A stretch of 64,000 nt of DNA from Georgenia satyanarayanai (GTDB lineage Bacteria > Actinomycetota > Actinomycetes > Actinomycetales > Actinomycetaceae), in NCBI RefSeq assembly GCF_900116375.1, contig NZ_UETB01000001.1:1-64000 (forward strand). Reading direction: 5' to 3'. Positions 1 through 64,000 of this stretch are shown here, one piece after another; position 1 is the stretch's first letter, and the number at the start of each line of letters is the position of its first letter. The notes under the pieces are model-generated. The model ran no database searches and had not been told where the DNA came from. It saw nothing but the letters and a program-made list of their open reading frames with translations. A program made the translations under genes and the position numbers.

Positions 1-101
1 GCATCGCCAAGTCGCGCACCGGTCGCGGCGATCACCGCCACGTGATGGGTCTCGGCGTGAGTGTCGACACCGGCGATGACATCGACTCGTTCACTGGTCA
101 T
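1..101 (-). CDS. IS110-family transposase, N-terminal fragment (continues beyond window)
   Basis: Read on the minus strand, ATG at 101-99 opens 33 codons that run off the window. The peptide contains GVDTHAETHHVAVI, the typical first block of IS110/IS1111 transposases; the Asp in GVDTH would be the first acidic residue of the RuvC-like DEDD catalytic domain. A strong ribosome site, GGAGGAAGG, lies about 10 nt upstream. The rest of the catalytic domain and the C-terminal serine-containing Tnp domain lie outside the window, so whether the copy is intact is unknown. Confidence 0.8.
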   Translation of the reverse strand, partial: MTSERVDVIAGVDTHAETHHVAVIAATGARLGD

Positions 102-119
102 GATGGTGTTGCCTTCCTC

Positions 120-280
120 CAGGGGACAGGCACACCGGCCAGGTGGGCAGACAAGACGTTGATGGGACTTTTGGTCGAGCTCCTATTAGGTCATGTCCAC
201 CTGGCCGGCATGCGTTACAGGCCCCGGCGAAGGCCGACGGATCATGTCGAAGACAACCCCCACAAAGAGGCGTCAGTCAG
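120..280 (-). ncRNA. candidate IS110 bridge RNA region
   Basis: Elements of the IS110 group encode a structured bridge RNA in the non-coding end upstream of the transposase. The corresponding stretch here contains a perfect 12-bp inverted repeat, CCGGCCAGGTGG at 135-146 with its complement at 197-208, closing a loop of about 50 nt. A small GC hairpin (CGGC-CTTC-GCCG on the minus strand) lies near 228-240, upstream in the transcript. This arrangement of a 5' stem-loop followed by a large stem-bounded loop is compatible with a bridge RNA. Exact ends and the target- and donor-binding loops cannot be assigned without the element boundaries. Confidence 0.4.
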
Positions 281-336
281 TGGCTGGGTCAGACCCCCGC
301 TGAGGCCGTTACATCATCAACGTCAGAGGCGGGCAC

Positions 337-342
337 TAACCT
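337..342 (+). promoter_or_regulatory. -10 element upstream of the FakA-like gene
   Basis: TAACCT fits an actinobacterial TAnnnT -10 hexamer and lies 34 nt before the GTG start. No convincing -35 is seen. It is the only promoter-like signal between the insertion element and the gene. Confidence 0.4.
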
Positions 343-375
343 GGACCGCGATCGACGATACCCGGGAGGACGGAC

Positions 376-1878
376 GTGGCGGACACGCTCACCGCGCTCG
401 GACCCGCGGACGTGCGCCGCTGGTTCGAGCAGGGGCTGAGGTCCCTCCTCGCCGTCCGCCGGCAGGTCGACGTCCTCAACGTCTTCCCCGTCCCGGACGG
501 GGACACCGGGACCAACCTCGTCCTCACCCTCGCCGCGGCCGCGCGCGCCGCCGGCCGCCTCGGTCCGGACGCCGGCCTCACCACGCTCACCGCCGCCGCG
601 GCTCGCGGCGCCCTCGTCGGCGCCCGCGGCAACTCCGGGATCATCCTCAGCCAGGCGATGCGCGGCCTCGCCCGCTCGGTCGCCGGGCGGGACGCCCTCG
701 ACGGCCCGGCCGCGGCAGCCGCGCTCACCGCCGCCGCCCAGGACGCCCGGCAGGCCGTGGCGCGCCCCGTCGAGGGCACGGTCCTCACGGTGGCCACCGC
801 CGCCGCGCGCGCCGCGGAGGAGGCGACCGACCGGAGCCTCAGCGGGGTCGTCACCGCCGCCGTGCAGGGTGCCGCCCGCGCGCTCACCGACACCCGCAGC
901 CAGCTCCCCGTCCTCGCCGAGCGCGGCGTCGTCGACGCCGGCGCGGCGGGCTACACCATCCTGCTCGAGGCGCTCGCGGCCGTGGTCGACGGCGGGGCCC
1001 CGGCCACCGCCCGCGCCCGGGAGGCGCTCGCGAGCCTCCCCGCGCCCCGCCCGGCCGCCGGGCAGGCGGCCTGCGCGCTCGGCGCGGGCGTCGTCGGCGC
1101 CGAGGGCAGCGGCGTCGGGGACCTCGAGGTCATGTACGTGCTGCACACGACGGCGCGGGAGGCGGCCGCCCTGCGCGCCCGCCTCGACGCCGCGGGGGAG
1201 TCGGTCGCCGTGGTCGGCGGCAGCGAGGGGGCCGAAGAACGCGGGCTGTGGCAGGTCCACGTCCACACCGCCGACCCCACCGCCGTCCTGGCCGACGGCG
1301 CCGAGCAGGTGTGCGTCCGCTCGCTCACCGCCCCGGCCTCCGGCGTCGTCGCCTGCACCCGCCTGCCGGGGCTCGTCGCGCCGCTCGCCGCCACCGGCGC
1401 CGTCGTCGTCCTCCACCCCGACCCCGCGGGTCTGGAGCGCGGCGTGGTCGACGCCGGCGCGCGGGAGGTCCTGCTCCTGCCCTGCGACGAGGAGTCGGCC
1501 GCCCTCGCCGCCCGCGTCCTCGGTGACGGGCCGCTGCTCCCGCAGCGGGTGGCCGTCGCCGCCACCCGCTCCGAGCCCGGCGTCCTCGCCGTGGCCGCCG
1601 AGCAGCACCCCGGGCCGCCGGCCACCGAGCGGCTCGCCGCGGCCGACGACGTCGCGGGCCGGGTCCGCACGGCCACCTGCGCCGTCGCCGGTCTCGAGGA
1701 GACGGTCGCCCGGCTCGTGCGGCCGGCGGACGAGCTCGTCACCGCCGTCGTCGGCACCGGCACCACGGACGTCGCCGACCGGCTGCGCACCGCCGTCCTC
1801 GCCGTCGCGCCGGACGCCGAGGTCCTCGTCCTCGGCGCCGGCGTCCACGAGCCCGAGCTGCTCCTGGGGGTCCAGTGA
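376..1878 (+). CDS. DAK2/DhaL domain protein, FakA/YloV-like fatty acid kinase
   Basis: The 500-residue protein begins with a DhaL-type nucleotide-binding domain: VPDGDTGTN at residues 39-47 supplies Mg-ATP ligands, and GARGNSGII at 83-91 is the second signature. The remainder matches the middle and C-terminal parts of FakA-like proteins in length and order. FakA phosphorylates fatty acids held by a DegV-family FakB; a DegV protein is encoded at 52713 and is a possible partner. The start is GTG at 376 with GGGAGGA 5 nt upstream. The stop overlaps the recG start (GTGA), and this gene directly before recG is a conserved actinobacterial pair. The kinase activity is inferred from family knowledge. 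Confidence 0.85.
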   Translation: MADTLTALGPADVRRWFEQGLRSLLAVRRQVDVLNVFPVPDGDTGTNLVLTLAAAARAAGRLGPDAGLTTLTAAAARGALVGARGNSGIILSQAMRGLARSVAGRDALDGPAAAAALTAAAQDARQAVARPVEGTVLTVATAAARAAEEATDRSLSGVVTAAVQGAARALTDTRSQLPVLAERGVVDAGAAGYTILLEALAAVVDGGAPATARAREALASLPAPRPAAGQAACALGAGVVGAEGSGVGDLEVMYVLHTTAREAAALRARLDAAGESVAVVGGSEGAEERGLWQVHVHTADPTAVLADGAEQVCVRSLTAPASGVVACTRLPGLVAPLAATGAVVVLHPDPAGLERGVVDAGAREVLLLPCDEESAALAARVLGDGPLLPQRVAVAATRSEPGVLAVAAEQHPGPPATERLAAADDVAGRVRTATCAVAGLEETVARLVRPADELVTAVVGTGTTDVADRLRTAVLAVAPDAEVLVLGAGVHEPELLLGVQ

Positions 1879-4181
1879 CCGCCCTGACCACCCCGCTGCC
1901 CCGCCTCGTCGGGGACCGCACCGCCAAGGCGCTGGCCAAGCTCGGCATCGAGACGGCCTGGGACCTGCTGCGGCACTACCCGCGCCGCTACGGGGAGCCG
2001 GGCAGGCTCACCGACTTCACCGACCTGCCCGTGGGGGACCACGTCACGGTCAACGCCATGGTCGTGCGCACCTCGATGCGCTCCACCCGCAACCCCCGCA
2101 CGGCGATGCTCGACGTCACGGTCAGTGACGAGCGCCGCGAGCTGCTGCTGCGCTTCTTCGGGGGGCGCGGCCTGCTCGCCAGCCGGGAGAAGCAGCTGCG
2201 CGGCGGCCGGGTGGGGCTGTTCACCGGCACCGTCGAGGAGTTCGGCGGGCGGCGGATGCTCAAGAACCCCGACTTCCGCTTCGTCGACGACGAGGAGGAC
2301 ACCGAGGCGGCGGCGCTGGAGCAGTCGCGGCCCATCCCCTTCTACCCGGCGAGCGCGGCGCTGCCCACGTGGCGGATCCGCGGCGCGGTCCAGACCGTGC
2401 TCGAGCCGCTCCACGAGGCCGACGTCCCGGACCCGGTCCCGTTCAGCATCCTGCAGCGCGAGAAGCTGCCCACGCTCCTGGAGGCGCTGCGCCTGGTCCA
2501 CGCCCCCGGCTCGGAGGAGGACTGGCGCCGCGGCCGCGAGCGGCTGCGCTACGAGGAGGCCTTCGTGCTCCAGACCGCGCTCGCGGTGCGGCGCGCCGAG
2601 GCCGAGGCCACCGCCGCCACCGCCCGCCCCGCGCGGGCGGGCGGCATCCGCGAGGCCTTCGAGGCGCGGCTGCCCTTCACCCTCACCCAGGGCCAGCAGG
2701 AGGTCGTCGCCGAGCTGTCCACCGAGCTCGCCCGGCCCTGGCCGATGCAGCGGCTGCTCCAGGGCGAGGTGGGCTCGGGCAAGACCGTCGTCGCGCTCCT
2801 CGCCATGCTCCAGGTCGTCGACGCCGGGGGACAGGCCGCTCTGCTCGCCCCCACCGAGGTGCTCGCCGCCCAGCACGCCCGCTCGATCACCGGCCTGCTC
2901 GGCCCGCTCGCCGAGGCCGGGATGCTCGGCGGCGCGGAGGACGGCACCCGCGTCACGCTGCTCACCGGCGCCATGCCGGCCGCCGCACGCAAGGCGGCGC
3001 TCCTCGCGGCCGCCTCCGGGGAGGCCGGGATCGTCATCGGCACCCACGCCCTGCTCTCGGAGAACGTCCAGTTCGCCGAGCTCGGCCTCGTCGTCGTCGA
3101 CGAGCAGCACCGCTTCGGCGTCGAGCAGCGCGACGCCCTGCGCGCGAAGGCCGCCACCGCCCCGCACCTGCTCGTCATGACGGCCACCCCCATCCCGCGC
3201 ACCGTCGCGATGACCGTCTTCGGGGACCTCGAGACCTCCACGCTCCGGGAGATCCCGGCCGGCCGCTCACCCATCCGCACCTTCCTCGCCCCGGCCACGA
3301 ACGCGCGGTGGACCGAGCGCACGTGGCAGCTGGCCCGCGAGGAGATCGACGACGGCGGACGCGTGTACGTCGTGTGCCCCCGGATCACCTCCCAGGACGA
3401 CGACGTCGAGGCGGACCTCCTCGCCGATACCCCCGACCCCGCCGACAGCGCACTTACCGCCGACAGCGCACGTACCGCCGACAGTGCACGTACCGCTGAC
3501 AGCGCACGTACCGCCGACAGCGCACGTGCCGCCGGCGGAGGGCGCGGTGGCGCCACGCCCGCCCGGCCGCTCGCCGCCGTCGACGAGGTCGCCGCGCTGC
3601 TGCGCGAGCATCCCGTCCTCGACGGCGTCGCCGTGGGGGAGCTGCACGGGCGGATGTCGCCGGAGGACAAGGAGGCCACCATGGCCGCCTTCGCCTCGGG
3701 GCAGGTGCCGCTTCTCGTGACGACCACCGTCGTCGAGGTCGGTGTCGACGTCCCCGAGGCCTCGGTCATGGTCATCATGGACGCCGACCGCTTCGGCATC
3801 TCCCAGCTCCACCAGCTGCGGGGCCGGATCGGCCGTGGCGCCCGCCCGGGCACCTGCCTCGCGTGGACCACGGCTCAGGAGGGCACGCCGGCGATGACCC
3901 GCCTGCGGGCCTTCGAGGGCACGACCGACGGCTTCGAGCTCGCCCAGGTGGACCTCGAGCAGCGCCGCGAGGGCGACATCCTCGGCGCCGCCCAGTCCGG
4001 CCGCGGCAGCTCGCTGCGGCTGCTGCGGGTGCTCACCGACACGACGACCATCGAGAAGGCCCGCTGGGACGCGCGCGCGCTCGTCGACCGCGACCGCATG
4101 CTCCTGGACCACCCGGCGCTGCTGGCGGCGATCACCGAGCAGCTCGACCCCGAGCGCGCCGAGTTCCTCGACCGGGCGTGA
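1875..4181 (+). CDS. recG: ATP-dependent DNA helicase RecG
   Basis: This 768-residue protein is the RecG branch-migration helicase that remodels stalled forks and recombination junctions. An N-terminal OB-fold wedge domain precedes two helicase lobes. The P-loop GEVGSGKT is near residue 297, a DEQH box near 409, and the lobe-2 blocks LHGRMSPEDKE, TTTVVEVGVDVPEA and QLHQLRGRIGRG are all present. Between the lobe-2 strand ending in VVCPRI and the block LHGRM there is an insertion containing five 18-bp repeats that encode ADSA(L/R)T hexapeptides (residues 523-552). This is a surface loop of variable length in the family, so activity need not be lost. The GTG start overlaps the upstream stop, and the downstream small gene overlaps in the same way. 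Confidence 0.95.
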   Translation: MTALTTPLPRLVGDRTAKALAKLGIETAWDLLRHYPRRYGEPGRLTDFTDLPVGDHVTVNAMVVRTSMRSTRNPRTAMLDVTVSDERRELLLRFFGGRGLLASREKQLRGGRVGLFTGTVEEFGGRRMLKNPDFRFVDDEEDTEAAALEQSRPIPFYPASAALPTWRIRGAVQTVLEPLHEADVPDPVPFSILQREKLPTLLEALRLVHAPGSEEDWRRGRERLRYEEAFVLQTALAVRRAEAEATAATARPARAGGIREAFEARLPFTLTQGQQEVVAELSTELARPWPMQRLLQGEVGSGKTVVALLAMLQVVDAGGQAALLAPTEVLAAQHARSITGLLGPLAEAGMLGGAEDGTRVTLLTGAMPAAARKAALLAAASGEAGIVIGTHALLSENVQFAELGLVVVDEQHRFGVEQRDALRAKAATAPHLLVMTATPIPRTVAMTVFGDLETSTLREIPAGRSPIRTFLAPATNARWTERTWQLAREEIDDGGRVYVVCPRITSQDDDVEADLLADTPDPADSALTADSARTADSARTADSARTADSARAAGGGRGGATPARPLAAVDEVAALLREHPVLDGVAVGELHGRMSPEDKEATMAAFASGQVPLLVTTTVVEVGVDVPEASVMVIMDADRFGISQLHQLRGRIGRGARPGTCLAWTTAQEGTPAMTRLRAFEGTTDGFELAQVDLEQRREGDILGAAQSGRGSSLRLLRVLTDTTTIEKARWDARALVDRDRMLLDHPALLAAITEQLDPERAEFLDRA
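3441..3530 (+). repeat. five tandem 18-bp repeats inside recG
   Basis: Five exact-length 18-bp units start at 3441, 3459, 3477, 3495 and 3513. The consensus is GCCGACAGCGCACGTACC; the first unit has CTT in place of CGT, and units 3, 4 and 5 each have one other change. The array is in frame and encodes ADSA(L/R)T. The same repeat unit occurs in mutM at 10346-10471. Confidence 0.95.
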
Positions 4182-4543
4182 GGCGGGCCGTGGACGCGAC
4201 CTCCCGCGAGCGGGACCTGCTCGAGCGTGCCGGCCTCGTCGTGACGGCGCACCGGGCCGACGTCCGGTTCACGTGCACGGTCGACCGGTGGCCGGGCGTC
4301 GAGCTCACCGCCGCGGTCGACCCTCGCCACGTCGACGCCTTCGTCGCCGGCGCGGCCACCGACGTCGCCGACCTGTGGCCCTCGCGGGACACCGGGGACG
4401 GCGCCATCTCGCTGCTCGCCACCCACCTCGAGGCCGAGCTGGCGAAGGCGGACGTCCCGCCCGGTCACGTGGCCCTGTCGAGCCGAGGGACATGGCTGCT
4501 CGGGCCACGGGACGCCGACGGCGGCGGACCGCCCGGCCGTTAG
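4178..4543 (+). CDS. hypothetical protein coupled to recG
   Basis: A 121-residue acidic protein starts at GTG 4178, overlapping the recG stop as GTGA, which implies translational coupling. A second in-frame GTG at 4190 is an alternative. No signal peptide, membrane segment or known catalytic motif is visible; the central part (RADVRFTCTVDRWPGVEL) looks like a small alpha/beta fold. Its position between recG and an ABC transporter gives no clear role. I do not recognise the family. Confidence 0.6.
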   Translation: MRRAVDATSRERDLLERAGLVVTAHRADVRFTCTVDRWPGVELTAAVDPRHVDAFVAGAATDVADLWPSRDTGDGAISLLATHLEAELAKADVPPGHVALSSRGTWLLGPRDADGGGPPGR

Positions 4544-4546
4544 GCT
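4541..4546 (+). promoter_or_regulatory. -10 element of a likely leaderless transcript for the ABC ATPase
   Basis: TAGGCT ends 7 nt before the ATG at 4554, so transcription would start at or next to the start codon. The hexamer overlaps the stop of the preceding gene. No good ribosome site precedes this ATG, which agrees with a leaderless mRNA. Confidence 0.5.
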
Positions 4547-4553
4547 CGCCCCC

Positions 4554-5240
4554 ATGCCCGACGAGCCGTTCCTTCGCGCCCGGTCCCTGAGCGTCGGCTA
4601 CGGCGAGGACCCGGTCTGCGCGCCCGTCGACCTCGAGGTCCGCCCCGGCGACGGGATCGCCGTCATCGGCGCCAACGGCACCGGGAAGTCGACCTTCCTC
4701 CGCACCGCCCTCGGGCTGCAGGAGCCGCTCGGCGGTGAGGTGACACTGCTCGGCAGCGCTCCCGACCCGCGTACCGGCGAGGTCCGCGCCGCGGTGGCTA
4801 GCGTGCTCGGTGACGACGCCTTCTTCCCCGCGCTCACCGTGACCGAGCACCTGCTCCTCACGGCCGTCGGGCACCGCGTGCCCGAGGCCCGCGAGGTCGT
4901 GGCCGACCTCCTCGAGGAGTTCGGGCTCACCGACCGCGCCGACGCGCTGCCCTCGGCCCTGTCCTCCGGCCAGCGCCGCCGGGTGCTGCTCGCCGCGGCC
5001 TTCGCCCGCCCGCGCTCCCTGCTCGTCCTCGACGAGCCGGAGCAGCGCCTGGACGCCGGCATGCGCAACCGGCTGGCGGAGATGCTCGTCCAGGAGCGCG
5101 AGGACGGCGGCGCCGTCCTCGTCGCCTCCCACGACCCCGTGCTCGTCGAGCGGGCGGCCACACGCGTCGTCCTCCTCCACGACGACGGCGTCCGCGTCCT
5201 CGACCCGGCCGCGGGCGCCGCGGCGATCGCCGCCCTGTGA
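4554..5240 (+). CDS. ABC transporter ATP-binding protein
   Basis: A 228-residue ABC ATPase with Walker A GANGTGKST (39-47), the signature LSSGQRRR (136-143), Walker B LLVLDEP (156-162) and the switch histidine in VASHD. It overlaps by 4 nt with the next gene, a large multispanning membrane protein, so the two probably form an exporter. The substrate cannot be read from the sequence. Confidence 0.9.
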   Translation: MPDEPFLRARSLSVGYGEDPVCAPVDLEVRPGDGIAVIGANGTGKSTFLRTALGLQEPLGGEVTLLGSAPDPRTGEVRAAVASVLGDDAFFPALTVTEHLLLTAVGHRVPEAREVVADLLEEFGLTDRADALPSALSSGQRRRVLLAAAFARPRSLLVLDEPEQRLDAGMRNRLAEMLVQEREDGGAVLVASHDPVLVERAATRVVLLHDDGVRVLDPAAGAAAIAAL

Positions 5241-6775
5241 ACACGTCGGGCGCCGAGGGCTACCCGAGCGGTGGCGCCATGCGCCGCTGGACCCGGCTCG
5301 TGCTGCGCGCCCGCAGCAGCACGAGCGTGGGGGAGCTGCTCTCCGACGTCTACACGATCCTCCTCACGCTGGCCGTCACGGTCGCGATGGTCGCCGCGCT
5401 CGCCCGCAGCCAGGGCCTGCTGCGTGCGGGCGCCCCGCCGTCCACCGCGCTCGACACCGCCTGGATCACCGTCCTCCTCGCCGTCGCCGTCCTCGGGGTG
5501 ACCACCGGCCTGCTCGCGCGTACCGGCCCCGTGTCGCTGGGCGGTGCGCAGACGGCGTGGTGGCTGCCGCTGCCGGGGGAGCGCGGCTCCCTCCTGCGGC
5601 CCTCCCTGGTCGCGCCGACCGTCGCCTCGGCGACCACGGGCGCCGTCACCGGCCTCCTCCTCGTCCTCGCGCTCGACCCCGCCGTCACCGCCGGGCACGC
5701 CGCCGCCGCGGCCCTCGCCGGGCTCGGGCTGGGCGCGGCCCTCGCCCTCGCGCTCGTGCCCCTCGAGGCGGCCGGCCGACGGCGGGTGGCCGGCACCGCC
5801 GGCGACCTCCTGCTCGCGCTCGTGCCCGTCGCCGCCCTCGTGCTCGCGCTCGCCCCGCCGGGCCCGCTCACCGTGAGTGGCGCGTGGTGGCCGGCCGCCG
5901 CGGCCGCCGGGCTGGCCGTGCTCGCCGGCGTCGCCGCCCTGCGCTCGCTGCCGCGGGTCCACGACACCGAGCTGCGCGAGCGGGGCGCCGCCACGGTGGA
6001 GCTGCGCGGCGCCTCGCTGACGATGGACACCCGCGCGCTGGGCCGCGCCCTGGACACCGACCCCCGGCGGGGCCGGCGCCGCCGCTCGGCGCGGCTGCGG
6101 GCCGTGCCGGTCCTTGTCCGCGCCCTCGGGCCGGGTGTCGTCCTGGCCGTGGCCGACGCGCGCCTGCTCCTGCGCGCGCCGCGGCGGCTGGTCCAGCTCG
6201 GCTGCGGCGCGGCCCTCGCGCTCCTCGCCCCGTTCGTGCCGTCCCTGCCGGCGCTCCTCACCGCCCTGCTCGTCGTCGCCGGGGCGTGGGTCGCCGCGCT
6301 CACCACCGCCCAGGGCGCCCGGGACGCGGAGGCGGTGCCCGCCGTCGACGCCCTCCTGCCCGTCTCCCAGCGCACGGTGCGCCTGTGGCGGCTCGCCGTC
6401 CCGGCGGCGGCCATGCTCGGGTGGACCGTCCCCGTCTTCGCGGTCCTCGGCCGGAACTACGACGACGTCGCCGGCTGGCTCGCGCTCGGCCTGCTCGCCG
6501 CGCCGGTGTGGGCCGGGGGAGCGGTCCGCTCGGCCTACCGGCCGCAGGCCGACTTCTCCGGCCCGCTCATCGTCACGCCCATGGGCGTCTTCCCGCCCGG
6601 GATGGCGACGATCGCCAACACCGGCCCCGACGTCGTCGTGCTCGGGTCGATCCCGCTGCTCGTCGCCGTCCTCGTCGGAGCGGTGACGCCGGTGCTCCTC
6701 GGACTGCAGGTCGCGCTCACGGCGCTCGCCGTCGTCCTCGCCGTCCGGCCGGCTCGCCGCCGGGAGCGGTCGTGA
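5237..6775 (+). CDS. multispanning membrane protein, DUF6297-like ABC permease partner
   Basis: A 512-residue integral membrane protein with an Ala/Leu/Val-rich composition and about a dozen hydrophobic segments; two groups of helices are separated by a basic stretch (DPRRGRRRRSARLRA) near residues 275-290. It starts at GTG within the stop of the ATPase gene and is probably its membrane partner. Actinobacterial proteins of this size and context are often labelled DUF6297; that family assignment is from memory. Confidence 0.75.
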   Translation: MNTSGAEGYPSGGAMRRWTRLVLRARSSTSVGELLSDVYTILLTLAVTVAMVAALARSQGLLRAGAPPSTALDTAWITVLLAVAVLGVTTGLLARTGPVSLGGAQTAWWLPLPGERGSLLRPSLVAPTVASATTGAVTGLLLVLALDPAVTAGHAAAAALAGLGLGAALALALVPLEAAGRRRVAGTAGDLLLALVPVAALVLALAPPGPLTVSGAWWPAAAAAGLAVLAGVAALRSLPRVHDTELRERGAATVELRGASLTMDTRALGRALDTDPRRGRRRRSARLRAVPVLVRALGPGVVLAVADARLLLRAPRRLVQLGCGAALALLAPFVPSLPALLTALLVVAGAWVAALTTAQGARDAEAVPAVDALLPVSQRTVRLWRLAVPAAAMLGWTVPVFAVLGRNYDDVAGWLALGLLAAPVWAGGAVRSAYRPQADFSGPLIVTPMGVFPPGMATIANTGPDVVVLGSIPLLVAVLVGAVTPVLLGLQVALTALAVVLAVRPARRRERS

Positions 6776-6900
6776 AGCCCGGTCTGCCGCGCTGGGTGGC
6801 GTGGGCGGTGGCCGTCGTCGTCGCCGCCATGGTCGTCGTCGCGGTGCTGCTCGTCGCCGCCGTCGTCAGCCTGGCGGGCGACGTCGGCGTCGCGGCGTAG
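6772..6900 (+). CDS. 42-residue single-pass membrane peptide
   Basis: GTG at 6772 overlaps the stop of the large membrane protein as GTGA and opens 42 codons. After a short basic N-terminus (VKPGLPRW) there is one long hydrophobic helix of about 28 residues. The coupling suggests a small accessory subunit of the ABC exporter. The stop codon TAG forms the first bases of the -10 of rsmD. There is no homology evidence; coding status rests on overlap, frame and composition. Confidence 0.55.
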   Translation: MKPGLPRWVAWAVAVVVAAMVVVAVLLVAAVVSLAGDVGVAA

Positions 6901-6903
6901 GGT
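6898..6903 (+). promoter_or_regulatory. -10 element for leaderless rsmD
   Basis: TAGGGT ends 7 nt before the rsmD GTG at 6911. The same geometry is seen at 4541, 12759, 44879, 59738 and 60435. It suggests an internal promoter producing a leaderless rsmD-coaD transcript. Confidence 0.5.
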
Positions 6904-6910
6904 CGGTGCC

Positions 6911-7519
6911 GTGACGAGGATCGTGTCCGGGGCAGCGGGCGGGCGCACGCTCACCGTCCCCAAGGGGCCCACGCGCCCGACGAGCGAGCGGGTGCGCGAG
7001 GCGCTGTTCTCGCGGCTGGAGCACCAGGGCGTCGTCGACGGCGCCCGCGTGCTGGACCTGTACGCCGGCTCCGGCGCGCTGGGGCTGGAGGCCGCCAGCC
7101 GGGGCGCCGTGAGCGTCACGCTCGTGGACTCCGCCAAGCCCGCCGCCGCCGCGTGCCGGCGCAACGTCGCGGTGCTCGGGCTGCAGGACAGCGTGGTCGT
7201 CGTCGGCGGCACCGCCCGCGGCCACCTCATGGGCGCGCCGAGCACCGCCTACGACCTCGTCCTCGTCGACCCGCCCTACGACGTCACCGAGACCGACCTG
7301 GGGGACGTGCTCGCCGCCCTCACGGCGTGGCTGGCGCCCGACGCCGTCGTCGTCGTCGAGCGCTCGCGCCGCAGCCCCGAGCCCACGTGGCCGCCGGAGC
7401 TCGAGCGCACCGACGAGCGCCGCTACGGCGACACGACACTGTGGTTCGCCTCCACCGTGCCCGGCGAGGAGGCGGTTACCGTGACCGACATGGGCGAGCG
7501 GGCGGGGGAGCAGCGATGA
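6911..7519 (+). CDS. rsmD: 16S rRNA (guanine(966)-N2)-methyltransferase RsmD
   Basis: A 202-residue class I SAM-dependent methyltransferase. The SAM-binding motif LDLYAGSGALG is at 48-58 and the N-methyltransferase motif DPPY at 120-123; the N-terminal block RIVSGAAGGRTL and PTSERVREALF are typical of RsmD, which methylates G966 of 16S rRNA. The product is about 15 residues longer than E. coli RsmD at its C-terminus. It overlaps coaD by 4 nt, the usual rsmD-coaD pair. Confidence 0.93.
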   Translation: MTRIVSGAAGGRTLTVPKGPTRPTSERVREALFSRLEHQGVVDGARVLDLYAGSGALGLEAASRGAVSVTLVDSAKPAAAACRRNVAVLGLQDSVVVVGGTARGHLMGAPSTAYDLVLVDPPYDVTETDLGDVLAALTAWLAPDAVVVVERSRRSPEPTWPPELERTDERRYGDTTLWFASTVPGEEAVTVTDMGERAGEQR

Positions 7520-8004
7520 GCCTGGCCGTCTGCCCCGGCTCCTTCGACCCCGTCACCCTCGGGCACCTGGACGTCGTGCGCCGTGCCCGGGGGATGTTCG
7601 ACGAGGTCGTCCTCGCCGTCGCGCACAACTCCCGCAAGAGCTACCTCTTCGCGCTCGAGCAGCGCGTCGCGCTCGCCCGCGAGGCCGTCGAGGGCATGGA
7701 CGTGCGCGTCGACGTCGTCGACGGTCTGCTCGCCGACTACTGCCGCCGCGTGGGTGCCGCCGCCGTCGTCAAGGGCCTGCGCGGCGGGGCCGACTTCGAC
7801 GCCGAGCAGCCCATGGCCCTGATGAACCGGCACCTGTCCGGGATCGAGACGGTCTTCCTCGTCGGTGACGGCGCGCTCGCGCACGTCGCGTCCTCCCTCG
7901 TCAAGGACGTCGCCCGCCACGGCGGGGACGTCTCCGACCTCGTCCCACCCGCCGTCGCGCACGCGCTGCGCGAGGCCTTCCCCCACCCTGGAGGACCGCA
8001 ATGA
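7516..8004 (+). CDS. coaD: phosphopantetheine adenylyltransferase
   Basis: CoaD transfers AMP from ATP to 4'-phosphopantetheine, the fourth step of coenzyme A synthesis. The 162-residue protein has the nucleotidyltransferase start AVCPGSFDPVTLGHLD with the TxGH motif at 14-17, then KGLRGGADFDAEQPMALMN and a C-terminal SSLVKDVARHGGDV. The ATG at 7516 lies in the stop of rsmD. The stop overlaps the next start (ATGA). Confidence 0.97.
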   Translation: MSLAVCPGSFDPVTLGHLDVVRRARGMFDEVVLAVAHNSRKSYLFALEQRVALAREAVEGMDVRVDVVDGLLADYCRRVGAAAVVKGLRGGADFDAEQPMALMNRHLSGIETVFLVGDGALAHVASSLVKDVARHGGDVSDLVPPAVAHALREAFPHPGGPQ

Positions 8005-8492
8005 CCGCCCCCGCCGAGGACCACGACGGCGCCTCGCTCATCGCCATCCTCGACGAGCTCGCCTCGCTCGTCACCGAGGCCCGGCAGATGCCGATGTCCG
8101 CGTCCGTGCTGGTCAACCGCGCCGAGGCGCTCGACCTCATCGCCGCGGCCAAGGCCGTGGTCCCGGGCGAGATCCAGGCCGCGGACGACGTCCTCACGGG
8201 CGCGGAGGACGTCCTCGCCGACGCCCGCGAGCGAGCGGCGCGCATCCTCCAGGAGGCGGAGGAGCAGGCCGAGCGACTCGTGGGGCAGGAGAGCGTCGTC
8301 GAGATGGCCCGCCAGCGCGCCGAGCAGGTCATCACCGCGGCCGAGGAGCGGGCCGCCCAGCTGGCCCGCGACGCCAACGACTACTGCGACCGCCAGCTCG
8401 CCCAGTTCGAGATCGACCTCGGCGCCATCACCAAGCAGGTCCGCGCCGGCCGCGACCGCCTCGCGACCCAGGACCCCACCCCGGAACCCTGA
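8001..8492 (+). CDS. SepIVA/DivIVA-like coiled-coil septation protein
   Basis: A 163-residue protein resembling mycobacterial SepIVA (Rv2927c): the N-terminal block ILDELASLVTEARQMPMS and the region GEIQAADDVL are characteristic, followed by a long Ala/Glu/Arg coiled coil (about 70-140) and the segment CDRQLAQFEIDL. It is shorter than the mycobacterial protein because the coiled-coil repeats are fewer. Mycobacterial SepIVA acts in septation and polar envelope growth; that role here is inferred. It overlaps coaD by 4 nt. Confidence 0.8.
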   Translation: MTAPAEDHDGASLIAILDELASLVTEARQMPMSASVLVNRAEALDLIAAAKAVVPGEIQAADDVLTGAEDVLADARERAARILQEAEEQAERLVGQESVVEMARQRAEQVITAAEERAAQLARDANDYCDRQLAQFEIDLGAITKQVRAGRDRLATQDPTPEP

Positions 8493-8525
8493 CCCGCCCC
8501 GCCCGCCCCTTGCCCCGTCCCGCAA

Positions 8526-8594
8526 CGTCGCAGCTGGTGGGTCCGACGACGCCGGCAAGCGCTTGCCGTGTCGGGCAGGTCACCAGTTGCGATG
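8526..8594. repeat. nested palindromes upstream of the DUF177 gene
   Basis: Outer arms at 8526-8539 and 8581-8594 pair in 12 of 14 positions; a perfect 14-bp palindrome GGCAAGCGCTTGCC at 8554-8567 sits in the loop. The structure lies after the SepIVA-like gene and before DUF177. The right outer arm overlaps a possible -35 (TTGCGA, 8587-8592) whose -10 would be TAACGT at 8608-8613. It could be a terminator, an operator or both; no U-tract follows. Confidence 0.6.
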
Positions 8595-8670
8595 ATGAGG
8601 GGTGGGGTAACGTGGAGCGGCCGCGGGCTGGCCGGTTGCCCGCAGGCCCGCCGTCTCACCAGGAGTGACC

Positions 8671-9258
8671 ATGGACCCCCGATCACCGTTCGTGATCAGC
8701 ACCCACGACCTCGCGCGCCAGCCCGGGACGCTGCGGACGGTGGAGCGCGCGGTCCCCGCCCCCAAGGACTTCGGCACCGCCGTCATGTGGGTCGTGCCCG
8801 GCTCGGACATCCGCCTGGACCTGCGGCTCGAGGCCGTCATGGAGGGCGTGCTCGTCTCCGGTGACGCCGGCGTCGAGCTCCAGGGCGAGTGCTCCCGCTG
8901 CCTGCGCGAGATCACCGAGTCGCGCGCCGTCGACGTCAACGAGCTCTTCTTCTACCCCGGCGCCCGGAAGGCCGCCCTCGCCGACGGCGACGAGGAGGCC
9001 GAGGACATGCTCGAGCTCGAGGGTGAGCTGCTCGACCTCGAGCCCGTCGTGCGCGACGCCGTCGTCACCGCGATGCCCTTCCGCCCGCTGTGCGAGGAGG
9101 GCTGCCGCGGCCTGTGCGCCGGTTGCGGCGAGCGGCTCGACGACCTGCCCGCCGACCACGAGCACGTGGACGTCGACCCCCGCTGGGCGGCGCTCGCGGG
9201 CCTGGCAGCGGGCGGGGACGACGACGCCGCGGACGGGACCGACGGCGAGGACCGCTGA
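8671..9258 (+). CDS. DUF177/YceD family protein
   Basis: A 195-residue member of the YceD/DUF177 family, thought to be linked to rRNA processing and ribosome assembly because it usually neighbours rpmF. Motifs are ECSRCLREI and the Cys pairs in [19 protein letters not shown] 8671 is chosen because AGGAG at 8661-8665 is 5 nt upstream. An rpmF gene normally lies between this gene and rnc in actinobacteria but is absent here: the stop TGA overlaps the rnc ATG by 1 nt. Confidence 0.88.
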
Positions 9259-9974
9259 TGGGCCGGAAGGTGAGCGCCGGCCCGGCCCGTGACGACGTCG
9301 ACGTGCTCCTCGAGCGCCTCGGCATCCACATCGATCCCGAGCTCCTCGTCCTCGCGCTCACCCACCGCTCCTTCGCCCACGAGGCCGGCGGCATCCCCAC
9401 CAACGAGCGCCTGGAGTTCCTCGGGGACACGGTGCTCGGCCTCGTCGTCACCGAGCGGCTCTACCGCGTCAACGCCGAGACCGCCGAGGGCGACCTCGCC
9501 CGCATGCGGGCCGCGACCGTGAGCCAGCGGGCGCTGGCCGGGGTGGCGCGCGAGCTCGGGCTGGGTGACTTCATCCTCCTCGGGCGCGGTGAGCTCGTCA
9601 CCGGCGGGCGGGAGAAGGACTCGATCCTCTCCGACACCGTGGAGGCCCTCATCGGGGCGGCCTACCTGTGCAACGGGCTCGAGCCCACCCGCGCGATGAT
9701 CGAGCGGCTGGTCGCCGGCCTCCTCGCGCAGGCCGCCACGCTCGGCGCGGGGCTGGACTGGAAGACGAGCCTCCAGGAGCTGGTCGCCTCCCGCGGGCTG
9801 CCCGCCCCGACCTACGAGGTCGTGGGGACCGGGCCCGACCACGCGCGCAGCTTCACCGCGACCGTCATCGTCGCCGGGGAGGCCTGGGGCACCGGCGCCG
9901 GGACGGCGAAGAAGGTGGCCGAGCAGCAGGCCGCGGAGGACGCCTACACCCGGCTCCTCGCGCAGGGTGCCTGA
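9258..9974 (+). CDS. rnc: ribonuclease III
   Basis: RNase III cleaves double-stranded RNA in rRNA and mRNA processing. The 238-residue protein has the signature [13 protein letters not shown] with catalytic Glu/Asp, a second acidic cluster (DTVEALIGA), and a C-terminal dsRNA-binding domain from about 165 starting [12 protein letters not shown] and ending [14 protein letters not shown]. It starts directly at the DUF177 stop and is followed 8 nt later by mutM, the conserved rnc-mutM pair. Confidence 0.96.
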
Positions 9975-9982
9975 GAGCGCCG

Positions 9983-11107
9983 ATGCCTGAGCTGCCCGAG
10001 GTCGAGACCGTCCGCGACGGGCTGGCCCGGCACGTGCTCGGCCGGCGGGTGGAGGACGTCGTCGTCCACCATCCCCGTGCGGTGCGCCGGCACGCGGGTG
10101 GGGCGCTCGACCTGCCCGGCCGGCTCGCCGGGCGCACGCTGTCCGCCGCGGTGCGCCGCGGCAAGTACCTGTGGCTCGTCCTCGACGACGACGCCGAGGA
10201 GGCGCTCCTCGTCCACCTCGGCATGAGCGGTCAGCTCCTCGTGCGCCGCGAGGACACCGCTCTCACCCTGCCCCCGCCCGAGCACCTCGTCCACCCCCCA
10301 ACCCCGCCCCCGCTCCCGCTCCCCGCCGCCGCCCCAGGAGCATCCGCCGACAGCGCACTTACCGCCGACAGCGCACTTACCGCCGAGAGCGCACTTACCG
10401 CCGAGGGCGCACTTACCGCCGAGGGCGCACTTACCGCCGAGAGCGCACCTACCGCCGAGAGCGCGCTTACCGCCGCGCCCGGCGTCCCCTCGGACCCCGA
10501 GCGGCACCTGCGCGTCGCCCTGCGGCTCGACGACGGCGCCCGGCTGTGGTTCGTCGACCAGCGCACCTTCGGCCACCTGCTCGTCGCCGACCTCGTCCCG
10601 ACGGCCGACGGCCGGCCCGGCGGGCAGGGCTCACCGGTCCCCGCGCTGCCCGAGCCCGCGGCCCACATCGCCCGCGACCCGCTCGACCCGGACCTCGACC
10701 GCGCGGCCTGGGCCCGCCGGCTTCGGCAGCGCCGCACCGAGGTCAAGCGTGCCCTGCTCGACCAGTCCCTGGTCTCGGGCATCGGCAACATCTACGCCGA
10801 CGAGGCGCTGTGGCGCGCCCGCCTCCACCCGCGCCGCGCGACCGACCGCCTCACCCAGCGCGCGGCGCTCGAGCTGCTCGACGCGTCCGAGGCCGTCATG
10901 CGCGAGGCCCTGGCCGCCGGCGGCACGTCCTTCGACGCGCTCTACGTCGACGTCGAGGGCGCCAGCGGCTACTTCGCGCGCTCGCTGGACGCCTACGGCC
11001 GGGCCGGTGAACCGTGCCGGCGCTGCGGCACGCCGATGCGCCGCGAGTCCTTCATGGGCCGGTCCTCGACCTTCTGCCCGCGCTGCCAGCGCCCCTCCCG
11101 CGGCTGA
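9983..11107 (+). CDS. mutM: formamidopyrimidine-DNA glycosylase
   Basis: MutM/Fpg removes oxidised purines and nicks the abasic site. After Met removal the N-terminus is [13 protein letters not shown], with the catalytic Pro and Glu. The H2TH region ([24 protein letters not shown]) and a C-terminal four-Cys zinc finger (CRRCG...CPRCQ) are intact. The protein is 374 residues, about 80 longer than usual, because of a Pro/Ala-rich insertion near residues 95-172. This insertion includes seven 18-bp repeats encoding TA(D/E)(S/G)AL-like hexapeptides. It lies between the strand ending LLVRRED and the [11 protein letters not shown] strand, a variable loop in the N-terminal domain. Confidence 0.95.
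10346..10471 (+). repeat. seven tandem 18-bp repeats inside mutM
   Basis: Seven uninterrupted 18-bp units with consensus GCCGASRGCGCACTTACC begin at 10346 and end at 10471, in frame (residues 122-163). The first two units are identical to the first unit of the recG array at 3441, so the two arrays belong to one repeat family. Confidence 0.95.
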
Positions 11108-11114
11108 CCCGACC

Positions 11115-12518
11115 TCAGAGCAGCCGCCGCGCCAGCGCTCGTCGCACGGCGGTGAAGGGCGGTCGGATCGCGCCGAGCGTGTCGGGCAGCAGCGGCTTGC
11201 GCACCACCGGCTTCGTGTGGCTGAAGGCCCGCACCGAGGCCTCACCGTGGTACGCGCCCGTCCCCGAGGCGCCGACGCCACCGAAGGGCAGGGACGGCAT
11301 CGAGGCCTGGACGAGTGGCACGTCGAGACCCACCGCGCCCGACGACGTCTCCCGCAGCAGACGGGCCTGCACGTCCGCGTCGGCGGTGAACGCGTACAGC
11401 GCCAGCGGCTTGTCCCCGCTGCGGATGTGCGCGATCGCGGCGTCGAGGTCGGGCACCGCCACGATCGGCAGGACCGGCCCGAAGATCTCCTCGGCCATGA
11501 CGGGGGAGTCGGGGGTGACGTCGGCGAGCACGGTCGGGGGGACGTACCTGCGGGCGACGTCCGCCTTCCCGCCGACGACGACGCGCGCGCCGGCCGCGAC
11601 CGACTCGCTCACCATCTGGTCCAGCCGTGCGGCGTGCTCGGTGGTGACGATCCGCCCGTAGTCCGGGCTGGCGGCCGGGTCGGCGCCGTACATGGCGCGG
11701 ATCTCCCGCGCGAGCAGCGGCTCCAGGGCCCGGGCCACGTCGGGCGGCGCGAGGAGGTAGTCCGGCGCGACGCAGGTCTGGCCGGCGTTGACGAGCTTCC
11801 CCCAGGCGATGCGCCGGGCCGCCGCGGGAAGGTCGGTGGTGGCGTCGACCCACGCGGGGGACTTCCCCCCGAGCTCGAGGGTGACGGGCGTGAGGTGCCG
11901 GGCCGCCGCCGTCATGACGATCCGTGCCACCCGGCCCCCGCCGGTGAAGACGATGTGGTCGAAGCGCTCCTCGAGCAGCTCGGTGGTCCGCTCCGGGCCG
12001 CCGGTGACGACCGCGACGCCGTCGAGGTAGCGGGGGACGAGCCGCTCGAGCACCTCGGCGGTGCGCGGCGCGAGCTCCGAGGGCTTGAGGACGGCGGTGT
12101 TGCCCGCCGCCAGCACCCCGACGAGCGGGCCGAGGAGGAGGAAGACCGGGTAGTTCCACGGCGCGATGACGAGCACGGCCCCGAGCGGTTCGAGCACGAG
12201 CGAGGCGCGCGCCGGCTGGTACTGCCACGGCACGCTCACCCGCTGCGGCGCGAGCCACCGGCGCAGGTGCCTGCGGGTGTGGCGGATCTCCTCGAGGAGC
12301 ACACCGATCTCGGTGAGGTGCGTCTCGGTGGGGGACTTGTGCAGGTCCGCGCGCAGGGCGCGCTCGATCTCACCGGCGTTCTCGGTGAGCAGCGCGGCCA
12401 GCCGGTCCAGCTGCTCCAGGCGCCACGCCAGCGGCCGGGTCACTCCCGTGTCGAAGCGCTCGCGCACGCGCTGGACGACGACGGCGGTGGCGGAGGTCTG
12501 CGTGGGGGCGCTGGTCAC
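11115..12518 (-). CDS. aldehyde dehydrogenase family protein (class 3-like)
   Basis: A 467-residue NAD(P)-dependent aldehyde dehydrogenase. The cofactor-binding block APWNYPVFL, the Glu-containing LELGGKSPA, the catalytic Cys in [13 protein letters not shown] and EEIFGPVLP are all present. The length and the motif [21 protein letters not shown] fit the class 3/coniferyl-aldehyde dehydrogenase-like group acting on fatty or aromatic aldehydes. The GTG at 12518 is the most plausible start; codons further upstream read into unlike sequence. It is convergent with mutM, with 7 nt between the stops, and has no operon partner. Confidence 0.9.
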
Positions 12519-12770
12519 CTCGCGAGGGTACGCGGGCAGCGCCGCCGCGCTCACGTCGTCCACCCGGCCCGCCCGGCGCACCAGGAAGCTGGTCCGGCCA
12601 CCGCCCGCCGACCATGCGCCCGGTGGTGCGCCGTGCTCCCCGTCGACGGGGCGCACGGTGGTACCGGGGGTCGCAGGGTCGTGTCGCCAGGGCCGAGGAC
12701 GGGCGCGGCGAAACGGGCGACACTGTCGAGCCACGCCCGTCCGCGCGGCCGGGCGCGCTAGGGTCGAGGC
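12519..12770. other. divergent intergenic region without a recognised gene
   Basis: This 252-nt gap separates the starts of the aldehyde dehydrogenase and the response regulator. No credible ORF or structured RNA is seen. On the right side TAGGGT at 12759-12764 lies 6 nt before the GTG of the regulator, a leaderless-type promoter. An imperfect inverted repeat (CGGGCG...CGCCCG, about 12712-12739) flanks ACACTGTCGAGC and could be an operator. Confidence 0.4.
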
Positions 12771-13427
12771 GTGAGCGAGCAGACCCTCTCCGGACAGCGC
12801 GACATCCGCGTGATGATCATCGACGACCACGAGGTGGTGCGACGCGGCATCGCCGAGATCGTCGACAGATCCGAGGGGCTGACCGTCGTCGCGGAGGGTG
12901 GCTCGGTCGCCGAGACGCTGCGCCGCGCACCGCTCGTGCGGCCCGAGATCCTCCTCGTCGACCTCCAGCTGCCCGACGGCACCGGCATCGACATCATCCG
13001 TGCCCTGGGTGAGACGGTTCCCGAGGCCCGCGCCGTCGTCCTCACGTCCTTCGACGACGACGACGCCCTTGCCGAGGCCCTCGAGGCCGGCGCCCGCGCC
13101 TACCTCCTCAAGACGGTGCGCGGCGCGGAGATCGCCGACGTCATCAAGGCCGTCGCCGCCGGGCGCACGCTCCTGGACGACCGCACCGTCACCCGCCGCC
13201 GCGCCGACCACGACGACCCGACGGCGGACCTCACCCCCTCCGAGCGCAAGGTCCTCGACCTCATCGGCGACGGTCTGTCCAACCGTGAGATCGGGGAGAA
13301 GCTCGGCGTCGCGGAGAAGACGGTGAAGAACCACATCACCTCGCTGCTGGCGAAGATGGGCCTCCAGCGCCGCACCCAGGTGGCCGCCTGGGTCGCCGGC
13401 CAGCGCGCCAAGGGCTGGCGCGCCTAG
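12771..13427 (+). CDS. NarL/DosR-like response regulator
   Basis: A 218-residue two-component regulator. The receiver has the acidic pair in [11 protein letters not shown], phosphoacceptor Asp64 in [10 protein letters not shown] and the conserved Lys in YLLKTV. The C-terminal LuxR-type helix-turn-helix (about 155-210) reads [29 protein letters not shown]. Several blocks match mycobacterial DosR/DevR closely: [19 protein letters not shown] and KTVKN-LLAKMG-RRTQ. Its partner is very likely the DosS-like kinase encoded convergently at 13571-15283. DosR family members control hypoxia and NO responses; the regulon here is not known. The transcript may be leaderless. Confidence 0.9.
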
Positions 13428-13459
13428 AGCGCCGCGCAGCGGCAGGCGCCTCCCTTCGC

Positions 13460-13527
13460 CGAGTACGCACACACGGTCACCAGCCCGCGCCTACGCGGCG
13501 CTCGGGGTGACCGTAGGTGCGTACTCG
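13460..13527. terminator. bidirectional hairpin between regulator and sensor kinase genes
   Basis: Arms of 22 nt at 13460-13481 and 13506-13527 are complementary except for 2 mismatches. The structure stands between two convergent genes and is a good candidate for a shared terminator, although no T-tract follows on either strand. Confidence 0.6.
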
Positions 13528-13570
13528 CGGGGAGGGTGGGGGCGTCTTTTCGCGGCTCGGCGGGTTCCGC

Positions 13571-15283
13571 TCAGGTGAGCGGGACCTGCCAGGACAGCAG
13601 CGTGCCGTCGCCGGAGTCGCTGCGGCCCAGGGAGAAGGTGCCGCCGTGGCGGCGGGCCCGCACGGCGAGGTTGTCCAGCCCCGAGCGGCGGGTGGAGGCG
13701 CGGTCCACGCCCACGCCGTCGTCCTCGACCTCGACCGCGACCCGCCCGTGGACGCCGGAGCCGCGGACGGTGACGCGCACCTGCACCGAGGACGCGCGCG
13801 CGTGGCGGGCCGCGTTGGCCAGCCCCTCGCGCACGACGGCGACGACGTCGTCGGCGATGTCGTCGTCCACGCGGGCGTCGAGCAGCTCGGCGGGGGAGGC
13901 GGCGAGGTCGAGGTCGTCGTCGCCGTCCCGCACGAGCCGTCCGTCGACGGCGATGAGGAGGGAGGGCGCGAAGCCGAGCCCGGTGCGCGCGAGGGAGGTC
14001 TCGCGCCGCAGCCGCTCGACCAGCCCGACGGCCTCGTCCGGCTCACGCAGGGAGTGGACGATGGACCGGATCTGGCGCACGCTCTCGTCGACGCTCGTGA
14101 GCGCGTCCTCCAGGCTCTCGGCGATCCACGCCGTGTCCGGGTTGCCGACGGCGGCCACCCGCACGGTCTCGAGCTGCATGCCGGTGGCGAAGAGCTGCTG
14201 GACGGCGAGGTCGTGGAGGTCGCGGGAGATGCGCTGGCGCTCCTCGAGGAGCGAGGAGACGTCCTCGGCGTGCCGGGCGGCCGCCAGCTCGAGCGCGACG
14301 GCGGCCTGCGTGGCGACGACCTCGGCGACCTCGAGCTCGGCGGGCGTGAACTCCGTCCCGCCCTGCAGCCGCAGGAGGATGAGCACGCCGCGGCCCACAC
14401 CCTGGGACATCATCGGGGCGTAGAGCGCGGGGCCGTAGCGCGCGAGCTGCGGCACCCGCAGGGAGCGGGCGCGGGACATCGAGTCGACGATCATCCCCAC
14501 GCCGTTGGCCAGCACCGTGCGGGCACGCCCCTCCGGGGGGAAGACGGCTCCGATGGCGTCATGGGCGCCCTCGCCGTCGGCGATCTCGCACATCCACGTG
14601 TCGCCCACGGAGGGCAGCACGATGAGGGCGGCGTCCGCGCGGGCCACCTCGCGGACCTTGGCGGCGATGAGCTCGAGCGCCTCCTCCTCCTCGGTGCCGG
14701 ACAGGAGCCGGCTGGTGATCTCCTGGCTGACGGCCACCCAGCGCTCGCGGTCGCGGGCATCGGCGTAGCGCTGGGCGTTGACGACGGCGACGGCGGCCGC
14801 GGAGGCGAGCTGTTCCATGGCGCGGGCGTCGTCCTCGGTGAAGCCGCCGGGCTTGTCGGCGAGGTAGAGCCGCCCGAAGACCTGCTCGCGGATGCGCACC
14901 GGCACGCCGAGGAAGCCGTCCATGTGGGGGTGGGCGGCGGGCCAGCCACCGAAGGCGGGGTGGTCGGTGATCGAGTCGAGCAGGAGGTGGCCGTGGGTGG
15001 GGATCTCGGCGAAGATGCCGTGGCCGTGGGGGGCGTGGCCCAGGCGCCGCTCGGTCTCCTCGTCGACGCCGTGCTGGACGAAGGTGGCCGTGTCGCCGCG
15101 GTTGTCGAGGACGGCGAGGGCCGCGTAGCGCGCGCCGGTCAGGGTGCTCGCGCCGTCGACGAATCCCTTGAGGACGGTGTCGAGGTCGAGGCTCGAGGTG
15201 AGCCCGATGGCGGCGTCCAGCAGCCTCGCGCGTGCCTCCCGGTCCGGCATGACGATCCTCGCTCCCTGCGTGGGCGTGCTCAC
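13571..15283 (-). CDS. DosS/DevS-like GAF sensor histidine kinase
   Basis: A 570-residue cytosolic kinase: GAF-A (about 20-170), GAF-B (about 185-335), a HisKA_3 dimerisation box with phospho-His357 in RDLHDLAVQQLF, and a HATPase domain (about 440-570). In GAF-A, AAHPHMDGFLGVPVR aligns with the segment of mycobacterial DosS that carries heme ligand His149; here it is His118. The distal Tyr171 equivalent is also kept, 22 residues later (Tyr140). It is therefore predicted to be a heme-based O2/NO/CO or redox sensor. GTG 15283 overlaps the cydC stop; ATG 15250 is an alternative. It is the last gene of the cytochrome bd operon, and the DosR-like regulator is convergent next door. Confidence 0.88.
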   Translation of the reverse strand: MSTPTQGARIVMPDREARARLLDAAIGLTSSLDLDTVLKGFVDGASTLTGARYAALAVLDNRGDTATFVQHGVDEETERRLGHAPHGHGIFAEIPTHGHLLLDSITDHPAFGGWPAAHPHMDGFLGVPVRIREQVFGRLYLADKPGGFTEDDARAMEQLASAAAVAVVNAQRYADARDRERWVAVSQEITSRLLSGTEEEEALELIAAKVREVARADAALIVLPSVGDTWMCEIADGEGAHDAIGAVFPPEGRARTVLANGVGMIVDSMSRARSLRVPQLARYGPALYAPMMSQGVGRGVLILLRLQGGTEFTPAELEVAEVVATQAAVALELAAARHAEDVSSLLEERQRISRDLHDLAVQQLFATGMQLETVRVAAVGNPDTAWIAESLEDALTSVDESVRQIRSIVHSLREPDEAVGLVERLRRETSLARTGLGFAPSLLIAVDGRLVRDGDDDLDLAASPAELLDARVDDDIADDVVAVVREGLANAARHARASSVQVRVTVRGSGVHGRVAVEVEDDGVGVDRASTRRSGLDNLAVRARRHGGTFSLGRSDSGDGTLLSWQVPLT

Positions 15284-17145
15284 CGCGCCTCCTGCTCCAC
15301 GGCCCACCGGTAGCGGGGCAGCGTCTGGAGGAGGTGCTCGTGAGTTCCTCTCGCGAGCACGGTAGCCGGTCCCTGCGACGCGCCGAGCACGACGACCTCG
15401 TCCGCGGCCGCCAGCGGCGCCAGGCGGTGGGTGACGAGGAGGACGCCGCGGCCCTGGTCGCGGGTGGCGAGGAGGTCACCGACGAGGCGGTCGGCGGTGG
15501 CCGGGTCCAGGTGCTCGCCCGGCTCGTCGAGGAGGAGCAGCGGGGCGCGGCTGGCGAGGGCACGGGCCAGGAGGAGGCGGCGGCGCTCACCGCCGGACAG
15601 GGAGGTCGCGTCGCTGTCGAGGAGGGTGTGGACGCCGTCGTGCAGGGCGGTGAGCCACTCGGCGAGCCCCGCGCGGCCCAGCAGCTCCACGGCCTCCGCC
15701 GGGCTCACGTCGCCGCGCGCGACCCGCAGGTTCTCGAGCACCGTCGTGCCGAACACGTGCGCGTCCTCGGCGGTGAGGACGACGGCGCCGCTCACGGTGC
15801 GCCGGTCCAGCTCGGCGACGGGGCCGGCGCCGATGCGGACCTCGCCGCGCCGCGGGGGGACCAGGCCGGCGAGGGTGAGCAGGAGGGTGGTCTTGCCGAT
15901 CCCGCTGGGGCCGACGACGGCGACGCTGCGCCCCGGCCGCACCTCGAGGTCCAGGCCCTCGGCCACGATCCCGGTCCGCGGCCAGCCGACGGCGAGGTCC
16001 CGGGCCCGCAGCACGGGCGCGCCGCCGGCGGCGGGCGAGGCCTCGCCCGCCCCCGCGCGGGTCGCGCCTGCGCCGGTCGCGGCCCACGGCGCACCGGCGT
16101 CCGCGGCACCCGCGGCCTCCTCGACCCGACCGGCGGGGCCGCTCCCGGCGCTCGGCCCCGCCCCGGCGCCGTCGAGCAGCTCGGTGACCCGCACGGCCGC
16201 CTCGGCGGAGCGGACGAGCTGGACGGCGGCCGGCCCGAGCAGGGCGGTGCCCTCGAAGGCGGCGAGCGGCGTGAGCACGACGACCGCCAGCTCCACCGCC
16301 TCCATCGTCCCCGCCACCGTCGCGTGCACGCCGAGCACGAGGGCGGCGAGCACGGCGAGGCCCATGGCGAGGTGGTCGGTGCCGGCGGCCAGCGCGGCGG
16401 GCCGGGCCGCGGCGTCCTTCGTGCGGGCGAGGCGCTGCTCGGTCCCCGCGAGCGCGGCCCGGGCGCGGGGCAGCCCACCGGACACCGTGAGCTCGGCGGC
16501 GCCCTCGACCATCGCCATCGCCCCCGCGGTGAGCTCGGTGCGCGCCCGCGCCCGGGCGAGCTCGTCCAGGCGGGCCGCGCGCATGGTGAGCAGCGGCGCG
16601 GCCACGCCGGCGAGCAGCAGGCACGCGGCGAGCACCGCGCCGATCCCGAGGTGCAGCCAGGCGACGAGGATGACGGTGCCGGTCCCGACGACGGCGGCCA
16701 CGGCGGCGGGCAGCAGGGCGCGCACGACGACGTCCCCGACGGCGTCGACGTCGGCGCCCGTGCGGGCGAGGACGTCGCCGCGCCGGAGCCCGGACACGAC
16801 GTCGGTGGGGGCGTCGGCGAGGGTCGTGTAGACCCGCTCGCGGAGCGTCGCCATCCCGCGCAGGGCGACCTCGTGGGAGACCAGCCGCTCGACGTAGCGC
16901 ATGAGGCCGCGCGCGATGCCGAAGGTCCGCACCGCCACGGAGGCGACACCGAGCTCGAGGACGGGCGGCATCTGGGAGGCGCGGGCGATGAGCCAGGCGG
17001 CCGTCGCGGACAGCCCGACGGCGCTGCCCAGCCCGGCCGTGCCGGCGAGCACGGCGAGGAGGAAGCGCCACCGGTCGAGGTCGAGGAGGTCGACGGCGCG
17101 GCGCAGCGCGCGCCGCTCGGCGGGGGACAGGGGCAGCAGGCTCAT
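15280..17145 (-). CDS. cydC: thiol reductant ABC exporter subunit CydC
   Basis: A 621-residue half-transporter with fused membrane and ATPase domains. Six transmembrane helices occupy about residues 20-320. A Gly/Ala-rich low-complexity linker (about 340-395) is unusually long. The nucleotide-binding domain has Walker A GPSGIGKTT, signature LSGGERRR and Walker B LLLLDEP. CydDC exports glutathione/cysteine and is needed to assemble cytochrome bd. The ATG at 17145 overlaps the cydD stop by 4 nt. Confidence 0.92.
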   Translation of the reverse strand: MSLLPLSPAERRALRRAVDLLDLDRWRFLLAVLAGTAGLGSAVGLSATAAWLIARASQMPPVLELGVASVAVRTFGIARGLMRYVERLVSHEVALRGMATLRERVYTTLADAPTDVVSGLRRGDVLARTGADVDAVGDVVVRALLPAAVAAVVGTGTVILVAWLHLGIGAVLAACLLLAGVAAPLLTMRAARLDELARARARTELTAGAMAMVEGAAELTVSGGLPRARAALAGTEQRLARTKDAAARPAALAAGTDHLAMGLAVLAALVLGVHATVAGTMEAVELAVVVLTPLAAFEGTALLGPAAVQLVRSAEAAVRVTELLDGAGAGPSAGSGPAGRVEEAAGAADAGAPWAATGAGATRAGAGEASPAAGGAPVLRARDLAVGWPRTGIVAEGLDLEVRPGRSVAVVGPSGIGKTTLLLTLAGLVPPRRGEVRIGAGPVAELDRRTVSGAVVLTAEDAHVFGTTVLENLRVARGDVSPAEAVELLGRAGLAEWLTALHDGVHTLLDSDATSLSGGERRRLLLARALASRAPLLLLDEPGEHLDPATADRLVGDLLATRDQGRGVLLVTHRLAPLAAADEVVVLGASQGPATVLARGTHEHLLQTLPRYRWAVEQEAR

Positions 17146-18827
17146 GCCGCACCTCCGGCGGCCGCCACAGCGGGCTCGCGCACCGAGCTGTGCACCTCGA
17201 CGACGTCGTCGGCGATCGCCACGAGCCGCGGCCGGTGGGCGATGACGAGGACGGCGCGGCCCTGCTCGCGCAGCGCGGCGACGACGTCGAGCACGCGCTG
17301 CTCGGAGGCGGCGTCGAGGTGGGCGGAGGGCTCGTCCAGGACGACGAGCGGGGCCGGGTCGAGCAGCGCACGGGTGAGGGCCACGCGCTGCCGCTGGCCG
17401 AGGGACAGGCCCGTGCCGCCCTGGCCGAGGGGGGTGGCCCAGCCCTGCGGGAGCGCGGCGAGGACCTCGTCGAGGCCGCTGGCCCTCGCCGCGGCCTCCG
17501 CGCGCCCGTCCACCTCCCCGGACTCCCCGACGACGGCGTCGGCCACGGTCCCCGGCACGAGGACCGGCCGCTGGGGCACCCAGGTGACCTGCGCGTGCCA
17601 GGACTCCGGGTCGAGCCCCGCCAGGTCGACCGGCTCGCGCCCGCCGCCCGGCACGACGAGGACGCGGCCGCTGTCGGGGCGCAGCAGCCCCAGGACGAGC
17701 ATCGCCGTCGTCGTCTTCCCGCCGCCGGACGGGCCGACGAGCGCGGTGACCCGCCCCGGCGCGACGTGCGCGGACAACCCGGCCGGAGCGACGACGTCGC
17801 GTCCGGGGGCGAGCACCCCGACGTCGTCGAGCACGAGCCCCCCGAAGGCGGGGGCGGGGCGGGTGCCGGCCGGCGGCAGCGGCTGCTCGAGCACGGCGAA
17901 GGCCTGCTCGGCGGCGGCAAGGCCGTCGGCGGAGGCGTGGAACTGGGCGCCGACCTCGCGGACCGGGCGGTAGGCCTCGGGGGCGAGCATGAGGACCGCC
18001 AGGGCCGTCGTGAGGTCGAGGTCCCCGTAGACGAGCCGCATGCCCACGGTCACCGCGACGAGGGCGACGGCGATCGAGGCGAGGAACTCGAGGACCGCGC
18101 CGGAGAGGAAGGCGACCTTGAGGGTGCTCATCGTCGTGCGGGTGTAGGCGCGGCCCAGCGCCCGGACCCGGGTGCCGGGACCGTGCTCGCGGCCGAGCGC
18201 CTTGAGGGTGGAGAGGCCCGCGAGGAGGTCGAGGAGCTGGGCGCCCAGCCGCTGCATCGCGACGAGCCGGTCCGCCGCGAAGCGCTGGGTGAGGACGCCG
18301 ATGAGCCACATGAACACCGGGATGAGCGGGATCGTGCCGGCGATGATGGCCGCCGAGCCCAGGTCCAGGCCGGCGACGACGACGAGCGTGGCCGGGGTCA
18401 GCGTCGCCGCGAGGAGCAGCTGGGGCAGGTAGCGGACGAAGTAGGGCTCGAGGTCGTCCAGGCCGCGTGTCACGAGCGTGACGACCTCGCTCGGCTCGCG
18501 CGGCCCCCGCGGGCCGAGCGCGACGGAGCGGGCGAGCACGGTCGCGCGCAGCTCGGCGACGACGTCGGCCGCCGCCCGGTGGGCGAGCGACTCCTGCACC
18601 ACCGTGACGAGCACCCGGGCGAGGGCGACGACGGCGAACCAGCCGACGAGGGGAGCGACCTGCGCCCAGCCCGCGTCCCCGTCGACGACCGGCGCGACCG
18701 CGTGAGCGACGAGGAGCGCCTGGGCGACGACGAGCCCGGCGGAGGCGAGGCCGAGGACCGTGGTGAGCGCGATGTAGCGGCGCGCCGCCCGCGCGTGGCG
18801 CAGCAGCCGCGGGTCGAGCGGCTTCAC
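17142..18827 (-). CDS. cydD: thiol reductant ABC exporter subunit CydD
   Basis: A 561-residue ABC half-transporter with six N-terminal membrane helices and a C-terminal ATPase: Walker A GPSGGGKTT, signature LSLGQRQR and Walker B LVVLDEP. Its order after cydB and before cydC identifies it as CydD of the heterodimeric CydDC exporter. The GTG start at 18827 follows the cydB stop with no gap. Confidence 0.92.
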   Translation of the reverse strand: MKPLDPRLLRHARAARRYIALTTVLGLASAGLVVAQALLVAHAVAPVVDGDAGWAQVAPLVGWFAVVALARVLVTVVQESLAHRAAADVVAELRATVLARSVALGPRGPREPSEVVTLVTRGLDDLEPYFVRYLPQLLLAATLTPATLVVVAGLDLGSAAIIAGTIPLIPVFMWLIGVLTQRFAADRLVAMQRLGAQLLDLLAGLSTLKALGREHGPGTRVRALGRAYTRTTMSTLKVAFLSGAVLEFLASIAVALVAVTVGMRLVYGDLDLTTALAVLMLAPEAYRPVREVGAQFHASADGLAAAEQAFAVLEQPLPPAGTRPAPAFGGLVLDDVGVLAPGRDVVAPAGLSAHVAPGRVTALVGPSGGGKTTTAMLVLGLLRPDSGRVLVVPGGGREPVDLAGLDPESWHAQVTWVPQRPVLVPGTVADAVVGESGEVDGRAEAAARASGLDEVLAALPQGWATPLGQGGTGLSLGQRQRVALTRALLDPAPLVVLDEPSAHLDAASEQRVLDVVAALREQGRAVLVIAHRPRLVAIADDVVEVHSSVREPAVAAAGGAA

Positions 18828-19904
18828 CTAGCGCCGACCCGTGCCCGGCCCGGCAGCCGTCCCGACACTGCGCTCCTCGGTGGGGTGCAGCCCCTCGTCA
18901 CCGACGATGTCGCTCACCCACACCCGCTTGCGGAACACCCAGTACGTCCACCCCTGGTAACCGAGGACGACCGGCACGAAGACGAGCGCGACGATGCTCA
19001 TGACGGTGAGCGTGGGCCCGGTGGCGGCGGCCTCGGTGATGGACAGCGAGAAGGCCGGGTCGATCGAGGAGGGCATGACGTTCGGGAACATCGTCGTGAA
19101 GATGAAGGCGACGGCGCCGACGATCCCGGCGGTGTGCAGGGCGAAGGCCCAGCCCTCACGGCCCCGGCGGGTGGCGGCGATGACGCCGATGAGACTGAGG
19201 GCGGCGACGGCGGCCGGGAGGAGCGTGAGGACGGTCGTCGAGTGCAGGACCTGCGCCCACAGCACCCACACGAGGGCGACGATCCCCGAGCCGATGGACA
19301 GGCGGTGGGCCAGGCGCGCGGCGCGCACGTGGATGGGCCCGGCGGTCTTGAGCGCGACGAAGATCGCGCCGTGGGTGAGGAACAGGCCCAGGGTGACGAG
19401 CCCGCCGAGCAGCGTGAAGGGCGTGAGGAGGGAGAAGAAGCCGCCGGTGAGCTGGTGGGTGCCGTCGACGAGCTCGATCTCCATGCCCTGGACGAGGTTG
19501 GCGAAGGCCACGCCCCACAGGATCGAGGGCAGCCACGAGCCGAAGGTCAGTGCCCAGTCCCAGCGGTCGCGCCACACCTGGTCGTTGATCTTCGCGCGCC
19601 ACTCCAGCGCGCACACCCGGACGATGAGGGCGAGGAGGATGAGGAGCAGCGGCAGGTAGAAGCCGGAGAACATCGTCGCGTACCACTCGGGGAAGGCCGC
19701 GAAGGTCGCGCCGCCGGCGGTGAGCAGCCACACCTCGTTGCCGTCCCACACCGGCCCGATGGTGCGCAGCAGGACGCGACGCTCCCTCTCGTCCCGGGCG
19801 AAGGTGCGCAGGAGCATCCCGACGCCGAAGTCGAAGCCCTCGAGGGCGAGGTAGCCGGTCCACAGGACGGCGATGAGCACGAACCACAGCAGGGGCAGGT
19901 CCAC
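18828..19904 (-). CDS. cydB: cytochrome bd ubiquinol oxidase subunit II
   Basis: A 358-residue membrane protein; the N-terminal helix LPLLWFVLIAVLWTGYLALEGFDFG is the CydB signature, followed by DGNEVWLLTAGGATFAAFP. CydB pairs with CydA in the high-affinity quinol oxidase used at low oxygen. The start is GTG 19904, preceded by GAGGAG. Eleven nucleotides separate it from cydA. Confidence 0.95.
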   Translation of the reverse strand: MDLPLLWFVLIAVLWTGYLALEGFDFGVGMLLRTFARDERERRVLLRTIGPVWDGNEVWLLTAGGATFAAFPEWYATMFSGFYLPLLLILLALIVRVCALEWRAKINDQVWRDRWDWALTFGSWLPSILWGVAFANLVQGMEIELVDGTHQLTGGFFSLLTPFTLLGGLVTLGLFLTHGAIFVALKTAGPIHVRAARLAHRLSIGSGIVALVWVLWAQVLHSTTVLTLLPAAVAALSLIGVIAATRRGREGWAFALHTAGIVGAVAFIFTTMFPNVMPSSIDPAFSLSITEAAATGPTLTVMSIVALVFVPVVLGYQGWTYWVFRKRVWVSDIVGDEGLHPTEERSVGTAAGPGTGRR

Positions 19905-19915
19905 GGTGGGGCTCC

Positions 19916-21412
19916 TCAGTACGCGAAGGACAGGGTCGGCTCGGGCTGCTCGTCCCGGTCGGGACCGGCCGGCTCGACGGGGGCGATGCCCTCCCGGACG
20001 TAGCGCCGGATGAGCCGGAACCACACGACACCGAGCGCCGCGTACAGCAGCGTGAACACGACGAGGGAGGTGAGGACGGTGCCGGGCGGCACGACGGTGG
20101 ACACGCCGTCGGTGGTGAGCAGCATGACCTGGTCCACAGGGTTGGCCGGGTTGGGGTGGACCACCCAGGGCTGGCGGCCCATCTCGGTGAAGATCCACCC
20201 GAAGCTCGAGGCGAGGAAGGGCATGGGCAGGGCCACGAGGCACAGCCGCGAGAACCACACCGAGTCGGTGATCCGCCCCTTGCGCAGCAGCCAGAAGCCG
20301 GCCACGGCGAGGGCGGCGGAGCCTGCGGCCAGGCCGATCATGAGCCGGAAGCTCCAGAAGGAGATGAAGAGGTTGGGGTAGAGCTCGGTGTCCTCGTCCA
20401 CGCTGTCGAGGTGGCCGTAGAGCTCCATCTGCTGGGCCTGGACGTCGGCGACCCCGGGCAGGTAGCTGTCGGGGCCGGTGAAGGCGCCGGTGCCGAGGAA
20501 GGAGGTGAGGAAGGGGATCTCCAGGACGTGGTGGATGTCCTCGCAGTCGTTGCTGCCGGGGATGCCGATCGACAGGAGCGAGAAGCCCACGCCCTCACCG
20601 CCCTGGCAGACCGCCTCGGCGGCGGCCATCTTCCCGGGCTGCTGCTCGTACATGAGCTTGCCCTGCACGTCACCGCTCGCGATGACGCCGAGGCCGGCGA
20701 CGAGCGTCGCCACGAGGCCGAGGTAGGCGCCGGGACGCCACACCTGGCGGGCCTCGTCGGTGTCGCCCGACCGGGCGGCGCGCACCATCCACCAGCCGCA
20801 GATGCCGGCGACGAAGGTGCCCGCGACGAGGAAGGAGGCGGTGATGGTGTGGGCGTAGGCGGCGACGAGCGTGTTGTTCGTCATCACCTCGAGGAAGCCG
20901 CCGACGCCGTCGAGCTCGGCGCGGCCGGTGTCGGGGTTGTAGACCGCGCCGACGGGGTGCTGCATCCACGAGTTGGCCGCGAGGATCCAGTAGGCCGACA
21001 GCGAGGTGCCGACGGCGACCGCCCAGATGCACGCGTTGTGCAGCCACCTCGGCAGCTTGCCCTCACCGAAGATCCACAGCCCGAGGAAGGTCGACTCGAG
21101 GAAGAAGGCGGCCAGCGCCTCGATCGCGAGCGGCGCGCCGAAGATGTCCCCGACGAAGCGGGAGTACTCCGACCAGTTCATCCCGAACTGGAACTCCTGG
21201 ACGATGCCGGTGGCCACGCCGAGGGCGAAGTTGATGAGGAGCACCTTGCCGAAGAACTTCGTCAGGCGGTGCCAGTGCGCCTTGCCGGTCCTCAGCCACG
21301 CCGTGTGCATGATCGCGACGAGGGGGGAGAGCCCGATCGTCAGCGGGACGAGGACGAAGTGGTAGACGGTCGTGATCCCGAACTGCCAGCGGGCCAGGTC
21401 CAGCGCTTCCAC
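19916..21412 (-). CDS. cydA: cytochrome bd ubiquinol oxidase subunit I
   Basis: A 498-residue subunit that binds hemes b558, b595 and d. The N-terminal ARWQFGITTVYHFVLVP contains His for heme b595, and GRQPWVVHP is the conserved block near the C-terminus. The Q-loop region is of the short type. GTG 21412 is chosen because GAGGAG lies about 8 nt upstream; codons further upstream are intergenic in character. It is the first gene of cydABDC-kinase. Confidence 0.96.
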   Translation of the reverse strand: MEALDLARWQFGITTVYHFVLVPLTIGLSPLVAIMHTAWLRTGKAHWHRLTKFFGKVLLINFALGVATGIVQEFQFGMNWSEYSRFVGDIFGAPLAIEALAAFFLESTFLGLWIFGEGKLPRWLHNACIWAVAVGTSLSAYWILAANSWMQHPVGAVYNPDTGRAELDGVGGFLEVMTNNTLVAAYAHTITASFLVAGTFVAGICGWWMVRAARSGDTDEARQVWRPGAYLGLVATLVAGLGVIASGDVQGKLMYEQQPGKMAAAEAVCQGGEGVGFSLLSIGIPGSNDCEDIHHVLEIPFLTSFLGTGAFTGPDSYLPGVADVQAQQMELYGHLDSVDEDTELYPNLFISFWSFRLMIGLAAGSAALAVAGFWLLRKGRITDSVWFSRLCLVALPMPFLASSFGWIFTEMGRQPWVVHPNPANPVDQVMLLTTDGVSTVVPPGTVLTSLVVFTLLYAALGVVWFRLIRRYVREGIAPVEPAGPDRDEQPEPTLSFAY

Positions 21413-21855
21413 TGCGGCTCTCCTCGGTCGTGAAGGTGCCCCGACCGGGCACCTCCTTACCGTAGGAATCAGGAGAATTTCTCGACGGGACCAAGGTCCC
21501 GGGCCCCATGCCGGGTGTCCTCCGCGCTGCTCCGGGCGCCCTGTGCGATACTGCTCGTGGTCGAGGGACAGGTCCACACCCCGTTCAGCGGCCCGACGAC
21601 GACGTAGGTACTCGCCTCGACTTCGCGCCGCCTCACCATCCGGGTGAGTGCGCTGCTTGCTGAAGCGGCGGGAGGCCTCGCCGGACGTCCTCCGGGACGG
21701 ACGAGCGGCGCCTGCGAAGCCGTCGCCGTCCGAACGCGCCACCCGGCGTGGTGAGGGCGTGAACACATGACTTCCGTCATCGGCCCCCGCTGGTGACGAC
21801 GACTAGGCCGCGGCGCTGGTGGTGTGGACGGCGACCGCGGCGAGGGAACAGTTCC
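21413..21855. other. cydA-rne divergent intergenic region with long rne leader
   Basis: The 443-nt gap holds both promoters. Toward cydA there is a hairpin with arms 21434-21441 and 21447-21454 in the 5' UTR and the short palindrome GAGAAATTCTC at 21473-21483. Toward rne, GATACT at 21546-21551 looks like a -10 element, implying a 5' leader of roughly 300 nt. The leader contains several small stems, for example TCACC-ATCC-GGGTGA near 21635-21650 and ATGAC-TTCC-GTCAT near 21767-21780. RNase E commonly autoregulates through its leader in other bacteria; that is a possibility here. No ORF is credible. Confidence 0.45.
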
Positions 21856-24800
21856 ATGACGACCACACCAGACGCCGGTTCCGCACAGCCCGCCGAGCAG
21901 CCCAAGCGACGCCGCGCCACCCGCGCCACCACGGCTCCCGCCCCCGAGCAGGCGCCCGCCGAGGCCCAGCCCGCCGCCGAGCCGCAGGCCGCGGCACCGC
22001 CGCGCAAGCGCGCTCCCCGCAAAACGGCAGCCAAGACGGCAGCCACGGACGCGGGTGCCGCGTCCGCCGACGCGAGCGCCTCCGCCGACGCAGGCCCCTC
22101 CACCGACGCGGCCGAGAGTGCCCCCGCCGCGCCGCGCAAGCGCGCCCCCCGGGCCCGCAAGGCGCCCGTTGCCGCCGACGACGCCGCGACCGGCACCGAG
22201 GACGCCGCGACCGCGACCAGCGACGACGCCGCTCCGGCGCCGGCCAAGCGCGCGCCCCGGGCCCGCAAGACGACGCCCAAGGCCGCCGCGGAGCCGGCAG
22301 ACGCCACCGCGCCCGCCGGTGAGGCCGAGCCCGCGGCCGAGGCCGCGGCGCCCACCGCCGAGACCGCCGCCCCGGCCAAGCGCGCCCCGCGCCGCCGGAC
22401 CGCCAAGACCGCCGAGCCGAAGGCCGTCGAGGCGCAGCCCGCGGCCGACGAGGCCGCGGCGCAGGCACCCGCCCCCGAGCCGACCGTCGGCGACGCGGAC
22501 ACCGCCGCGCCCGCCAAGGCGCCCCGCAAGGCCCGCGGCACGTCGTCCAGGTCCAAGACCGCCAAGGCGACCGACGCCGCTGCCGCGACGGAGACGACCA
22601 CCGACGCCGCTGCCGCGACGGAGACCACCACCGACGCCGCTGCCGCGACGGAGACCACGACCGACGCCCCGACCGCCGCCGACGCGACCGACGCCCCCGC
22701 CGAGAAGAAGCCCGCCAGGGGCCGCGGCCGCCGCGCCGGCGCCGCCGCCGGCGCTCCCGCCGCCAGCGCACCCGCCGCCGAGTCCGGCTCGACCGAGGCG
22801 CCCGCGCGCAGCTCCCGCAAGGCCCGTCCGGCCAAGGACGTGGCCGCAGCCGAGCAGCCCGCCGAGGAGGCGGCGCAGCCCGCCGCCGACGAGGCCGCTG
22901 CCGAGCAGACCCCACCCGCACGGTCGCGCTCGCGCCGTCCCGCCCGCGACGCCGGCCAGAAGCTCGACGTCCTCGCCTCCTTCAGCGCCGCCGAGCAGGC
23001 AGCCGACGAGGAGACCGAGGAGGAGGAGTCGGAGGACGTCCGCCTGCCCGCGACGGCCCTGCTCTTCCAGGCTCCGGACCCGAGCCGCGCGCGCCGTCGT
23101 TCCCGCGCGGAGGGTGGCGCCCCGCGCCGCCGCACGGACACCGCCGAGGAGCCCGCGGCCACGCCCGAGGAGCCGGCGGCCGAGGCCGCTCCCGAGCAGC
23201 CCGCCGACACCGCCGCCGCGACCACCGAGGCCGCCGCGGAGACCACCGACGAGGCCACCGAGACCACGACCGAGTCCACCGACGCCGGCACCGGCGAGGG
23301 CAACGGCGAGGGGGGCAACGCGCGCCGTCGTCGTCGTCGCGGGGGCCGCGGCCGCCGCAACCGTGGTGGCAACGGCCGCGACGAGTCGACCGACGAGTCC
23401 GAGGACTCCGAGTCCACCGAGGACACCGAGGACCAGGCCGCCGCGGCGGCCGACACCGCGACCGTCGACGCGCAGGAGTCGGACGCCCAGGACGACTCGG
23501 ACGACAGCGACGACCAGGCCGACGACGACGGCGAGGGCGCCAGCCGCCGTCGCCGCCGGCGCCGCCGCAGCCGCGGTGACGACGGCTCGGCGACCTCCCG
23601 CGAGGGCCGCGCGGCTCGTGACGAGATCACGGCCCTCAAGGGCTCCACCCGCCTGGAGGCCAAGCGTCAGCGCCGCCGCGACGGGCGTGACGCCGGTCGC
23701 CGCCGGACGACGATCACCGAGGCCGAGTTCCTCGCCCGCCGCGAGGCGGTCGACCGCGACATGGTCGTGCGCGAGCGCGACGGTCGCACCCAGATCGCGG
23801 TCCTCGAGGACGGCGTGCTCGTCGAGCACTACGTCGCCCAGCAGACGCAGACCTCGATGGTCGGCAACGTCTACCTGGGTCGGGTGCAGAACGTCCTGCC
23901 GAGCATGGAGGCCGCCTTCGTCGACCTCGGCAAGGGCCGCAACGCCGTGCTGTACGCCGGTGAGGTCAACTGGGACGCCATGGGCAAGGAGGGGCAGCCC
24001 CGCCGCATCGAGGCGGCGCTGTCCTCGGGGGACCCCGTCCTCGTCCAGGTCACCAAGGACCCGATCGGGCACAAGGGCGCCCGTCTCACCTCGCAGGTGA
24101 CCCTCGCCGGTCGCTACCTCGTGCTCGTGCCCTCGGGCGCGATGACCGGGATCTCCCGCAAGCTGCCGGAGAACGAGCGGGCCCGCCTCAAGAAGCTCCT
24201 CAAGCAGATCGTCCCCGAGGGTGCGGGCGTCATCGTGCGCACCGCCGCGGAGGGCGCGAGCGAGGAGCAGCTTCGTGCCGACGTCGAGCGCCTCACCGCG
24301 CAGTGGGCGGAGATCGAGGCCGCCGCCTCCTCGGCGAAGTCCGCGCCGGTGCTCCTCAAGGGGGAGCCGGAGCTCGCCGTGCGCGTCGTCCGCGACGTCT
24401 TCAACGAGGACTTCCGCTCGCTCACCGTCTCGGGTGGGGGCGCGTGGGAGACCATCTCCACCTACGTCCGTCAGCTGTCCCCGGACCTCGCCGACCGGAT
24501 GCACCACTGGACCGACTCGCGTGACGTCTTCGCCGAGCACCGCATCGATGAGCAGCTGGCCAAGGGCATGGACCGCAAGGTCTACCTGCCCTCCGGCGGC
24601 TCGCTCGTCATCGACCGCACCGAGGCGATGACGGTCGTCGACGTCAACACCGGCAAGTTCACCGGCTCGGGCGGCACGCTCGAGGAGACGGTGACGAAGA
24701 ACAACCTCGAGGCCGCCGAGGAGATCGTCCGCCAGCTCCGGCTGCGCGACATCGGCGGCATCATCGTCATCGACTTCATCGACATGGTGCTCGAGTCCAA

Positions 24801-25806
24801 CCGGGACCTCGTGCTGCGCCGGCTCGTGGAGTGCCTGGGCCGGGACCGCACCCGCCACCAGGTGGCGGAGGTGACCTCCCTCGGGCTGGTCCAGATGACC
24901 CGTAAGCGTGTGGGTCAGGGACTGGTCGAGGCCTTCAGCGAGCCCTGCGAGCACTGCGGCGGGCGTGGCTTCATCGTGCACGACCACCCCGTGGAGAAGG
25001 GCGCGACGCCCGTCGCCGCCGAGGGTGGCAACCGTCGTGGCAAGAAGCGTGGCGCCGCCCCCACCGGCGGTCGTCCCGCCGAGGTGGCCCCCGCCCCTGC
25101 CCCCGCGCCCGTCGCGGACGACCCCGAGGCCGTCGCGGCCCGCGAGGCCGTCAAGGCCACGCTGGCGACCATCGCCGCCGCGGCCGCCCAGGCGCACGCC
25201 GAGGAGGAGGACGGGACGGCGAGCGACGCCGCACCGGACGCCGCGCCCGTGCAGGAGAAGGCACCCGCGCAGGAGAAGGCGCCGCGCCGCGAGCGCGCCG
25301 CCGAGCCGGGCACGGTGCCGCTGCCCGCGGCCCGCTCCGCCGAGCCCGAGACCGACGCGCCCCGGTCCGCGGACGAGGTGCGCGCCTCGCTCGAGGCGCT
25401 CGCCGCCGCGCTTCCCGCCGGGCGCGAGGACGCCGGCGATCACGGGGAGGCGCAGGACGGCGCACCGGCCGAGGCCGTGACCGACCCGGCTGCCCGCCAG
25501 GCCGACGCGCCCGCCAAGGCACCCCGGGCCAGGGGCGGGCGGCGCCGGACCGCGTCCGCCACGGCCGCTGCTCCTGCGGAGGCCGCCTCCTCACCCGAGA
25601 AGGGTGCCGAGCCCGCGAAGGCGAGCGCATCCACGACGGACCCCGCGCCGGCGCCGGACGCCGGACCTGCGCCGGACGCCGGACCTGCGACGGGCGCGGC
25701 ACCTGCCGCGGACGCGCCGGCAGCGGCGGCGGACGCCCCCGAGCAGTCCGGCACCCGCAAGCGCCGGTCGCGCCGGGTGACCTCCGGCGGTCCCGTCACC
25801 GCCTGA
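21856..25806 (+). CDS. rne: Rne/Rng family ribonuclease (RNase E)
   Basis: The 1316-residue protein has the catalytic core in its C-terminal half: S1-like and 5'-sensor region from about 635 (QTSMVGNVYLGRVQNVLPSMEAAFVDLG), the DNase I-like site with VVDVNTGKFTG near 927, and the Zn-link CEHCGGRG near 1030. This is the actinobacterial layout in which long low-complexity tails flank the core. The N-terminal 600 residues are rich in Ala, Pro, Glu and Thr with Lys/Arg blocks; the second tail has the same character. ATG 21856 is preceded by GAGGGAA; a start 21 codons earlier is less likely. It processes and degrades RNA. Confidence 0.93.
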   Translation: MTTTPDAGSAQPAEQPKRRRATRATTAPAPEQAPAEAQPAAEPQAAAPPRKRAPRKTAAKTAATDAGAASADASASADAGPSTDAAESAPAAPRKRAPRARKAPVAADDAATGTEDAATATSDDAAPAPAKRAPRARKTTPKAAAEPADATAPAGEAEPAAEAAAPTAETAAPAKRAPRRRTAKTAEPKAVEAQPAADEAAAQAPAPEPTVGDADTAAPAKAPRKARGTSSRSKTAKATDAAAATETTTDAAAATETTTDAAAATETTTDAPTAADATDAPAEKKPARGRGRRAGAAAGAPAASAPAAESGSTEAPARSSRKARPAKDVAAAEQPAEEAAQPAADEAAAEQTPPARSRSRRPARDAGQKLDVLASFSAAEQAADEETEEEESEDVRLPATALLFQAPDPSRARRRSRAEGGAPRRRTDTAEEPAATPEEPAAEAAPEQPADTAAATTEAAAETTDEATETTTESTDAGTGEGNGEGGNARRRRRRGGRGRRNRGGNGRDESTDESEDSESTEDTEDQAAAAADTATVDAQESDAQDDSDDSDDQADDDGEGASRRRRRRRRSRGDDGSATSREGRAARDEITALKGSTRLEAKRQRRRDGRDAGRRRTTITEAEFLARREAVDRDMVVRERDGRTQIAVLEDGVLVEHYVAQQTQTSMVGNVYLGRVQNVLPSMEAAFVDLGKGRNAVLYAGEVNWDAMGKEGQPRRIEAALSSGDPVLVQVTKDPIGHKGARLTSQVTLAGRYLVLVPSGAMTGISRKLPENERARLKKLLKQIVPEGAGVIVRTAAEGASEEQLRADVERLTAQWAEIEAAASSAKSAPVLLKGEPELAVRVVRDVFNEDFRSLTVSGGGAWETISTYVRQLSPDLADRMHHWTDSRDVFAEHRIDEQLAKGMDRKVYLPSGGSLVIDRTEAMTVVDVNTGKFTGSGGTLEETVTKNNLEAAEEIVRQLRLRDIGGIIVIDFIDMVLESNRDLVLRRLVECLGRDRTRHQVAEVTSLGLVQMTRKRVGQGLVEAFSEPCEHCGGRGFIVHDHPVEKGATPVAAEGGNRRGKKRGAAPTGGRPAEVAPAPAPAPVADDPEAVAAREAVKATLATIAAAAAQAHAEEEDGTASDAAPDAAPVQEKAPAQEKAPRRERAAEPGTVPLPAARSAEPETDAPRSADEVRASLEALAAALPAGREDAGDHGEAQDGAPAEAVTDPAARQADAPAKAPRARGGRRRTASATAAAPAEAASSPEKGAEPAKASASTTDPAPAPDAGPAPDAGPATGAAPAADAPAAAADAPEQSGTRKRRSRRVTSGGPVTA
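22570..22659 (+). repeat. three 30-bp tandem repeats in the rne N-terminal tail
   Basis: Units starting at 22570, 22600 and 22630 are nearly identical (changes only at synonymous positions) and encode TDAAAATETT decapeptides. A fourth copy begins at 22660 and diverges after a few bases. This is a recent in-frame expansion inside a disordered region. Confidence 0.85.
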
Positions 25807-25818
25807 CGTCAGCTCCCG

Positions 25819-25852
25819 CTCACCCGCCCCGTGCCCTCACGGGGCGGGTGAG
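25819..25852. terminator. hairpin terminator between rne and convergent gene
   Basis: Perfect 15-bp arms CTCACCCGCCCCGTG at 25819-25833 and its complement at 25838-25852 enclose a 4-nt loop. The stop codon of the convergent minus-strand gene (25837-25839) lies within the hairpin. Confidence 0.75.
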
Positions 25853-26292
25853 CCGTTGAGGCCGGCCTGGGCACGGCGTACCGCCTCGTCCACCCGGGGG
25901 AGCAGGTGCATCGCGGCCTGGGCCGAGAGCTGCCCGTGCTCGCCGGCCCACTCCCGCAGCCCGGCCACCAGCCGCAGCTGCGCGCGGGCGTCGAGCGTGG
26001 CGGGCAGTAGCCACGCCGGGTGGCAGAAGCCCGGCAGCGCAGCGAGGACGACCTCGACGCCCGTCACCCGCACGACGGCGTCCTGCGGCTCGAGCTGGCG
26101 TTCGGCACCCACGAGGACGAGCTCGTCCGGGGTCAGCCACACCTCCGCCTCGGTGTCGAGGTAGGTGAGCAGGTGGGCGCGCACGCGCGGCACCCGGGCC
26201 CGCACGGACGGGTGCGTCGCGGTGGGCGCGGAGGCGAAGAAGGACGCGAGGAGCTGCGCCCCGGACAGGGGAACCCGTGCGTCGTCGTCCAT
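25837..26292 (-). CDS. hypothetical protein
   Basis: A 151-residue protein beginning MDDDARVPLSGAQLLASFF. It has no signal peptide or membrane helix and no catalytic motif I recognise. The middle (LTPDELVLVGAERQLEPQDAVVRVTGVEV) is beta-rich. It is convergent with rne and divergent from the pterin dehydratase gene. The function is unknown. Confidence 0.65.
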   Translation of the reverse strand: MDDDARVPLSGAQLLASFFASAPTATHPSVRARVPRVRAHLLTYLDTEAEVWLTPDELVLVGAERQLEPQDAVVRVTGVEVVLAALPGFCHPAWLLPATLDARAQLRLVAGLREWAGEHGQLSAQAAMHLLPRVDEAVRRAQAGLNGSPAP

Positions 26293-26363
26293 GTGGTCAG
26301 CGTCCCACCGACCACCGACATCGCCAGGTTGTCCAGACGCCCGCCCGGTGCGAAGGTACGCAG

Positions 26364-27023
26364 ATGGGGAGCGTGCTTGAACAAACAGCAGTCAGCGCGG
26401 AGGACGCTTCCGCGCGAACCACACTGAGCGGCTGGAGGGTGGTGCGGCACTTCCTGCGCACCACGTTGCGCACGGGGGCGATGCCCGTCGGCGCCAGGAT
26501 CGTCGACCGGATCGTCGCCGTCGCCGAGGAGATGGACCACCACCCGGACCTCGACCTGCGGTACGCGTCGCTGCACGTCTTGGTCACCACGCACTCGCGG
26601 GGGACCCTGACAGAGGCGGACATCGTGCTCGCGGAGCGCATCACGGAGATCGCCGAGGAGCTCGGCGTCCCGCTCGACCCGCGTCGCGTCAACGACCTCG
26701 AGATCGGCATCACCGTGGCCAGCCCCGAGCGGGTCCGCGCCTTCTGGGCGGCGGTCCTGGGCTACGAGGAGGACGACGGCGAGCTGTCCGACCCCCACGG
26801 GCGCCTCCCGCACGTGTGGTTCCGGCGCGCCTCCGGCGAGGCGCCACGGGGGGAGCTCGACCTCGACGTCCACGTCCCGCACGACGTCGCCGAGTCACGC
26901 GTGCAGGCCGCGGTGGACGCCGGTGGGCGGCTCGTGTCCGACGCCGAGGCGCCGACACGCTGGGTGCTGGCGGATCCCGAGGGGGTCGAGGTCCGCGTGT
27001 GCACCTGGCGCGAGGGGCACTGA
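26364..27023 (+). CDS. 4a-hydroxytetrahydrobiopterin dehydratase fused to a glyoxalase-like domain
   Basis: The 219-residue protein joins two domains. Residues about 10-105 form a pterin-4a-carbinolamine dehydratase: GWRVVRHFLRTTLR, then EEMDHHPDLDLRYASLHVLVTTHSRGTLTEAD with the catalytic His pair. Residues about 113-219 resemble a glyoxalase/VOC-like half (ITVASPERVRAFWAAVLGYEEDDGE...VLADPEGVEVRVC). The dehydratase recycles pterin cofactors; the second domain's ligand is unknown. No aromatic amino acid hydroxylase gene is nearby. ATG 26364 gives the expected domain start; upstream in-frame codons extend into unlike sequence. Confidence 0.85.
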   Translation: MGSVLEQTAVSAEDASARTTLSGWRVVRHFLRTTLRTGAMPVGARIVDRIVAVAEEMDHHPDLDLRYASLHVLVTTHSRGTLTEADIVLAERITEIAEELGVPLDPRRVNDLEIGITVASPERVRAFWAAVLGYEEDDGELSDPHGRLPHVWFRRASGEAPRGELDLDVHVPHDVAESRVQAAVDAGGRLVSDAEAPTRWVLADPEGVEVRVCTWREGH

Positions 27024-27086
27024 GCCCCCTCCCCGGACGGACGGGCGGCGTCGGGTCTGGCGTCGGTCGGCGTCGAGGTGTTCTAC

Positions 27087-27105
27087 TTAGGTAATGCTTA
27101 CCTCA
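27087..27105 (+). promoter_or_regulatory. DtxR/IdeR-type iron box over the start of the siderophore operon
   Basis: TTAGGTAATGCTTACCTCA matches the palindromic iron-box pattern (TTAGGTTAGSCTAACCTAA) in most positions. The first ATG of the operon (27094-27096) lies inside the box. A hexamer TCTACT at 27082-27087 would put the transcription start at about this ATG. An iron-loaded repressor bound here would cover the transcription start. Confidence 0.8.
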
Positions 27106-28107
27106 CCACAGGGCGCGACCACGGTCGCCGCGCACGACGTCCCCCGTGACGAGCGTCCCGCGTACCGGCCCTTCGCCGTCGAGGTCTCCGGCGTGCGGGT
27201 CCTCGGCCCGAGCTTCCGCCGGGTCACCCTCACCGGCCCCGACCTGCGGTGGTTCGGCACCCACGGCCACGACCAGCGGGTCAAGCTCCTGCTGCCGCTC
27301 GCGGACGGCCACCTCACCGACGTCGGCCAGGAGGACGAGGAGACCATCCTCGCCGGCACCTGGTACGAGCGCTGGCGCCAGACGCCGGAGGACCGGCGCG
27401 GCCCCTTCCGCACCTACACCGTGCGCGCCGTGCGGCCCGCCGACCGCGAGGTCGACATCGACATGGTCCTCCACGGCGACGTCGGCCCCGCCTCGCGCTG
27501 GCTCACCCGCGCCCAGGCGGGGGACCGTCTCGTCCTCGTCGGTCCTGACACCCGCTCCCGCGACCACACGATCGGCGCCGACTGGGCTCCCGGGACCGCC
27601 ACCGAGCTCCTTCTCGCCGGTGACGAGACCGCCGCCCCGGCGATCTGCTCCATCCTCGAGAGCCTGCCGCCCGGCCGGCGCGCCACCGCCTTCGTCGAGG
27701 TCCCCGCGGCCGGGGACGTCCTCGACGTCGCCCTGCCGCCCGGCGCGGAGCTCACCTGGCTCGTCCGCGGCGACCGCGCCCACGGCGAGGAGCTCCTCCC
27801 GGCGGTCCGCACCTGGGTCGCCGGCCATGCCGCCGTCGTCGACGACGCCCGCGCCGTCGTCCGCCAGGCGCTGGAGGACGTCGACGTCGACACCCAGCTG
27901 CTCTGGGACTCCCCGGTCCTGCAGATCCAGCCGATCGACAGCTGTGGCCGCGGCGAGCGGTGCGGGTCGGACTTCTACGCCTGGTTCGCCGGTGAGGCCG
28001 CCGTCATCAAGGCGCTGCGCCGCCTGCTCGTCAGCGAGGCGGGGGTCTGCCGGCGCCGCGTCGCGTTCATGGGCTACTGGCGCCAGGGCCGCGCCGAGGC
28101 GCAGTGA
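27094..28107 (+). CDS. siderophore-interacting protein (FAD-dependent ferric reductase)
   Basis: A 337-residue SIP/ViuB-type flavoprotein that releases iron from ferric siderophores by reduction. The FAD-binding barrel covers about 25-150 (RPFAVEVSGVRVLGPSFRRVTLTG and the YTVRAVR flavin motif); the nucleotide-binding lobe includes LLLAGDETAAPAICSILESLP, and the protein ends in the typical AFMGYWRQG. A Cys-containing segment, DSCGRGERCGSD, is inserted before the last block. ATG 27094 has no proper ribosome site and no alternative in-frame start nearby, so a leaderless mRNA is likely. It is the first gene of the iron operon. Confidence 0.93.
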   Translation: MLTSPQGATTVAAHDVPRDERPAYRPFAVEVSGVRVLGPSFRRVTLTGPDLRWFGTHGHDQRVKLLLPLADGHLTDVGQEDEETILAGTWYERWRQTPEDRRGPFRTYTVRAVRPADREVDIDMVLHGDVGPASRWLTRAQAGDRLVLVGPDTRSRDHTIGADWAPGTATELLLAGDETAAPAICSILESLPPGRRATAFVEVPAAGDVLDVALPPGAELTWLVRGDRAHGEELLPAVRTWVAGHAAVVDDARAVVRQALEDVDVDTQLLWDSPVLQIQPIDSCGRGERCGSDFYAWFAGEAAVIKALRRLLVSEAGVCRRRVAFMGYWRQGRAEAQ

Positions 28108-28126
28108 CCGGCCGCACCACCCGTCG

Positions 28127-29182
28127 ATGACCCAGACCCTCACCCCGAGGCCCGAGCGACGACAACCGGACCTCACCCGGCGCCGGCTGCTCGCGCTCGC
28201 CGCAGCGACCGTCGTGCTCCTCGTCGTCCTCGCCGCCAGCCTGGCCCTCGGGGCCCGGGACATCCCCCTCGGCACCGTCGTGGAGGCGCTGACGGACCGG
28301 GTACCGAGCGACAACGACCACAACGTCGTCCTCGACCAGCGCCTGCCGCGCACCGTCACCGGGCTCCTCGTCGGTGCCGCGCTGGGACTGGCCGGCACCG
28401 TCATGCAGGGGGTCACGCGCAACCCGCTCGCCGACCCCGGGCTCCTCGGCATCAACGCGGGCGCCTCCCTCGCCGTCGTCCTGGCGATCACCGGCCTGGG
28501 GATCACCAGCCCCTCGGGCTACGTGTGGTTCGCCTTCGCGGGCGCCGCGGCCGCGATGGTCGTCGTCTACGGCATCGGGTCGACGGGCCGCTCCGGCACC
28601 ACGCCGGTGAAGCTCGCCCTCGTCGGCACCGCGCTCACCGCGGGCATCACCTCGGTGCTCACCCTGCTGCTCCTCGGGAGCACGTCGGCGACCAACACCT
28701 ACCGGTTCTGGGCCGTGGGCTCACTGGCCGGTCGGGGGAGCGGGACCGGCGCCGACGTCGTCCTCACCCTCCTGCCGTTCCTCGCGGTCGGCGCCGCCCT
28801 CGCCCTGCTGTCCGGCCGGGCGCTCAACCTGCTGTCCATGGGCGAGGACCTCGCCCGCGGTCTCGGTCTGCACATCCGCCGCTCCCGGCTGCTCGCCGTG
28901 CTCGCCGCCGTGCTCCTCGCCGGCGCGGCGACCGCCCTCGCCGGGCCCGTCGTCTTCATCGGGCTCGTCGTGCCGCACATCGTCCGCCCCCTCACCGGCC
29001 CGGACTACCGCTGGGTCCTCGCCTTCGCCGTCGTCGTCGGACCCGCGCTCCTCCTCATCGCCGACGTCATCGGGCGCCTGGTCGCCCGGCCCGGGGAGCT
29101 CGAGGTCGGTCTCGTCGTCGCCCTCGTCGGCGCGCCCGTCATGATCGCCATCGTCCGTCGCTCCCGGCTGGCCGGACTGTGA
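28127..29182 (+). CDS. FecCD-type iron-siderophore ABC permease (first)
   Basis: A 351-residue membrane protein with about ten helices. FecCD family blocks are LPRTVTGLLVGAALGLAGTVMQGVTRNPLADPGLLGINAGAS and VGPVVFIGLVVPHIVRPL-like sequence near the C-terminus. It forms the inner-membrane channel with the next gene, into which its stop overlaps. Confidence 0.95.
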   Translation: MTQTLTPRPERRQPDLTRRRLLALAAATVVLLVVLAASLALGARDIPLGTVVEALTDRVPSDNDHNVVLDQRLPRTVTGLLVGAALGLAGTVMQGVTRNPLADPGLLGINAGASLAVVLAITGLGITSPSGYVWFAFAGAAAAMVVVYGIGSTGRSGTTPVKLALVGTALTAGITSVLTLLLLGSTSATNTYRFWAVGSLAGRGSGTGADVVLTLLPFLAVGAALALLSGRALNLLSMGEDLARGLGLHIRRSRLLAVLAAVLLAGAATALAGPVVFIGLVVPHIVRPLTGPDYRWVLAFAVVVGPALLLIADVIGRLVARPGELEVGLVVALVGAPVMIAIVRRSRLAGL

Positions 29183-30231
29183 CGACGACCCTCGCCCCCG
29201 TACCCGCGCACGAGGTCCTGCGCACCGTCCGCCACGCCCGACGACGACGCACCCTCACCGTCACGCTCCTCCTCACCACCGCGGTGCTCGGGCTCGCCTG
29301 GCTCAGCCTCGTGTGGGGCGGCCACACCGCCGAGACGCTCGACTACCTCGCCGGGCTGTTCGGCGGGGGAGAGGGGGGCGGTGAGTTCACCATCGGGCGA
29401 CTGCGCCTGCCGCGCGTCGTGCTCGGCGTGCTCGTCGGGGTCGCCCTCGGGATCGCCGGCGGGATCTTCCAGTCGGTCCTCGGCAACCCGCTCGCCAGCC
29501 CCGACATCCTCGGCGTCAGCGGCGGGGCGAGCCTCGCCGCGGCGTTCGCGATCCTCGCCCTCGGGCTCAGCGGTGCCGTCGTCGGCCTGGCCGCCTTCCT
29601 CGGGGCCACCGCCGTGGCCGCCGCGATCTACCTGCTCGCCTGGCGTGACGGCGTCACCGGGTTCCGCTTCGTGCTCATCGGCGTCGCCGCGGCCTTCGTC
29701 GTCAACGGTGCGATCGGATACCTCCTCACCCGTGGTGAGGTCAACGACGTCCGGTCCGCGCTCGTGTGGATGGTCGGCAGCATCGGTACCCCCCGGTGGG
29801 GCGACGTCACCGTGCTCGCCGTCGTCGTCGCGGCGCTTACCCCGCTCGTCGTCGCGGTCGCCCGCCAGCTGCGTGCGCTCGGGCTCGGCGACGAGGCCGC
29901 CGGCGGCCTGGGCGTGCGGGTCGAGCGCACCCGGCTGCTCGCCCTCGCGCTCGCCGTCGCCCTCACCGCCTCGGCCACCGCTCTCGCCGGCCCGGTCGCG
30001 TTCGTCGCCTTCGTCTCCGCGCCCATCGCGCGGCGCCTCCTGCCGACCGGCGGGACGGTGCTCGGCCAGGCCGCCCTCGTCGGCGCCGTCGTCGTCCTCG
30101 CCGCCGAGATCGTCGCCCAGCACCTCATCCCCTCCCTGGAGGTCCCCGTGGGAATCGTCACCGGCGCCGTCGGGGCCGCGTACCTGCTGTGGCTGCTCGC
30201 CACCGCCGACCGTCGGGCAGGCACCCCGTGA
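29179..30231 (+). CDS. FecCD-type iron-siderophore ABC permease (second)
   Basis: A 350-residue permease paralogous to the preceding one: LPRVVLGVLVGVALGIAGG, FQSVLGNPLASPDILGVSGGAS, and GPVAFVAFVSAPIARRL. GTG 29179 lies within the upstream stop (GTGA). The pair would make a heterodimeric FepD/FepG-like permease. Confidence 0.95.
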   Translation: MTTTLAPVPAHEVLRTVRHARRRRTLTVTLLLTTAVLGLAWLSLVWGGHTAETLDYLAGLFGGGEGGGEFTIGRLRLPRVVLGVLVGVALGIAGGIFQSVLGNPLASPDILGVSGGASLAAAFAILALGLSGAVVGLAAFLGATAVAAAIYLLAWRDGVTGFRFVLIGVAAAFVVNGAIGYLLTRGEVNDVRSALVWMVGSIGTPRWGDVTVLAVVVAALTPLVVAVARQLRALGLGDEAAGGLGVRVERTRLLALALAVALTASATALAGPVAFVAFVSAPIARRLLPTGGTVLGQAALVGAVVVLAAEIVAQHLIPSLEVPVGIVTGAVGAAYLLWLLATADRRAGTP

Positions 30232-31058
30232 CCGCCGCCCACGAGCTGCGCGCCGCCGGGCTCTGCCTCGCCTACGACGGCCGGGAGGTCATCACCGGGC
30301 TCGACCTCGCGCTGCCGCCCGGCGCCGTCACCGCCGTCGTCGGCCCCAACGGCTGCGGCAAGTCGACCCTCCTCCGCGGCCTGGCACGGCTGCTGCGGCC
30401 GGCCGGCGGGAGCGTGCTCCTCGACGGCCGGCCCCTCCACTCCCTGCCCTCCCGGGAGGTCGCGCGCACGATCGGGATCCTCCCGCAGAGCCCGACCGCG
30501 CCGGAGGGCATCACCGTCGCCGACCTCGTGGGCCGCGGGCGCCACCCCCACCAGGGCTGGTTCCGTCAGTGGGACGCGGCGGACGACGGCGTCGTCGCCG
30601 CGGCACTCGACGCCACCGGAACGCTCGAGCTCGCCTCCCGGCGGGTCGACGAGCTGTCCGGAGGGCAGCGCCAGCGGGTGTGGATCGCGATGGCCCTGGC
30701 CCAGGACCCCGACATCCTGCTGCTCGACGAGCCGACGACCTTCCTCGACGTCACCCACCAGCTCGAGGTCCTCGACCTGCTCGCCGACCTCAACCGCCAG
30801 CGCGGCACGACCGTGGCCATGGTCCTTCACGACCTCAACCTCGCCGCGCGGTACGCCGACCACCTCGTCGTCATGTGCGAGGGCGAGATCACCGCCCTCG
30901 GACGGCCCGACGAGGTCCTCACCGCCGAGCTCGTGGCCGACGCGTTCGCTCTCCAGGCGCGCGTCGTGCCCGACCCGGTGACCGGTTCGCCCATGGTCGT
31001 GCCCATCGGCCGCTCCGGAGCCGTCAGGCGACCGGCGGCCGGGCTCGGCCTGCCCTGA
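30228..31058 (+). CDS. iron-siderophore ABC transporter ATP-binding protein
   Basis: A 276-residue FecE/FepC-type ATPase: Walker A GPNGCGKST, the Q-loop ILPQSPTAPEGITVADLVGRGRHPHQ typical of siderophore importers, signature [17 protein letters not shown], Walker B ILLLDEPTTFLDV and the switch His in MVLHDLN. It overlaps the second permease by 4 nt. Confidence 0.96.
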   Translation: MTAAHELRAAGLCLAYDGREVITGLDLALPPGAVTAVVGPNGCGKSTLLRGLARLLRPAGGSVLLDGRPLHSLPSREVARTIGILPQSPTAPEGITVADLVGRGRHPHQGWFRQWDAADDGVVAAALDATGTLELASRRVDELSGGQRQRVWIAMALAQDPDILLLDEPTTFLDVTHQLEVLDLLADLNRQRGTTVAMVLHDLNLAARYADHLVVMCEGEITALGRPDEVLTAELVADAFALQARVVPDPVTGSPMVVPIGRSGAVRRPAAGLGLP

Positions 31059-31104
31059 CCACCCGCCCCGACCCCCGCCCACACCCCTGAACAAGGAGAC
31101 CTCA

Positions 31105-32103
31105 GTGTCCCGACGCTTCATCCCGGTGGCGCTCACCGCCACCGTGGCCCTCGCCCTGTCCGCGTGCGGCAGCTCGGAGGAGCCCGCCGACGACACCACC
31201 GACGAGCAGGCCCTCACCATCGAGCACGCCTTCGGCAGCACGGAGATCCCCGCCGACGCGACCGACGTCGTCACCCTCGGCTGGGGCTCCACCGAGGCCG
31301 CCCTCGCGCTCGGGGTGGTCCCTGTCGGGATCGAGGCCCAGACCTATGCCGTCGACGAGAACGGGCTGCTGCCGTGGGTCAACGAGGCGCTCGGCGAGGT
31401 CGAGGCCGAGCCGACGATCCTCCCGGCCACCGTCGAGGAGCCGGCCTACGAGGACATCGACGCGCTCGACCCCGACCTCATCCTCGCGCCCTACTCGGGC
31501 ATCACCGAGGAGCAGTACGAGATCCTCGGCGAGATCGCCCCGACCGTCGTCTACCCCGAGGAGCCGTGGACCACGCCGTGGCGCGACGTCGTCTCGATCG
31601 TCGGGGAGTCCCTCGGCATGACGCAGGAGGCCGAGGAGCTCGTCACCGAGCTCGACGCCACCCTGGAGGAGACGGCCGCCGCCCACCCCGAGCTCAGCGG
31701 TGTCACCGTCGCCGCGATCTGGGACGTCGGCGGCACGTTCTACGTCTACAAGCCGGCCGACTCGCGCGTCGACTTCCTCCTCGACCTCGGCCTGGAGAGC
31801 GCCCCGTCCGTCGAGGAGCTCGACTCCGGCGGGGAGAGCTTCGTCTACTCGCTGTCCTACGAGCAGACCGACCAGCTCGAGGCCGACGTCGTCGTCAACT
31901 ACGCCAGCACCGAGGAGGAGGTCGAGACCTTCCTGTCCCAGTCCTACGCCCAGGCGATCCCGGCCGTGCAGGACGGTGCGATCGCCAACATCACCGGCGA
32001 CCAGCTCATCGCGGCGATGTCCCCGCCCACCGCGCTGTCCATCGACTGGGGCCTGGAGGACTACGTCGAGGCGATCAGCGCCGCCGTCGACCAGGTCGGC
32101 TGA
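31105..32103 (+). CDS. iron-siderophore ABC transporter substrate-binding lipoprotein
   Basis: A 332-residue class III binding protein. The basic N-terminus and hydrophobic segment end in a lipobox LSAC, with lipidated Cys at residue 21. The mature part has the FecB pattern: VVTLGWGSTEAALALGVVPVG, DLILAPYSGITEEQYEIL and a long linking helix. The start is GTG 31105 with AAGGAG upstream. Its gap of 46 nt from the ATPase gene is the largest in the operon. It captures ferric siderophore outside the membrane. Confidence 0.94.
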   Translation: MSRRFIPVALTATVALALSACGSSEEPADDTTDEQALTIEHAFGSTEIPADATDVVTLGWGSTEAALALGVVPVGIEAQTYAVDENGLLPWVNEALGEVEAEPTILPATVEEPAYEDIDALDPDLILAPYSGITEEQYEILGEIAPTVVYPEEPWTTPWRDVVSIVGESLGMTQEAEELVTELDATLEETAAAHPELSGVTVAAIWDVGGTFYVYKPADSRVDFLLDLGLESAPSVEELDSGGESFVYSLSYEQTDQLEADVVVNYASTEEEVETFLSQSYAQAIPAVQDGAIANITGDQLIAAMSPPTALSIDWGLEDYVEAISAAVDQVG

Positions 32104-32107
32104 CCCG

Positions 32108-32136
32108 CCGCGGCCCGGGCCCCGCCCGGGCCGCGG
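32108..32136 (+). terminator. hairpin terminator after the iron operon
   Basis: Perfect 12-bp arms at 32108-32119 and 32125-32136 (CCGCGGCCCGGG and its complement) enclose a 5-nt loop 5 nt after the stop of the binding-protein gene. No T-tract follows. Confidence 0.65.
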
Positions 32137-32219
32137 CACCGGCGTAGGATGGTCCCGCGAGCCGGGCGTGGTGTGCGCGAAACCACACCGGATCCGCGGG
32201 CCTGGGGGGCCGCGGACAT

Positions 32220-32248
32220 TTGCCCGACGGGGACGCGCCGCGTACCCT
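32220..32248 (+). promoter_or_regulatory. promoter of rplU-rpmA
   Basis: TTGCCC at 32220-32225 and TACCCT at 32243-32248 are separated by 17 nt, an ideal sigma-A-type spacing. Transcription from about 32255 would give an 85-nt leader before rplU. Confidence 0.7.
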
Positions 32249-32256
32249 GGAACGTC

Positions 32257-32290
32257 GGTGCGTCTCAGACGCACCTCCCCTTGTGCGTCT
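32257..32290 (+). promoter_or_regulatory. rplU leader with alternative stems
   Basis: GGTGCGTC at 32257-32264 pairs perfectly with 32268-32275 over a 3-nt loop. The octamer GTGCGTCT occurs again at 32283-32290 and could pair with the same AGACGCAC (32267-32274). Two mutually exclusive stems in a ribosomal protein leader suggest autogenous control, for example by L21. No terminator follows, so any control would be translational. Confidence 0.4.
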
Positions 32291-32339
32291 CGTGCGCGCC
32301 GGTCGCCCGGCCGCTGCGCGAGGCCCCGTAACGACAGAG

Positions 32340-32660
32340 ATGAGCAGCAACGTGGTGTACGCGATCGTCAAGGCCGGCGGCCGACAGGAGAAGGTGTCCG
32401 TCGGCGACGTCGTCGTCATGAACAAGGTTGACGGCAAGGCTGGTGAGACCGTCAACCTCACCCCGCTCATGCTCGTTGACGGCGACAAGGTGACCACCGG
32501 TGCGGACGACCTGGCCAAGGTCACCGTCACCGCCGAGATCGTGCGTGCCGAGCGCGGCAAGAAGATCACGATCATGAAGTTCAAGAACAAGACCGGCTAC
32601 CGCAAGCGCCAGGGCCACCGCCAGGAGCTGACCCGCGTCAAGGTCACCGGCATCAACTGA
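32340..32660 (+). CDS. rplU: 50S ribosomal protein L21
   Basis: A 106-residue L21: [19 protein letters not shown] at the start and [24 protein letters not shown] at the end. ATG 32340 adds four residues (MSSN) before the usual N-terminus; GTG 32352 or 32355 could be the true start. Neither has a strong ribosome site, so the choice is uncertain. Confidence 0.95.
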
Positions 32661-32720
32661 TCGTCGCGGCCCTCCCCGGGCCGTCCCCCTCGTTCGCACG
32701 ACACGAAAGCAGGCCCAGAG

Positions 32721-32978
32721 ATGGCACACAAGAAGGCCGGCAGCTCCTCCCGGAACGGCCGCGACTCGAACGCGCAGCGCCTCGGCGTCAAGCGCTTCGG
32801 CGGCCAGGTCGTCAACGCCGGTGAGATCATCGTCCGCCAGCGCGGCACCAAGTTCCACCCCGGCGACAACGTCGGCCGCGGCAAGGACGACACCCTGTTC
32901 GCCCTGGCCGCCGGCGCCGTCGAGTTCGGCACGCGCCGTGGCCGCAAGACGGTCAACATCGTCGCGGCCGAGGCCTGA
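32721..32978 (+). CDS. rpmA: 50S ribosomal protein L27
   Basis: An 85-residue L27 with the standard [24 protein letters not shown]-terminus, which reaches the peptidyl transferase centre, and the [17 protein letters not shown] block. It follows rplU by 60 nt and is succeeded by a strong hairpin. Confidence 0.98.
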
Positions 32979-33001
32979 GCGACAGCGCTTCACGCTTCCC
33001 G

Positions 33002-33035
33002 GCGGGGGCGGACGGCACGAGCCGTCCGCCCCCGC
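33002..33035 (+). terminator. hairpin between rpmA and obgE
   Basis: Perfect 15-bp arms at 33002-33016 and 33021-33035 (GCGGGGGCGGACGGC and complement) around a 4-nt loop. It would reduce read-through from the ribosomal protein genes into obgE. Confidence 0.75.
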
Positions 33036-33067
33036 TGCTGTACCCGGCCCCAGTCCTAGGAGGAGAG

Positions 33068-34609
33068 ATGGCCAGCTTCGTCGACCGTGTCGTGCTGCAC
33101 GTGGCAGGCGGAAACGGTGGCAACGGTGTCGCCTCCATCCGCCGAGAGAAGTTCAAGCCCCTCGGCGGGCCCGACGGCGGCAACGGCGGCAGCGGTGGTG
33201 ACGTCATCCTCGAGGTCGACCCGCAGACGACGACGCTGCTCGCCTACCACCACTCCCCGCACCGCCGGGCCACGAACGGCGCCCAGGGCGCGGGAGACAT
33301 GCGCAACGGACGCAACGGAGAGGACCTCGTCCTGGCTGTGCCGGACGGCACCGTCGTCAAGACCGCCGACGGAGAGGTGCTGGCCGACCTCGTCGGTGCC
33401 GGTACGCGGCTCGTCGCGGCCGCCGGTGGACGTGGCGGGCTGGGCAACGCCGCCCTCGCCTCCCCGCGCCGTAAGGCCCCCGGCTTCGCCCTCCTCGGTG
33501 AGGAGGGGGAGACCGCCGACCTCGTCCTCGAGCTCAAGAGCGTCGCGGACGTCGCGCTCGTCGGCTTCCCCAGCGCGGGCAAGTCGAGCCTCATCGCGGC
33601 GCTGTCCGCGGCGCGGCCGAAGATCGCCGACTACCCGTTCACCACGCTCGTGCCCAACCTCGGCGTCGTCCAGGCCGGCGACGAGCGCTTCACCGTGGCC
33701 GACGTGCCCGGCCTCATCCCCGGCGCGAGCCAGGGCAAGGGCCTGGGGCTGGACTTCCTGCGCCACATCGAGCGCTGCGCCGTCATCGTCCACGTCCTGG
33801 ACTGCGCCACCCTCGAGCCGGGCCGGGACCCGGTGAGCGACCTGGACACCATCGAGGCGGAGCTCTCGGCCTACGCCGAGGACCTCACGGTGAGCGGCCG
33901 GCTGCCGCTGGGGGAGCGGCCGCGCGTCGTCGTCCTCAACAAGATCGACGTGCCCGAGGCGCGTGAGCTCGCGGACATGGTGCGCGCCGAGCTCGAGGGA
34001 CGCGGCCTGCCCGTCCACGAGGTGTCCGCCGCCAGCCACGAGGGCCTGCGCCCGCTGTCCTTCGCGCTGGCCAAGCTCGTCGCCCAGGCCCGGGCCGCCG
34101 CGCCGCCCGCCGAGCCGGCACGCGTCGTGCTGCGTCCCAGGGCCGTCGACGACGCAGGGTTCACCGTCACCCGGCGCAACCGCCACGAGGGCCACTTCTT
34201 CCAGGTCCGCGGCTCCAAGCCCGAGCGGTGGGTCCGCCAGACCGACTTCGCCAACGACGAGGCCGTCGGCTACCTCGCCGACCGACTTGCGCGTCTCGGC
34301 GTCGAGGAGGAGCTCTTCAAGGCCGGCGCACGGCCGGGCGACGAGGTCGTCATCGGCTCGGTCGAGGGCGGCGTGATCTTCGACTGGGAGCCCACGATGG
34401 CCACCGGGGCGGAGCTGCTCGGCCGGCGCGGCAGCGACCTGCGCGTCGAGGAGGCCGCCTACGCGCCCCGCACCACGCGTGCGGACAAGCGCCGGGAGTA
34501 CCAGGAGCGGATGGACGCCAAGACCGCCGCCCGCGAGGAGCTGTGGACCGAGCGCGAGTCCGGACACTGGGCCACGCCCGAGCCCGAGGACCCGCCCACG
34601 GCACAATAG
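33068..34609 (+). CDS. obgE: GTPase ObgE/CgtA
   Basis: A 513-residue Obg GTPase involved in 50S assembly. The glycine-rich Obg fold covers about 1-158 ([26 protein letters not shown]), the G domain begins with [10 protein letters not shown] and has the NKID motif, and the C-terminal OCT domain with [25 protein letters not shown] and an extended charged tail follow. The ribosome site AGGAGGAGAG is immediately upstream. It lies in the conserved rplU-rpmA-obgE-proB order. Confidence 0.97.
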
Positions 34610-34613
34610 TGTC

Positions 34614-35747
34614 GTGACCCCGCCACTCCTCGACCGCTCCGCCATGGCCGACGCCGGGAGGGTCGTCGTCAAGATCGGCTCCTCGTCGCTGACCGCGCCG
34701 GGCGGCCGGCTGGACGTCGACCGGATCCACCGGCTCGTTGCCGTCGTCGCGGAGCGGCGGGCCGCCGGCCAGGAGGTCGTCCTCGTCTCCTCGGGGGCGA
34801 TCGCGGCCGGCATCGCGCCGCTCGGTCTGCCGATGCGGCCCACCGACCTCGCCACCGCGCAGGCCACCGCGTCGGTGGGGCAGGGCCTCCTCGTCGCCCG
34901 GTACACCGAGGCCTTCGCCGAGCACGGCCGCCGCGTGGGGCAGGTGCTCCTCACCGCCGAGGACCTCATCCGCCGCCAGCACTACCGCAACGCCCAGCGG
35001 GCACTGGCCCGCCTGCTGGCGCTCGGCGTCGTGCCGATCGTCAACGAGAACGACACGGTCGCCACCGACGAGATCCGCTTCGGGGACAACGACCGGCTCG
35101 CGGCGCTCGTCGCGCACCTCGTCCGCGCCGACGCACTCGTCCTCCTCACCGACGTCGACGGTCTCTACGACGGCCCGCCCTCACGGGCCGGCGCCCGCCG
35201 CATCCCCGAGGTGCGCGGCCCGGAGGACCTCGACGGCGTCGAGGTGACCGGCCGCGGCACGTCGATCGGCACCGGCGGCATGGTGACGAAGCTCGAGGCC
35301 GCGTCGATCGCGACGAGCGCAGGGGTGCCCGTCGTCCTCACCGTCGCCGACAACGCCGAGCGGGCGCTGCTCGGGGAGCCGGTGGGCACGTGGTTCGCCG
35401 CCACCGGCCGGCGCAAGAGCGCCCGCCGGCTGTGGCTGGCCCACGCGGCGCGCACGAGCGGGCGGCTCGTCCTGGACGACGGCGCGATCCACGCCATCAC
35501 CCACGGCAAGCGTTCGCTCCTCGCGGCCGGCATCACCGGCGTCGAGGGCGACTTCGAGCCCGGGGACCCCGTCGAGCTCGCCACCCCCCACGGCGTCGTC
35601 ATCGCCCGCGGCCTGGTCGCCTACAGCGCCGGCGAGGTCCGTGAGATGCGCGGACGGACGACGGCGGAGCTCCAGGAGCAGGACGGGACCTCCCACCCGC
35701 GGCCGGTCGTCCACCGCGACGACCTCGTCATCGTCAGCCGCTACTAG
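34614..35747 (+). CDS. proB: glutamate 5-kinase
   Basis: A 377-residue kinase for the first step of proline synthesis. The amino acid kinase domain shows VVKIGSSSLTAPGG, VSSGAIAAG, NENDTVATDEIRFGDND and GTGGMVTKLEAA; a C-terminal PUA domain (about 280-370) is present. GTG 34614 is 4 nt after obgE; ATG 34644 is an alternative. The stop shares the tetranucleotide CTAG with that of the convergent SDR gene. Confidence 0.96.
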   Translation: MTPPLLDRSAMADAGRVVVKIGSSSLTAPGGRLDVDRIHRLVAVVAERRAAGQEVVLVSSGAIAAGIAPLGLPMRPTDLATAQATASVGQGLLVARYTEAFAEHGRRVGQVLLTAEDLIRRQHYRNAQRALARLLALGVVPIVNENDTVATDEIRFGDNDRLAALVAHLVRADALVLLTDVDGLYDGPPSRAGARRIPEVRGPEDLDGVEVTGRGTSIGTGGMVTKLEAASIATSAGVPVVLTVADNAERALLGEPVGTWFAATGRRKSARRLWLAHAARTSGRLVLDDGAIHAITHGKRSLLAAGITGVEGDFEPGDPVELATPHGVVIARGLVAYSAGEVREMRGRTTAELQEQDGTSHPRPVVHRDDLVIVSRY

Positions 35748-36535
35748 GAGCCCTCGGGCCAGCTGTCCGGGGCCTCCTTGCCGCCCTCGACGACGTCCTC
35801 CTGGGCGCCGGGGAGCTCGGTCCAGTCGTCCTTGGGGCGGTAGCCCAGCTCGAGCATGGTGTTGGTGAGGTCCCACCGGCGGTTGGGGTTGTCGGAGACC
35901 GCGTAGTAGACGCCGTAGGGGACGTCGGCCTCGATGGCGCGGCGGACGACCTGCTCGCAGTCGTCGGGGCTCAGCCACATCGCCCGGAGCACGTCCTCGT
36001 CCGCGTCGAGCGGGTCGTCGGTGTACCAGCCGATGCGCAGGGCGACGAACTCCAGGCCGTGCTCGTCGTGGTAGAAGCGCCCGAGCGCCTCTCCGAAGAC
36101 CTTCGACACCCCGTAGAGGGAGTCGGGTCGCGGCAGGTGGTGGGGGTAGACGGGCCACTCGCCGAGCCGGTCGTACATCCCCATCGCGTGGTTGGAGGAG
36201 GCGAAGACGACGCGGCGCACGCCGGCCTCCCGGGCGGCCTCGAGGACGTTGCGGGTGCCGACGATGTTCGCGGTGAGCACGGCGTCCCAGCCCGACTCCG
36301 GGGACGCGGCCCCGGCCATGTGCACGACGACCTCGACGCCGTCCATGAGGCCGAGGACCTCGTCGTAGTCGTCGAGGTCGGCGATGTTGAGCGTGTCCTC
36401 CTGCTCCTCGGTGGCCGGGTGGCGCCCGTGGGTCACGAGGTCGTAGTCCGTCCCGAGGCGCTCCTCGAGCAGTACTCCGATGCCGCCGGTCGCACCCGTG
36501 AGCAGCACCCTGGTCCGTCGCGTGTCAGAGGTCAT
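35744..36535 (-). CDS. NAD(P)-dependent SDR, uronate dehydrogenase-like
   Basis: A 263-residue extended short-chain dehydrogenase. The Rossmann motif TGATGGIG is at the N-terminus, and the catalytic Ser/Tyr/Lys are in VVFASSNHAMGMY and YGVSK. These blocks, and WLSPDDCEQVV and LGYRPKDD, resemble bacterial uronate dehydrogenases, which oxidise glucuronate or galacturonate to the aldarolactone. The substrate is inferred only. Upstream, CACGAT lies 6 nt before the ATG, so the mRNA may be leaderless. It is divergent from the ECF41-type cluster, a class of sigma factors often found beside epimerase-like oxidoreductases. Confidence 0.85.
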   Translation of the reverse strand: MTSDTRRTRVLLTGATGGIGVLLEERLGTDYDLVTHGRHPATEEQEDTLNIADLDDYDEVLGLMDGVEVVVHMAGAASPESGWDAVLTANIVGTRNVLEAAREAGVRRVVFASSNHAMGMYDRLGEWPVYPHHLPRPDSLYGVSKVFGEALGRFYHDEHGLEFVALRIGWYTDDPLDADEDVLRAMWLSPDDCEQVVRRAIEADVPYGVYYAVSDNPNRRWDLTNTMLELGYRPKDDWTELPGAQEDVVEGGKEAPDSWPEGS

Positions 36536-36591
36536 GAACCCATCGTGCAGCGGGTGCACGGACCTCGCCTCCGCAGCCGGCGACGCCCCGC

Positions 36592-36618
36592 TGTCACACC
36601 CGTGCGCCCGGCGGTGTC
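36592..36618 (+). promoter_or_regulatory. ECF41-type promoter
   Basis: TGTCACA at 36592-36598 is the -35 reported for ECF41 sigma factors; after exactly 16 nt comes TGTC (36615-36618), one base from the reported CGTC -10. It precedes the DoxX-like gene that is followed by the ECF gene, as expected for autoregulation. Confidence 0.65.
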
Positions 36619-36684
36619 CACGTTCTTGACCGCACAGGGATGGGGCTTCCGTACGGCCGCCCCACACACGTCAAGGAGCTCGCG

Positions 36685-37032
36685 ATGTCTGCTTTTCCCC
36701 TCGTCCTCACCGTCCTCGTCGCCGTCTGGGTCGGGTTCTCGGCCGTCTCCCTCCTGCGGGGGGCGAGCTGGGTCGTCGACGCTCTCACCGAGTACGGCGT
36801 GCCCCGCGGGTGGTGGCCGTGGCTCGGGCTGGCCAAGCTCGCCGGCGCGGTCGGCCTGCTCGTCGGGCTGGCCGTCCCGGTCATCGGCGTCATCGCCGGC
36901 GTCGGCCTCGTCCTGTACTTCACCGGCGCCGTCGTCACCGTGGTCCGTGCCCGCTCCTACTCCCACATCCCGTACCCGCTGCTGTACCTCGTGCCCGTGG
37001 TCGGGACCCTGTCCGTCGGCAGCGTGGTCTGA
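36685..37032 (+). CDS. DoxX-like membrane protein
   Basis: A 115-residue protein with four hydrophobic helices (FPLVLTVLVAVWVGFSAVSLL, then LAKLAGAVGLLVGLAV, VIGVIAGVGLVLYFTGAVVTVV and a C-terminal helix). The spacing fits the DoxX-like family. AAGGAG at 36673-36678 is 6 nt before ATG 36685. It is the first gene after the ECF41-type promoter and 12 nt before the sigma factor gene, so it is a likely target of that factor. Confidence 0.8.
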   Translation: MSAFPLVLTVLVAVWVGFSAVSLLRGASWVVDALTEYGVPRGWWPWLGLAKLAGAVGLLVGLAVPVIGVIAGVGLVLYFTGAVVTVVRARSYSHIPYPLLYLVPVVGTLSVGSVV

Positions 37033-37044
37033 GAGCGTGAGGTG

Positions 37045-37920
37045 ATGGACGAGATGCTGTCCGAACGCTTCGAGGAGCACCGCCCGCACCTGCGGGCGGT
37101 CGCCTACCGGATGCTCGGCTCGGTGAGCGAGGCCGACGACGCCGTCCAGGACGCGTGGCTGCGGATCGCGCAGGCGGAGACGGACGACGTGGAGAACCTG
37201 CGCGCATGGCTGACGACGGTCGTGGCTCGGGTGTCCCTCAACATGCTCCGGTCGCGCCGACGACGGCGGGAGGAACCCTTCGACGCCCAGCTGACCAACC
37301 AGGCGAACGGCGGCCCGGACCCGGAGCACGAGGCGGTGCTGGCCGACTCGGTGGGGCTGGCGCTGCTCGTCGTCCTCGACAGCCTCACGCCGGCCGAGCG
37401 GTTGGCGTTCGTGCTCCACGACATGTTCGACCTGCCCTTCGAGGAGATCGGTACGAGCGTCGAGCGCTCACCGGCGGCGGCCCGCCAGCTCGCGAGCCGG
37501 GCTCGCCGGCGCGTCCGGGGCTCCGAGCCGCCGCCGGGAGACCCGGGTCGGCAGCGGCGGCTCGTCGACGCCTACCTCGCCGCGACCCGGACCGGGGACT
37601 TCGAGGCGCTGATCCGCATCCTCGACCCCGCCGTCGTGCTGCGGGCCGACTCGCACGCCGTGCCTGGCGGCCGGCCCGTCGTCCTGCGCGGTGCCGAGGC
37701 TGTCGCCCAGAGCGCGGTCGCCTCCGCGGCGCGGGCGCGGGTCACCGAGGTGGCGCTCGTCGACGGGACGGCGGCACTCGTCATGGCGCTGGCCGGCGAC
37801 GTGTCGGTCGTGCTGACGTTCACCGTCCAGGGCGAGCGCATCAGCGGCATCGACGTCGTCGCGGACCCCGAGGGGCTCGCGCGCCTGCAGATCGAGGGGC
37901 TCGACGGCCGGCGGACGTGA
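37045..37920 (+). CDS. ECF RNA polymerase sigma factor, ECF41/SigJ-like
   Basis: A 291-residue sigma factor. Region 2 (about 8-75) reads FEEHRPHLRAVAYRMLGSVSEADDAVQDAWLR; region 4 (about 110-160) reads LTPAERLAFVLHDMFDLPFEEIG. An extra SnoaL/NTF2-like domain (about 180-290) replaces an anti-sigma factor and is the hallmark of ECF41. Activity in this group is controlled through that domain. Cognate targets are usually adjacent genes, here the DoxX-like gene and possibly the SDR. ATG 37045 is preferred; GTG 37042 is possible. Confidence 0.92.
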   Translation: MDEMLSERFEEHRPHLRAVAYRMLGSVSEADDAVQDAWLRIAQAETDDVENLRAWLTTVVARVSLNMLRSRRRRREEPFDAQLTNQANGGPDPEHEAVLADSVGLALLVVLDSLTPAERLAFVLHDMFDLPFEEIGTSVERSPAAARQLASRARRRVRGSEPPPGDPGRQRRLVDAYLAATRTGDFEALIRILDPAVVLRADSHAVPGGRPVVLRGAEAVAQSAVASAARARVTEVALVDGTAALVMALAGDVSVVLTFTVQGERISGIDVVADPEGLARLQIEGLDGRRT

Positions 37921-37931
37921 CCAGGGTCGGT

Positions 37932-38087
37932 TCAGCCGTCGGCGCCGGCCCGGGGCCCGGCGTCGTCCCTCGAGGTGTCGCTCGCAGGGACGTGACACAC
38001 GCCGTCGACGCAGGTGCCGGCGTCGTCGTCGCCGACCATCGTCAAGCCCGCGGGCGGCGGGAACGCGGGCAGCACCGGCTCGCTCAC
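37932..38087 (-). CDS. small cysteine-pair protein coupled to FrnE-type oxidoreductase
   Basis: GTG at 38087 overlaps the stop of the upstream DsbA-family gene as GTGA and opens 51 codons. The product is short and acidic, with a motif GTCVDGVCHVP holding its only two cysteines. A paired-cysteine peptide coupled to a thiol oxidoreductase suggests a redox or metal-binding partner. I know no named family for it. Confidence 0.5.
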   Translation of the reverse strand: MSEPVLPAFPPPAGLTMVGDDDAGTCVDGVCHVPASDTSRDDAGPRAGADG

Positions 38088-38737
38088 CGTGCCGCCACCG
38101 TCTCGCTGCGGACCTGCTCGAGGGCCTGGGTGAAGACGGCCGGCTGCTGGGCGCCGGAGACGCCGTACCTGCCGCCGATGACGAAGAAGGGCACGCCCTG
38201 GATGCCGTAGGCGCGGGCCTGGGCGATGTCGGCGGCGACGGCGTCGGCGTGCGTCCCGTCCTCGAGGGCGGTCCGCAGGTCCTCGGCGTCGAGACCGGCC
38301 TCTGCCCCGAGCGCCACGAGCTCGTCGACCTTGCCGACGTGCCGGCCCTCGACGAAGTAGGCCGCGAACAGCCGCTCGACGAGCGCGAGCTGGAGCCCCT
38401 GCTCGCGCGCGTGATGGAGGGCCTGGTGGGCCAGGAGCGTCTTGGTCTGGTGCACGGAGCCGAGGTCGTAGTCCAGCCCCACCTCGGCAGCGATGGCCGT
38501 CACCCGCTGGAGCATCTGCTCGACCTGCTCGAGGGGCATGCCCTTGTGCTGGGAGAGGAAGTCCGCGGCGCTGCCCTCGAAGTCCACCGGGGTGTCGGGG
38601 GAGAGCTCGAAGGAGTGGTAGGTGACGGTGACGTCGCCGTCGAAGGCGGCGACGCCGGCCTCGAACTTCCGCTTGCCGATGTAGCACCAGGGGCAGGCGA
38701 TGTCGGACCAGACGTCGACGTGAACAGGTGTGGTCAT
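38084..38737 (-). CDS. DsbA family oxidoreductase (FrnE-like)
   Basis: A 217-residue cytosolic thioredoxin-fold protein with the active site CPWC near residues 15-18 (VDVWSDIACPWCYIGKRKFE), an inserted helical domain, and the cis-Pro block GIQGVPFFVIGGRYGVSGAQ. FrnE-type proteins act as disulfide oxidoreductases or isomerases and are often tied to oxidative stress. No signal peptide is present. It is followed by the small Cys-pair gene. Confidence 0.92.
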   Translation of the reverse strand: MTTPVHVDVWSDIACPWCYIGKRKFEAGVAAFDGDVTVTYHSFELSPDTPVDFEGSAADFLSQHKGMPLEQVEQMLQRVTAIAAEVGLDYDLGSVHQTKTLLAHQALHHAREQGLQLALVERLFAAYFVEGRHVGKVDELVALGAEAGLDAEDLRTALEDGTHADAVAADIAQARAYGIQGVPFFVIGGRYGVSGAQQPAVFTQALEQVRSETVAAR

Positions 38738-38792
38738 GACAGCGCCAACCACGGGCGCCACCGGCTTCTTCCCGACGGCGCCGGACTCCCGC

Positions 38793-39095
38793 TCAGGTGC
38801 GCGCGGTGTAGGTGAGGCAGTCGGCCTCCGAGCCGCCGGCACCCACCCGGATCTCCGTCGCGGTGCACTCGAGGTCGGCGTTGTGCACGCAGTCGGTGCG
38901 CTGGCAGGCGCCGACGTGGGCGAGCACCGTGTCGAGGCCGCCCTTGGTGCCGAGCGGGATGAAGGTGACGCAGGCGGCGTCGCCCCTCGCGCCGGCGATC
39001 GTCACCGCGGCGGCGTGACAGTCGTGGTCGTGGTTGAACCCGCAGCCGGTGACCGCGCAGTCGGTGACCGGGGGCAGCTCCGCCAGAGCGCTCAT
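38793..39095 (-). CDS. DUF1540 cysteine-rich protein
   Basis: A 100-residue protein made of two DUF1540 repeats: DCAVTGCGFNHDHDCHAAAVTI in the first half and DCVHNADLECTATEIRVG in the second, each followed by a further Cys (ACVTF, DCLTY). The Cys/His pattern suggests metal binding. ATG 39095 has GAGGAG 7 nt upstream. An iron box overlaps a good promoter about 100 nt upstream, so iron-dependent repression is likely. The function of the family is unknown. Confidence 0.85.
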   Translation of the reverse strand: MSALAELPPVTDCAVTGCGFNHDHDCHAAAVTIAGARGDAACVTFIPLGTKGGLDTVLAHVGACQRTDCVHNADLECTATEIRVGAGGSEADCLTYTART

Positions 39096-39194
39096 CGTCG
39101 TGCTCCTCGTCCTCGTGCCGCCCGTCGGGTCGCGCGGCGTCATGGTCACGAGAATAGACGGAAATGACCGCAAATGCAGCAGAAAAAGGAGAAC

Positions 39195-39222
39195 AGAATA
39201 GGTGAGGAAAGCCTTACCTCAA
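39195..39222 (-). promoter_or_regulatory. iron-box-controlled promoter of the DUF1540 gene
   Basis: On the minus strand TTGAGG (39222-39217) and TATTCT (39200-39195) are 16 nt apart. Between and over them lies TGAGGAAAGCCTTACCTCA (39203-39221, plus-strand reading), which resembles the DtxR/IdeR iron box in 13 of 19 positions and has good dyad symmetry. Repressor binding would block RNA polymerase directly. The surrounding 100 nt are markedly AT-rich for this genome. Confidence 0.7.
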
Positions 39223-39260
39223 TAATTCCGATAAACGCAACGGGTGCGTGTCCTTAAACC

Positions 39261-40217
39261 TCAGGCGGTCTTCTTGCTCGCCGTCTTCTTGCGGGCGGTC
39301 GTGCCGGTCTTCTTCTTCGCTGCCGGCTTCTTCGCCTCGTCCTTCGACGAGGTCGTCGACTTCTTCGCGGACGAGGACGACGAGGCCTTCGAGCCGGAGC
39401 CGCCGGAGCCGGACGACGCCCCGGTCTTCTTCTCCTTGGCGGCGGACACGGAGCGGCGCAGGGCCTCCATGAGGTCGAGCACCTCGGCCTCCTCGCCCTC
39501 CTCGCGGTCGGTACCGAAGGTCTCCTCGGTGTCCACGGCCTCGCCCTGCTCGAGCTTGGCCTCGACGAGGGTGCGCAGCTGCGCCTGGTACTCGTCGGTG
39601 TACTCGGAGGGGTCGAAGTCGCCGGAGAAGTTCTCCACCAGCGCCTGGCTCATCTCCAGCTCCTTGGCGCTGATCCGCACGTCCTTGTCCACTCCGGCGA
39701 AGTCGGGCTCGCGCACCTCGTCGTCCCACAGCAGGGTCTGCAGGAGCATGACGTCCTCACGCACCCGCAGCGCCCCGAGCTGGGTGCGCTGGCGCAGGGT
39801 GAAGGAGACGATCGCCGTCCGGTCGGTCTCCTCCAGCGTGCGGCGCAGCAGCGCGTAGGACTTCGCCGAGGTCGAGCCCGGGGCCAGGTAGTAGGTCTTG
39901 GCCATCATGATCGGGTCGACCTGGTCGCTGGGCACGAACTGGAGGATCTCGATCTCACGCGACTTCTCGGTCGGCAGCTCGGAGAGCTCGTCGTCGGTGA
40001 TGACGACGGTCCGGTCACCGTCGTCGAAGGCCTTGTTGATGTGGTCCCACTCGACAGGTTCGCCGCAGATCTCGCAGCGACGCTGGTAGCGGATGCGGCC
40101 GCCGTCGGCGTCGTGGACCTGGTGCAGGCGAAGGTCGTGGCTCTCTGTGGCGCTGTAGACCGAGATCGGGACGTTGACGAGCCCGAAGGTGATCGAGCCC
40201 TTCCAGATCGCGCGCAT
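39261..40217 (-). CDS. ku: non-homologous end joining protein Ku
   Basis: A 318-residue bacterial Ku that binds DNA ends and recruits LigD. The start RAIWKGSITFGLVNVPISVYSATE and the zinc-like motif RRCEICGEPVEW are typical, and DGDRTVVITDDELSEL follows. After the core (about 255) there is a Lys/Ser/Ala-rich tail (KKSTTSSKDEAKKPAAKKK) of the extended type known to affect end threading in mycobacterial and Streptomyces Ku. It is divergent from the DoxX/ligD genes. Confidence 0.97.
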   Translation of the reverse strand: MRAIWKGSITFGLVNVPISVYSATESHDLRLHQVHDADGGRIRYQRRCEICGEPVEWDHINKAFDDGDRTVVITDDELSELPTEKSREIEILQFVPSDQVDPIMMAKTYYLAPGSTSAKSYALLRRTLEETDRTAIVSFTLRQRTQLGALRVREDVMLLQTLLWDDEVREPDFAGVDKDVRISAKELEMSQALVENFSGDFDPSEYTDEYQAQLRTLVEAKLEQGEAVDTEETFGTDREEGEEAEVLDLMEALRRSVSAAKEKKTGASSGSGGSGSKASSSSSAKKSTTSSKDEAKKPAAKKKTGTTARKKTASKKTA

Positions 40218-40385
40218 GGTGCCTCCTCGCCGGCGGGGCCGGCCCTCGTCCGTCGTCCCCAGTGAAGTGCCCGTACCGTACTCCCGCCAGCGGAGCCAGG
40301 GGGAGAGGCGACGCCAAAACCCGTACAGGACGGCACCTTCACCCCTACGGTGGACGCGGCGCAGGGACGCGCGAGAGGAGCGGGC

Positions 40386-40754
40386 ATGGAGATCTGGCTG
40401 TGGGTGGCCACGGCGGTGGTGGCGGTCGTCTTCCTGGGGTCGGGGGTCTCGAAGGTCGTCAGCTCACGGCAGGCGCTCTACGACAGCGGGATGACCTACG
40501 TCCAGGACATCCACCCGGCGGCGCTCAAGGGCATCGGGCTGCTCGAGCTCGCCGGCGCCCTCGGGCTGGTCCTGCCGACCGTCCTCGAGCGCGCGGTCCA
40601 CCTCGTCCCGATCGCCTCGGGGGCGCTCGCCGTCATGATGCTCGTCGCGACGGCGCTCCACCTGCGCCGTCGGGAACCCTTCGCCGTCCCGCTCGTCCTC
40701 GCGCTCGTCGCCGGGGCGCTCACCGCGCTGCGGCTCACCGAGTACCCCGTGTAG
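40386..40754 (+). CDS. DoxX family membrane protein
   Basis: A 122-residue protein with four hydrophobic helices; EIWLWVATAVVAVVFLGSGVSKV and GIGLLELAGALGLVLP are DoxX-like blocks. It lies between ku and ligD, with ATG 40386 and GAGAGGAG upstream. Its link to end joining is only positional. Confidence 0.8.
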   Translation: MEIWLWVATAVVAVVFLGSGVSKVVSSRQALYDSGMTYVQDIHPAALKGIGLLELAGALGLVLPTVLERAVHLVPIASGALAVMMLVATALHLRRREPFAVPLVLALVAGALTALRLTEYPV

Positions 40755-40789
40755 GTGCGGGGCCCACGCCCGCCGGGCAGCATGGCGCC

Positions 40790-43411
40790 ATGGTGACGGA
40801 CGGCGGACCCGTGGTGGTGCAGGTCGACGGCCACCGGCTGCGCCTGACCAACCTCGACAAGGTCCTCTACCCGGCCACTGGCACGACCAAGGCCGACGTC
40901 CTCGAGTACTACTCCCGGATCGCGCCCGTCATGCTGCCGCACTGCGCCGGCCGTCCCGCCACCCGCAAGCGCTGGCCGAACGGCACGGGCACGGGGCAGG
41001 ACCCGGGGCAGGTCTTCTTCCAGAAGAACGTCGAGTCGAGCGCCCCGGACTGGGTCGAGCGGGCGGAGATCCAGCACAGCGACCACGTCAACACCTACCC
41101 GCTCGTCGACAGCGCCGCGACGCTCGCGTGGCTCGCCCAGGTCGCGGCGCTGGAGGTCCACGTCCCGCAGTGGCGGGTGGGCAGCGACGGGAAGCGCCGC
41201 AACCCCGACCGCCTCGTCCTCGACCTCGACCCGGGGGAGGGCGCCGGCCTGGCCGAGTGCGTCGAGGTCGCCGTGCTCGCCCGCGACATCCTCCAGGGCA
41301 TGGGACTGGACCCGGTCCCGGTGACGAGCGGGTCCAAGGGCATCCACCTGTACTCCGCGCTGCCGGGCACGGCCACCTCCGAGGAGGTGAGCGAGGTGGC
41401 CAAGGAGCTGGCCCGCACGCTCGAGACCGACCACCCCGACCTCGTCGTGTCGAACATGAAGAAGGAGCTGCGCCGCGGGAAGGTGCTCGTCGACTGGTCG
41501 CAGAACAACGGGAACAAGACGACGATCGCCCCCTACTCGCTGCGCGGCCGCGAGCAGCCGATGGTCGCCGCCCCACGGACGTGGCGCGAGCTCACCCACC
41601 CGCGGCTGCGGCACCTGGACCTGCGGGAGGTCGTCGAGCGGGTCGAGCGGCGCGGGGACCCGATGGCCGCGCTGGCGGAGGCGGCCGACCAGGCGGGCGG
41701 GCAGCCCAAGCGGGACCGGCTCGAGGTCTACCGCGCCAAGCGCGACGCCGCGAGGACCCCGGAGCCCGTGCCGGCCGTCGTCGCCCCCGACGACGGCACC
41801 CTCGCGTTCGTCATCCAGGAGCACCACGCCAGCCGCCTGCACTGGGACCTGCGCCTCGCGCACGACGGCGTCCTCGTCAGCTGGGCGCTGCCCAAGTGCG
41901 TCCCGACCTCCCCGAGGAAGAACCACCTCGCGGTGCAGACCGAGGACCACCCGATGGAGTACCTCACCTTCTCCGGCACCATCCCCACGGGCGAGTACGG
42001 CGCCGGGGAGATGACGATCTGGGACACCGGCACCTACACCTTCGAGAAGTGGCGGGAGGGCAAGGAGGTCATCGTCACGCTCACCGGGCAGGAGGACGGC
42101 GGACTCGCCGGCCCCGACGGCCCGGGCCGCACGAGCCGCTTCGCGCTCATCCACACCGGCGGCCGGTCCGAGGGCGAGGACAACCACTGGCTCATCCACC
42201 TCATGTCGACTCCCGACGGTGCGGGCGGCAGCGGCAAGGAGCCGGCGGGGGAGGACGCCGACGACGGCGGTGGCCGGGCCCGCCGCGGCTCGCCCTCGAC
42301 GGGGGAGGACACCGACGACGGCGGTGGCCGGGCCCGCCGCGGCTCGCCCTCGGAGGGGGAGAAGGACGACGACGGCGGTCGCGGCGCGGGCGGCACCCGG
42401 CCCGGACGGGAGCGCGCGGGCTCCGGCACCTCGGCGCCTGGCGCGCCACCCGAGTTCGTCGTCCCGATGCTCGCCACGCTCAGCGACGCCACGGTCCTGG
42501 ACGCCTCGGCCGAGTGGGCGGTGGAGATGAAGTGGGACGGGGTGCGCGCCGTCGTCCTCGTCGAGGACGGGACCGTGCGGCTCGTGGGCCGCAGCGGCCG
42601 GGAGGTGACCGACACCTACCCCGAGCTCGCCGGCCTCGCCGAGTGCGTCGACGCGCGCACCGCGGTGCTCGACGGGGAGATCGTCGCGCTCACCGACACC
42701 GGCCGCCCCGACTTCGGCCTCCTCCAGCAGCGCATCCAGCTCACCGACGCACGCGCGATCACCCGCGCCGCGGGCGAGAACCCGGTGCGTCTCATGCTCT
42801 TCGACGCGCTCGCCGTCGACGGCACGAGCCTGCTGCGCCGCACCTACGACGAGCGGCGCGAGGCCCTCGAGGAGGTCGTCGACCCGAGCGGGTGCGCGCT
42901 CGTCGAGATCCCGCCCGCCTTCGACGGCGACCTCGAGGCGGCGGTCGCGGCCAGCCGCCAGTGGCGCCTCGAGGGCGTCGTCGCGAAGCGGCGCGACTCC
43001 GCGTACACCCCGGGACGGCGCAGCCGCTCCTGGCTGAAGATCAAGCACGCGAGCACCCAGGAGGCGGTCGTGGTCGGCTGGCGGCCCGGCCAGGGCACCC
43101 GCGCCGGCAAGGTAGGCTCCCTCCTCCTCGCGCTGCCCGACGACGGCGAGCTGCGCTACATCGGACGGGTCGGGACGGGATTCTCCGAGCGTGAGGCCGC
43201 GACGTGGGCGCGCGAGCTGGGGCGCGACGAGCGCACGACCGCCCCGCTCGAGGTGCCCCGGCCCGAGGCCCGCGACGCCCGCTGGGTGACGCCGCGCCGG
43301 GTCGCCGAGGTCGAGTTCGCCGAGTGGACCTCCACCGGGCGGCTGCGCCACCCGCGATGGCGTGGCTGGCGCCCGGACAAGGAGCCGGCCGACGTCGTCC
43401 GGGAGTCCTGA
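40790..43411 (+). CDS. ligD: multifunctional DNA ligase D
   Basis: An 873-residue LigD in the order polymerase, phosphoesterase, ligase. The primase-like polymerase (about 1-300) has the catalytic DLDPGEG and SGSKGIHLYS. The 3'-phosphoesterase (about 325-480) has HHASRLHWDLRL and PTGEYGAG. After a linker with 54-bp repeats the ATP-dependent ligase (about 565-873) has nucleophile Lys581 in EMKWDGVRAV, then LDGEIVAL and EGVVAKRRDSAY. It repairs double-strand breaks with Ku. ATG 40790 is chosen; the next codon but none earlier gives a good alternative (GTG 40793). Confidence 0.96.
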   Translation: MVTDGGPVVVQVDGHRLRLTNLDKVLYPATGTTKADVLEYYSRIAPVMLPHCAGRPATRKRWPNGTGTGQDPGQVFFQKNVESSAPDWVERAEIQHSDHVNTYPLVDSAATLAWLAQVAALEVHVPQWRVGSDGKRRNPDRLVLDLDPGEGAGLAECVEVAVLARDILQGMGLDPVPVTSGSKGIHLYSALPGTATSEEVSEVAKELARTLETDHPDLVVSNMKKELRRGKVLVDWSQNNGNKTTIAPYSLRGREQPMVAAPRTWRELTHPRLRHLDLREVVERVERRGDPMAALAEAADQAGGQPKRDRLEVYRAKRDAARTPEPVPAVVAPDDGTLAFVIQEHHASRLHWDLRLAHDGVLVSWALPKCVPTSPRKNHLAVQTEDHPMEYLTFSGTIPTGEYGAGEMTIWDTGTYTFEKWREGKEVIVTLTGQEDGGLAGPDGPGRTSRFALIHTGGRSEGEDNHWLIHLMSTPDGAGGSGKEPAGEDADDGGGRARRGSPSTGEDTDDGGGRARRGSPSEGEKDDDGGRGAGGTRPGRERAGSGTSAPGAPPEFVVPMLATLSDATVLDASAEWAVEMKWDGVRAVVLVEDGTVRLVGRSGREVTDTYPELAGLAECVDARTAVLDGEIVALTDTGRPDFGLLQQRIQLTDARAITRAAGENPVRLMLFDALAVDGTSLLRRTYDERREALEEVVDPSGCALVEIPPAFDGDLEAAVAASRQWRLEGVVAKRRDSAYTPGRRSRSWLKIKHASTQEAVVVGWRPGQGTRAGKVGSLLLALPDDGELRYIGRVGTGFSEREAATWARELGRDERTTAPLEVPRPEARDARWVTPRRVAEVEFAEWTSTGRLRHPRWRGWRPDKEPADVVRES
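42251..42358 (+). repeat. two 54-bp direct repeats in the ligD linker
   Basis: Units at 42251-42304 and 42305-42358 are almost identical, and a third decays from 42359. They encode ED(A/T)DDGGGRARRGSPS-type peptides between the phosphoesterase and ligase domains. The expansion lengthens a flexible linker in frame. Confidence 0.85.
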
Positions 43412-43458
43412 GCCCCCAGCCCGAGGACGTAGAGTGCGCTCGGACGAAAGGAGCTGGG

Positions 43459-44235
43459 ATGGCGACTCACGCGGTCCTCCGTGCCGACGACCTGTGGGCG
43501 GGCTACCCCGGGACGCACGTGCTGCGTGGGGTGAACCTCGAGATCCGGTCCGGCGACGCTCCGCTCGGGATCGTGGGGCCCTCCGGCGCCGGGAAGACGA
43601 CGCTCGTGCGCGCCCTGCACGGGCAGATCCGGCCGGTCCAGGGCACGGTCACCTTCAACGACCGCCCGGTCCACCGCCTGCCGCGCCGGGAGGGCAAGAC
43701 CTTCAAGGCCTCGGTGCGCTTCACCTCCCAGGACTCCCTCACCGTCACCGACCCGCGGCTCACCGTCGCCCGCAGCCTCGGCCTCGCGCTGGGCGAGGCA
43801 CGCAAGGCGGGGCGGACGCATGCGACCTCGATGGGCGACCTGCTCGACGCCGTCGGGCTCCCCGCGGGCTTCTCCACCCGCCGGCTCGTCACGCTCTCGG
43901 GCGGGGAGAAGCAGCGGGTGGCGCTGGCGGCCGCGCTCGCGACCCGGCCGGAGATCCTCGTCCTGGACGAGCCGCTCACCGCCGTCGACCCGCAGTCCCG
44001 CGTCAACCTGGCCCGGCGGCTGGCGGGCCTCCTCGCCGAGCTCGACACCGCCGTCGTCCTCGTCTCCCACGACCTCGAGCTCGTCGAGCGCACGTGCCGC
44101 GAGGTCCACGTCCTGTCCGAGGGCACCTTCGTCGCGACCGGGCCGCTCGGCGAGCTGCTCGGCGACGCGGAGCAGCACCCGACGGTCCGCGAGCTCGCCG
44201 AGGCCGCGCCCCTCGCTGCGCAGCGCTTCCGCTGA
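43459..44235 (+). CDS. ABC transporter ATP-binding protein (lone ATPase)
   Basis: A 258-residue ABC ATPase: Walker A GPSGAGKTT, signature LSGGEKQRVALAAAL, Walker B ILVLDEPLTAVD and switch His in LVSHD. GAAAGGAG precedes ATG 43459. No permease is encoded beside it; the next gene is convergent. It either serves a permease elsewhere or has a non-transport role. Confidence 0.88.
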   Translation: MATHAVLRADDLWAGYPGTHVLRGVNLEIRSGDAPLGIVGPSGAGKTTLVRALHGQIRPVQGTVTFNDRPVHRLPRREGKTFKASVRFTSQDSLTVTDPRLTVARSLGLALGEARKAGRTHATSMGDLLDAVGLPAGFSTRRLVTLSGGEKQRVALAAALATRPEILVLDEPLTAVDPQSRVNLARRLAGLLAELDTAVVLVSHDLELVERTCREVHVLSEGTFVATGPLGELLGDAEQHPTVRELAEAAPLAAQRFR

Positions 44236-44245
44236 CGCCCCTCGC

Positions 44246-44301
44246 CTCTCACGGCGACAGCCGGACCCCTCCGCGGAGGAGTCCGGCTGTCGGCGTGAGA
44301 G
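44246..44301. terminator. bidirectional hairpin between ABC ATPase and dps
   Basis: Arms of 21 nt at 44246-44266 and 44281-44301 pair with a single mismatch; an inner CCTCC-GC-GGAGG stem fills the loop. The core AGCCGGAC...GTCCGGCT is shared with the hairpin after leuS at 47950. Confidence 0.75.
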
Positions 44302-44313
44302 GGGGGGAGTGGG

Positions 44314-44772
44314 TCAGCCGGCGTCGCCGCTGGCGGCGCGGAACATCCAGGCCTGCTTCTCCAGACCGGTGGCGACCGTGACGAGGAGGTCGTGGCTCAG
44401 CGGGTCGCTCTCCTCGACGTCGTCGAGCGTGGACTTGATGCGGTCCGCGACCGACTGGAGGCGCTCCTCGAACTGGCGGATGACCTTGTCGTCGGGAAGG
44501 CGGCCGCCGGACAGCGACTCGACCCGCGTGGAGCTCGCCACGGTGGAGGCCCGGCCGTCCGGCTCGCCGCCGATCGCCACGAGCCGCTCCGCGACGTCGT
44601 CGGAGGCGAGGCGCACCTCGGCGGTGACCTCGTCGAGCTGGAGGTGGACGGAGCGGAAGTGGGACCCGTAGATGTTCCAGTGAGCCTGCTTGGCCTGCAG
44701 GGACAGGTCGATGAGGTCGACGAGGGTCTCCTGGAGGCTGGTGAGGACCTTCTCCGTGGGCTTGGCAGCCAT
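44314..44772 (-). CDS. dps: Dps family ferritin-like DNA-binding protein
   Basis: A 152-residue Dps: [35 protein letters not shown] carries the ferroxidase His/Asp/Glu pattern found at the dimer interface, followed by [18 protein letters not shown]. Dps dodecamers oxidise and store iron and shield DNA. ATG 44772 is preceded by GGGAGAG. The N-terminal tail is short with two Lys. I see no iron box upstream. Confidence 0.93.
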
Positions 44773-44878
44773 CTGCTCTCTCCCTTCCGCGGCGCACGTC
44801 CTGTGCCCGCGACGACGATGACGAACGCTGCCGAGCATATGGCGGGGCCTGGTCCGCCGCCTCCCACAGCCGCTGCGG

Positions 44879-44884
44879 TAGAGT
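44879..44884 (+). promoter_or_regulatory. -10 element of the leuS leader transcript
   Basis: TAGAGT ends 7 nt before the ATG of the leader peptide at 44892, so the leader ORF is probably translated from a leaderless mRNA. The -35 region is weak. Confidence 0.55.
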
Positions 44885-44891
44885 GGGGCGC

Positions 44892-44927
44892 ATGTCGCGA
44901 CGGGTCCTCCTTACGCAGCCGCGCTGA
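44892..44927 (+). CDS. leuS leader peptide
   Basis: A 12-codon ORF encodes [11 protein letters not shown] followed by TGA. It has consecutive Leu codons CTC-CTT, the latter rare in this GC-rich genome. It sits between a good -10 element and a hairpin with T-tract upstream of leuS, the organisation of a classical attenuator in which ribosome stalling at Leu codons reflects charged tRNA-Leu supply. Confidence 0.6.
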
Positions 44928-44988
44928 CCACAGCGGGCGCCGACGGCGCCGCATCAGCGCGGCCCACCTCCCTGCGGGGAGGTTTTCT
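44918..44988 (+). terminator. leuS attenuator (pause hairpin and intrinsic terminator)
   Basis: GCCGCGCTGA at 44918-44927 pairs perfectly with 44954-44963; the leader stop codon lies in this stem. It is followed by a terminator stem ACCTCCC (44966-44972) with GGGAGGT (44977-44983) and the run TTTTCT. CCTCC in the Leu-codon region (44906-44910) can also pair with GGAGG (44978-44982) of the terminator, an alternative that would prevent termination. Confidence 0.7.
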
Positions 44989-45024
44989 CATGCCAGGAGC
45001 GACCACCCCCACCGTGAGGATCAG

Positions 45025-47934
45025 ATGAGCACCGACACCCCCGTCCCCGCGGAGCCCCGCTTCCGCTACACCGCCCGGCTGGCGAGCGAGATCGAGCAGG
45101 CCTGGCAGGACCGCTGGGAGGAGCTCGGCACCTTCCACGCGCCCAACCCGGTCGGCGACCTCGCCGGTGACACGACGGACTCGACCTTCTACGTGCTCGA
45201 CATGTTCCCCTACCCCTCGGGCAAGGGGCTGCACGTCGGCCACCCGCTGGGCTACATCGCGACCGACGTCGTGGGCCGCTACCAGCGGATGAAGGGCAAG
45301 AACGTCCTCCACGCGCTGGCCTACGACGCCTTCGGCCTGCCCGCCGAGCAGTACGCCGTCCAGACCGGCCAGCACCCTCGGGTCACCACCGAGGAGAACA
45401 TCGCCAACATGCGCCGCCAGCTGCGGCGCCTGGGCCTGGGCCACGACGAGCGTCGCTCCTTCGCGACGACGGACACCGACTACGTCCGCTGGACGCAGTG
45501 GATCTTCCTGCAGATGTACCACGCCTGGTACGACACGGACGCCGAGCGTCCCGGCGGTGGCCGTGGCGCGGCGCGCCCGATCAGCGAGCTGGAGGTCGCC
45601 TTCGCCGACGGCACCCGGCCCACGCCGTCGGGCCGGGCCTGGGCGGACATGGACGCGGACGAGCGCGCGGCCGCCCTGGACGCGCACCGCCTCGCCTACG
45701 TCTCCGACGCGCCGGTCAACTGGTGCCCCGGGCTGGGCACCGTCCTGGCGAACGAGGAGGTCACGGCCGACGGGCGCTCCGAGCGCGGCAACTATCCCGT
45801 CTTCAAGCGCAACCTGCGCCAGTGGATGATGCGGATCACCGCCTACGCCGACCGTCTGGTCGACGACCTCGACCACATCGACTGGCCCGAGAAGGTCAGG
45901 ACGATGCAGCGCAACTGGATCGGCCGCTCCGAGGGCGCGATCGTCAGCTTCGCGCTGCCCTCCCGGGTGAGCGCGGGCGAGGCGCCCGGCGGCGCCGCGG
46001 ACCTGGCGCTGGACGTCTTCACCACCCGGCCCGACACGCTCTTCGGTGCGACCTTCATGGTGCTCGCCCCCGAGCACCCGCTCCTCGACGACGCCGTGCC
46101 CGCCTCCTGGCCGGCAGGCACGCAGGAGTCGTGGACCGGTGGGCACGCGAGCCCGGCCGAGGCCGTCGCCGCCTACCGCGCGCAGGCCGCCGCGAAGACG
46201 GACGAGGAGCGGCAGGAGGAGGGGCGCACCAAGACCGGCGTGTTCACCGGCGCCTTCGCGACCAACCCCGTCAACGGCGCCCAGCTGCCCGTGTTCGTCG
46301 CCGACTACGTCCTCATGGGCTACGGCACCGGCGCGATCATGGCCGTGCCCGGCGGCGACGCGCGTGACTACGAGTTCGCCCAGACCTACGGGCTGGACGT
46401 CGTCCACACCGTGCAGCCGCCCGCCGAGCACGTCGAGGGCGCCTGGACGGGCGAGGGCGAGATCATCAACTCCGCCAACGACCAGATCTCGCTCAACGGC
46501 ATGGGCGTGGCCGAGGCCAAGGCCGCGATCACCGAGTGGCTGCAGGCCCGCGGCCTCGGAGAGGCCCGCACGACCTACCGGCTGCGCGACTGGCTCTTCT
46601 CCCGCCAGCGCTACTGGGGCGAGCCCTTCCCCGTCGTCTACGACGAGGAGGGCCGCGTCCACGCGCTGCCCGAGGAGATGCTCCCGGTCGACCTGCCCGA
46701 GGTCCCGGACTACTCCCCGCGCACCTTCGACGCCGACGACGCCACCTCCTCCCCGGAGCCCCCGCTCGGGCGGGCCGAGGACTGGGTCAACGTCGAGCTC
46801 GACCTGGGTGACGGCGTGAGGACCTACCGGCGCGACACGAACACGATGCCCAACTGGGCCGGCTCGTGCTGGTACGAGCTGCGCTACCTGGACCCGGCCA
46901 ACACCGAGCGGCTGGTCGACCCGGCCAACGAGCAGTACTGGATGGGCCCGACCGCCGAGAAGTCCTGCGGCGGGGCCGACCTGTACGTCGGCGGCGTCGA
47001 GCACGCCGTGCTGCACCTGCTCTACGCGCGCTTCTGGCAGAAGGTGCTCTTCGACCTCGGGCACGTGTCGAGCGTCGAGCCCTTCCACAAGCTCTTCAAC
47101 CAGGGCTACATCCAGGCCTACGCCTTCGCCGACGCCCGCGGCCAGTACGTGCCCGCGGACGAGGTCGAGGAGGTCGCGGCCGAGGACGGCTCGGGCGAGG
47201 TGAGCTACCGCTGGCAGGGCCAGGTGGTCACCCGCGAGTACGGGAAGATGGGCAAGTCCCTCAAGAACATCGTCACGCCCGACGACATGTACGAGGCCTA
47301 CGGCGCCGACACCTTCCGGCTGTACGAGATGTCGATGGGGCCGCTGGACCTGTCGCGGCCCTGGGACACGCGCGCCGTCGTCGGCTCCCAGCGCTTCCTG
47401 CAGCGGCTGTGGCGCAACGTCGTCGACGAGGAGACGGGGGACCTGGTCGTCACCGACGAGCCGGCCGACGAGGAGACCCGTCGCCTGGTGGCACGGACGA
47501 TCACCGACGTCGAGACCGAGATGGCGGCGATGCGGATCAACACCGCGATCGCCCGCCTCATCGTGCTGAACAACCACCTCACCGGCCTGGCGGCGAGCCC
47601 GCGCGAGGCGGTCGAGCCGCTGCTGCTCATGCTCGCGCCGGTCGCGCCGCACATCGCCGAGGAGCTGTGGCGGCGGCTCGGGCACGAGGGTTCCCTGGCC
47701 CACGAGCCGTTCCCCGTGGCCGACCCGGCGCTGCTCGTCGAGGACACCGTGACCTGCGTGGTCCAGGTGGCCGGCAAGCTGCGGGACAAGCTCGAGGTGC
47801 CGGTCTCGATCGACGCGGCCGAGCTCGAGCGGCTGGCCCTCGAGACGCCGGGCGTCAAGCGGGCGCTGGGTGACCGGGGGATCCGCAAGGTCATCGTGCG
47901 GGCGCCCAAGCTCGTCAACGTGGTCCCGGCCTAG
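45025..47934 (+). CDS. leuS: leucyl-tRNA synthetase
   Basis: A 969-residue class I synthetase. The HIGH-type motif is [16 protein letters not shown], the editing domain contains [20 protein letters not shown] and [19 protein letters not shown], and the KMSKS-type loop is KMGKSLKN. The bacterial leucine-specific and C-terminal domains are present. ATG 45025 follows GTGAGGA. Expression is probably controlled by the upstream attenuator. Confidence 0.97.
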
Positions 47935-47949
47935 CCACCTCGCGGACGT

Positions 47950-47987
47950 GCCGAGAGCCGGACTCCTCGCGGAGTCCGGCTCTCGGC
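47950..47987. terminator. hairpin terminator between leuS and flavin reductase
   Basis: Perfect 17-bp arms at 47950-47966 and 47971-47987 with a 4-nt TCGC loop, at a convergent gene end. There is no T-tract. Confidence 0.75.
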
Positions 47988-47993
47988 GTCTGG

Positions 47994-48509
47994 TCAGCCC
48001 TCCAGGCGGGGGAAGGCGCGGTCGAGGTAGACGAGCGGCCGCGTGCCCTCCTCGGTGTGGGCGAGGACCGCGCGCAGCGTGATGAGCAGGCTGTCGCCGA
48101 CGGGTACCCGCTGCTCGACGATGCCCCGGACCCACGCCGTGGTGCCCGGGAGGACGGGCTCGCCGGTGGGCAGCGAGCAGTGCTCCAGACCGGCGAAGCG
48201 ATCAGCGCCACGGGCGGCGAAGCGCCTGGCGAGGTCCTGCTGGTCCTCGCTGAGGAAGTTGACGACGACGCTCGGGGCGCTGTCGAGGATCCGGCGCGAG
48301 GTGGAGCCGGCGGCCACGGAGAAGGCCAGCATGGCGGGGTTCGCGGCGACGGAGATGACCGAGGTGGCGGTGAAGCCGGCGGGACCGTCGGGGGTGGCGC
48401 AGGTGATGACGGCGACGCCCGCGGGGTGGCGGCGGAAGACGGCCTTGAACTCCTCGCTGCCCACCGACTGGGGCAGGACGGCGGGCGTGGCGGGCTGCTC
48501 GGCGGTCAT
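47994..48509 (-). CDS. flavin reductase family protein
   Basis: A 171-residue FMN-binding split-barrel protein: EFKAVFRRHPAGVAVITCATPDGPAGFTATSVISVAANPAMLAFSV is the family core, and the middle has VNFLSEDQQDLARRFA. Such proteins supply reduced FMN to two-component monooxygenases. A luciferase-like flavoenzyme is encoded at 51013, so the two may work together. ATG 48509 is chosen. Confidence 0.9.
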   Translation of the reverse strand: MTAEQPATPAVLPQSVGSEEFKAVFRRHPAGVAVITCATPDGPAGFTATSVISVAANPAMLAFSVAAGSTSRRILDSAPSVVVNFLSEDQQDLARRFAARGADRFAGLEHCSLPTGEPVLPGTTAWVRGIVEQRVPVGDSLLITLRAVLAHTEEGTRPLVYLDRAFPRLEG

Positions 48510-48611
48510 CAACGGTCCTTCACGGTCGGGTCGGGGTCCCGACCCATTGTCCGCCAGGCTGCGCCCGGGTGGGATGTGAGGTGCGTGTCTGCGGCAGCGC
48601 CCGCCGCGGGC

Positions 48612-50489
48612 TCAGAACGGTGGATCGGTGGTGTCCGTGCCGGTCCGCACCCAGGTGACTCGGCCGTGGTGGTCACGCTGGTAGACGTGCCCGCTCGGCG
48701 TGGTCCAGCGGAAGGTGCCGCCTCCCAGGTGCTCGAGGCGGAACTGGCCGAGCGTCTTGACCAGGTGGTCGGGCCGGCATCCCGCGCCGAGGTTGAAGGC
48801 GCTCGTGGGGCCCTCGGGGAAGGGGACGACGTGGTCGAGGTCGCAGCTGTGGGCCGGCGTGGAGCAGCCCGGGATGACGCAGCTTCGGTCGCGTGCCCGG
48901 ACGAACTCGGCCAGGGCGGCGGGTGGGCGGTACCGGGTGCGGCCGACGTCGAGGACCTCGCCGCTCAGCGGGTCGGTGACGATCCGCTGCCAGGTGTCTG
49001 CGCTCATCGCCAGGGCGCGGGCGACGTCCGGGGTGATGGGGCCGTAGCCCTCGAGCTCGGCGACCTCTGCCAGCGGGAGAGGGGGGTCCTCGGCAGGTTC
49101 GTCGGCGGGGCTGCCCCCTGGAGGGTCGTGGGCAGGGCTCGCCCCTGCAGCCTCGTCGGCTTCTCCCGTGAGGTGGTCCAGGCACTCGCCGAAGGCGGGG
49201 AAGGCCCCCTGCGTCTCCGGCGGGAGGACGAGGACCGAGAGCGGCACGTCGACCCGGATGACGGCACGCTTGCCGCCGATGGTGCCGACGGGCATGTGCA
49301 GCATCCTGAGGTAGTCGCTGACGGGCTGCAGGTCCGTCGCCGCAGACGGGGCCGCGGGCACGCCGTCGTCGGCGTCGTCCACCTGAGCGTCCCCGCCGCC
49401 CGCCTCCGCGGCGGGCGCGGCGTCCGTGTCGCCCGCCTCCGGCAGCCCGACGTAGCCCTGCTCGAGCGCGGTGTGGCCCATGAGGGCGAGGACGTCGGCG
49501 CGGAGCTGGTCGATCGTGCGACCGTCCCCGGACGCCTTGGCGCTGCGCGCGGCCGCCTCCAGGGCGAGGTCGAGGCCGGCGGCGTCGGTGGCGGGAAGGA
49601 GGGCGTGGATCGAGGCCATACCGTCGGGGAGCGGGCGCGGGTGGTCCACCCGGCGCTGCGCGCGGGCGCTCTGGTGCCGCTGGATCGCCCGGCTCGGATC
49701 GATGGCGATGATCGCCTTCTCCACGGCCCGCCTGAGCTGGGTGGGAGTCTGGTGGACGGCATCGGGGAGGACCGCGCGCTGGACCTCCCAGGCGACGTCC
49801 GCCGGCTGGTCCGCCAGGTGGCGCGTGAGCACGGCGGCCTTGGCCGGGTCGAGGAGACCCCGCCGAAGGGCCTCGGCCGTCTGGTCGAGCTTGTCCCGGA
49901 AGAGCCGGGCATCACCCACCATGCGGCGTGCCGCGAAGCGGGTGAGCCCCAGCCGTGGGGCGAGCTCGGCGGCAGCGCAGTCCGCCGCGATCTTCCCACC
50001 CGGGAGAGGGTGGTGCGGGTTGATGCCGGGCCGCGCCGCCACGACCCCGCTGAGCTCGGTGGCCCGGGCCGTGGCCCAGGACGCCAGCCGCTGGTAGCCG
50101 GCCACCATCTCGACCAGCCCGTACAGGTCGACGGTGCGCGGGTCCAGAACCTCGAGCGCTGCCGCGAGAGCGGGCCCCGGGACCACGGAGGTGAGCAGGC
50201 GGCCCAGCTCTGCGCCGTCGTCGCCGTCGAGGAGGTCCGCGTCCCTGTGCCGGGCGGGGCGGCCGGCCAGCAGGAGCGGGTCGGGCGGAAGGGGAGGGAG
50301 CTCGGCGGGTCCGTCGTCCTCGACGGCGACCTCCTCGGTCCACAGCTCGTCCGGGCCGGCGCCCGGCGGGAGGGGGTCGGGCGGAAGGGGAGGGAGCTCG
50401 GTGGGGCCGTCGTCGAGCACGAGCCAGGGCGGGGGACCGGCGAGGTCAGCCGGGCTCGACCACTGACCCTCGGCCTGCGTCGCCGCCAT
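48612..50489 (-). CDS. DUF222 and HNH endonuclease domain protein
   Basis: A 625-residue protein. A DUF222 domain (about 95-400) is followed by an HNH nuclease at about 545-600: SCVIPGCSTPAHSCDLDHVVPFPEGPTSAFNLGAGCRPDHLVKT. This family (13E12 repeat type) is amplified in actinobacterial genomes; its role is unknown and may be linked to mobile DNA. The N-terminus has a 96-bp tandem duplication that repeats ELPPLPPDPL. ATG 50489 is preferred because GAGGTG is 9 nt upstream; GTG 50501 is an alternative. Confidence 0.88.
   Translation of the reverse strand: MAATQAEGQWSSPADLAGPPPWLVLDDGPTELPPLPPDPLPPGAGPDELWTEEVAVEDDGPAELPPLPPDPLLLAGRPARHRDADLLDGDDGAELGRLLTSVVPGPALAAALEVLDPRTVDLYGLVEMVAGYQRLASWATARATELSGVVAARPGINPHHPLPGGKIAADCAAAELAPRLGLTRFAARRMVGDARLFRDKLDQTAEALRRGLLDPAKAAVLTRHLADQPADVAWEVQRAVLPDAVHQTPTQLRRAVEKAIIAIDPSRAIQRHQSARAQRRVDHPRPLPDGMASIHALLPATDAAGLDLALEAAARSAKASGDGRTIDQLRADVLALMGHTALEQGYVGLPEAGDTDAAPAAEAGGGDAQVDDADDGVPAAPSAATDLQPVSDYLRMLHMPVGTIGGKRAVIRVDVPLSVLVLPPETQGAFPAFGECLDHLTGEADEAAGASPAHDPPGGSPADEPAEDPPLPLAEVAELEGYGPITPDVARALAMSADTWQRIVTDPLSGEVLDVGRTRYRPPAALAEFVRARDRSCVIPGCSTPAHSCDLDHVVPFPEGPTSAFNLGAGCRPDHLVKTLGQFRLEHLGGGTFRWTTPSGHVYQRDHHGRVTWVRTGTDTTDPPF
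50281..50401 (-). repeat. 96-bp spaced duplication in the DUF222-HNH gene
   Basis: A 25-bp block occurs at 50281-50305 and again at 50377-50401. The duplicated peptide is DDGP(T/A)ELPPLPPDPL, in the disordered N-terminal region. Confidence 0.8.
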
Positions 50490-50565
50490 CTCGCTCACCA
50501 CCTCGGTGCCGTGAACCTGATGCCCTCACCGTATGACCGACCCCTGACATTCGACCGCGTGACAG

Positions 50566-50595
50566 TTGACACATGAAGTGAGGCCCCGCTAGCGT
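50566..50595 (+). promoter_or_regulatory. promoter of the SAM-IV riboswitch transcript
   Basis: A perfect TTGACA at 50566-50571 is followed after 18 nt by TAGCGT at 50590-50595. Transcription would begin near 50602, at the first bases of the riboswitch. Confidence 0.75.
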
Positions 50596-50600
50596 CTGCC

Positions 50601-50742
50601 CCAGGTTCAGAGCACCAGTGCGCACCTCGAGTGCGCTAAGCCCCGGCTTGCTGGTCGGCAACCCGCCACGTGCGGCGGGTGCCCCGGGTGATGACCTGGT
50701 CCCGTGACCGTCGGGACAACGGAGCGCACCGTGACGGTGCCA
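50601..50742 (+). promoter_or_regulatory. SAM-IV riboswitch
   Basis: The core from 50627 to 50697 matches the actinobacterial SAM-IV consensus nearly base for base: GAGTG, then AAGCCCCGGCTTGCTGG, CGGCAACCC, a short hairpin, GGGTGCCCCGGGTGATGACC. P1 can form between 50601-50616 and 50687-50699 with small bulges, and the following hairpins at 50699-50716 and 50727-50741 match the 3' domain. Compared with the mycobacterial RNA, AGTGCGC occurs twice 13 nt apart before the core, as if a short duplication had occurred. SAM-IV binds S-adenosylmethionine and usually turns off sulfur or methionine genes. Confidence 0.9.
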
Positions 50743-50763
50743 GCACGCGAAGGACGTACCAGG

Positions 50764-50850
50764 ATGACCACGCACCTCAGCCCCCGGCAGATCACCAGCC
50801 GTTGCGGCAGCAGCATGTGCATGTGCGGTCGTCCGTGTATGTCGGTCTGA
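50764..50850 (+). CDS. Cys/Met-rich leader ORF downstream of SAM-IV
   Basis: A 28-residue ORF starts at ATG 50764, 22 nt after the riboswitch, with GAAGGA upstream. Its second half is RCGSSMCMCGRPCMSV: four Cys and three Met in 15 residues. The stop codon lies in the loop of a hairpin made by 50832-50835/50857-50860 and 50838-50843/50851-50856. Cys-rich leader peptides act as cysteine-sensing attenuators in mycobacteria; this one combines such an ORF with a SAM aptamer. Coding is inferred from composition and position. Confidence 0.6.
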   Translation: MTTHLSPRQITSRCGSSMCMCGRPCMSV

Positions 50851-51012
50851 GACATACGGAAGCGACGCCCTCGGCGCGAGCCGCGCTGACGCGTCACCCC
50901 TGATCCAGCCCCCGAGCCGCCGGCGAGTGACACGCCAGGCGCCGGACCCGGCGTATCAGGTCTCACGTCCTTCCCTGCGCCCCAGGGCGCTGTGACCTCG
51001 ATAGGTGCTGCC
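50851..51012 (+). other. leader segment between the Cys-rich ORF and the flavoenzyme gene
   Basis: This 162-nt stretch is GC-rich with several possible stems (for example GGCGCC and CCGGAC around 50938-50952, and GCGCCCCAGGGCGC at 50977-50990). No coding region is evident. It probably holds the output structure of the riboswitch or leader peptide, but no T-tract terminator is seen. Confidence 0.35.
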
Positions 51013-51987
51013 ATGACTGCTGCGTTCCTGCCCACCCGTACCACCGCGACGAGCTCGACCACCGCGACCATCGCCCTCGACCTCTCCGGCCTCGGCGCCC
51101 CCGCGCACGACCGGGAGGCGGCCGCCGGCCTGCCCGCCGAGCAGGCCAACCTCGTCCGTCTCGCCTCCTACGCCCGCGCCGCCCACAAGGGCGGGGTCTC
51201 CTTCGTCACCCTCGGTGAGGACTTCCGCCTCCGCGCCGACGCCGCGCCGCGCGCCAACGCCTGGCTCGACCCGGTCATCGCCGCCCGCCGCATCAGCCCC
51301 AGCGCCGGGGGCACGGGCCTCGTGCCCACCGTCCAGCTCGGCCGCGCCGACTCGGCCGTGGCCGCCGAGCTCGCCCAGTTCAACCGCAAGAGCGGCTCGT
51401 GGGCCGGCCTGCAGGTGGCGCGCGGCGAGCAGGCGCCGGTGGCCGCGCTGCCCCAGCTCGGGGACCTGCTGGAGGAGCTCGTCCGCAGCACCGCCGCCCG
51501 CTCGAGCCAGCGGCCCACCGTCGTCGTCCCGCTCGAGGAGGAGGCCGACCTCGCCGCCGCCGGCGAGCTCGCCGACGTCGTCCGGCTCCGTGAGGCCGAC
51601 CTGAGCTGGGCCCGCGAGCTGCGCTTCGCCGTCCGCTCCGCCGCGCGCGCCGCCGGCCGGGGCCCCGTCCGCGTGCTCGTCGACCTGCGCACCGTCATCG
51701 CCTCCGACTACGAGTCCGCCCGCGCCCGCGCCGACCTCCTCACCGACATCGCCGGAAGCGACGCCGGGTGGGCGGGCGCGCTCGAGGCCGTCGGCACCGT
51801 CGGGGACGTCGTCGCGACGATCGAGCGCTGGATCGAGGCCGGTGCCGCGGACGGGTTCGTCGTCCTGCCCGGGTCCATCCCCGCCGACGTCCAGCGCCTG
51901 CTGCGCGGGATCATCCCCGCCCTGCAGGCTCGCGGTCTGGTGTCGGTGGCCGGGGCGACCACGGAGGCGCAGGCGGTCCCGGCGTGA
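51013..51987 (+). CDS. luciferase-like (LLM) flavin-dependent oxidoreductase
   Basis: A 324-residue protein with the TIM-barrel pattern of bacterial luciferase-like monooxygenases: ANLVRLASYARAAHKGGVSFVTLGEDF, ANAWLDPVIAARRISP, SGSWAGLQV, and near the C-terminus TIERWIEAGAADGFVVLPGSIPADVQRLLRGIIPALQARGL. Some family members oxidise sulfonates or organosulfur compounds with FMNH2 from a partner reductase. The upstream SAM-IV riboswitch and Cys-rich ORF indicate control by sulfur status. The substrate is unknown. Confidence 0.75.
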   Translation: MTAAFLPTRTTATSSTTATIALDLSGLGAPAHDREAAAGLPAEQANLVRLASYARAAHKGGVSFVTLGEDFRLRADAAPRANAWLDPVIAARRISPSAGGTGLVPTVQLGRADSAVAAELAQFNRKSGSWAGLQVARGEQAPVAALPQLGDLLEELVRSTAARSSQRPTVVVPLEEEADLAAAGELADVVRLREADLSWARELRFAVRSAARAAGRGPVRVLVDLRTVIASDYESARARADLLTDIAGSDAGWAGALEAVGTVGDVVATIERWIEAGAADGFVVLPGSIPADVQRLLRGIIPALQARGLVSVAGATTEAQAVPA

Positions 51988-52008
51988 GCCGACACGGCGG
52001 CCCGACCG

Positions 52009-52057
52009 CCTAGGTGTGGAGTCCTGGTCCTCCAGGGTCCAGGACTCCACACCTAGG
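52009..52057. terminator. hairpin between flavoenzyme and kinase genes
   Basis: Perfect 19-bp arms CCTAGGTGTGGAGTCCTGG at 52009-52027 and its complement at 52039-52057 enclose 11 nt. The stop of the convergent gene (52053-52055) lies in the right arm. Confidence 0.75.
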
Positions 52058-52673
52058 ACGGTGGGGCGGTGGGCCGCGCCTCATCGGGACCGTCGAGCCA
52101 GGTGAGGATGCGGCCGGCCGCCTCATGAGGAGCGAGGTCGCGGTTGTCGAGCCGCAGGTGCCGGTGCTGAGCCAGGAGACGGGCAGCTGGCAGGGGCGGC
52201 TCGCCGTCGGTCCAGGAGCCGGTGGTCATGACGAACCGCTCCATCTCGCGGACGTTGGCGTCGGACCACTCCACGTCCCTCTTGGACCGCTTCTCGGCGA
52301 GCCGCAGCTCGGTGCGGTTCCGCTCCAGGCGCGTGTCGAGATCGGCCGCCAGCTCGACGAACGACACCCCAGCGCCCGCCTCGACATAGGGACGGACGTG
52401 CCGGGTCAGCTCATCGAGGTCCGACTGCAGGTCCAGGCCCCAGACGTAGGTGAGCAGCAGGTCGGTGCCCGCCCTGGCTGCCTCCTCGACGACCCGGACG
52501 CGCCACTCGGTGAGGAGCCGGGTGAACGGGGGCGTGCCGTACTCGAACACCTCGAGCAGCGGCTCGATGAGAGCGTGGTTGTGGAACAGGCGGAAGGTGC
52601 TGCGACGGGCGATCTCACGCCCCACCGTCATCTTGCCCACGGCGGGTGGGCCGAAGATGACGAGCAGACGCAT
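52053..52673 (-). CDS. P-loop kinase-like protein
   Basis: A 206-residue AAA/shikimate kinase-like protein with an N-terminal P-loop GPPAVGKMTVG, then FRLFHNHALIEPLLEVF. It resembles small actinobacterial nucleotide-binding proteins of unknown substrate. ATG 52673 places the P-loop at residues 8-15, as expected. It is divergent from degV. Confidence 0.75.
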   Translation of the reverse strand: MRLLVIFGPPAVGKMTVGREIARRSTFRLFHNHALIEPLLEVFEYGTPPFTRLLTEWRVRVVEEAARAGTDLLLTYVWGLDLQSDLDELTRHVRPYVEAGAGVSFVELAADLDTRLERNRTELRLAEKRSKRDVEWSDANVREMERFVMTTGSWTDGEPPLPAARLLAQHRHLRLDNRDLAPHEAAGRILTWLDGPDEARPTAPPS

Positions 52674-52712
52674 GCGGAGACTCTGCCACAGCGCGAGTGC
52701 GATGATGGGCCG

Positions 52713-53612
52713 ATGCCTGGCGTCGTGGTCCTCACCGACTCCACGGCCTCGGTGTCGCCGGAGACGGCGCAGCACCTGGGTGTCCGGGTCGTGCCGCTGC
52801 GCGTGCTGCTCGACGGCGCCGACCACCCCGACGACGCCCTCAGTCGCGAGGAGCTCGCCGCCCATCTCCGGGCGGGCGGGACGGCGACGACGTCCGGGCC
52901 CTCCCGGCAGACGCTCGCCGACGCGATGGAGGCGGCCGTCGACGACGGTGCCACCGCCGTCGTGTGCGTGCACCTGTCGGCCGAGCTGTCGGGAACGGTC
53001 GGGCACGCGCGCCTCGCGGCCGAGGAGGTCACCCGGCGTCGCGGGATCCCCGTGCACGTCGTCGACACTCGGACGGTCGGTGGCGGGACGGGCTTCGCGG
53101 CGCTCGCCGCTGCCGAGCGCGCGGCACGCGGGGACGGCCCCGACAGCGTCCTCGCCGCTGCCCGGGAGACGGCCGCCCGCAGCAGCGTCCTGTTCGCCGT
53201 GCCGGACCTTCACCACCTCGCCCGGGGCGGACGCATCGGACCCGCGCGCGCCTTCCTCGGTTCCGCCCTGGGCGTGCGTCCGATCCTCGCCCTGCGAGGC
53301 GGACGCCTGGCCGTCGCCGAGACGGCGCGCGGCGCGGCTCGCACGCGGCGCCGCATCGTCGAGCTCGCCGTCCGGGCCGCCGGCGGTCCCGGTGCCGCGA
53401 CTCCCCGCGGGGACGGCGGACCGGTCCGGGTGGCCGTCCACCACTTCACCGACACCGACGCCGCCGACGCGCTCACCGCGGCGCTCGAGGAGCGACTGGC
53501 TGAGACCGGCGCGCAGGTGGCGAGCATCGTCCGCAGCGAGGTCACCGCCGTGGTCGGGGCGCACACGGGACCAGGCGTCGTGGGCGTCGCCCTCGCCCCG
53601 GCCGGTTGCTAG
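52713..53612 (+). CDS. DegV family protein (FakB-like fatty acid-binding)
   Basis: A 299-residue DegV protein: VVVLTDSTASVSPETAQHLGVRVVPLRV at the start, TSGPSRQTLADAM, SAELSGTVGHARLAAE and VVDTRTVGGGTGF form the fatty acid pocket signature. DegV/FakB proteins present fatty acids to FakA; the FakA-like protein at 376 is a possible partner. leuS, degV and comEA are near neighbours in related actinobacteria. Confidence 0.9.
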   Translation: MPGVVVLTDSTASVSPETAQHLGVRVVPLRVLLDGADHPDDALSREELAAHLRAGGTATTSGPSRQTLADAMEAAVDDGATAVVCVHLSAELSGTVGHARLAAEEVTRRRGIPVHVVDTRTVGGGTGFAALAAAERAARGDGPDSVLAAARETAARSSVLFAVPDLHHLARGGRIGPARAFLGSALGVRPILALRGGRLAVAETARGAARTRRRIVELAVRAAGGPGAATPRGDGGPVRVAVHHFTDTDAADALTAALEERLAETGAQVASIVRSEVTAVVGAHTGPGVVGVALAPAGC

Positions 53613-54595
53613 CCGACCTGGACCTGCTCACCCGCCCGCACGCAGTTGGAGACGTGGCCCGGCCCGAGCGTCACGGTCGGCACGTGGCGGGCGCACTCCT
53701 CGACCGCGAGCGGGCAGCGAGTCCGGAAGACGCAGCCCGACGGCGGGTCGACGGGGGAGGGGATGTCTCCCTCGAGGAGGATCCGGCGGCGCTGCCGTTC
53801 GGCGATCGGGTCGTCCTTGGGGATCGCCGACATGAGCGCCTGCGTGTACGGGTGCCCCGGCTCGGCGTAGATCTGCTCCCGTCCGGCGAGCTCCATGAGC
53901 CGGCCGAGGTACATCACCTGCACCCGGTGGCTCATGTGCTCGACGGCCGCGAGGTCGTGGGAGATGAAGAGGTAGGCCAGCCCGAGCTCGTCCTGCAGCC
54001 GGCGGAGCAGATTCATGATCTGGGCCTGCACGGACACGTCGAGCGACGCGGTCGCCTCGTCCAGCACGACGAGGGACGGCTCGCCCGCCAGCGCCCGCGC
54101 GATGCTCACGCGCTGGCGCTGCCCGCCGGACAGCTCGTGCGGGTAGTGGTCGAGGAAGCGCTCGGGCAGCCCGACGAGGTCCATGAGCTCGGTGATCCGC
54201 CGACGGCGGGCAGCCCCGCGGTGGAGGCGGTGGATCTCCAGGGGCTCTCGCACCGTCTCGGCGACCGTGCACCGGGGGTCGAGGGAGGCGAGCGGGTCCT
54301 GAAAGACCATCGCCGTCCGGCGTCGCAACGACCGGAGTCGCGCGCCGCGTGCCGAGAGGACGTCCTCACCGTCGAGCAGCACCTGACCGCCGGTGGGCGT
54401 CACGAGCCGCAGCAACGCGTTCCCGATCGTCGACTTCCCGCTGCCGGACTCACCGACGAGGCCGAGCGTCTCGCCGCGGTCGAGTGTGAAGGAGACGTCC
54501 TCGACGGCGCGGACCCACTGCCTGCCGAGGCCGCGGGTGGCGGGGACGGGGAAACGGACCTGGAGGTCGCGCACCTCGAGCAGGGGCACGGTCAT
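53609..54595 (-). CDS. oppF: oligopeptide ABC transporter ATP-binding protein (OppF-like)
   Basis: A 328-residue ATPase: Walker [10 protein letters not shown], signature [15 protein letters not shown], Walker [13 protein letters not shown], and the C-terminal oligopeptide/dipeptide domain with Cys residues ([15 protein letters not shown]) that bind an iron-sulfur cluster in some homologues. The stop shares CTAG with degV. The start overlaps the oppD stop. Confidence 0.93.
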
Positions 54596-55578
54596 CTCGC
54601 CTCCCGGGACGTCGTGTAGAAGGAGCGCACGAGGTGGCCCGGGCCGACCTGGCGGAGCTCGGGGCGCTGGGTCGCGCAGCGCTCGTCGGCCCGGACGGTG
54701 CACCGGTCCCAGAACACGCACCCCTCCGGCAGCGCCCGCGGGTCCGGTGGACTGCCCGGGATCGTCACGAGCTCCTCGTCGCGCGAGCCGAGCCGCGGCC
54801 GGGCGGCGAACAGGCCCTCGGTGTAGGGGTGGGCGCGCTCCCGGAAGAGGGTGAGGACGTCGGCCTGCTCGAGCACCTGCCCGCCGTACATGACGGCCAC
54901 GTGGTCGGCGAGGCCGCCGACGACGGCGAGGTCGTGGCTGATCCACACCGTCGCCGTCCCGAGGCGCTCCTGGAGGCCGCGCACCGCGTCGAGGATCTGG
55001 GCCTGGATGGTGACGTCCAGCGCCGTCGTCGCCTCGTCGGCGATGAGCACCTTCGGCTCGCAGGCGAGCGCGATCGCGATCATCACTCGCTGCCGCATCC
55101 CGCCGGACAGCTCGTGCGGGAAGGACCGCAGCCGGCGCTCGGGGTCGGGGATGCCGACGAGCTCGAGCAGCTCGACGGCGCGGGTGGTCGCGGCCCGGCG
55201 GGTCATGCCGAGGTGCTCCTCCAGTCCCTCGGTGAGCTGCCGCTCGACCGAGAGGACCGGGTTGAGCGAGGTCGCCGGGTCCTGGAAGACGAAGCCGATG
55301 CCCCGCCCGCGCACCCGGCGCAGGGCCTCCGGGGACAGGGAGAGGAGGTCGCGGGGCGGGCGGCCGTCGTCGTCGGCGAGGAGCACCTGCCCGGTGACCC
55401 GCGCCGTCGGCGCCCCGACGAGTCCGGTGGCGGCGAGGACGCTCATCGACTTGCCCGAGCCGGACTCACCGACGATCCCGAGGGTCTGACCCTGCTCCAC
55501 CGACCAGCTCACCCCGCCGACGATCCGGGCGGAGCCGATCTGGACACGCAGGTCACGGACCTCGAGGACGGGGCTCAC
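54592..55578 (-). CDS. oppD: oligopeptide ABC transporter ATP-binding protein (OppD-like)
   Basis: A 328-residue ATPase: Walker [10 protein letters not shown], signature [15 protein letters not shown], Walker [14 protein letters not shown] and the C-terminal [16 protein letters not shown] block. It pairs with OppF to power the importer. It starts at GTG within the stop of oppC. Confidence 0.93.
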
Positions 55579-56477
55579 TTCTTGCCTCCGGTGTCGGCGC
55601 GGACGTCCAGGACGTCACGCAGGGCGTCGCCCACAAGGTTGCACGCGAGCACGGTGACGAAGACGGCGACACCGGGGAAGATGCTCATCCACCACGCCTG
55701 GTCGAGGAAGCCGCGCGCGTCGAAGAGCATGCGCCCCCACGAGGGCTCCGGCGGCTGCACACCGAGCCCGAGGAAGGACAGCGAGGCCTCGGAGAGGATC
55801 GCGAAGGCGAGGGAGAGCGAGGTCTGGACGATGATCGGCGCTGCGACGTTGGGCAGCACGTGCCTGCCGATGATGCGCCCGGGCCGCGCTCCGAGGGAGA
55901 CGGCGGCCCGCACGTAGGGCTCGGTCCGCACGCTCAGCACGCTGGCCCGCGTGACGCGCGCGAAGATCGGGACGTAGACGACGCCGATCGCCACCATCGC
56001 CGTCGTGAGACCAGGACCGAGGATCGCGACGATCGCCATCGCGAGCAGCATGACCGGGAAGGCGAACAGGACGTCGGCGCTGCGCATGATGACGGTGTCG
56101 AGCCAGCCGCCGAAGTAGCCGGCGACCACCCCGAGCAGCACGCCCGCGACGAGCGCGATGGTGACCGAGACGAGCGCGACCTGCGCCGAGACCCGTGCCG
56201 CGAGGAGCACGCGCGAGAAGACGTCCCGTCCGAGCTCGTCGGTCCCGAAGAGGTGCGCACCGCTCGGTGGCTGCAGTGCGCGGCTGACGTCGACGGCGTT
56301 GGCCGGGTAGGGCGTGAGCTGCTCCCCGAGCACGGCCGCCACGACGACGACGGCGAGGACGAGCAGGCCGACGACGGCGATCGGCCGGCGCACCAGGGCC
56401 CGCAGCGCCCGCAGCCGGTTCGGCGGACGGTGCGGCACGTTCGGTGCGGCGGGTGGGACGGCGGTCGCGGCGCTCAT
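55575..56477 (-). CDS. oppC: oligopeptide ABC transporter permease (OppC-like)
   Basis: A 300-residue permease. The cytosolic N-terminus and first helix (PIAVVGLLVLAVVVVAAVLG) are followed by HLFGTDELGRDVFSRVL, the OppC signature, and the EAA-like loop AAVSLGARPGRIIGRHVLPNV. It overlaps oppB by 4 nt. Confidence 0.94.
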   Translation of the reverse strand: MSAATAVPPAAPNVPHRPPNRLRALRALVRRPIAVVGLLVLAVVVVAAVLGEQLTPYPANAVDVSRALQPPSGAHLFGTDELGRDVFSRVLLAARVSAQVALVSVTIALVAGVLLGVVAGYFGGWLDTVIMRSADVLFAFPVMLLAMAIVAILGPGLTTAMVAIGVVYVPIFARVTRASVLSVRTEPYVRAAVSLGARPGRIIGRHVLPNVAAPIIVQTSLSLAFAILSEASLSFLGLGVQPPEPSWGRMLFDARGFLDQAWWMSIFPGVAVFVTVLACNLVGDALRDVLDVRADTGGKK

Positions 56478-57418
56478 GAGGTCACCCGGACCCGCGGGTC
56501 GACCTTGCCGTAGAGGAGGTCGACGAGCAGGTTGATGAGCAGGAAGATCGCGGCGGTGAGCAGGATGGCCCCCTGGAGGAGCGGGTAGTCACGGGCGAGG
56601 ACGGCGTCGTAGATCAGGCGGCCCAGCCCCGGCCACGCGAAGACGACCTCGACGACGACGACGCCCCCGAGCATCGTCGCCAGCTGGTTGCCGGTGATCG
56701 TGAGAACCGGGATGAGGGAGTTGCGCACGACGTGCCGCCCGAGGACGACCCGGTTGCGCAGGCCCTTGGAGCGGGCGGTGCGGACGTGGTCGGCGGCGAG
56801 CACCTCGAGCACGGAGGAGCGGATGTAGCGGGTGAGGATCGACCCGGCGACCAGCCCGATCGTCAGGGCGGGCATGACCACGCGCCTGGCCCACCCGGCC
56901 GGGTCCTCGGTCAGTGGCACGTAGCCGGAGGGCGGGAGCCAGCCGAGGGTGGAGGAGAACAGCAGGATGAGGAGCATCGCCATCCAGAAGTCCGGGACCG
57001 ACACCCCGAGCTGGGACACGCCACGGACCAGGGAGTCGCTGCCGCGGCCGTGGCGGAGCGCGGCGAACAGCCCGAGCGGGAAGGAGACGAGCAGCGCGAT
57101 GACGATGCCCGTGCCCGCCATCGAGATCGTCGCCGGGAGCCGGCCGAGGAGGATCTCGGTGACCGGCTGCCCGGAGCGGAAGGACACCCCGAGGTCACCG
57201 GTGAACGCGCTCGTCACGTAGCCGAGGTACTGCTGCACGAGCGGGCGGTCCAGGCCGGAGGCCTCCCTCAGCCGGGCGTAGACGTCGGGGTCGAAGCGCG
57301 TGCCCATCGCGATGCGCACCGGGTCTCCCGGCACGAGCTGGACGATCGCGAAGACGAGGACGGAGACCCCGAGCAGCACGACCGCCGAGTGGAGGAGCCG
57401 GCGGACGACGAAAGCCAT
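56474..57418 (-). CDS. oppB: oligopeptide ABC transporter permease (OppB-like)
   Basis: A 314-residue permease with six helices. RRLLHSAVVLLGVSVLVFAIVQLVPGDPVRIAMG is the usual N-terminus, and HVRTARSKGLRNRVVLGRHVVRNSLIPV is the EAA loop. It lies 14 nt after oppA. Confidence 0.94.
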   Translation of the reverse strand: MAFVVRRLLHSAVVLLGVSVLVFAIVQLVPGDPVRIAMGTRFDPDVYARLREASGLDRPLVQQYLGYVTSAFTGDLGVSFRSGQPVTEILLGRLPATISMAGTGIVIALLVSFPLGLFAALRHGRGSDSLVRGVSQLGVSVPDFWMAMLLILLFSSTLGWLPPSGYVPLTEDPAGWARRVVMPALTIGLVAGSILTRYIRSSVLEVLAADHVRTARSKGLRNRVVLGRHVVRNSLIPVLTITGNQLATMLGGVVVVEVVFAWPGLGRLIYDAVLARDYPLLQGAILLTAAIFLLINLLVDLLYGKVDPRVRVTS

Positions 57419-57432
57419 GTGTCAGGTCCGCC

Positions 57433-58989
57433 TCAGTCGGTGAGGGAGACGTCCTTGAACCGGATCGCCCGGTTGCTCATCACCGTGTACCCCTCCAGCT
57501 GCGGGCTCCACGCCTGCACGACGTCGGGGTTGTAGAGGTAGATGTAGCTCGCGTCGTCGGCGACCTGGGTGGCGACCTGCTCGTAGATCTCCCTGCGGGC
57601 CTCCTCGTCGGTCTCGACACGGCCCTGCTCGAGGAGGGCGTCCACCTCCGGGTTGCTGTAGCCCTGGAAGTTGTTGGCGCCCTCGGAGTGGTGCTGGGCG
57701 TAGTAGAAGTCGTCCGGGTCGAGGTTGCCGAGCCAGCCCATCATGAGCATGTCGTAGCTGCCCTGACCCTGCTCGTCCAGCCAGGTGCCGAAGTCCAGGG
57801 TGCGGATCTCCACGGCGATCCCGACCTCGGAGAGCTGGCTCTCGATGATCTGGGCCGCCTGGACCGTCTCTGGGTAGTCGCTGGCGACCATGAGGTCCAG
57901 GGTGATGTCGCCCTCGGCGACGCCGGCGCCCTCGAGGAGCGAGCGCGCCTGCTCGACGTCGTGGGAGTAGCGGTCGTAGGGGGTGTAGAAGCTCGAGGAC
58001 TCGGGGATGGCGGTCTGGTTGACCGTCGCGTTGCCGTACATCGTCGCCTCGGTGATCGCCTCGCGGTCGATCGCGTAGGAGATCGCCTGGCGGACCTCGA
58101 CGTCGTCGTAGGGCTCCGCGTCCTGGTTGAGCGCGAGGTACCAGTAGTCGTTGGACCCGACCTGCCCGAGCTCGATCGTGTCGTCGGCGCTCAGGGAGGC
58201 GACCTGCTGCGGCGGAAGGTTGTCGGTCCAGTGGATCTCGCCGGCCTGGAGCGCGGCGACCGCCGTCGTCGGCTCCGGGATGAACTCGAAGGTGACGCCC
58301 GCGACGGAGGGCGCGCCGTCCCAGTAGTCCTCGTTGGCGACGAGCTCGATCGACTCGCCGGTCGCGTAGCGCTCCACGCGGAAGGGACCGGTGCCCACCG
58401 GCGCGGTGCCGATGTCGCCGGACTCGACGTTCTCCTGCTGGACGATGGCCACGCCCTTGAAGCCGCCGATGTTGGCGAGGAGGTTGGGGGAGGGGCTGGA
58501 GACGGTGATCGTCACCGTGGACTCGTCGGTGGCCTCGACGCTCTCGACGGCCGAGAAGCGCCAGGAGTTGGCGAGCTCCTCGTCGATGATGCGGTTGAAG
58601 GAGTAGGCGACGTCGTCGGCGGTGAAGGGCGAGCCGTCGTGCCAGGTGACGCCCTCGCGCAGGGTAAAGGTCCACGTGAGCTGGTCCTCGCTGGTCGTCC
58701 ACGACTCGGCGAGGGCGGGAACCATCTCCAGGTTCTCGTCCGGCTGCACGAGCGTGTCGAAGACGTTCTCGAGGACCTGGAAGGAGAAGTAGGCGGTCGT
58801 GCTGTGCGGGTCGAGCTGGTCGGGCTCTCCCGCGATGCCGGCGACGACGACGTCGCCGCTCGGCGTGCCTGTGCCCGAGCTGGTGGCACCGTCGGTGGCG
58901 TCGACGTCGACACCCTCTCCGGTGCTGCAGGCGGCCAGGGTGAGAGCTGCTGCGGCGGCCGCGACGAGCCGTCGGGTGGAGGCGGACAT
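57433..58989 (-). CDS. oppA: oligopeptide/dipeptide ABC transporter substrate-binding lipoprotein (OppA-like)
   Basis: A 518-residue SBP family 5 lipoprotein: a signal peptide ends in LAAC (lipidated Cys near residue 21), followed by a Thr/Ser linker and the family block LAESWTTSEDQLTWTFTLREGVTWHDGSPFTADDV. ATG 58989 is preceded by AAAGGAG. The ligand (peptide, dipeptide, nickel or other) cannot be determined; the adjacent DUF1028 gene fits amino acid or peptide scavenging. Confidence 0.93.
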   Translation of the reverse strand: MSASTRRLVAAAAAALTLAACSTGEGVDVDATDGATSSGTGTPSGDVVVAGIAGEPDQLDPHSTTAYFSFQVLENVFDTLVQPDENLEMVPALAESWTTSEDQLTWTFTLREGVTWHDGSPFTADDVAYSFNRIIDEELANSWRFSAVESVEATDESTVTITVSSPSPNLLANIGGFKGVAIVQQENVESGDIGTAPVGTGPFRVERYATGESIELVANEDYWDGAPSVAGVTFEFIPEPTTAVAALQAGEIHWTDNLPPQQVASLSADDTIELGQVGSNDYWYLALNQDAEPYDDVEVRQAISYAIDREAITEATMYGNATVNQTAIPESSSFYTPYDRYSHDVEQARSLLEGAGVAEGDITLDLMVASDYPETVQAAQIIESQLSEVGIAVEIRTLDFGTWLDEQGQGSYDMLMMGWLGNLDPDDFYYAQHHSEGANNFQGYSNPEVDALLEQGRVETDEEARREIYEQVATQVADDASYIYLYNPDVVQAWSPQLEGYTVMSNRAIRFKDVSLTD

Positions 58990-59018
58990 GGTGAGCTCCT
59001 TTGGTTGCCGTGCCGCTG

Positions 59019-59040
59019 TCATTGCAATGACGATATCGTC
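59019..59040. promoter_or_regulatory. tandem palindromic operator between oppA and DUF1028 genes
   Basis: Two perfect 12-bp palindromes, TCATTGCAATGA (59019-59030) and GACGATATCGTC (59029-59040), overlap by 2 bp in a 112-nt divergent promoter region. They are likely binding sites for a dimeric regulator, plausibly the XRE-cupin protein encoded at 59751. Confidence 0.6.
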
Positions 59041-59101
59041 AGTATGTTACTTCCGTGTGACGGGCACAAGACGCGTCCGTCCTCCGAGCCGATGGGACCC
59101 G

Positions 59102-59740
59102 ATGACCTACTCGATCGTTGCCCGCAGCGGTGACTCGCTGGGCGTCGCTACCGCGACGTGCACGCTCGCCGTCGGTGCCGCCGTGCCGGCGGCAGCCCCG
59201 GGAGTGGGTGCTGTGGCCACCCAGGCGCGCACGAACCGTGCTTTCCGGGCCCGCGGCCTGAAGCTCCTGCGTGCGGGTGCCGCGCCCGACGAGGTCCTCG
59301 CCGCCTTCGCGCAGGAGGACACCGCCTTCGGCGAGCGTCAGGTCGCCGTGCTCGACGCCGACGGCCGTGGGGCCGTGTGGACCGGGCCCGAGTGTCTCGC
59401 CTGGGCGGGCGGGTGGGTGCGCCCGGACGTCGTCGTCGCGGGCAACCTCCTGGCTGGGCGGGAGGTTCTCGAGAAGATGGACGCCGCCTTCGCCGCGCAC
59501 CCGTCACAGCCGCTCGCGGACCGGCTGCTCGCGGCGCTCGCGGCCGGCGAGGACGCCGGCGGTGACCGCCGGGGGAGGCAGAGCGCGGCCCTTCTCGTCG
59601 TCGCCGGCCCGCAGGACTGCGGATGGCCACCGCCCACCATCGTCGACCTCCGCGTGGACGACCACGCCGATCCCGTCGGGGAGCTCGGGCGCCTGCTCGC
59701 TCTGGACCCCGCTGCGGGCTCGTCGGCAGGCGCGCCCTAG
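59102..59740 (+). CDS. DUF1028 domain protein
   Basis: A 212-residue protein with the DUF1028 pattern: TYSIVARSGDSLGVATATCTLAVGAAVPAAAPGVGAVATQA at the start and SAALLVVAGPQDC with DLRVDDHADPVGELGRLL at the end. The fold resembles Ntn hydrolases. Members often accompany peptide or amino acid transport genes. It is divergent from opp and followed by an XRE-cupin regulator whose -10 element overlaps its stop. Confidence 0.88.
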   Translation: MTYSIVARSGDSLGVATATCTLAVGAAVPAAAPGVGAVATQARTNRAFRARGLKLLRAGAAPDEVLAAFAQEDTAFGERQVAVLDADGRGAVWTGPECLAWAGGWVRPDVVVAGNLLAGREVLEKMDAAFAAHPSQPLADRLLAALAAGEDAGGDRRGRQSAALLVVAGPQDCGWPPPTIVDLRVDDHADPVGELGRLLALDPAAGSSAGAP

Positions 59741-59743
59741 CAT
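59738..59743 (+). promoter_or_regulatory. -10 element deciding the XRE-cupin start
   Basis: TAGCAT ends 7 nt before GTG 59751. This geometry, seen at several other starts in the window, favours the GTG over ATG 59742, which would overlap the -10 itself. Confidence 0.45.
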
Positions 59744-59750
59744 GGTCGCC

Positions 59751-60353
59751 GTGAGCCATTCCGCGGCGGACCAGGACGCCCTCGACGTCGGTGCCCTCGG
59801 CGCCGTCGTCCGCCGCAGCCGCCAGCGCATGGGGCTGTCGGTCGAGGCGCTCGCGGCGCGGTCCGGCCTGAGCACCGGCCTGCTCAGCCAGCTCGAACGG
59901 GGCAAGGGCAACCCGTCCCTCCAGACCCTGTCACGGCTCGCCGGGGCGCTCGGCACTCAGCTTGTCCTTCTGCTCCAGAGCGCGCAGCGACACGGCGAGC
60001 CGGTCGTCCGCGCGGACGCACGGCCCGTCCTGCCGGACGTCGACCCCGGCGAGGACGAGGGCCCGCGCCCGGTCCGCGAGCTCCTCACACCCGACCAGAA
60101 CCTGCCGCTCCAGGTCATCCGCACCGTCATGCCGCCGGGCTTCTCCAACGCCTCGCGCCCCTTCCGGCACCTGGGCATGGAGTCGGTGCACGTGCTAAGC
60201 GGGCGGCTCGACGTCGTCATCGGCGAGGTGCGCCACGAGCTCGGTGCGGGGGACACCATCACCTACGAGTGCTCCCAGGCCCACTGGTGGCTCAACCCCT
60301 CGACCTCCGATGAGACTGTGGTCATCGGCGCGGTCACGCCCTTCGCCGGCTGA
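59751..60353 (+). CDS. XRE family regulator with cupin domain
   Basis: A 200-residue regulator. The helix-turn-helix (about 16-70) reads LGAVVRRSRQRMGLSVEALAARSGLSTGLLSQLERGKGNPSLQTLSRLA; a cupin barrel (about 110-200) includes HVLSGRLDVVIGEVRHELGAGDTITY. Such proteins sense a small ligand through the cupin and control adjacent metabolic or transport genes, here probably opp and DUF1028. GTG 59751 is chosen for a leaderless mRNA; ATG 59742 adds three residues. Confidence 0.88.
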   Translation: MSHSAADQDALDVGALGAVVRRSRQRMGLSVEALAARSGLSTGLLSQLERGKGNPSLQTLSRLAGALGTQLVLLLQSAQRHGEPVVRADARPVLPDVDPGEDEGPRPVRELLTPDQNLPLQVIRTVMPPGFSNASRPFRHLGMESVHVLSGRLDVVIGEVRHELGAGDTITYECSQAHWWLNPSTSDETVVIGAVTPFAG

Positions 60354-60434
60354 GTGCTGCTCCACAGGGCGGGCGCGCACGGCGGTCGTCCCCGCGGTCG
60401 CCCGGCGTGCGCCCACGCGGTCGGTGGACCTCCG

Positions 60435-60440
60435 TACGGT
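60435..60440 (+). promoter_or_regulatory. -10 element for leaderless comEA
   Basis: TACGGT ends 7 nt before ATG 60448. No ribosome site is seen upstream of this ATG, which supports a leaderless comEA transcript. Confidence 0.45.
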
Positions 60441-60447
60441 CACGCGC

Positions 60448-61377
60448 ATGGGACCGACGAGGCGCACGGACTCCGCGGCTCGGCTGCGGGCGCTGACCCG
60501 CCGCGCCTACACGGCCACGGCCGGGCACCTTGACCTCGAGGACGACGCCGGGCGCGAGTTCGACCGCATCGTCAGCGGCGAGGCCCAGCCCCGCACGGTT
60601 GCGGCGGAGCCCCGCACGGGCACGGGGAAGACCGGTCGCGGGCGCCGGGACGGTGGGGCGGTGGCGCGGCCCGGGCGCCGGTGGTCGGTCTCTGGCCGGG
60701 CGGTCGTCGTCGTGCTGGCGGTGATGGCCGCGTTCGCCGGTGCCGTCGTGGCGCGTGCGATCGCGCTCGGTCCGTCCGACGCCGTCCCGGTGCCGCAGGT
60801 GAGTGCGGTGGTGGAACCGGCCGAGTCCTCACCCGGCGGCCCGACCCCTCCTCCGGACGGTGTCGACAGCACCACCGTGCCCGACGAGCCGCCTGGTGAT
60901 CCAGGGCCGACCGAGGCGACGGGGGTCGTCGTCGTCCACGTGGCGGGTGCCGTCCACGATCCCGGGGTCGTGGAGCTGCCGGTGGGCGCGCGGGTCGCCG
61001 ATGCCGTCTCCGCGGCAGGAGGTGAGCAACCGGACGCCGAGCTGGCCGCGGTGAACCTCGCCCGGCCGCTCGTCGACGGCGAGCAGGTGTACGTGCCGCG
61101 GGTCGGGGAGGCACCACCGGGTGCGGCCGAGGGCGGGGGACCGGCCGGGGCGCCGCCGGCGGCGGACGGTGCCGCCGCGGACGGCGGGGTGGTCGACCTC
61201 AACAGCGCCGACCTCGCGGACCTCGACACCCTGCCCGGGGTGGGCCCGGCCATCGCGCAGCGGATCCTCGAGTGGCGCGAGGCGAACGGTCCGTTCCACT
61301 CCGTCGAGGAGCTGCTCGAGGTCTCCGGGATCGGTCCGGCCACCCTGGACAAGCTCCGGGAGCGGGTGCGGGTGTGA
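60448..61377 (+). CDS. comEA: ComEA-like DNA-binding competence protein
   Basis: A 309-residue membrane-anchored protein. A basic cytosolic N-terminus of about 80 residues precedes one transmembrane helix (VVVVLAVMAAFAGAVVARAIAL), a Pro/Glu-rich linker, an SLBB domain (VVVHVAGAVHDPGVVELP) and a C-terminal pair of helix-hairpin-helix motifs (LNSADLADLDTLPGVGPAIAQRILEWR). It would bind double-stranded DNA outside the membrane. The stop overlaps the comEC start. Confidence 0.93.
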   Translation: MGPTRRTDSAARLRALTRRAYTATAGHLDLEDDAGREFDRIVSGEAQPRTVAAEPRTGTGKTGRGRRDGGAVARPGRRWSVSGRAVVVVLAVMAAFAGAVVARAIALGPSDAVPVPQVSAVVEPAESSPGGPTPPPDGVDSTTVPDEPPGDPGPTEATGVVVVHVAGAVHDPGVVELPVGARVADAVSAAGGEQPDAELAAVNLARPLVDGEQVYVPRVGEAPPGAAEGGGPAGAPPAADGAAADGGVVDLNSADLADLDTLPGVGPAIAQRILEWREANGPFHSVEELLEVSGIGPATLDKLRERVRV

Positions 61378-63737
61378 CCCTCGACCTGCGCCTCGCGCCG
61401 GCCGCCCTCGCCGCGTGGGCGGTCGCCTTCCTCGGCGTCCTCGTCCCGCCCACCGTCGCCGTCGTCGGGGCCGCGCTGCTCCTGCTCCTCGCTGGACGTG
61501 CCGCGTGGTCGCTGCGCGGCGGCGGACGGCACCGCGACCGCGCCGGCCCCACGCCGCAGGCCACCGCGGCGCTCGCGCTCGTCGTCGCCGCGCTCGTGCT
61601 CGGAGCCGTCGCCGCGCACGTCCACCAGCGCGCGAGCGGGCTGCTGACCGAGCTCACCGAGGCAGGGGCGGTCGTCACGGTGAGCGGACCGGTGACCGGG
61701 GACCCCGCCGTCATCGCCACGCCGCCCGAGCGCGGGGGCGGGGAGCGGGTGACGGTCCCGGTGCGGGCCGACCTCGTCGTGGGTCGCGGGCTGACGGCCC
61801 GCGCACGGGCGCCGGTGCTCCTCCTCGCGCCACCGACCTGGACCGGTGTCGAGCTCGGTGCCCGGGTGCGCCTCACCGGACGGCTCGTGGCGACCGAGCC
61901 GGGTGAGGACGTCGCCGCGCTCGTCGTCGTCCACGCCGATCCCGAGGTCGAGGCGCCACCACCGGCTCACCAGCGCCTCGCGAGCCGGATGCGCGGCGGG
62001 CTCGTCGCGGCCGTCGCGGACGCGCCGGCGCAGGCTCGCGGGCTCGTGCCCGGCATCGCCGTCGGCGACGACTCGCGTCTCCCGCCCGAGCTCGACGACG
62101 CCATGACGGCGGTCTCCCTCACCCACATCACCGCGGTCTCCGGCGCGCACGTCGCCATCGTCCTCGGCGCCGTGCTCGCCGGGCTCAGCTGGGCGCCGCG
62201 CTGGCTGCGCGCGGCCGTCGGCGGGGCGGTGCTCGTGTGCTTCGTCGTCCTCGTCCGACCGGAGGCCAGCGTGCTGCGCTCGGCGACCATGGGCGGCGTC
62301 GCGCTCCTCGCCCTGCTGCTCGGCCGGCCCGCGCGTGCCCTGCCCGCACTGTGCAGTGCGGTCATGGTCCTGCTCCTCCTCGACCCGTGGCTGGCCCGGT
62401 CCTACGGCTTCGTCCTCTCGGTGCTGGCCACGACCGGTCTCGTCGTCCTGTCCGGGCCGTGGGCCGAGGCCCTGTCCCGCCGCATGCCCCGGACCCTGGC
62501 CCACGTCGTCGCCGTGCCGGCCGCGGCGCAGGTGTGCTGCGCGCCCGTCGTCATCCTCCTCGAGCCGGCCGTCGCCACCTACGCGATACCCGCCAACGTC
62601 CTCGCGGCTCCCGCGGTGCCGCCGGCCACCGTGCTCGGCGTCGTCGCGACGGTCGTCTCCCCGTGGCTGCCCGCTGCCACCGAGCCGCTCGCCGCGGCGG
62701 CCGGCTGGTTCACCGGCTGGATCGCCTGGGTCGCGCTCGGCTGGGCCGAGCTGCCCGGCGCGCGGCTGCCGTGGCTGGGCGGGCTCGCCGGGGCTGCCCT
62801 GCTGGCCGCGGTCACCGTCCTCGCGGTCGTCGTGGCCCGCCGGGGCAGGCGGGCCCAGCTGCTCGGAGCCGGGGTGGGTGCTCTCGTCCTCGCACTGGCC
62901 CTCGTCCCCGGTCCTCGCCGCGCGCTGGGCGGCCTCGTCTCCGCAGTCCCCGACGACTGGCTCGCCGTCCAGTGCGACGTCGGTCAGGGCAGCGGCTTCG
63001 CGCTGCGCAGCGGCCCGCGCTCGGCCGTCGTCGTCGACGTCGGTCCCGAGGGGCCCGCCGCTGCGGACTGCCTCGTCGCTGCCGGCGTGCGCGAGGTCGA
63101 CCTCCTCGTCCTCACCCACCTCCACGCCGACCACGTCGCCGGGCTGCCCGAGGTCCTCGACGCCGTCGAGGTCCACCACGTCCTGCTCACCCCGCACGAC
63201 GGGCCGGCCGCCGCCGAGCGGCAGGTGCTCGCGGCGCTCGCGGAGGAGGGGGCCACCGTCGAGCGCGTCGGTGCGGGCACGGCCGGTGAGGTGGCCGGGG
63301 TGCGGTGGCGCGGGCTGTGGCCGACTCCGCGGGCCCTCGAGCTCGCCACCCCCGGGGACGACGACGTCGCCAACGACCTCTCGCTCGTCGTCCGCCTCGA
63401 GACCGCGCAGCTCTCGGTCCTGGCGCTGGGCGACCTCGAGCCGGACGGGCAGCGCGGGCTGCTCAACGAGCTGGCGGCCGGCGGAGAGGCCGGGCCGGTC
63501 GGCGTCGACGTCGTCCTGGTCCCGCACCACGGGTCCGCGGCCCAGCTCCCGGCGCTCGCCGAGGCGGTCGGCGGGCGGCTCGCGCTCGTCAGCGTCGGCG
63601 CGGACAACGACTTCGGGCACCCGGCTCCCGCGACGCTCGAGCTGTACGGACGCGGCGGCGCCCTGGTGCTGCGGACCGACGAGTGCGGCGGCGTCGTCGT
63701 CGTCCCCGCCGAGGGCGGCCTGGGCGCTCAGTGCTGA
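61374..63737 (+). CDS. comEC: ComEC/Rec2 DNA uptake channel protein
   Basis: A 787-residue membrane protein. N-terminal helices and an OB-like soluble domain (about 80-190) precede the competence domain with THITAVSGAHVAIVLG; the C-terminal metallo-beta-lactamase-like domain (about 525-787) has the metal motif THLHADHVAGLPEV and VPHHGS. It transports single-stranded DNA inward. The comEA-comEC pair is complete, but no pilus genes are in the window, so competence is not shown. Confidence 0.94.
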   Translation: MTLDLRLAPAALAAWAVAFLGVLVPPTVAVVGAALLLLLAGRAAWSLRGGGRHRDRAGPTPQATAALALVVAALVLGAVAAHVHQRASGLLTELTEAGAVVTVSGPVTGDPAVIATPPERGGGERVTVPVRADLVVGRGLTARARAPVLLLAPPTWTGVELGARVRLTGRLVATEPGEDVAALVVVHADPEVEAPPPAHQRLASRMRGGLVAAVADAPAQARGLVPGIAVGDDSRLPPELDDAMTAVSLTHITAVSGAHVAIVLGAVLAGLSWAPRWLRAAVGGAVLVCFVVLVRPEASVLRSATMGGVALLALLLGRPARALPALCSAVMVLLLLDPWLARSYGFVLSVLATTGLVVLSGPWAEALSRRMPRTLAHVVAVPAAAQVCCAPVVILLEPAVATYAIPANVLAAPAVPPATVLGVVATVVSPWLPAATEPLAAAAGWFTGWIAWVALGWAELPGARLPWLGGLAGAALLAAVTVLAVVVARRGRRAQLLGAGVGALVLALALVPGPRRALGGLVSAVPDDWLAVQCDVGQGSGFALRSGPRSAVVVDVGPEGPAAADCLVAAGVREVDLLVLTHLHADHVAGLPEVLDAVEVHHVLLTPHDGPAAAERQVLAALAEEGATVERVGAGTAGEVAGVRWRGLWPTPRALELATPGDDDVANDLSLVVRLETAQLSVLALGDLEPDGQRGLLNELAAGGEAGPVGVDVVLVPHHGSAAQLPALAEAVGGRLALVSVGADNDFGHPAPATLELYGRGGALVLRTDECGGVVVVPAEGGLGAQC

Positions 63738-64000
63738 GCGAAGCCGAAGGTCGTGACGGGCATGAGCGTGCCGGCAGCGAGCGCGTCGAGCACCTGCCGC
63801 TCGTGGGGGACGACCGGCTCGCGCAGGGAGTCCAGGGCGTCGAGGCGCACCCAGCGCAGCGCGGCGGCCTTGTCCTCCCGCAGGCGCGGCTCACCGTGCC
63901 AGCGGCGGCAGGAGAGGAAGAAGTCGACGCGCTCGTCGATCGCCAGGCCCGTGCCCTGCGTGCGGTGCATGACGGTGAGAGGGAGGAGGTCGGTGGGAGC
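63728..64000 (-). CDS. NUDIX hydrolase, C-terminal part (continues beyond window)
   Basis: The open frame enters from the right edge and ends at 63728. Visible blocks are MHRTQGTGLAIDERVDFFLSCRRWHGEPRLREDKAAALRWVRLDAL, which resemble the segment after the NUDIX box in 8-oxo-dGTPase-like proteins. The NUDIX box itself lies outside the window, so activity cannot be judged. Its 3' end overlaps that of comEC by 10 nt. Confidence 0.75.
   Translation of the reverse strand, partial: APTDLLPLTVMHRTQGTGLAIDERVDFFLSCRRWHGEPRLREDKAAALRWVRLDALDSLREPVVPHERQVLDALAAGTLMPVTTFGFAQH

Follow-up and report, generated by a model that had tools for sequence, protein, structure and literature searches.

A SAM-IV aptamer, a Met/Cys-rich upstream ORF and a conserved RNA module share one leader before a flavin monooxygenase-like gene in two bacterial families

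In Georgenia satyanarayanai, a SAM-IV riboswitch aptamer is followed on the same leader by a short upstream open reading frame (uORF) rich in Met and Cys codons and by a further RNA module, all ahead of a gene for a flavin monooxygenase-like protein. This combination of SAM-IV and a Met/Cys uORF ahead of a flavoenzyme-like gene, to which a preliminary description of this single locus had drawn attention, is conserved in two families of the order, at 22 of 23 loci in one and at 10 of 10 in the other. The leader probably takes two inputs, SAM through the aptamer and the charging of Met- and Cys-tRNA through ribosome stalling, for the benefit of what is likely to be a sulfur-salvage flavin monooxygenase.

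Layout of the leader and its gene

The window (the whole stretch of 64,000 nt that was analysed, on contig C24 of the 3.9-Mb genome G000) contains a leader of ~410 nt between a DUF222 gene and an LLM-class flavin monooxygenase-like gene, hereafter the LLM-like gene. Its parts follow one another as promoter, SAM-IV aptamer, Shine-Dalgarno (SD) region, uORF, stop-codon hairpin, E2/E3 module, pyrimidine tract and gene (Table 1), and comparison with other loci supports this predicted order and its conservation. Also near the locus are genes for a flavin reductase-like protein (47994-48512, minus strand) and a leucyl-tRNA synthetase-like protein (44392-47934, plus strand), as well as an oligopeptide-type ABC transporter operon (54592-59022, minus strand) encoding a solute-binding protein, two permeases and an ATPase.

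Table 1. Features of the leader and of the genes on either side of it, in window coordinates
Feature	Position	Strand	Basis or details
DUF222 gene	48612-50501	minus	divergent from the LLM-like gene
Promoter TTGACA-N18-TAGCGT	50566-50595	plus	sequence and comparison; -35 at 50566-50571, -10 at 50590-50595
SAM-IV riboswitch aptamer	50604-50728	plus	Rfam RF00634, 57.7 bits, gathering score 38
uORF SD region GAAGGACGU	50749-50757	plus	sequence; AAGGA core at 50750-50754
uORF, candidate leader peptide MTTHLSPRQITSRCGSSMCMCGRPCMSV	50764-50850	plus	28 codons; ATG at 50764, stop TGA at 50848-50850
Hairpin E1h, uORF stop in loop	50837-50857	plus	GUAUGUC 50837-50843, loop GGUCUGA, GACAUAC 50851-50857
E2/E3 RNA module (models R1, R2)	50862-50945	plus	covariation, genome searches
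Helix E2	50864-50868 (GACGC) with 50891-50895 (GCGUC)	plus	consensus GAYGC:GCRUC
Hairpin E3	50922-50936	plus	GGCG, loop AGUGACA, CGCC; stem and loop conservation
Pyrimidine tract ACGUCCUUC	50965-50973	plus	complementary to the uORF SD region 50749-50757
LLM-class flavin monooxygenase-like gene	51013-51987	plus	324 aa; presumed target; profile matches

The aptamer assignment of the preliminary description is confirmed by a whole-length match above the gathering score (positions 1-116 of the model), the sole Rfam match above gathering in the whole window. The same description placed a strong promoter exactly at the start of the aptamer. The form of this promoter is well supported, TTGAYN-N16-19-TANNNT being present upstream in all 33 loci compared, but the adjective is not, as the element is not among the promoters listed by a generic sigma-70 scan of the window. 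From the position of its two boxes, just 5' of the aptamer, transcription is expected to start a few nucleotides before the aptamer instead of exactly at it. In the ten loci from the second family, f13 (L151-L160), the -35 region reads TTGACACGTCA in every case; this string is longer than a -35 box and is perhaps an operator.

The gene behind the leader had been called a flavoenzyme gene, and this is borne out in the sense that it encodes a flavoenzyme-like, divergent LLM-like monooxygenase. NCBIfam TIGR03860 (NtaA/DmoA) is matched with an E-value of 1.7e-16 and 60.1 bits, far below the curated cut-off of 279.7, and the homology is mainly C-terminal, hence the name LLM-like. A profile built from eight homologues matches YtnJ, MoxC, DszA, dimethyl-sulfide monooxygenase and their relatives, mostly over the last ~55 residues. 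Proteins from Oceanitalea stevensii and from two G. satyanarayanai strains are 95-98% identical to it, and its AlphaFold model has a pLDDT of 34. The weak homology and the mode of regulation together suggest a role in sulfur salvage. In G. satyanarayanai P7 (locus L081) the LLM-like gene has one in-frame stop; in the same genome (G041, leader L037) the uORF is open and E2/E3 is present.

The upstream ORF and its Met and Cys codons

The uORF has the 28 codons, and its second half (residues 14-28) the four Cys and three Met, reported in the preliminary description; it begins 35 nt past the aptamer end as set by Rfam, not 22 nt. Met and Cys account for 7 of the 27 non-start codons, a number of Cys plus internal Met that 2000 dinucleotide shuffles of the uORF never reached. 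The window holds 96 ORFs that begin with ATG and have 20-40 codons; in only one do Cys and internal Met add up to five or more, and in this uORF they add up to seven. For five uORFs taken from different genera, the observed Met/Cys count was reached by between 0 and 0.5% of 2000 dinucleotide shuffles. The Met/Cys richness of the uORF exceeds chance, and the uORF shows the property by which leader peptides are recognised, that of a short ORF in which codons for the regulated amino acid are over-represented. A search of its peptide against the leader-peptide families of NCBIfam and Pfam retrieved no family at E-values up to 1, queries this short scoring weakly.

All 33 uORFs compared have an SD-like core no more than 26 nt upstream; it ends at most 12 nt before the ATG in 24 of them and 13-15 nt before it in the other nine, where the spacing is longer than ideal or a nearer SD alternative is only weaker. 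As the window is GC-rich and holds many short ORFs, one might ask whether the uORF is a chance reading frame of a GC-rich leader; this is very improbable, given that start, SD-like core, open frame and stop occupy the same place across genera and in two families, and that such Cys/Met richness is rare.

Searching 151 genomes of the family with RF00634 gave 48 SAM-IV matches in 35 genomes, and all 48 loci were read. The LLM-like gene follows 23 of these elements, and in 22 of the 23 loci a Met/Cys uORF (at least three Cys plus internal Met) lies in between, the exception being L005 in G021. In 24 of the 48 loci, among them the second SAM-IV element of G000 (L001), an ORF of at least 80 codons starts no more than 43 nt past the aptamer end, which leaves no room for a separate uORF. 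Many family elements (L001, L020, L041 and similar) stand directly before a gene for a small protein of ~110-210 aa; the three such proteins tested, from L001, L020 and L041, matched no Pfam family above cut-off, and G117 holds four SAM-IV copies, three of them before genes of this kind. At L003 (G002), SAM-IV is followed by the uORF MQINSAAPRATTASSLMAACMCTCECRR, which ends CMCTCECRR, and then by a Sulf_transp (YeeE-like) gene (Pfam E-value 3e-105).

Beyond the family, a covariance model of the E2/E3 module (R2) run over 396 genomes of the order matched in 14, namely four of the genus of the window and ten of f13. All ten f13 loci, which were found by way of this model, have SAM-IV at 93-105 bits, a Met/Cys uORF and an LLM-like gene, and nine of the ten uORFs contain a Met-Cys-Cys-Cys run, L158 being different. 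Over 296 genomes of the class, R2 matched G000 only.

We also read 90 high-scoring SAM-IV loci of the order (30 listed and 60 chosen ones), a sample biased towards the best aptamer scores. A scripted call found Cys/Met uORFs in four of the 90, each with 7 codons and each before metY. These four (L055, L064, L066 and L197) look like a second class of SAM-IV plus uORF, with ORFs shortly after the aptamer that encode MTCRMPF, MIQRMCP, MTCRMRR and MIERMCR, and with metY starting 176-275 nt from the aptamer core; two further Cys/Met uORF candidates, L182 and L212, were picked out by eye among the SAM-IV loci of the order. SAM-IV loci before other genes mostly have no Met/Cys uORF, so the pairing belongs to particular genes and not to SAM-IV in general. 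In most of the other loci read SAM-IV is close to the main gene, whereas in this leader the two are separated by a uORF and a further RNA module. The proposed search of SAM-IV loci for Cys-rich ORFs downstream thus gave a divided answer, holding at orthologous loci and failing across SAM-IV at large.

The weight that the preliminary description laid on Cys also needs adjusting. Cys is usual in these uORFs, but the internal Met codons are kept across all groups and are more constant than the Cys codons, the uORFs of genus g21 having three or four internal Met and no or one Cys. Typical peptides are MNTHPSPRQIALSPRRSMCMSMCCRSRMSA in g22, MTTHQSPRPITSRSGASMCMWARPCMSA in g1 and MALTNNIQTAGQRVSAPFHLRRMRMWHKSMA in g21. 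Conservation extends to the RNA and, within the uORF, to the start, the frame, the stop, the Met and Cys columns and a few more, such as one Gln and one Ser column. In 11 uORFs of g22, g8 and G013, pairwise sums of substitutions at codon positions 1, 2 and 3 are 370, 288 and 270, and of the codon differences 99 are synonymous and 521 non-synonymous; there is no third-position bias in this set, and the peptide varies freely outside the Met/Cys columns. General selection on the peptide sequence is absent, which suits a leader peptide acting in cis better than a peptide acting in trans. Translation of the uORF is accordingly predicted from its frame, its SD and its conserved Met and Cys codons rather than from a codon signature.

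Leaders without SAM-IV

The LLM-like gene is present in 74 of the 151 family genomes. Of its leaders 72 were read (those of G143 and G147 were left out), 23 with SAM-IV and 49 without. Six of the 49 have a clear Met/Cys uORF (G013, G016, G029, G058, G072 and G006) and two a weaker one (G018 and G048), several of these uORFs ending in Arg-Met-Cys-Arg/Lys/Ser; about 41 have no convincing uORF under a filter that used an ending or composition rule and may have missed others. In G013 the leader consists of the promoter, the uORF MNTHRTLGQSPSTLRSEVMCMCMCGRARMSA, E2/E3 and the LLM-like gene, but no SAM-IV: RF00634 found none in the genome, none in L105 at E-values up to 0.5 and none in L133 at gathering. 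Promoter and uORF are 72 nt apart in G013 compared with 139-171 nt in the other 32 loci, a spacing that suggests either excision of the aptamer or a leader into which none was ever inserted. As the promoter, the uORF and the downstream RNA of G013 stand without an aptamer, this comparison shows the uORF module to be separable from SAM-IV. The distribution is consistent with an older leader-peptide device that gained the aptamer or lost it.

The endings of these peptides bear on how the uORF might sense. An Arg-Met motif lies near the stop in most g22 LLM uORFs (RMSA or RMSL), in some of the SAM-less ones (CRMCR, RRMCS and FRMCR) and in metY uORFs (CRMPF, CRMRR and ERMCR), as it would if the uORF encoded a nascent arrest peptide whose Arg-Met just before the stop senses a metabolite in the ribosome, and not tRNA charging. 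We regard such a peptide as improbable: the Arg-Met end is not kept in most f13 uORFs nor in any of the six from g1, the Georgenia genus, the groups do not share a conserved N-terminal part, and so many Met and Cys codons are most simply understood as codon sensing.

The E2/E3 module and other pairings

Comparison backs two predicted helices, E2 and E3, in the module downstream of the uORF, a module that the preliminary description did not mention. In a covariation set of 18 sequences from both families, which favours the structure somewhat because four of the 18 (L105, L108, L110 and L113) entered through matches to model R1, 91.4% of the E2 and E3 cells are paired (78.3% in shuffles), 28 cells carry double changes (8.9 in shuffles, and at most 8 with slid partners) and the covariation score is 0.389 (0.137 in shuffles). 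None of 500 shuffles was as high on any of these three measures; the number of pairs with double changes, six against 4.6 in shuffles, was reached by 43 of the 500. E2 is paired in 98.9% of its cells and shows a U-A/C-G compensatory change, and strands from the same locus pair better than strands exchanged between loci (p below 0.0001 over 21 loci, 0.0005 in f1 and 0.011 in f13). E3 has compensatory changes at five of the six pairs counted, its outer two pairs being unpaired in 8 of the 18 sequences. Both helices were recovered, together with some weak long-range pairs, when the alignment from the uORF SD to the gene was folded.

A scan of 33 leaders, with an E3 loop pattern chosen after reading these same loci, found a fully paired 4-bp E3 stem in all 28 loci outside g21, with eight different stems and with the loop AGUGACA in 16, CGUGACA in six and other variants in six. 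In g21, all five loci carry SAM-IV together with a Met uORF, yet none of them gave an E2/E3 match or the E3 stem and loop; E2/E3 therefore cannot be essential to every version of the leader. Over the 151 family genomes R1 gave 20 matches in 19 genomes at E-values up to 0.05; 18 of them fall in these leaders, and the other two, both weak, were taken as chance. In the order genomes it gave 12, of which six are these leaders; the other six, all with E-values of at least 0.016, were likewise taken as chance, since their surroundings contain no such leader. Throughout the genomes searched, confident matches occur only in this leader, one per genome.

E2/E3 has no match in Rfam, the only hit besides SAM-IV being the pseudoknot family RF01082 with an E-value of 1.5, below gathering. 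This, and a conserved loop carried on eight different stems together with a conserved CACCCC segment, as in binding sites, would be expected if E2/E3 were an RNA binding a metabolite or protein independently, a third sensor to which the uORF is a minor accessory. Such a sensor seems rather unlikely to us, as confident module matches are never found apart from the uORF and the g21 loci do without E2/E3 altogether. If E2/E3 is instead part of the two-input leader, it may be a new conserved regulatory RNA, a decision element that integrates the state of SAM-IV with the position of the ribosome in the Met/Cys uORF. The leader would then be a natural AND gate for the end product SAM and the supply of its precursors (charged Met- and Cys-tRNA), built by adding an aptamer to the older leader-peptide device; we put this forward tentatively, as a possibility with the odds against it.

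Between the uORF and the module lies E1h, and the statement that the ORF ends in a hairpin stands, its loop carrying the stop. E1h is stable and clearest in g1 and g22, with modest statistical support (mean z of -0.9 over 29 loci), f13 having only a short version near control level. The outer part of E1h overlaps a strand of E2, so an extended E1h and E2 would be alternatives. Their competition is sterically plausible, but coevolution shows up weakly, with p 0.017 when 21 loci are taken together and no significance inside the single families.

Other pairings were considered. Sequestration of the main ribosome site by the codon run was rejected as a general mechanism, strand swaps giving p-values of 0.33, 0.47, 0.14 and 0.61 in four groups and a sliding-window test of the codon run against the main SD giving a mean z of +0.73 over 31 loci, weaker than coding windows; as exceptions, the minimum-energy fold of Georgenia shows this pairing and four g22 loci score high. 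A pseudoknot between GUGA of the E3 loop and UCAC of E2 was also rejected, the segments being complementary in most loci but nearly invariant and showing no coevolution (p 0.82, in a test in which the L153 loop was mis-assigned). A pyrimidine tract similar to that of the window is visible in the aligned loci. The uORF SD and this CCUUCC tract are complementary over 9 nt in Georgenia, and only one of 20 group tests reached p 0.007; the possible long-range pairing is a lead.

None of the three leaders scanned (those of the window, L010 and L141) has an intrinsic terminator, and for this reason the leader is not filed as a classical transcription attenuator. Folded as a single sequence, the leader of the window is not clearly more stable than its shuffles (z of -1.0). 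With no intrinsic terminator found, C-rich stretches downstream of the uORF and little amino-acid constraint outside the Met/Cys columns, the uORF could serve as a general ribosome gate, through Rho cover or mRNA stability, for which SAM-IV sets uORF initiation and the Met and Cys codons matter little. There is a parallel behind a B12 riboswitch, where uORF translation is reported to be essential for PPE2 expression (PMC11260477). A gate of this general kind is a minority prospect, since the Met/Cys run is kept across two families and exceeds shuffles, and since metY and the Sulf_transp gene at L003, which are sulfur genes too, are likewise preceded by Met/Cys uORFs.

Proposed mechanism and relation to known systems

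An integration of SAM with tRNA charging is plausible from the arrangement of the parts. In the two-input leader, the SAM-IV aptamer would read SAM and control the entry of ribosomes to the uORF, and a ribosome on the uORF would read the supply of charged Met-tRNA, usually also of Cys-tRNA. Where charged tRNA is scarce, the ribosome would slow on reaching the Met/Cys run, which lies a few codons ahead of the stop; its position would choose between E1h and the neighbouring E2, and expression would be set through the E2/E3 module. The likeliest scheme is that SAM, once bound, would close the uORF start, so that no ribosome enters and the default fold keeps the gene low; when SAM is low, a ribosome would enter, and the gene would be on only if that ribosome is stalled for lack of Met or Cys. 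The output step would be Rho-dependent termination or translation initiation, and Rho, which has been proposed for mycobacterial Cys leaders without conserved terminators, may act here too.

Several of the elements have precedents. The Streptomyces lividans metL peptide, 29 residues and Met/Cys-rich (MSTTSDRTPATEATTTPGARCMCRRMCAF), precedes the Met import operon metNIQ and, like the leader described here, has no typical terminator; unlike it, metL is described as leaderless and is not listed there as a SAM-IV target (PMC8079986). Short ORFs with Cys codons near their end precede sulfur genes in the mycobacterial cys and cysA2 operons (PMC1262725, PMC4633059), and for the cys operon leaders, described as having no conserved terminator hairpins, Rho was proposed (PMC1262725). 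Compared with what those sources describe, Met is more constant here than Cys, SAM-IV precedes the uORF and a conserved RNA module follows it. The LEU element before leuA of Actinobacteria resembles the present leader in joining a leader-peptide codon run to a conserved RNA structure, for which a pseudoknot was proposed (PMC1262725); the pairing of codon run and main SD by which it is defined there was not supported here by the swap and sliding-window tests. The B12 riboswitches with uORFs in Mycobacterium tuberculosis combine a riboswitch and a translated uORF on one leader, respond to another ligand and are described without mention of a Met/Cys codon run (PMC11260477). A SAM-II riboswitch has been described to act on translation at a distance (PMC9373788).

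Met/Cys leader peptides, Cys uORFs and riboswitches with uORFs are thus already known, and what appears new is the combination of a SAM aptamer with a Met/Cys uORF, together with the conserved module; among the matches listed in the open-access literature, none described a SAM aptamer in combination with a leader peptide of the Met/Cys type. A non-peptide sensor is combined with a codon-sensing ORF, the proline-codon ORF mgtL, in the Salmonella mgtA leader, which senses Mg2+ and proline and is not known to contain a SAM aptamer.

Riboswitches sense metabolites and leader peptides sense charged tRNA, and the two are usually treated as alternatives. The leader described here would be one conserved leader with both sensors for one pathway, and its natural variants, G013 without the aptamer and g21 without E2/E3, would allow the contribution of each sensor to be tested. 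The locus further contributes an RNA that is structured and unmatched in Rfam, and it points to a candidate sulfur function for a flavoenzyme-like protein that is poorly characterised.
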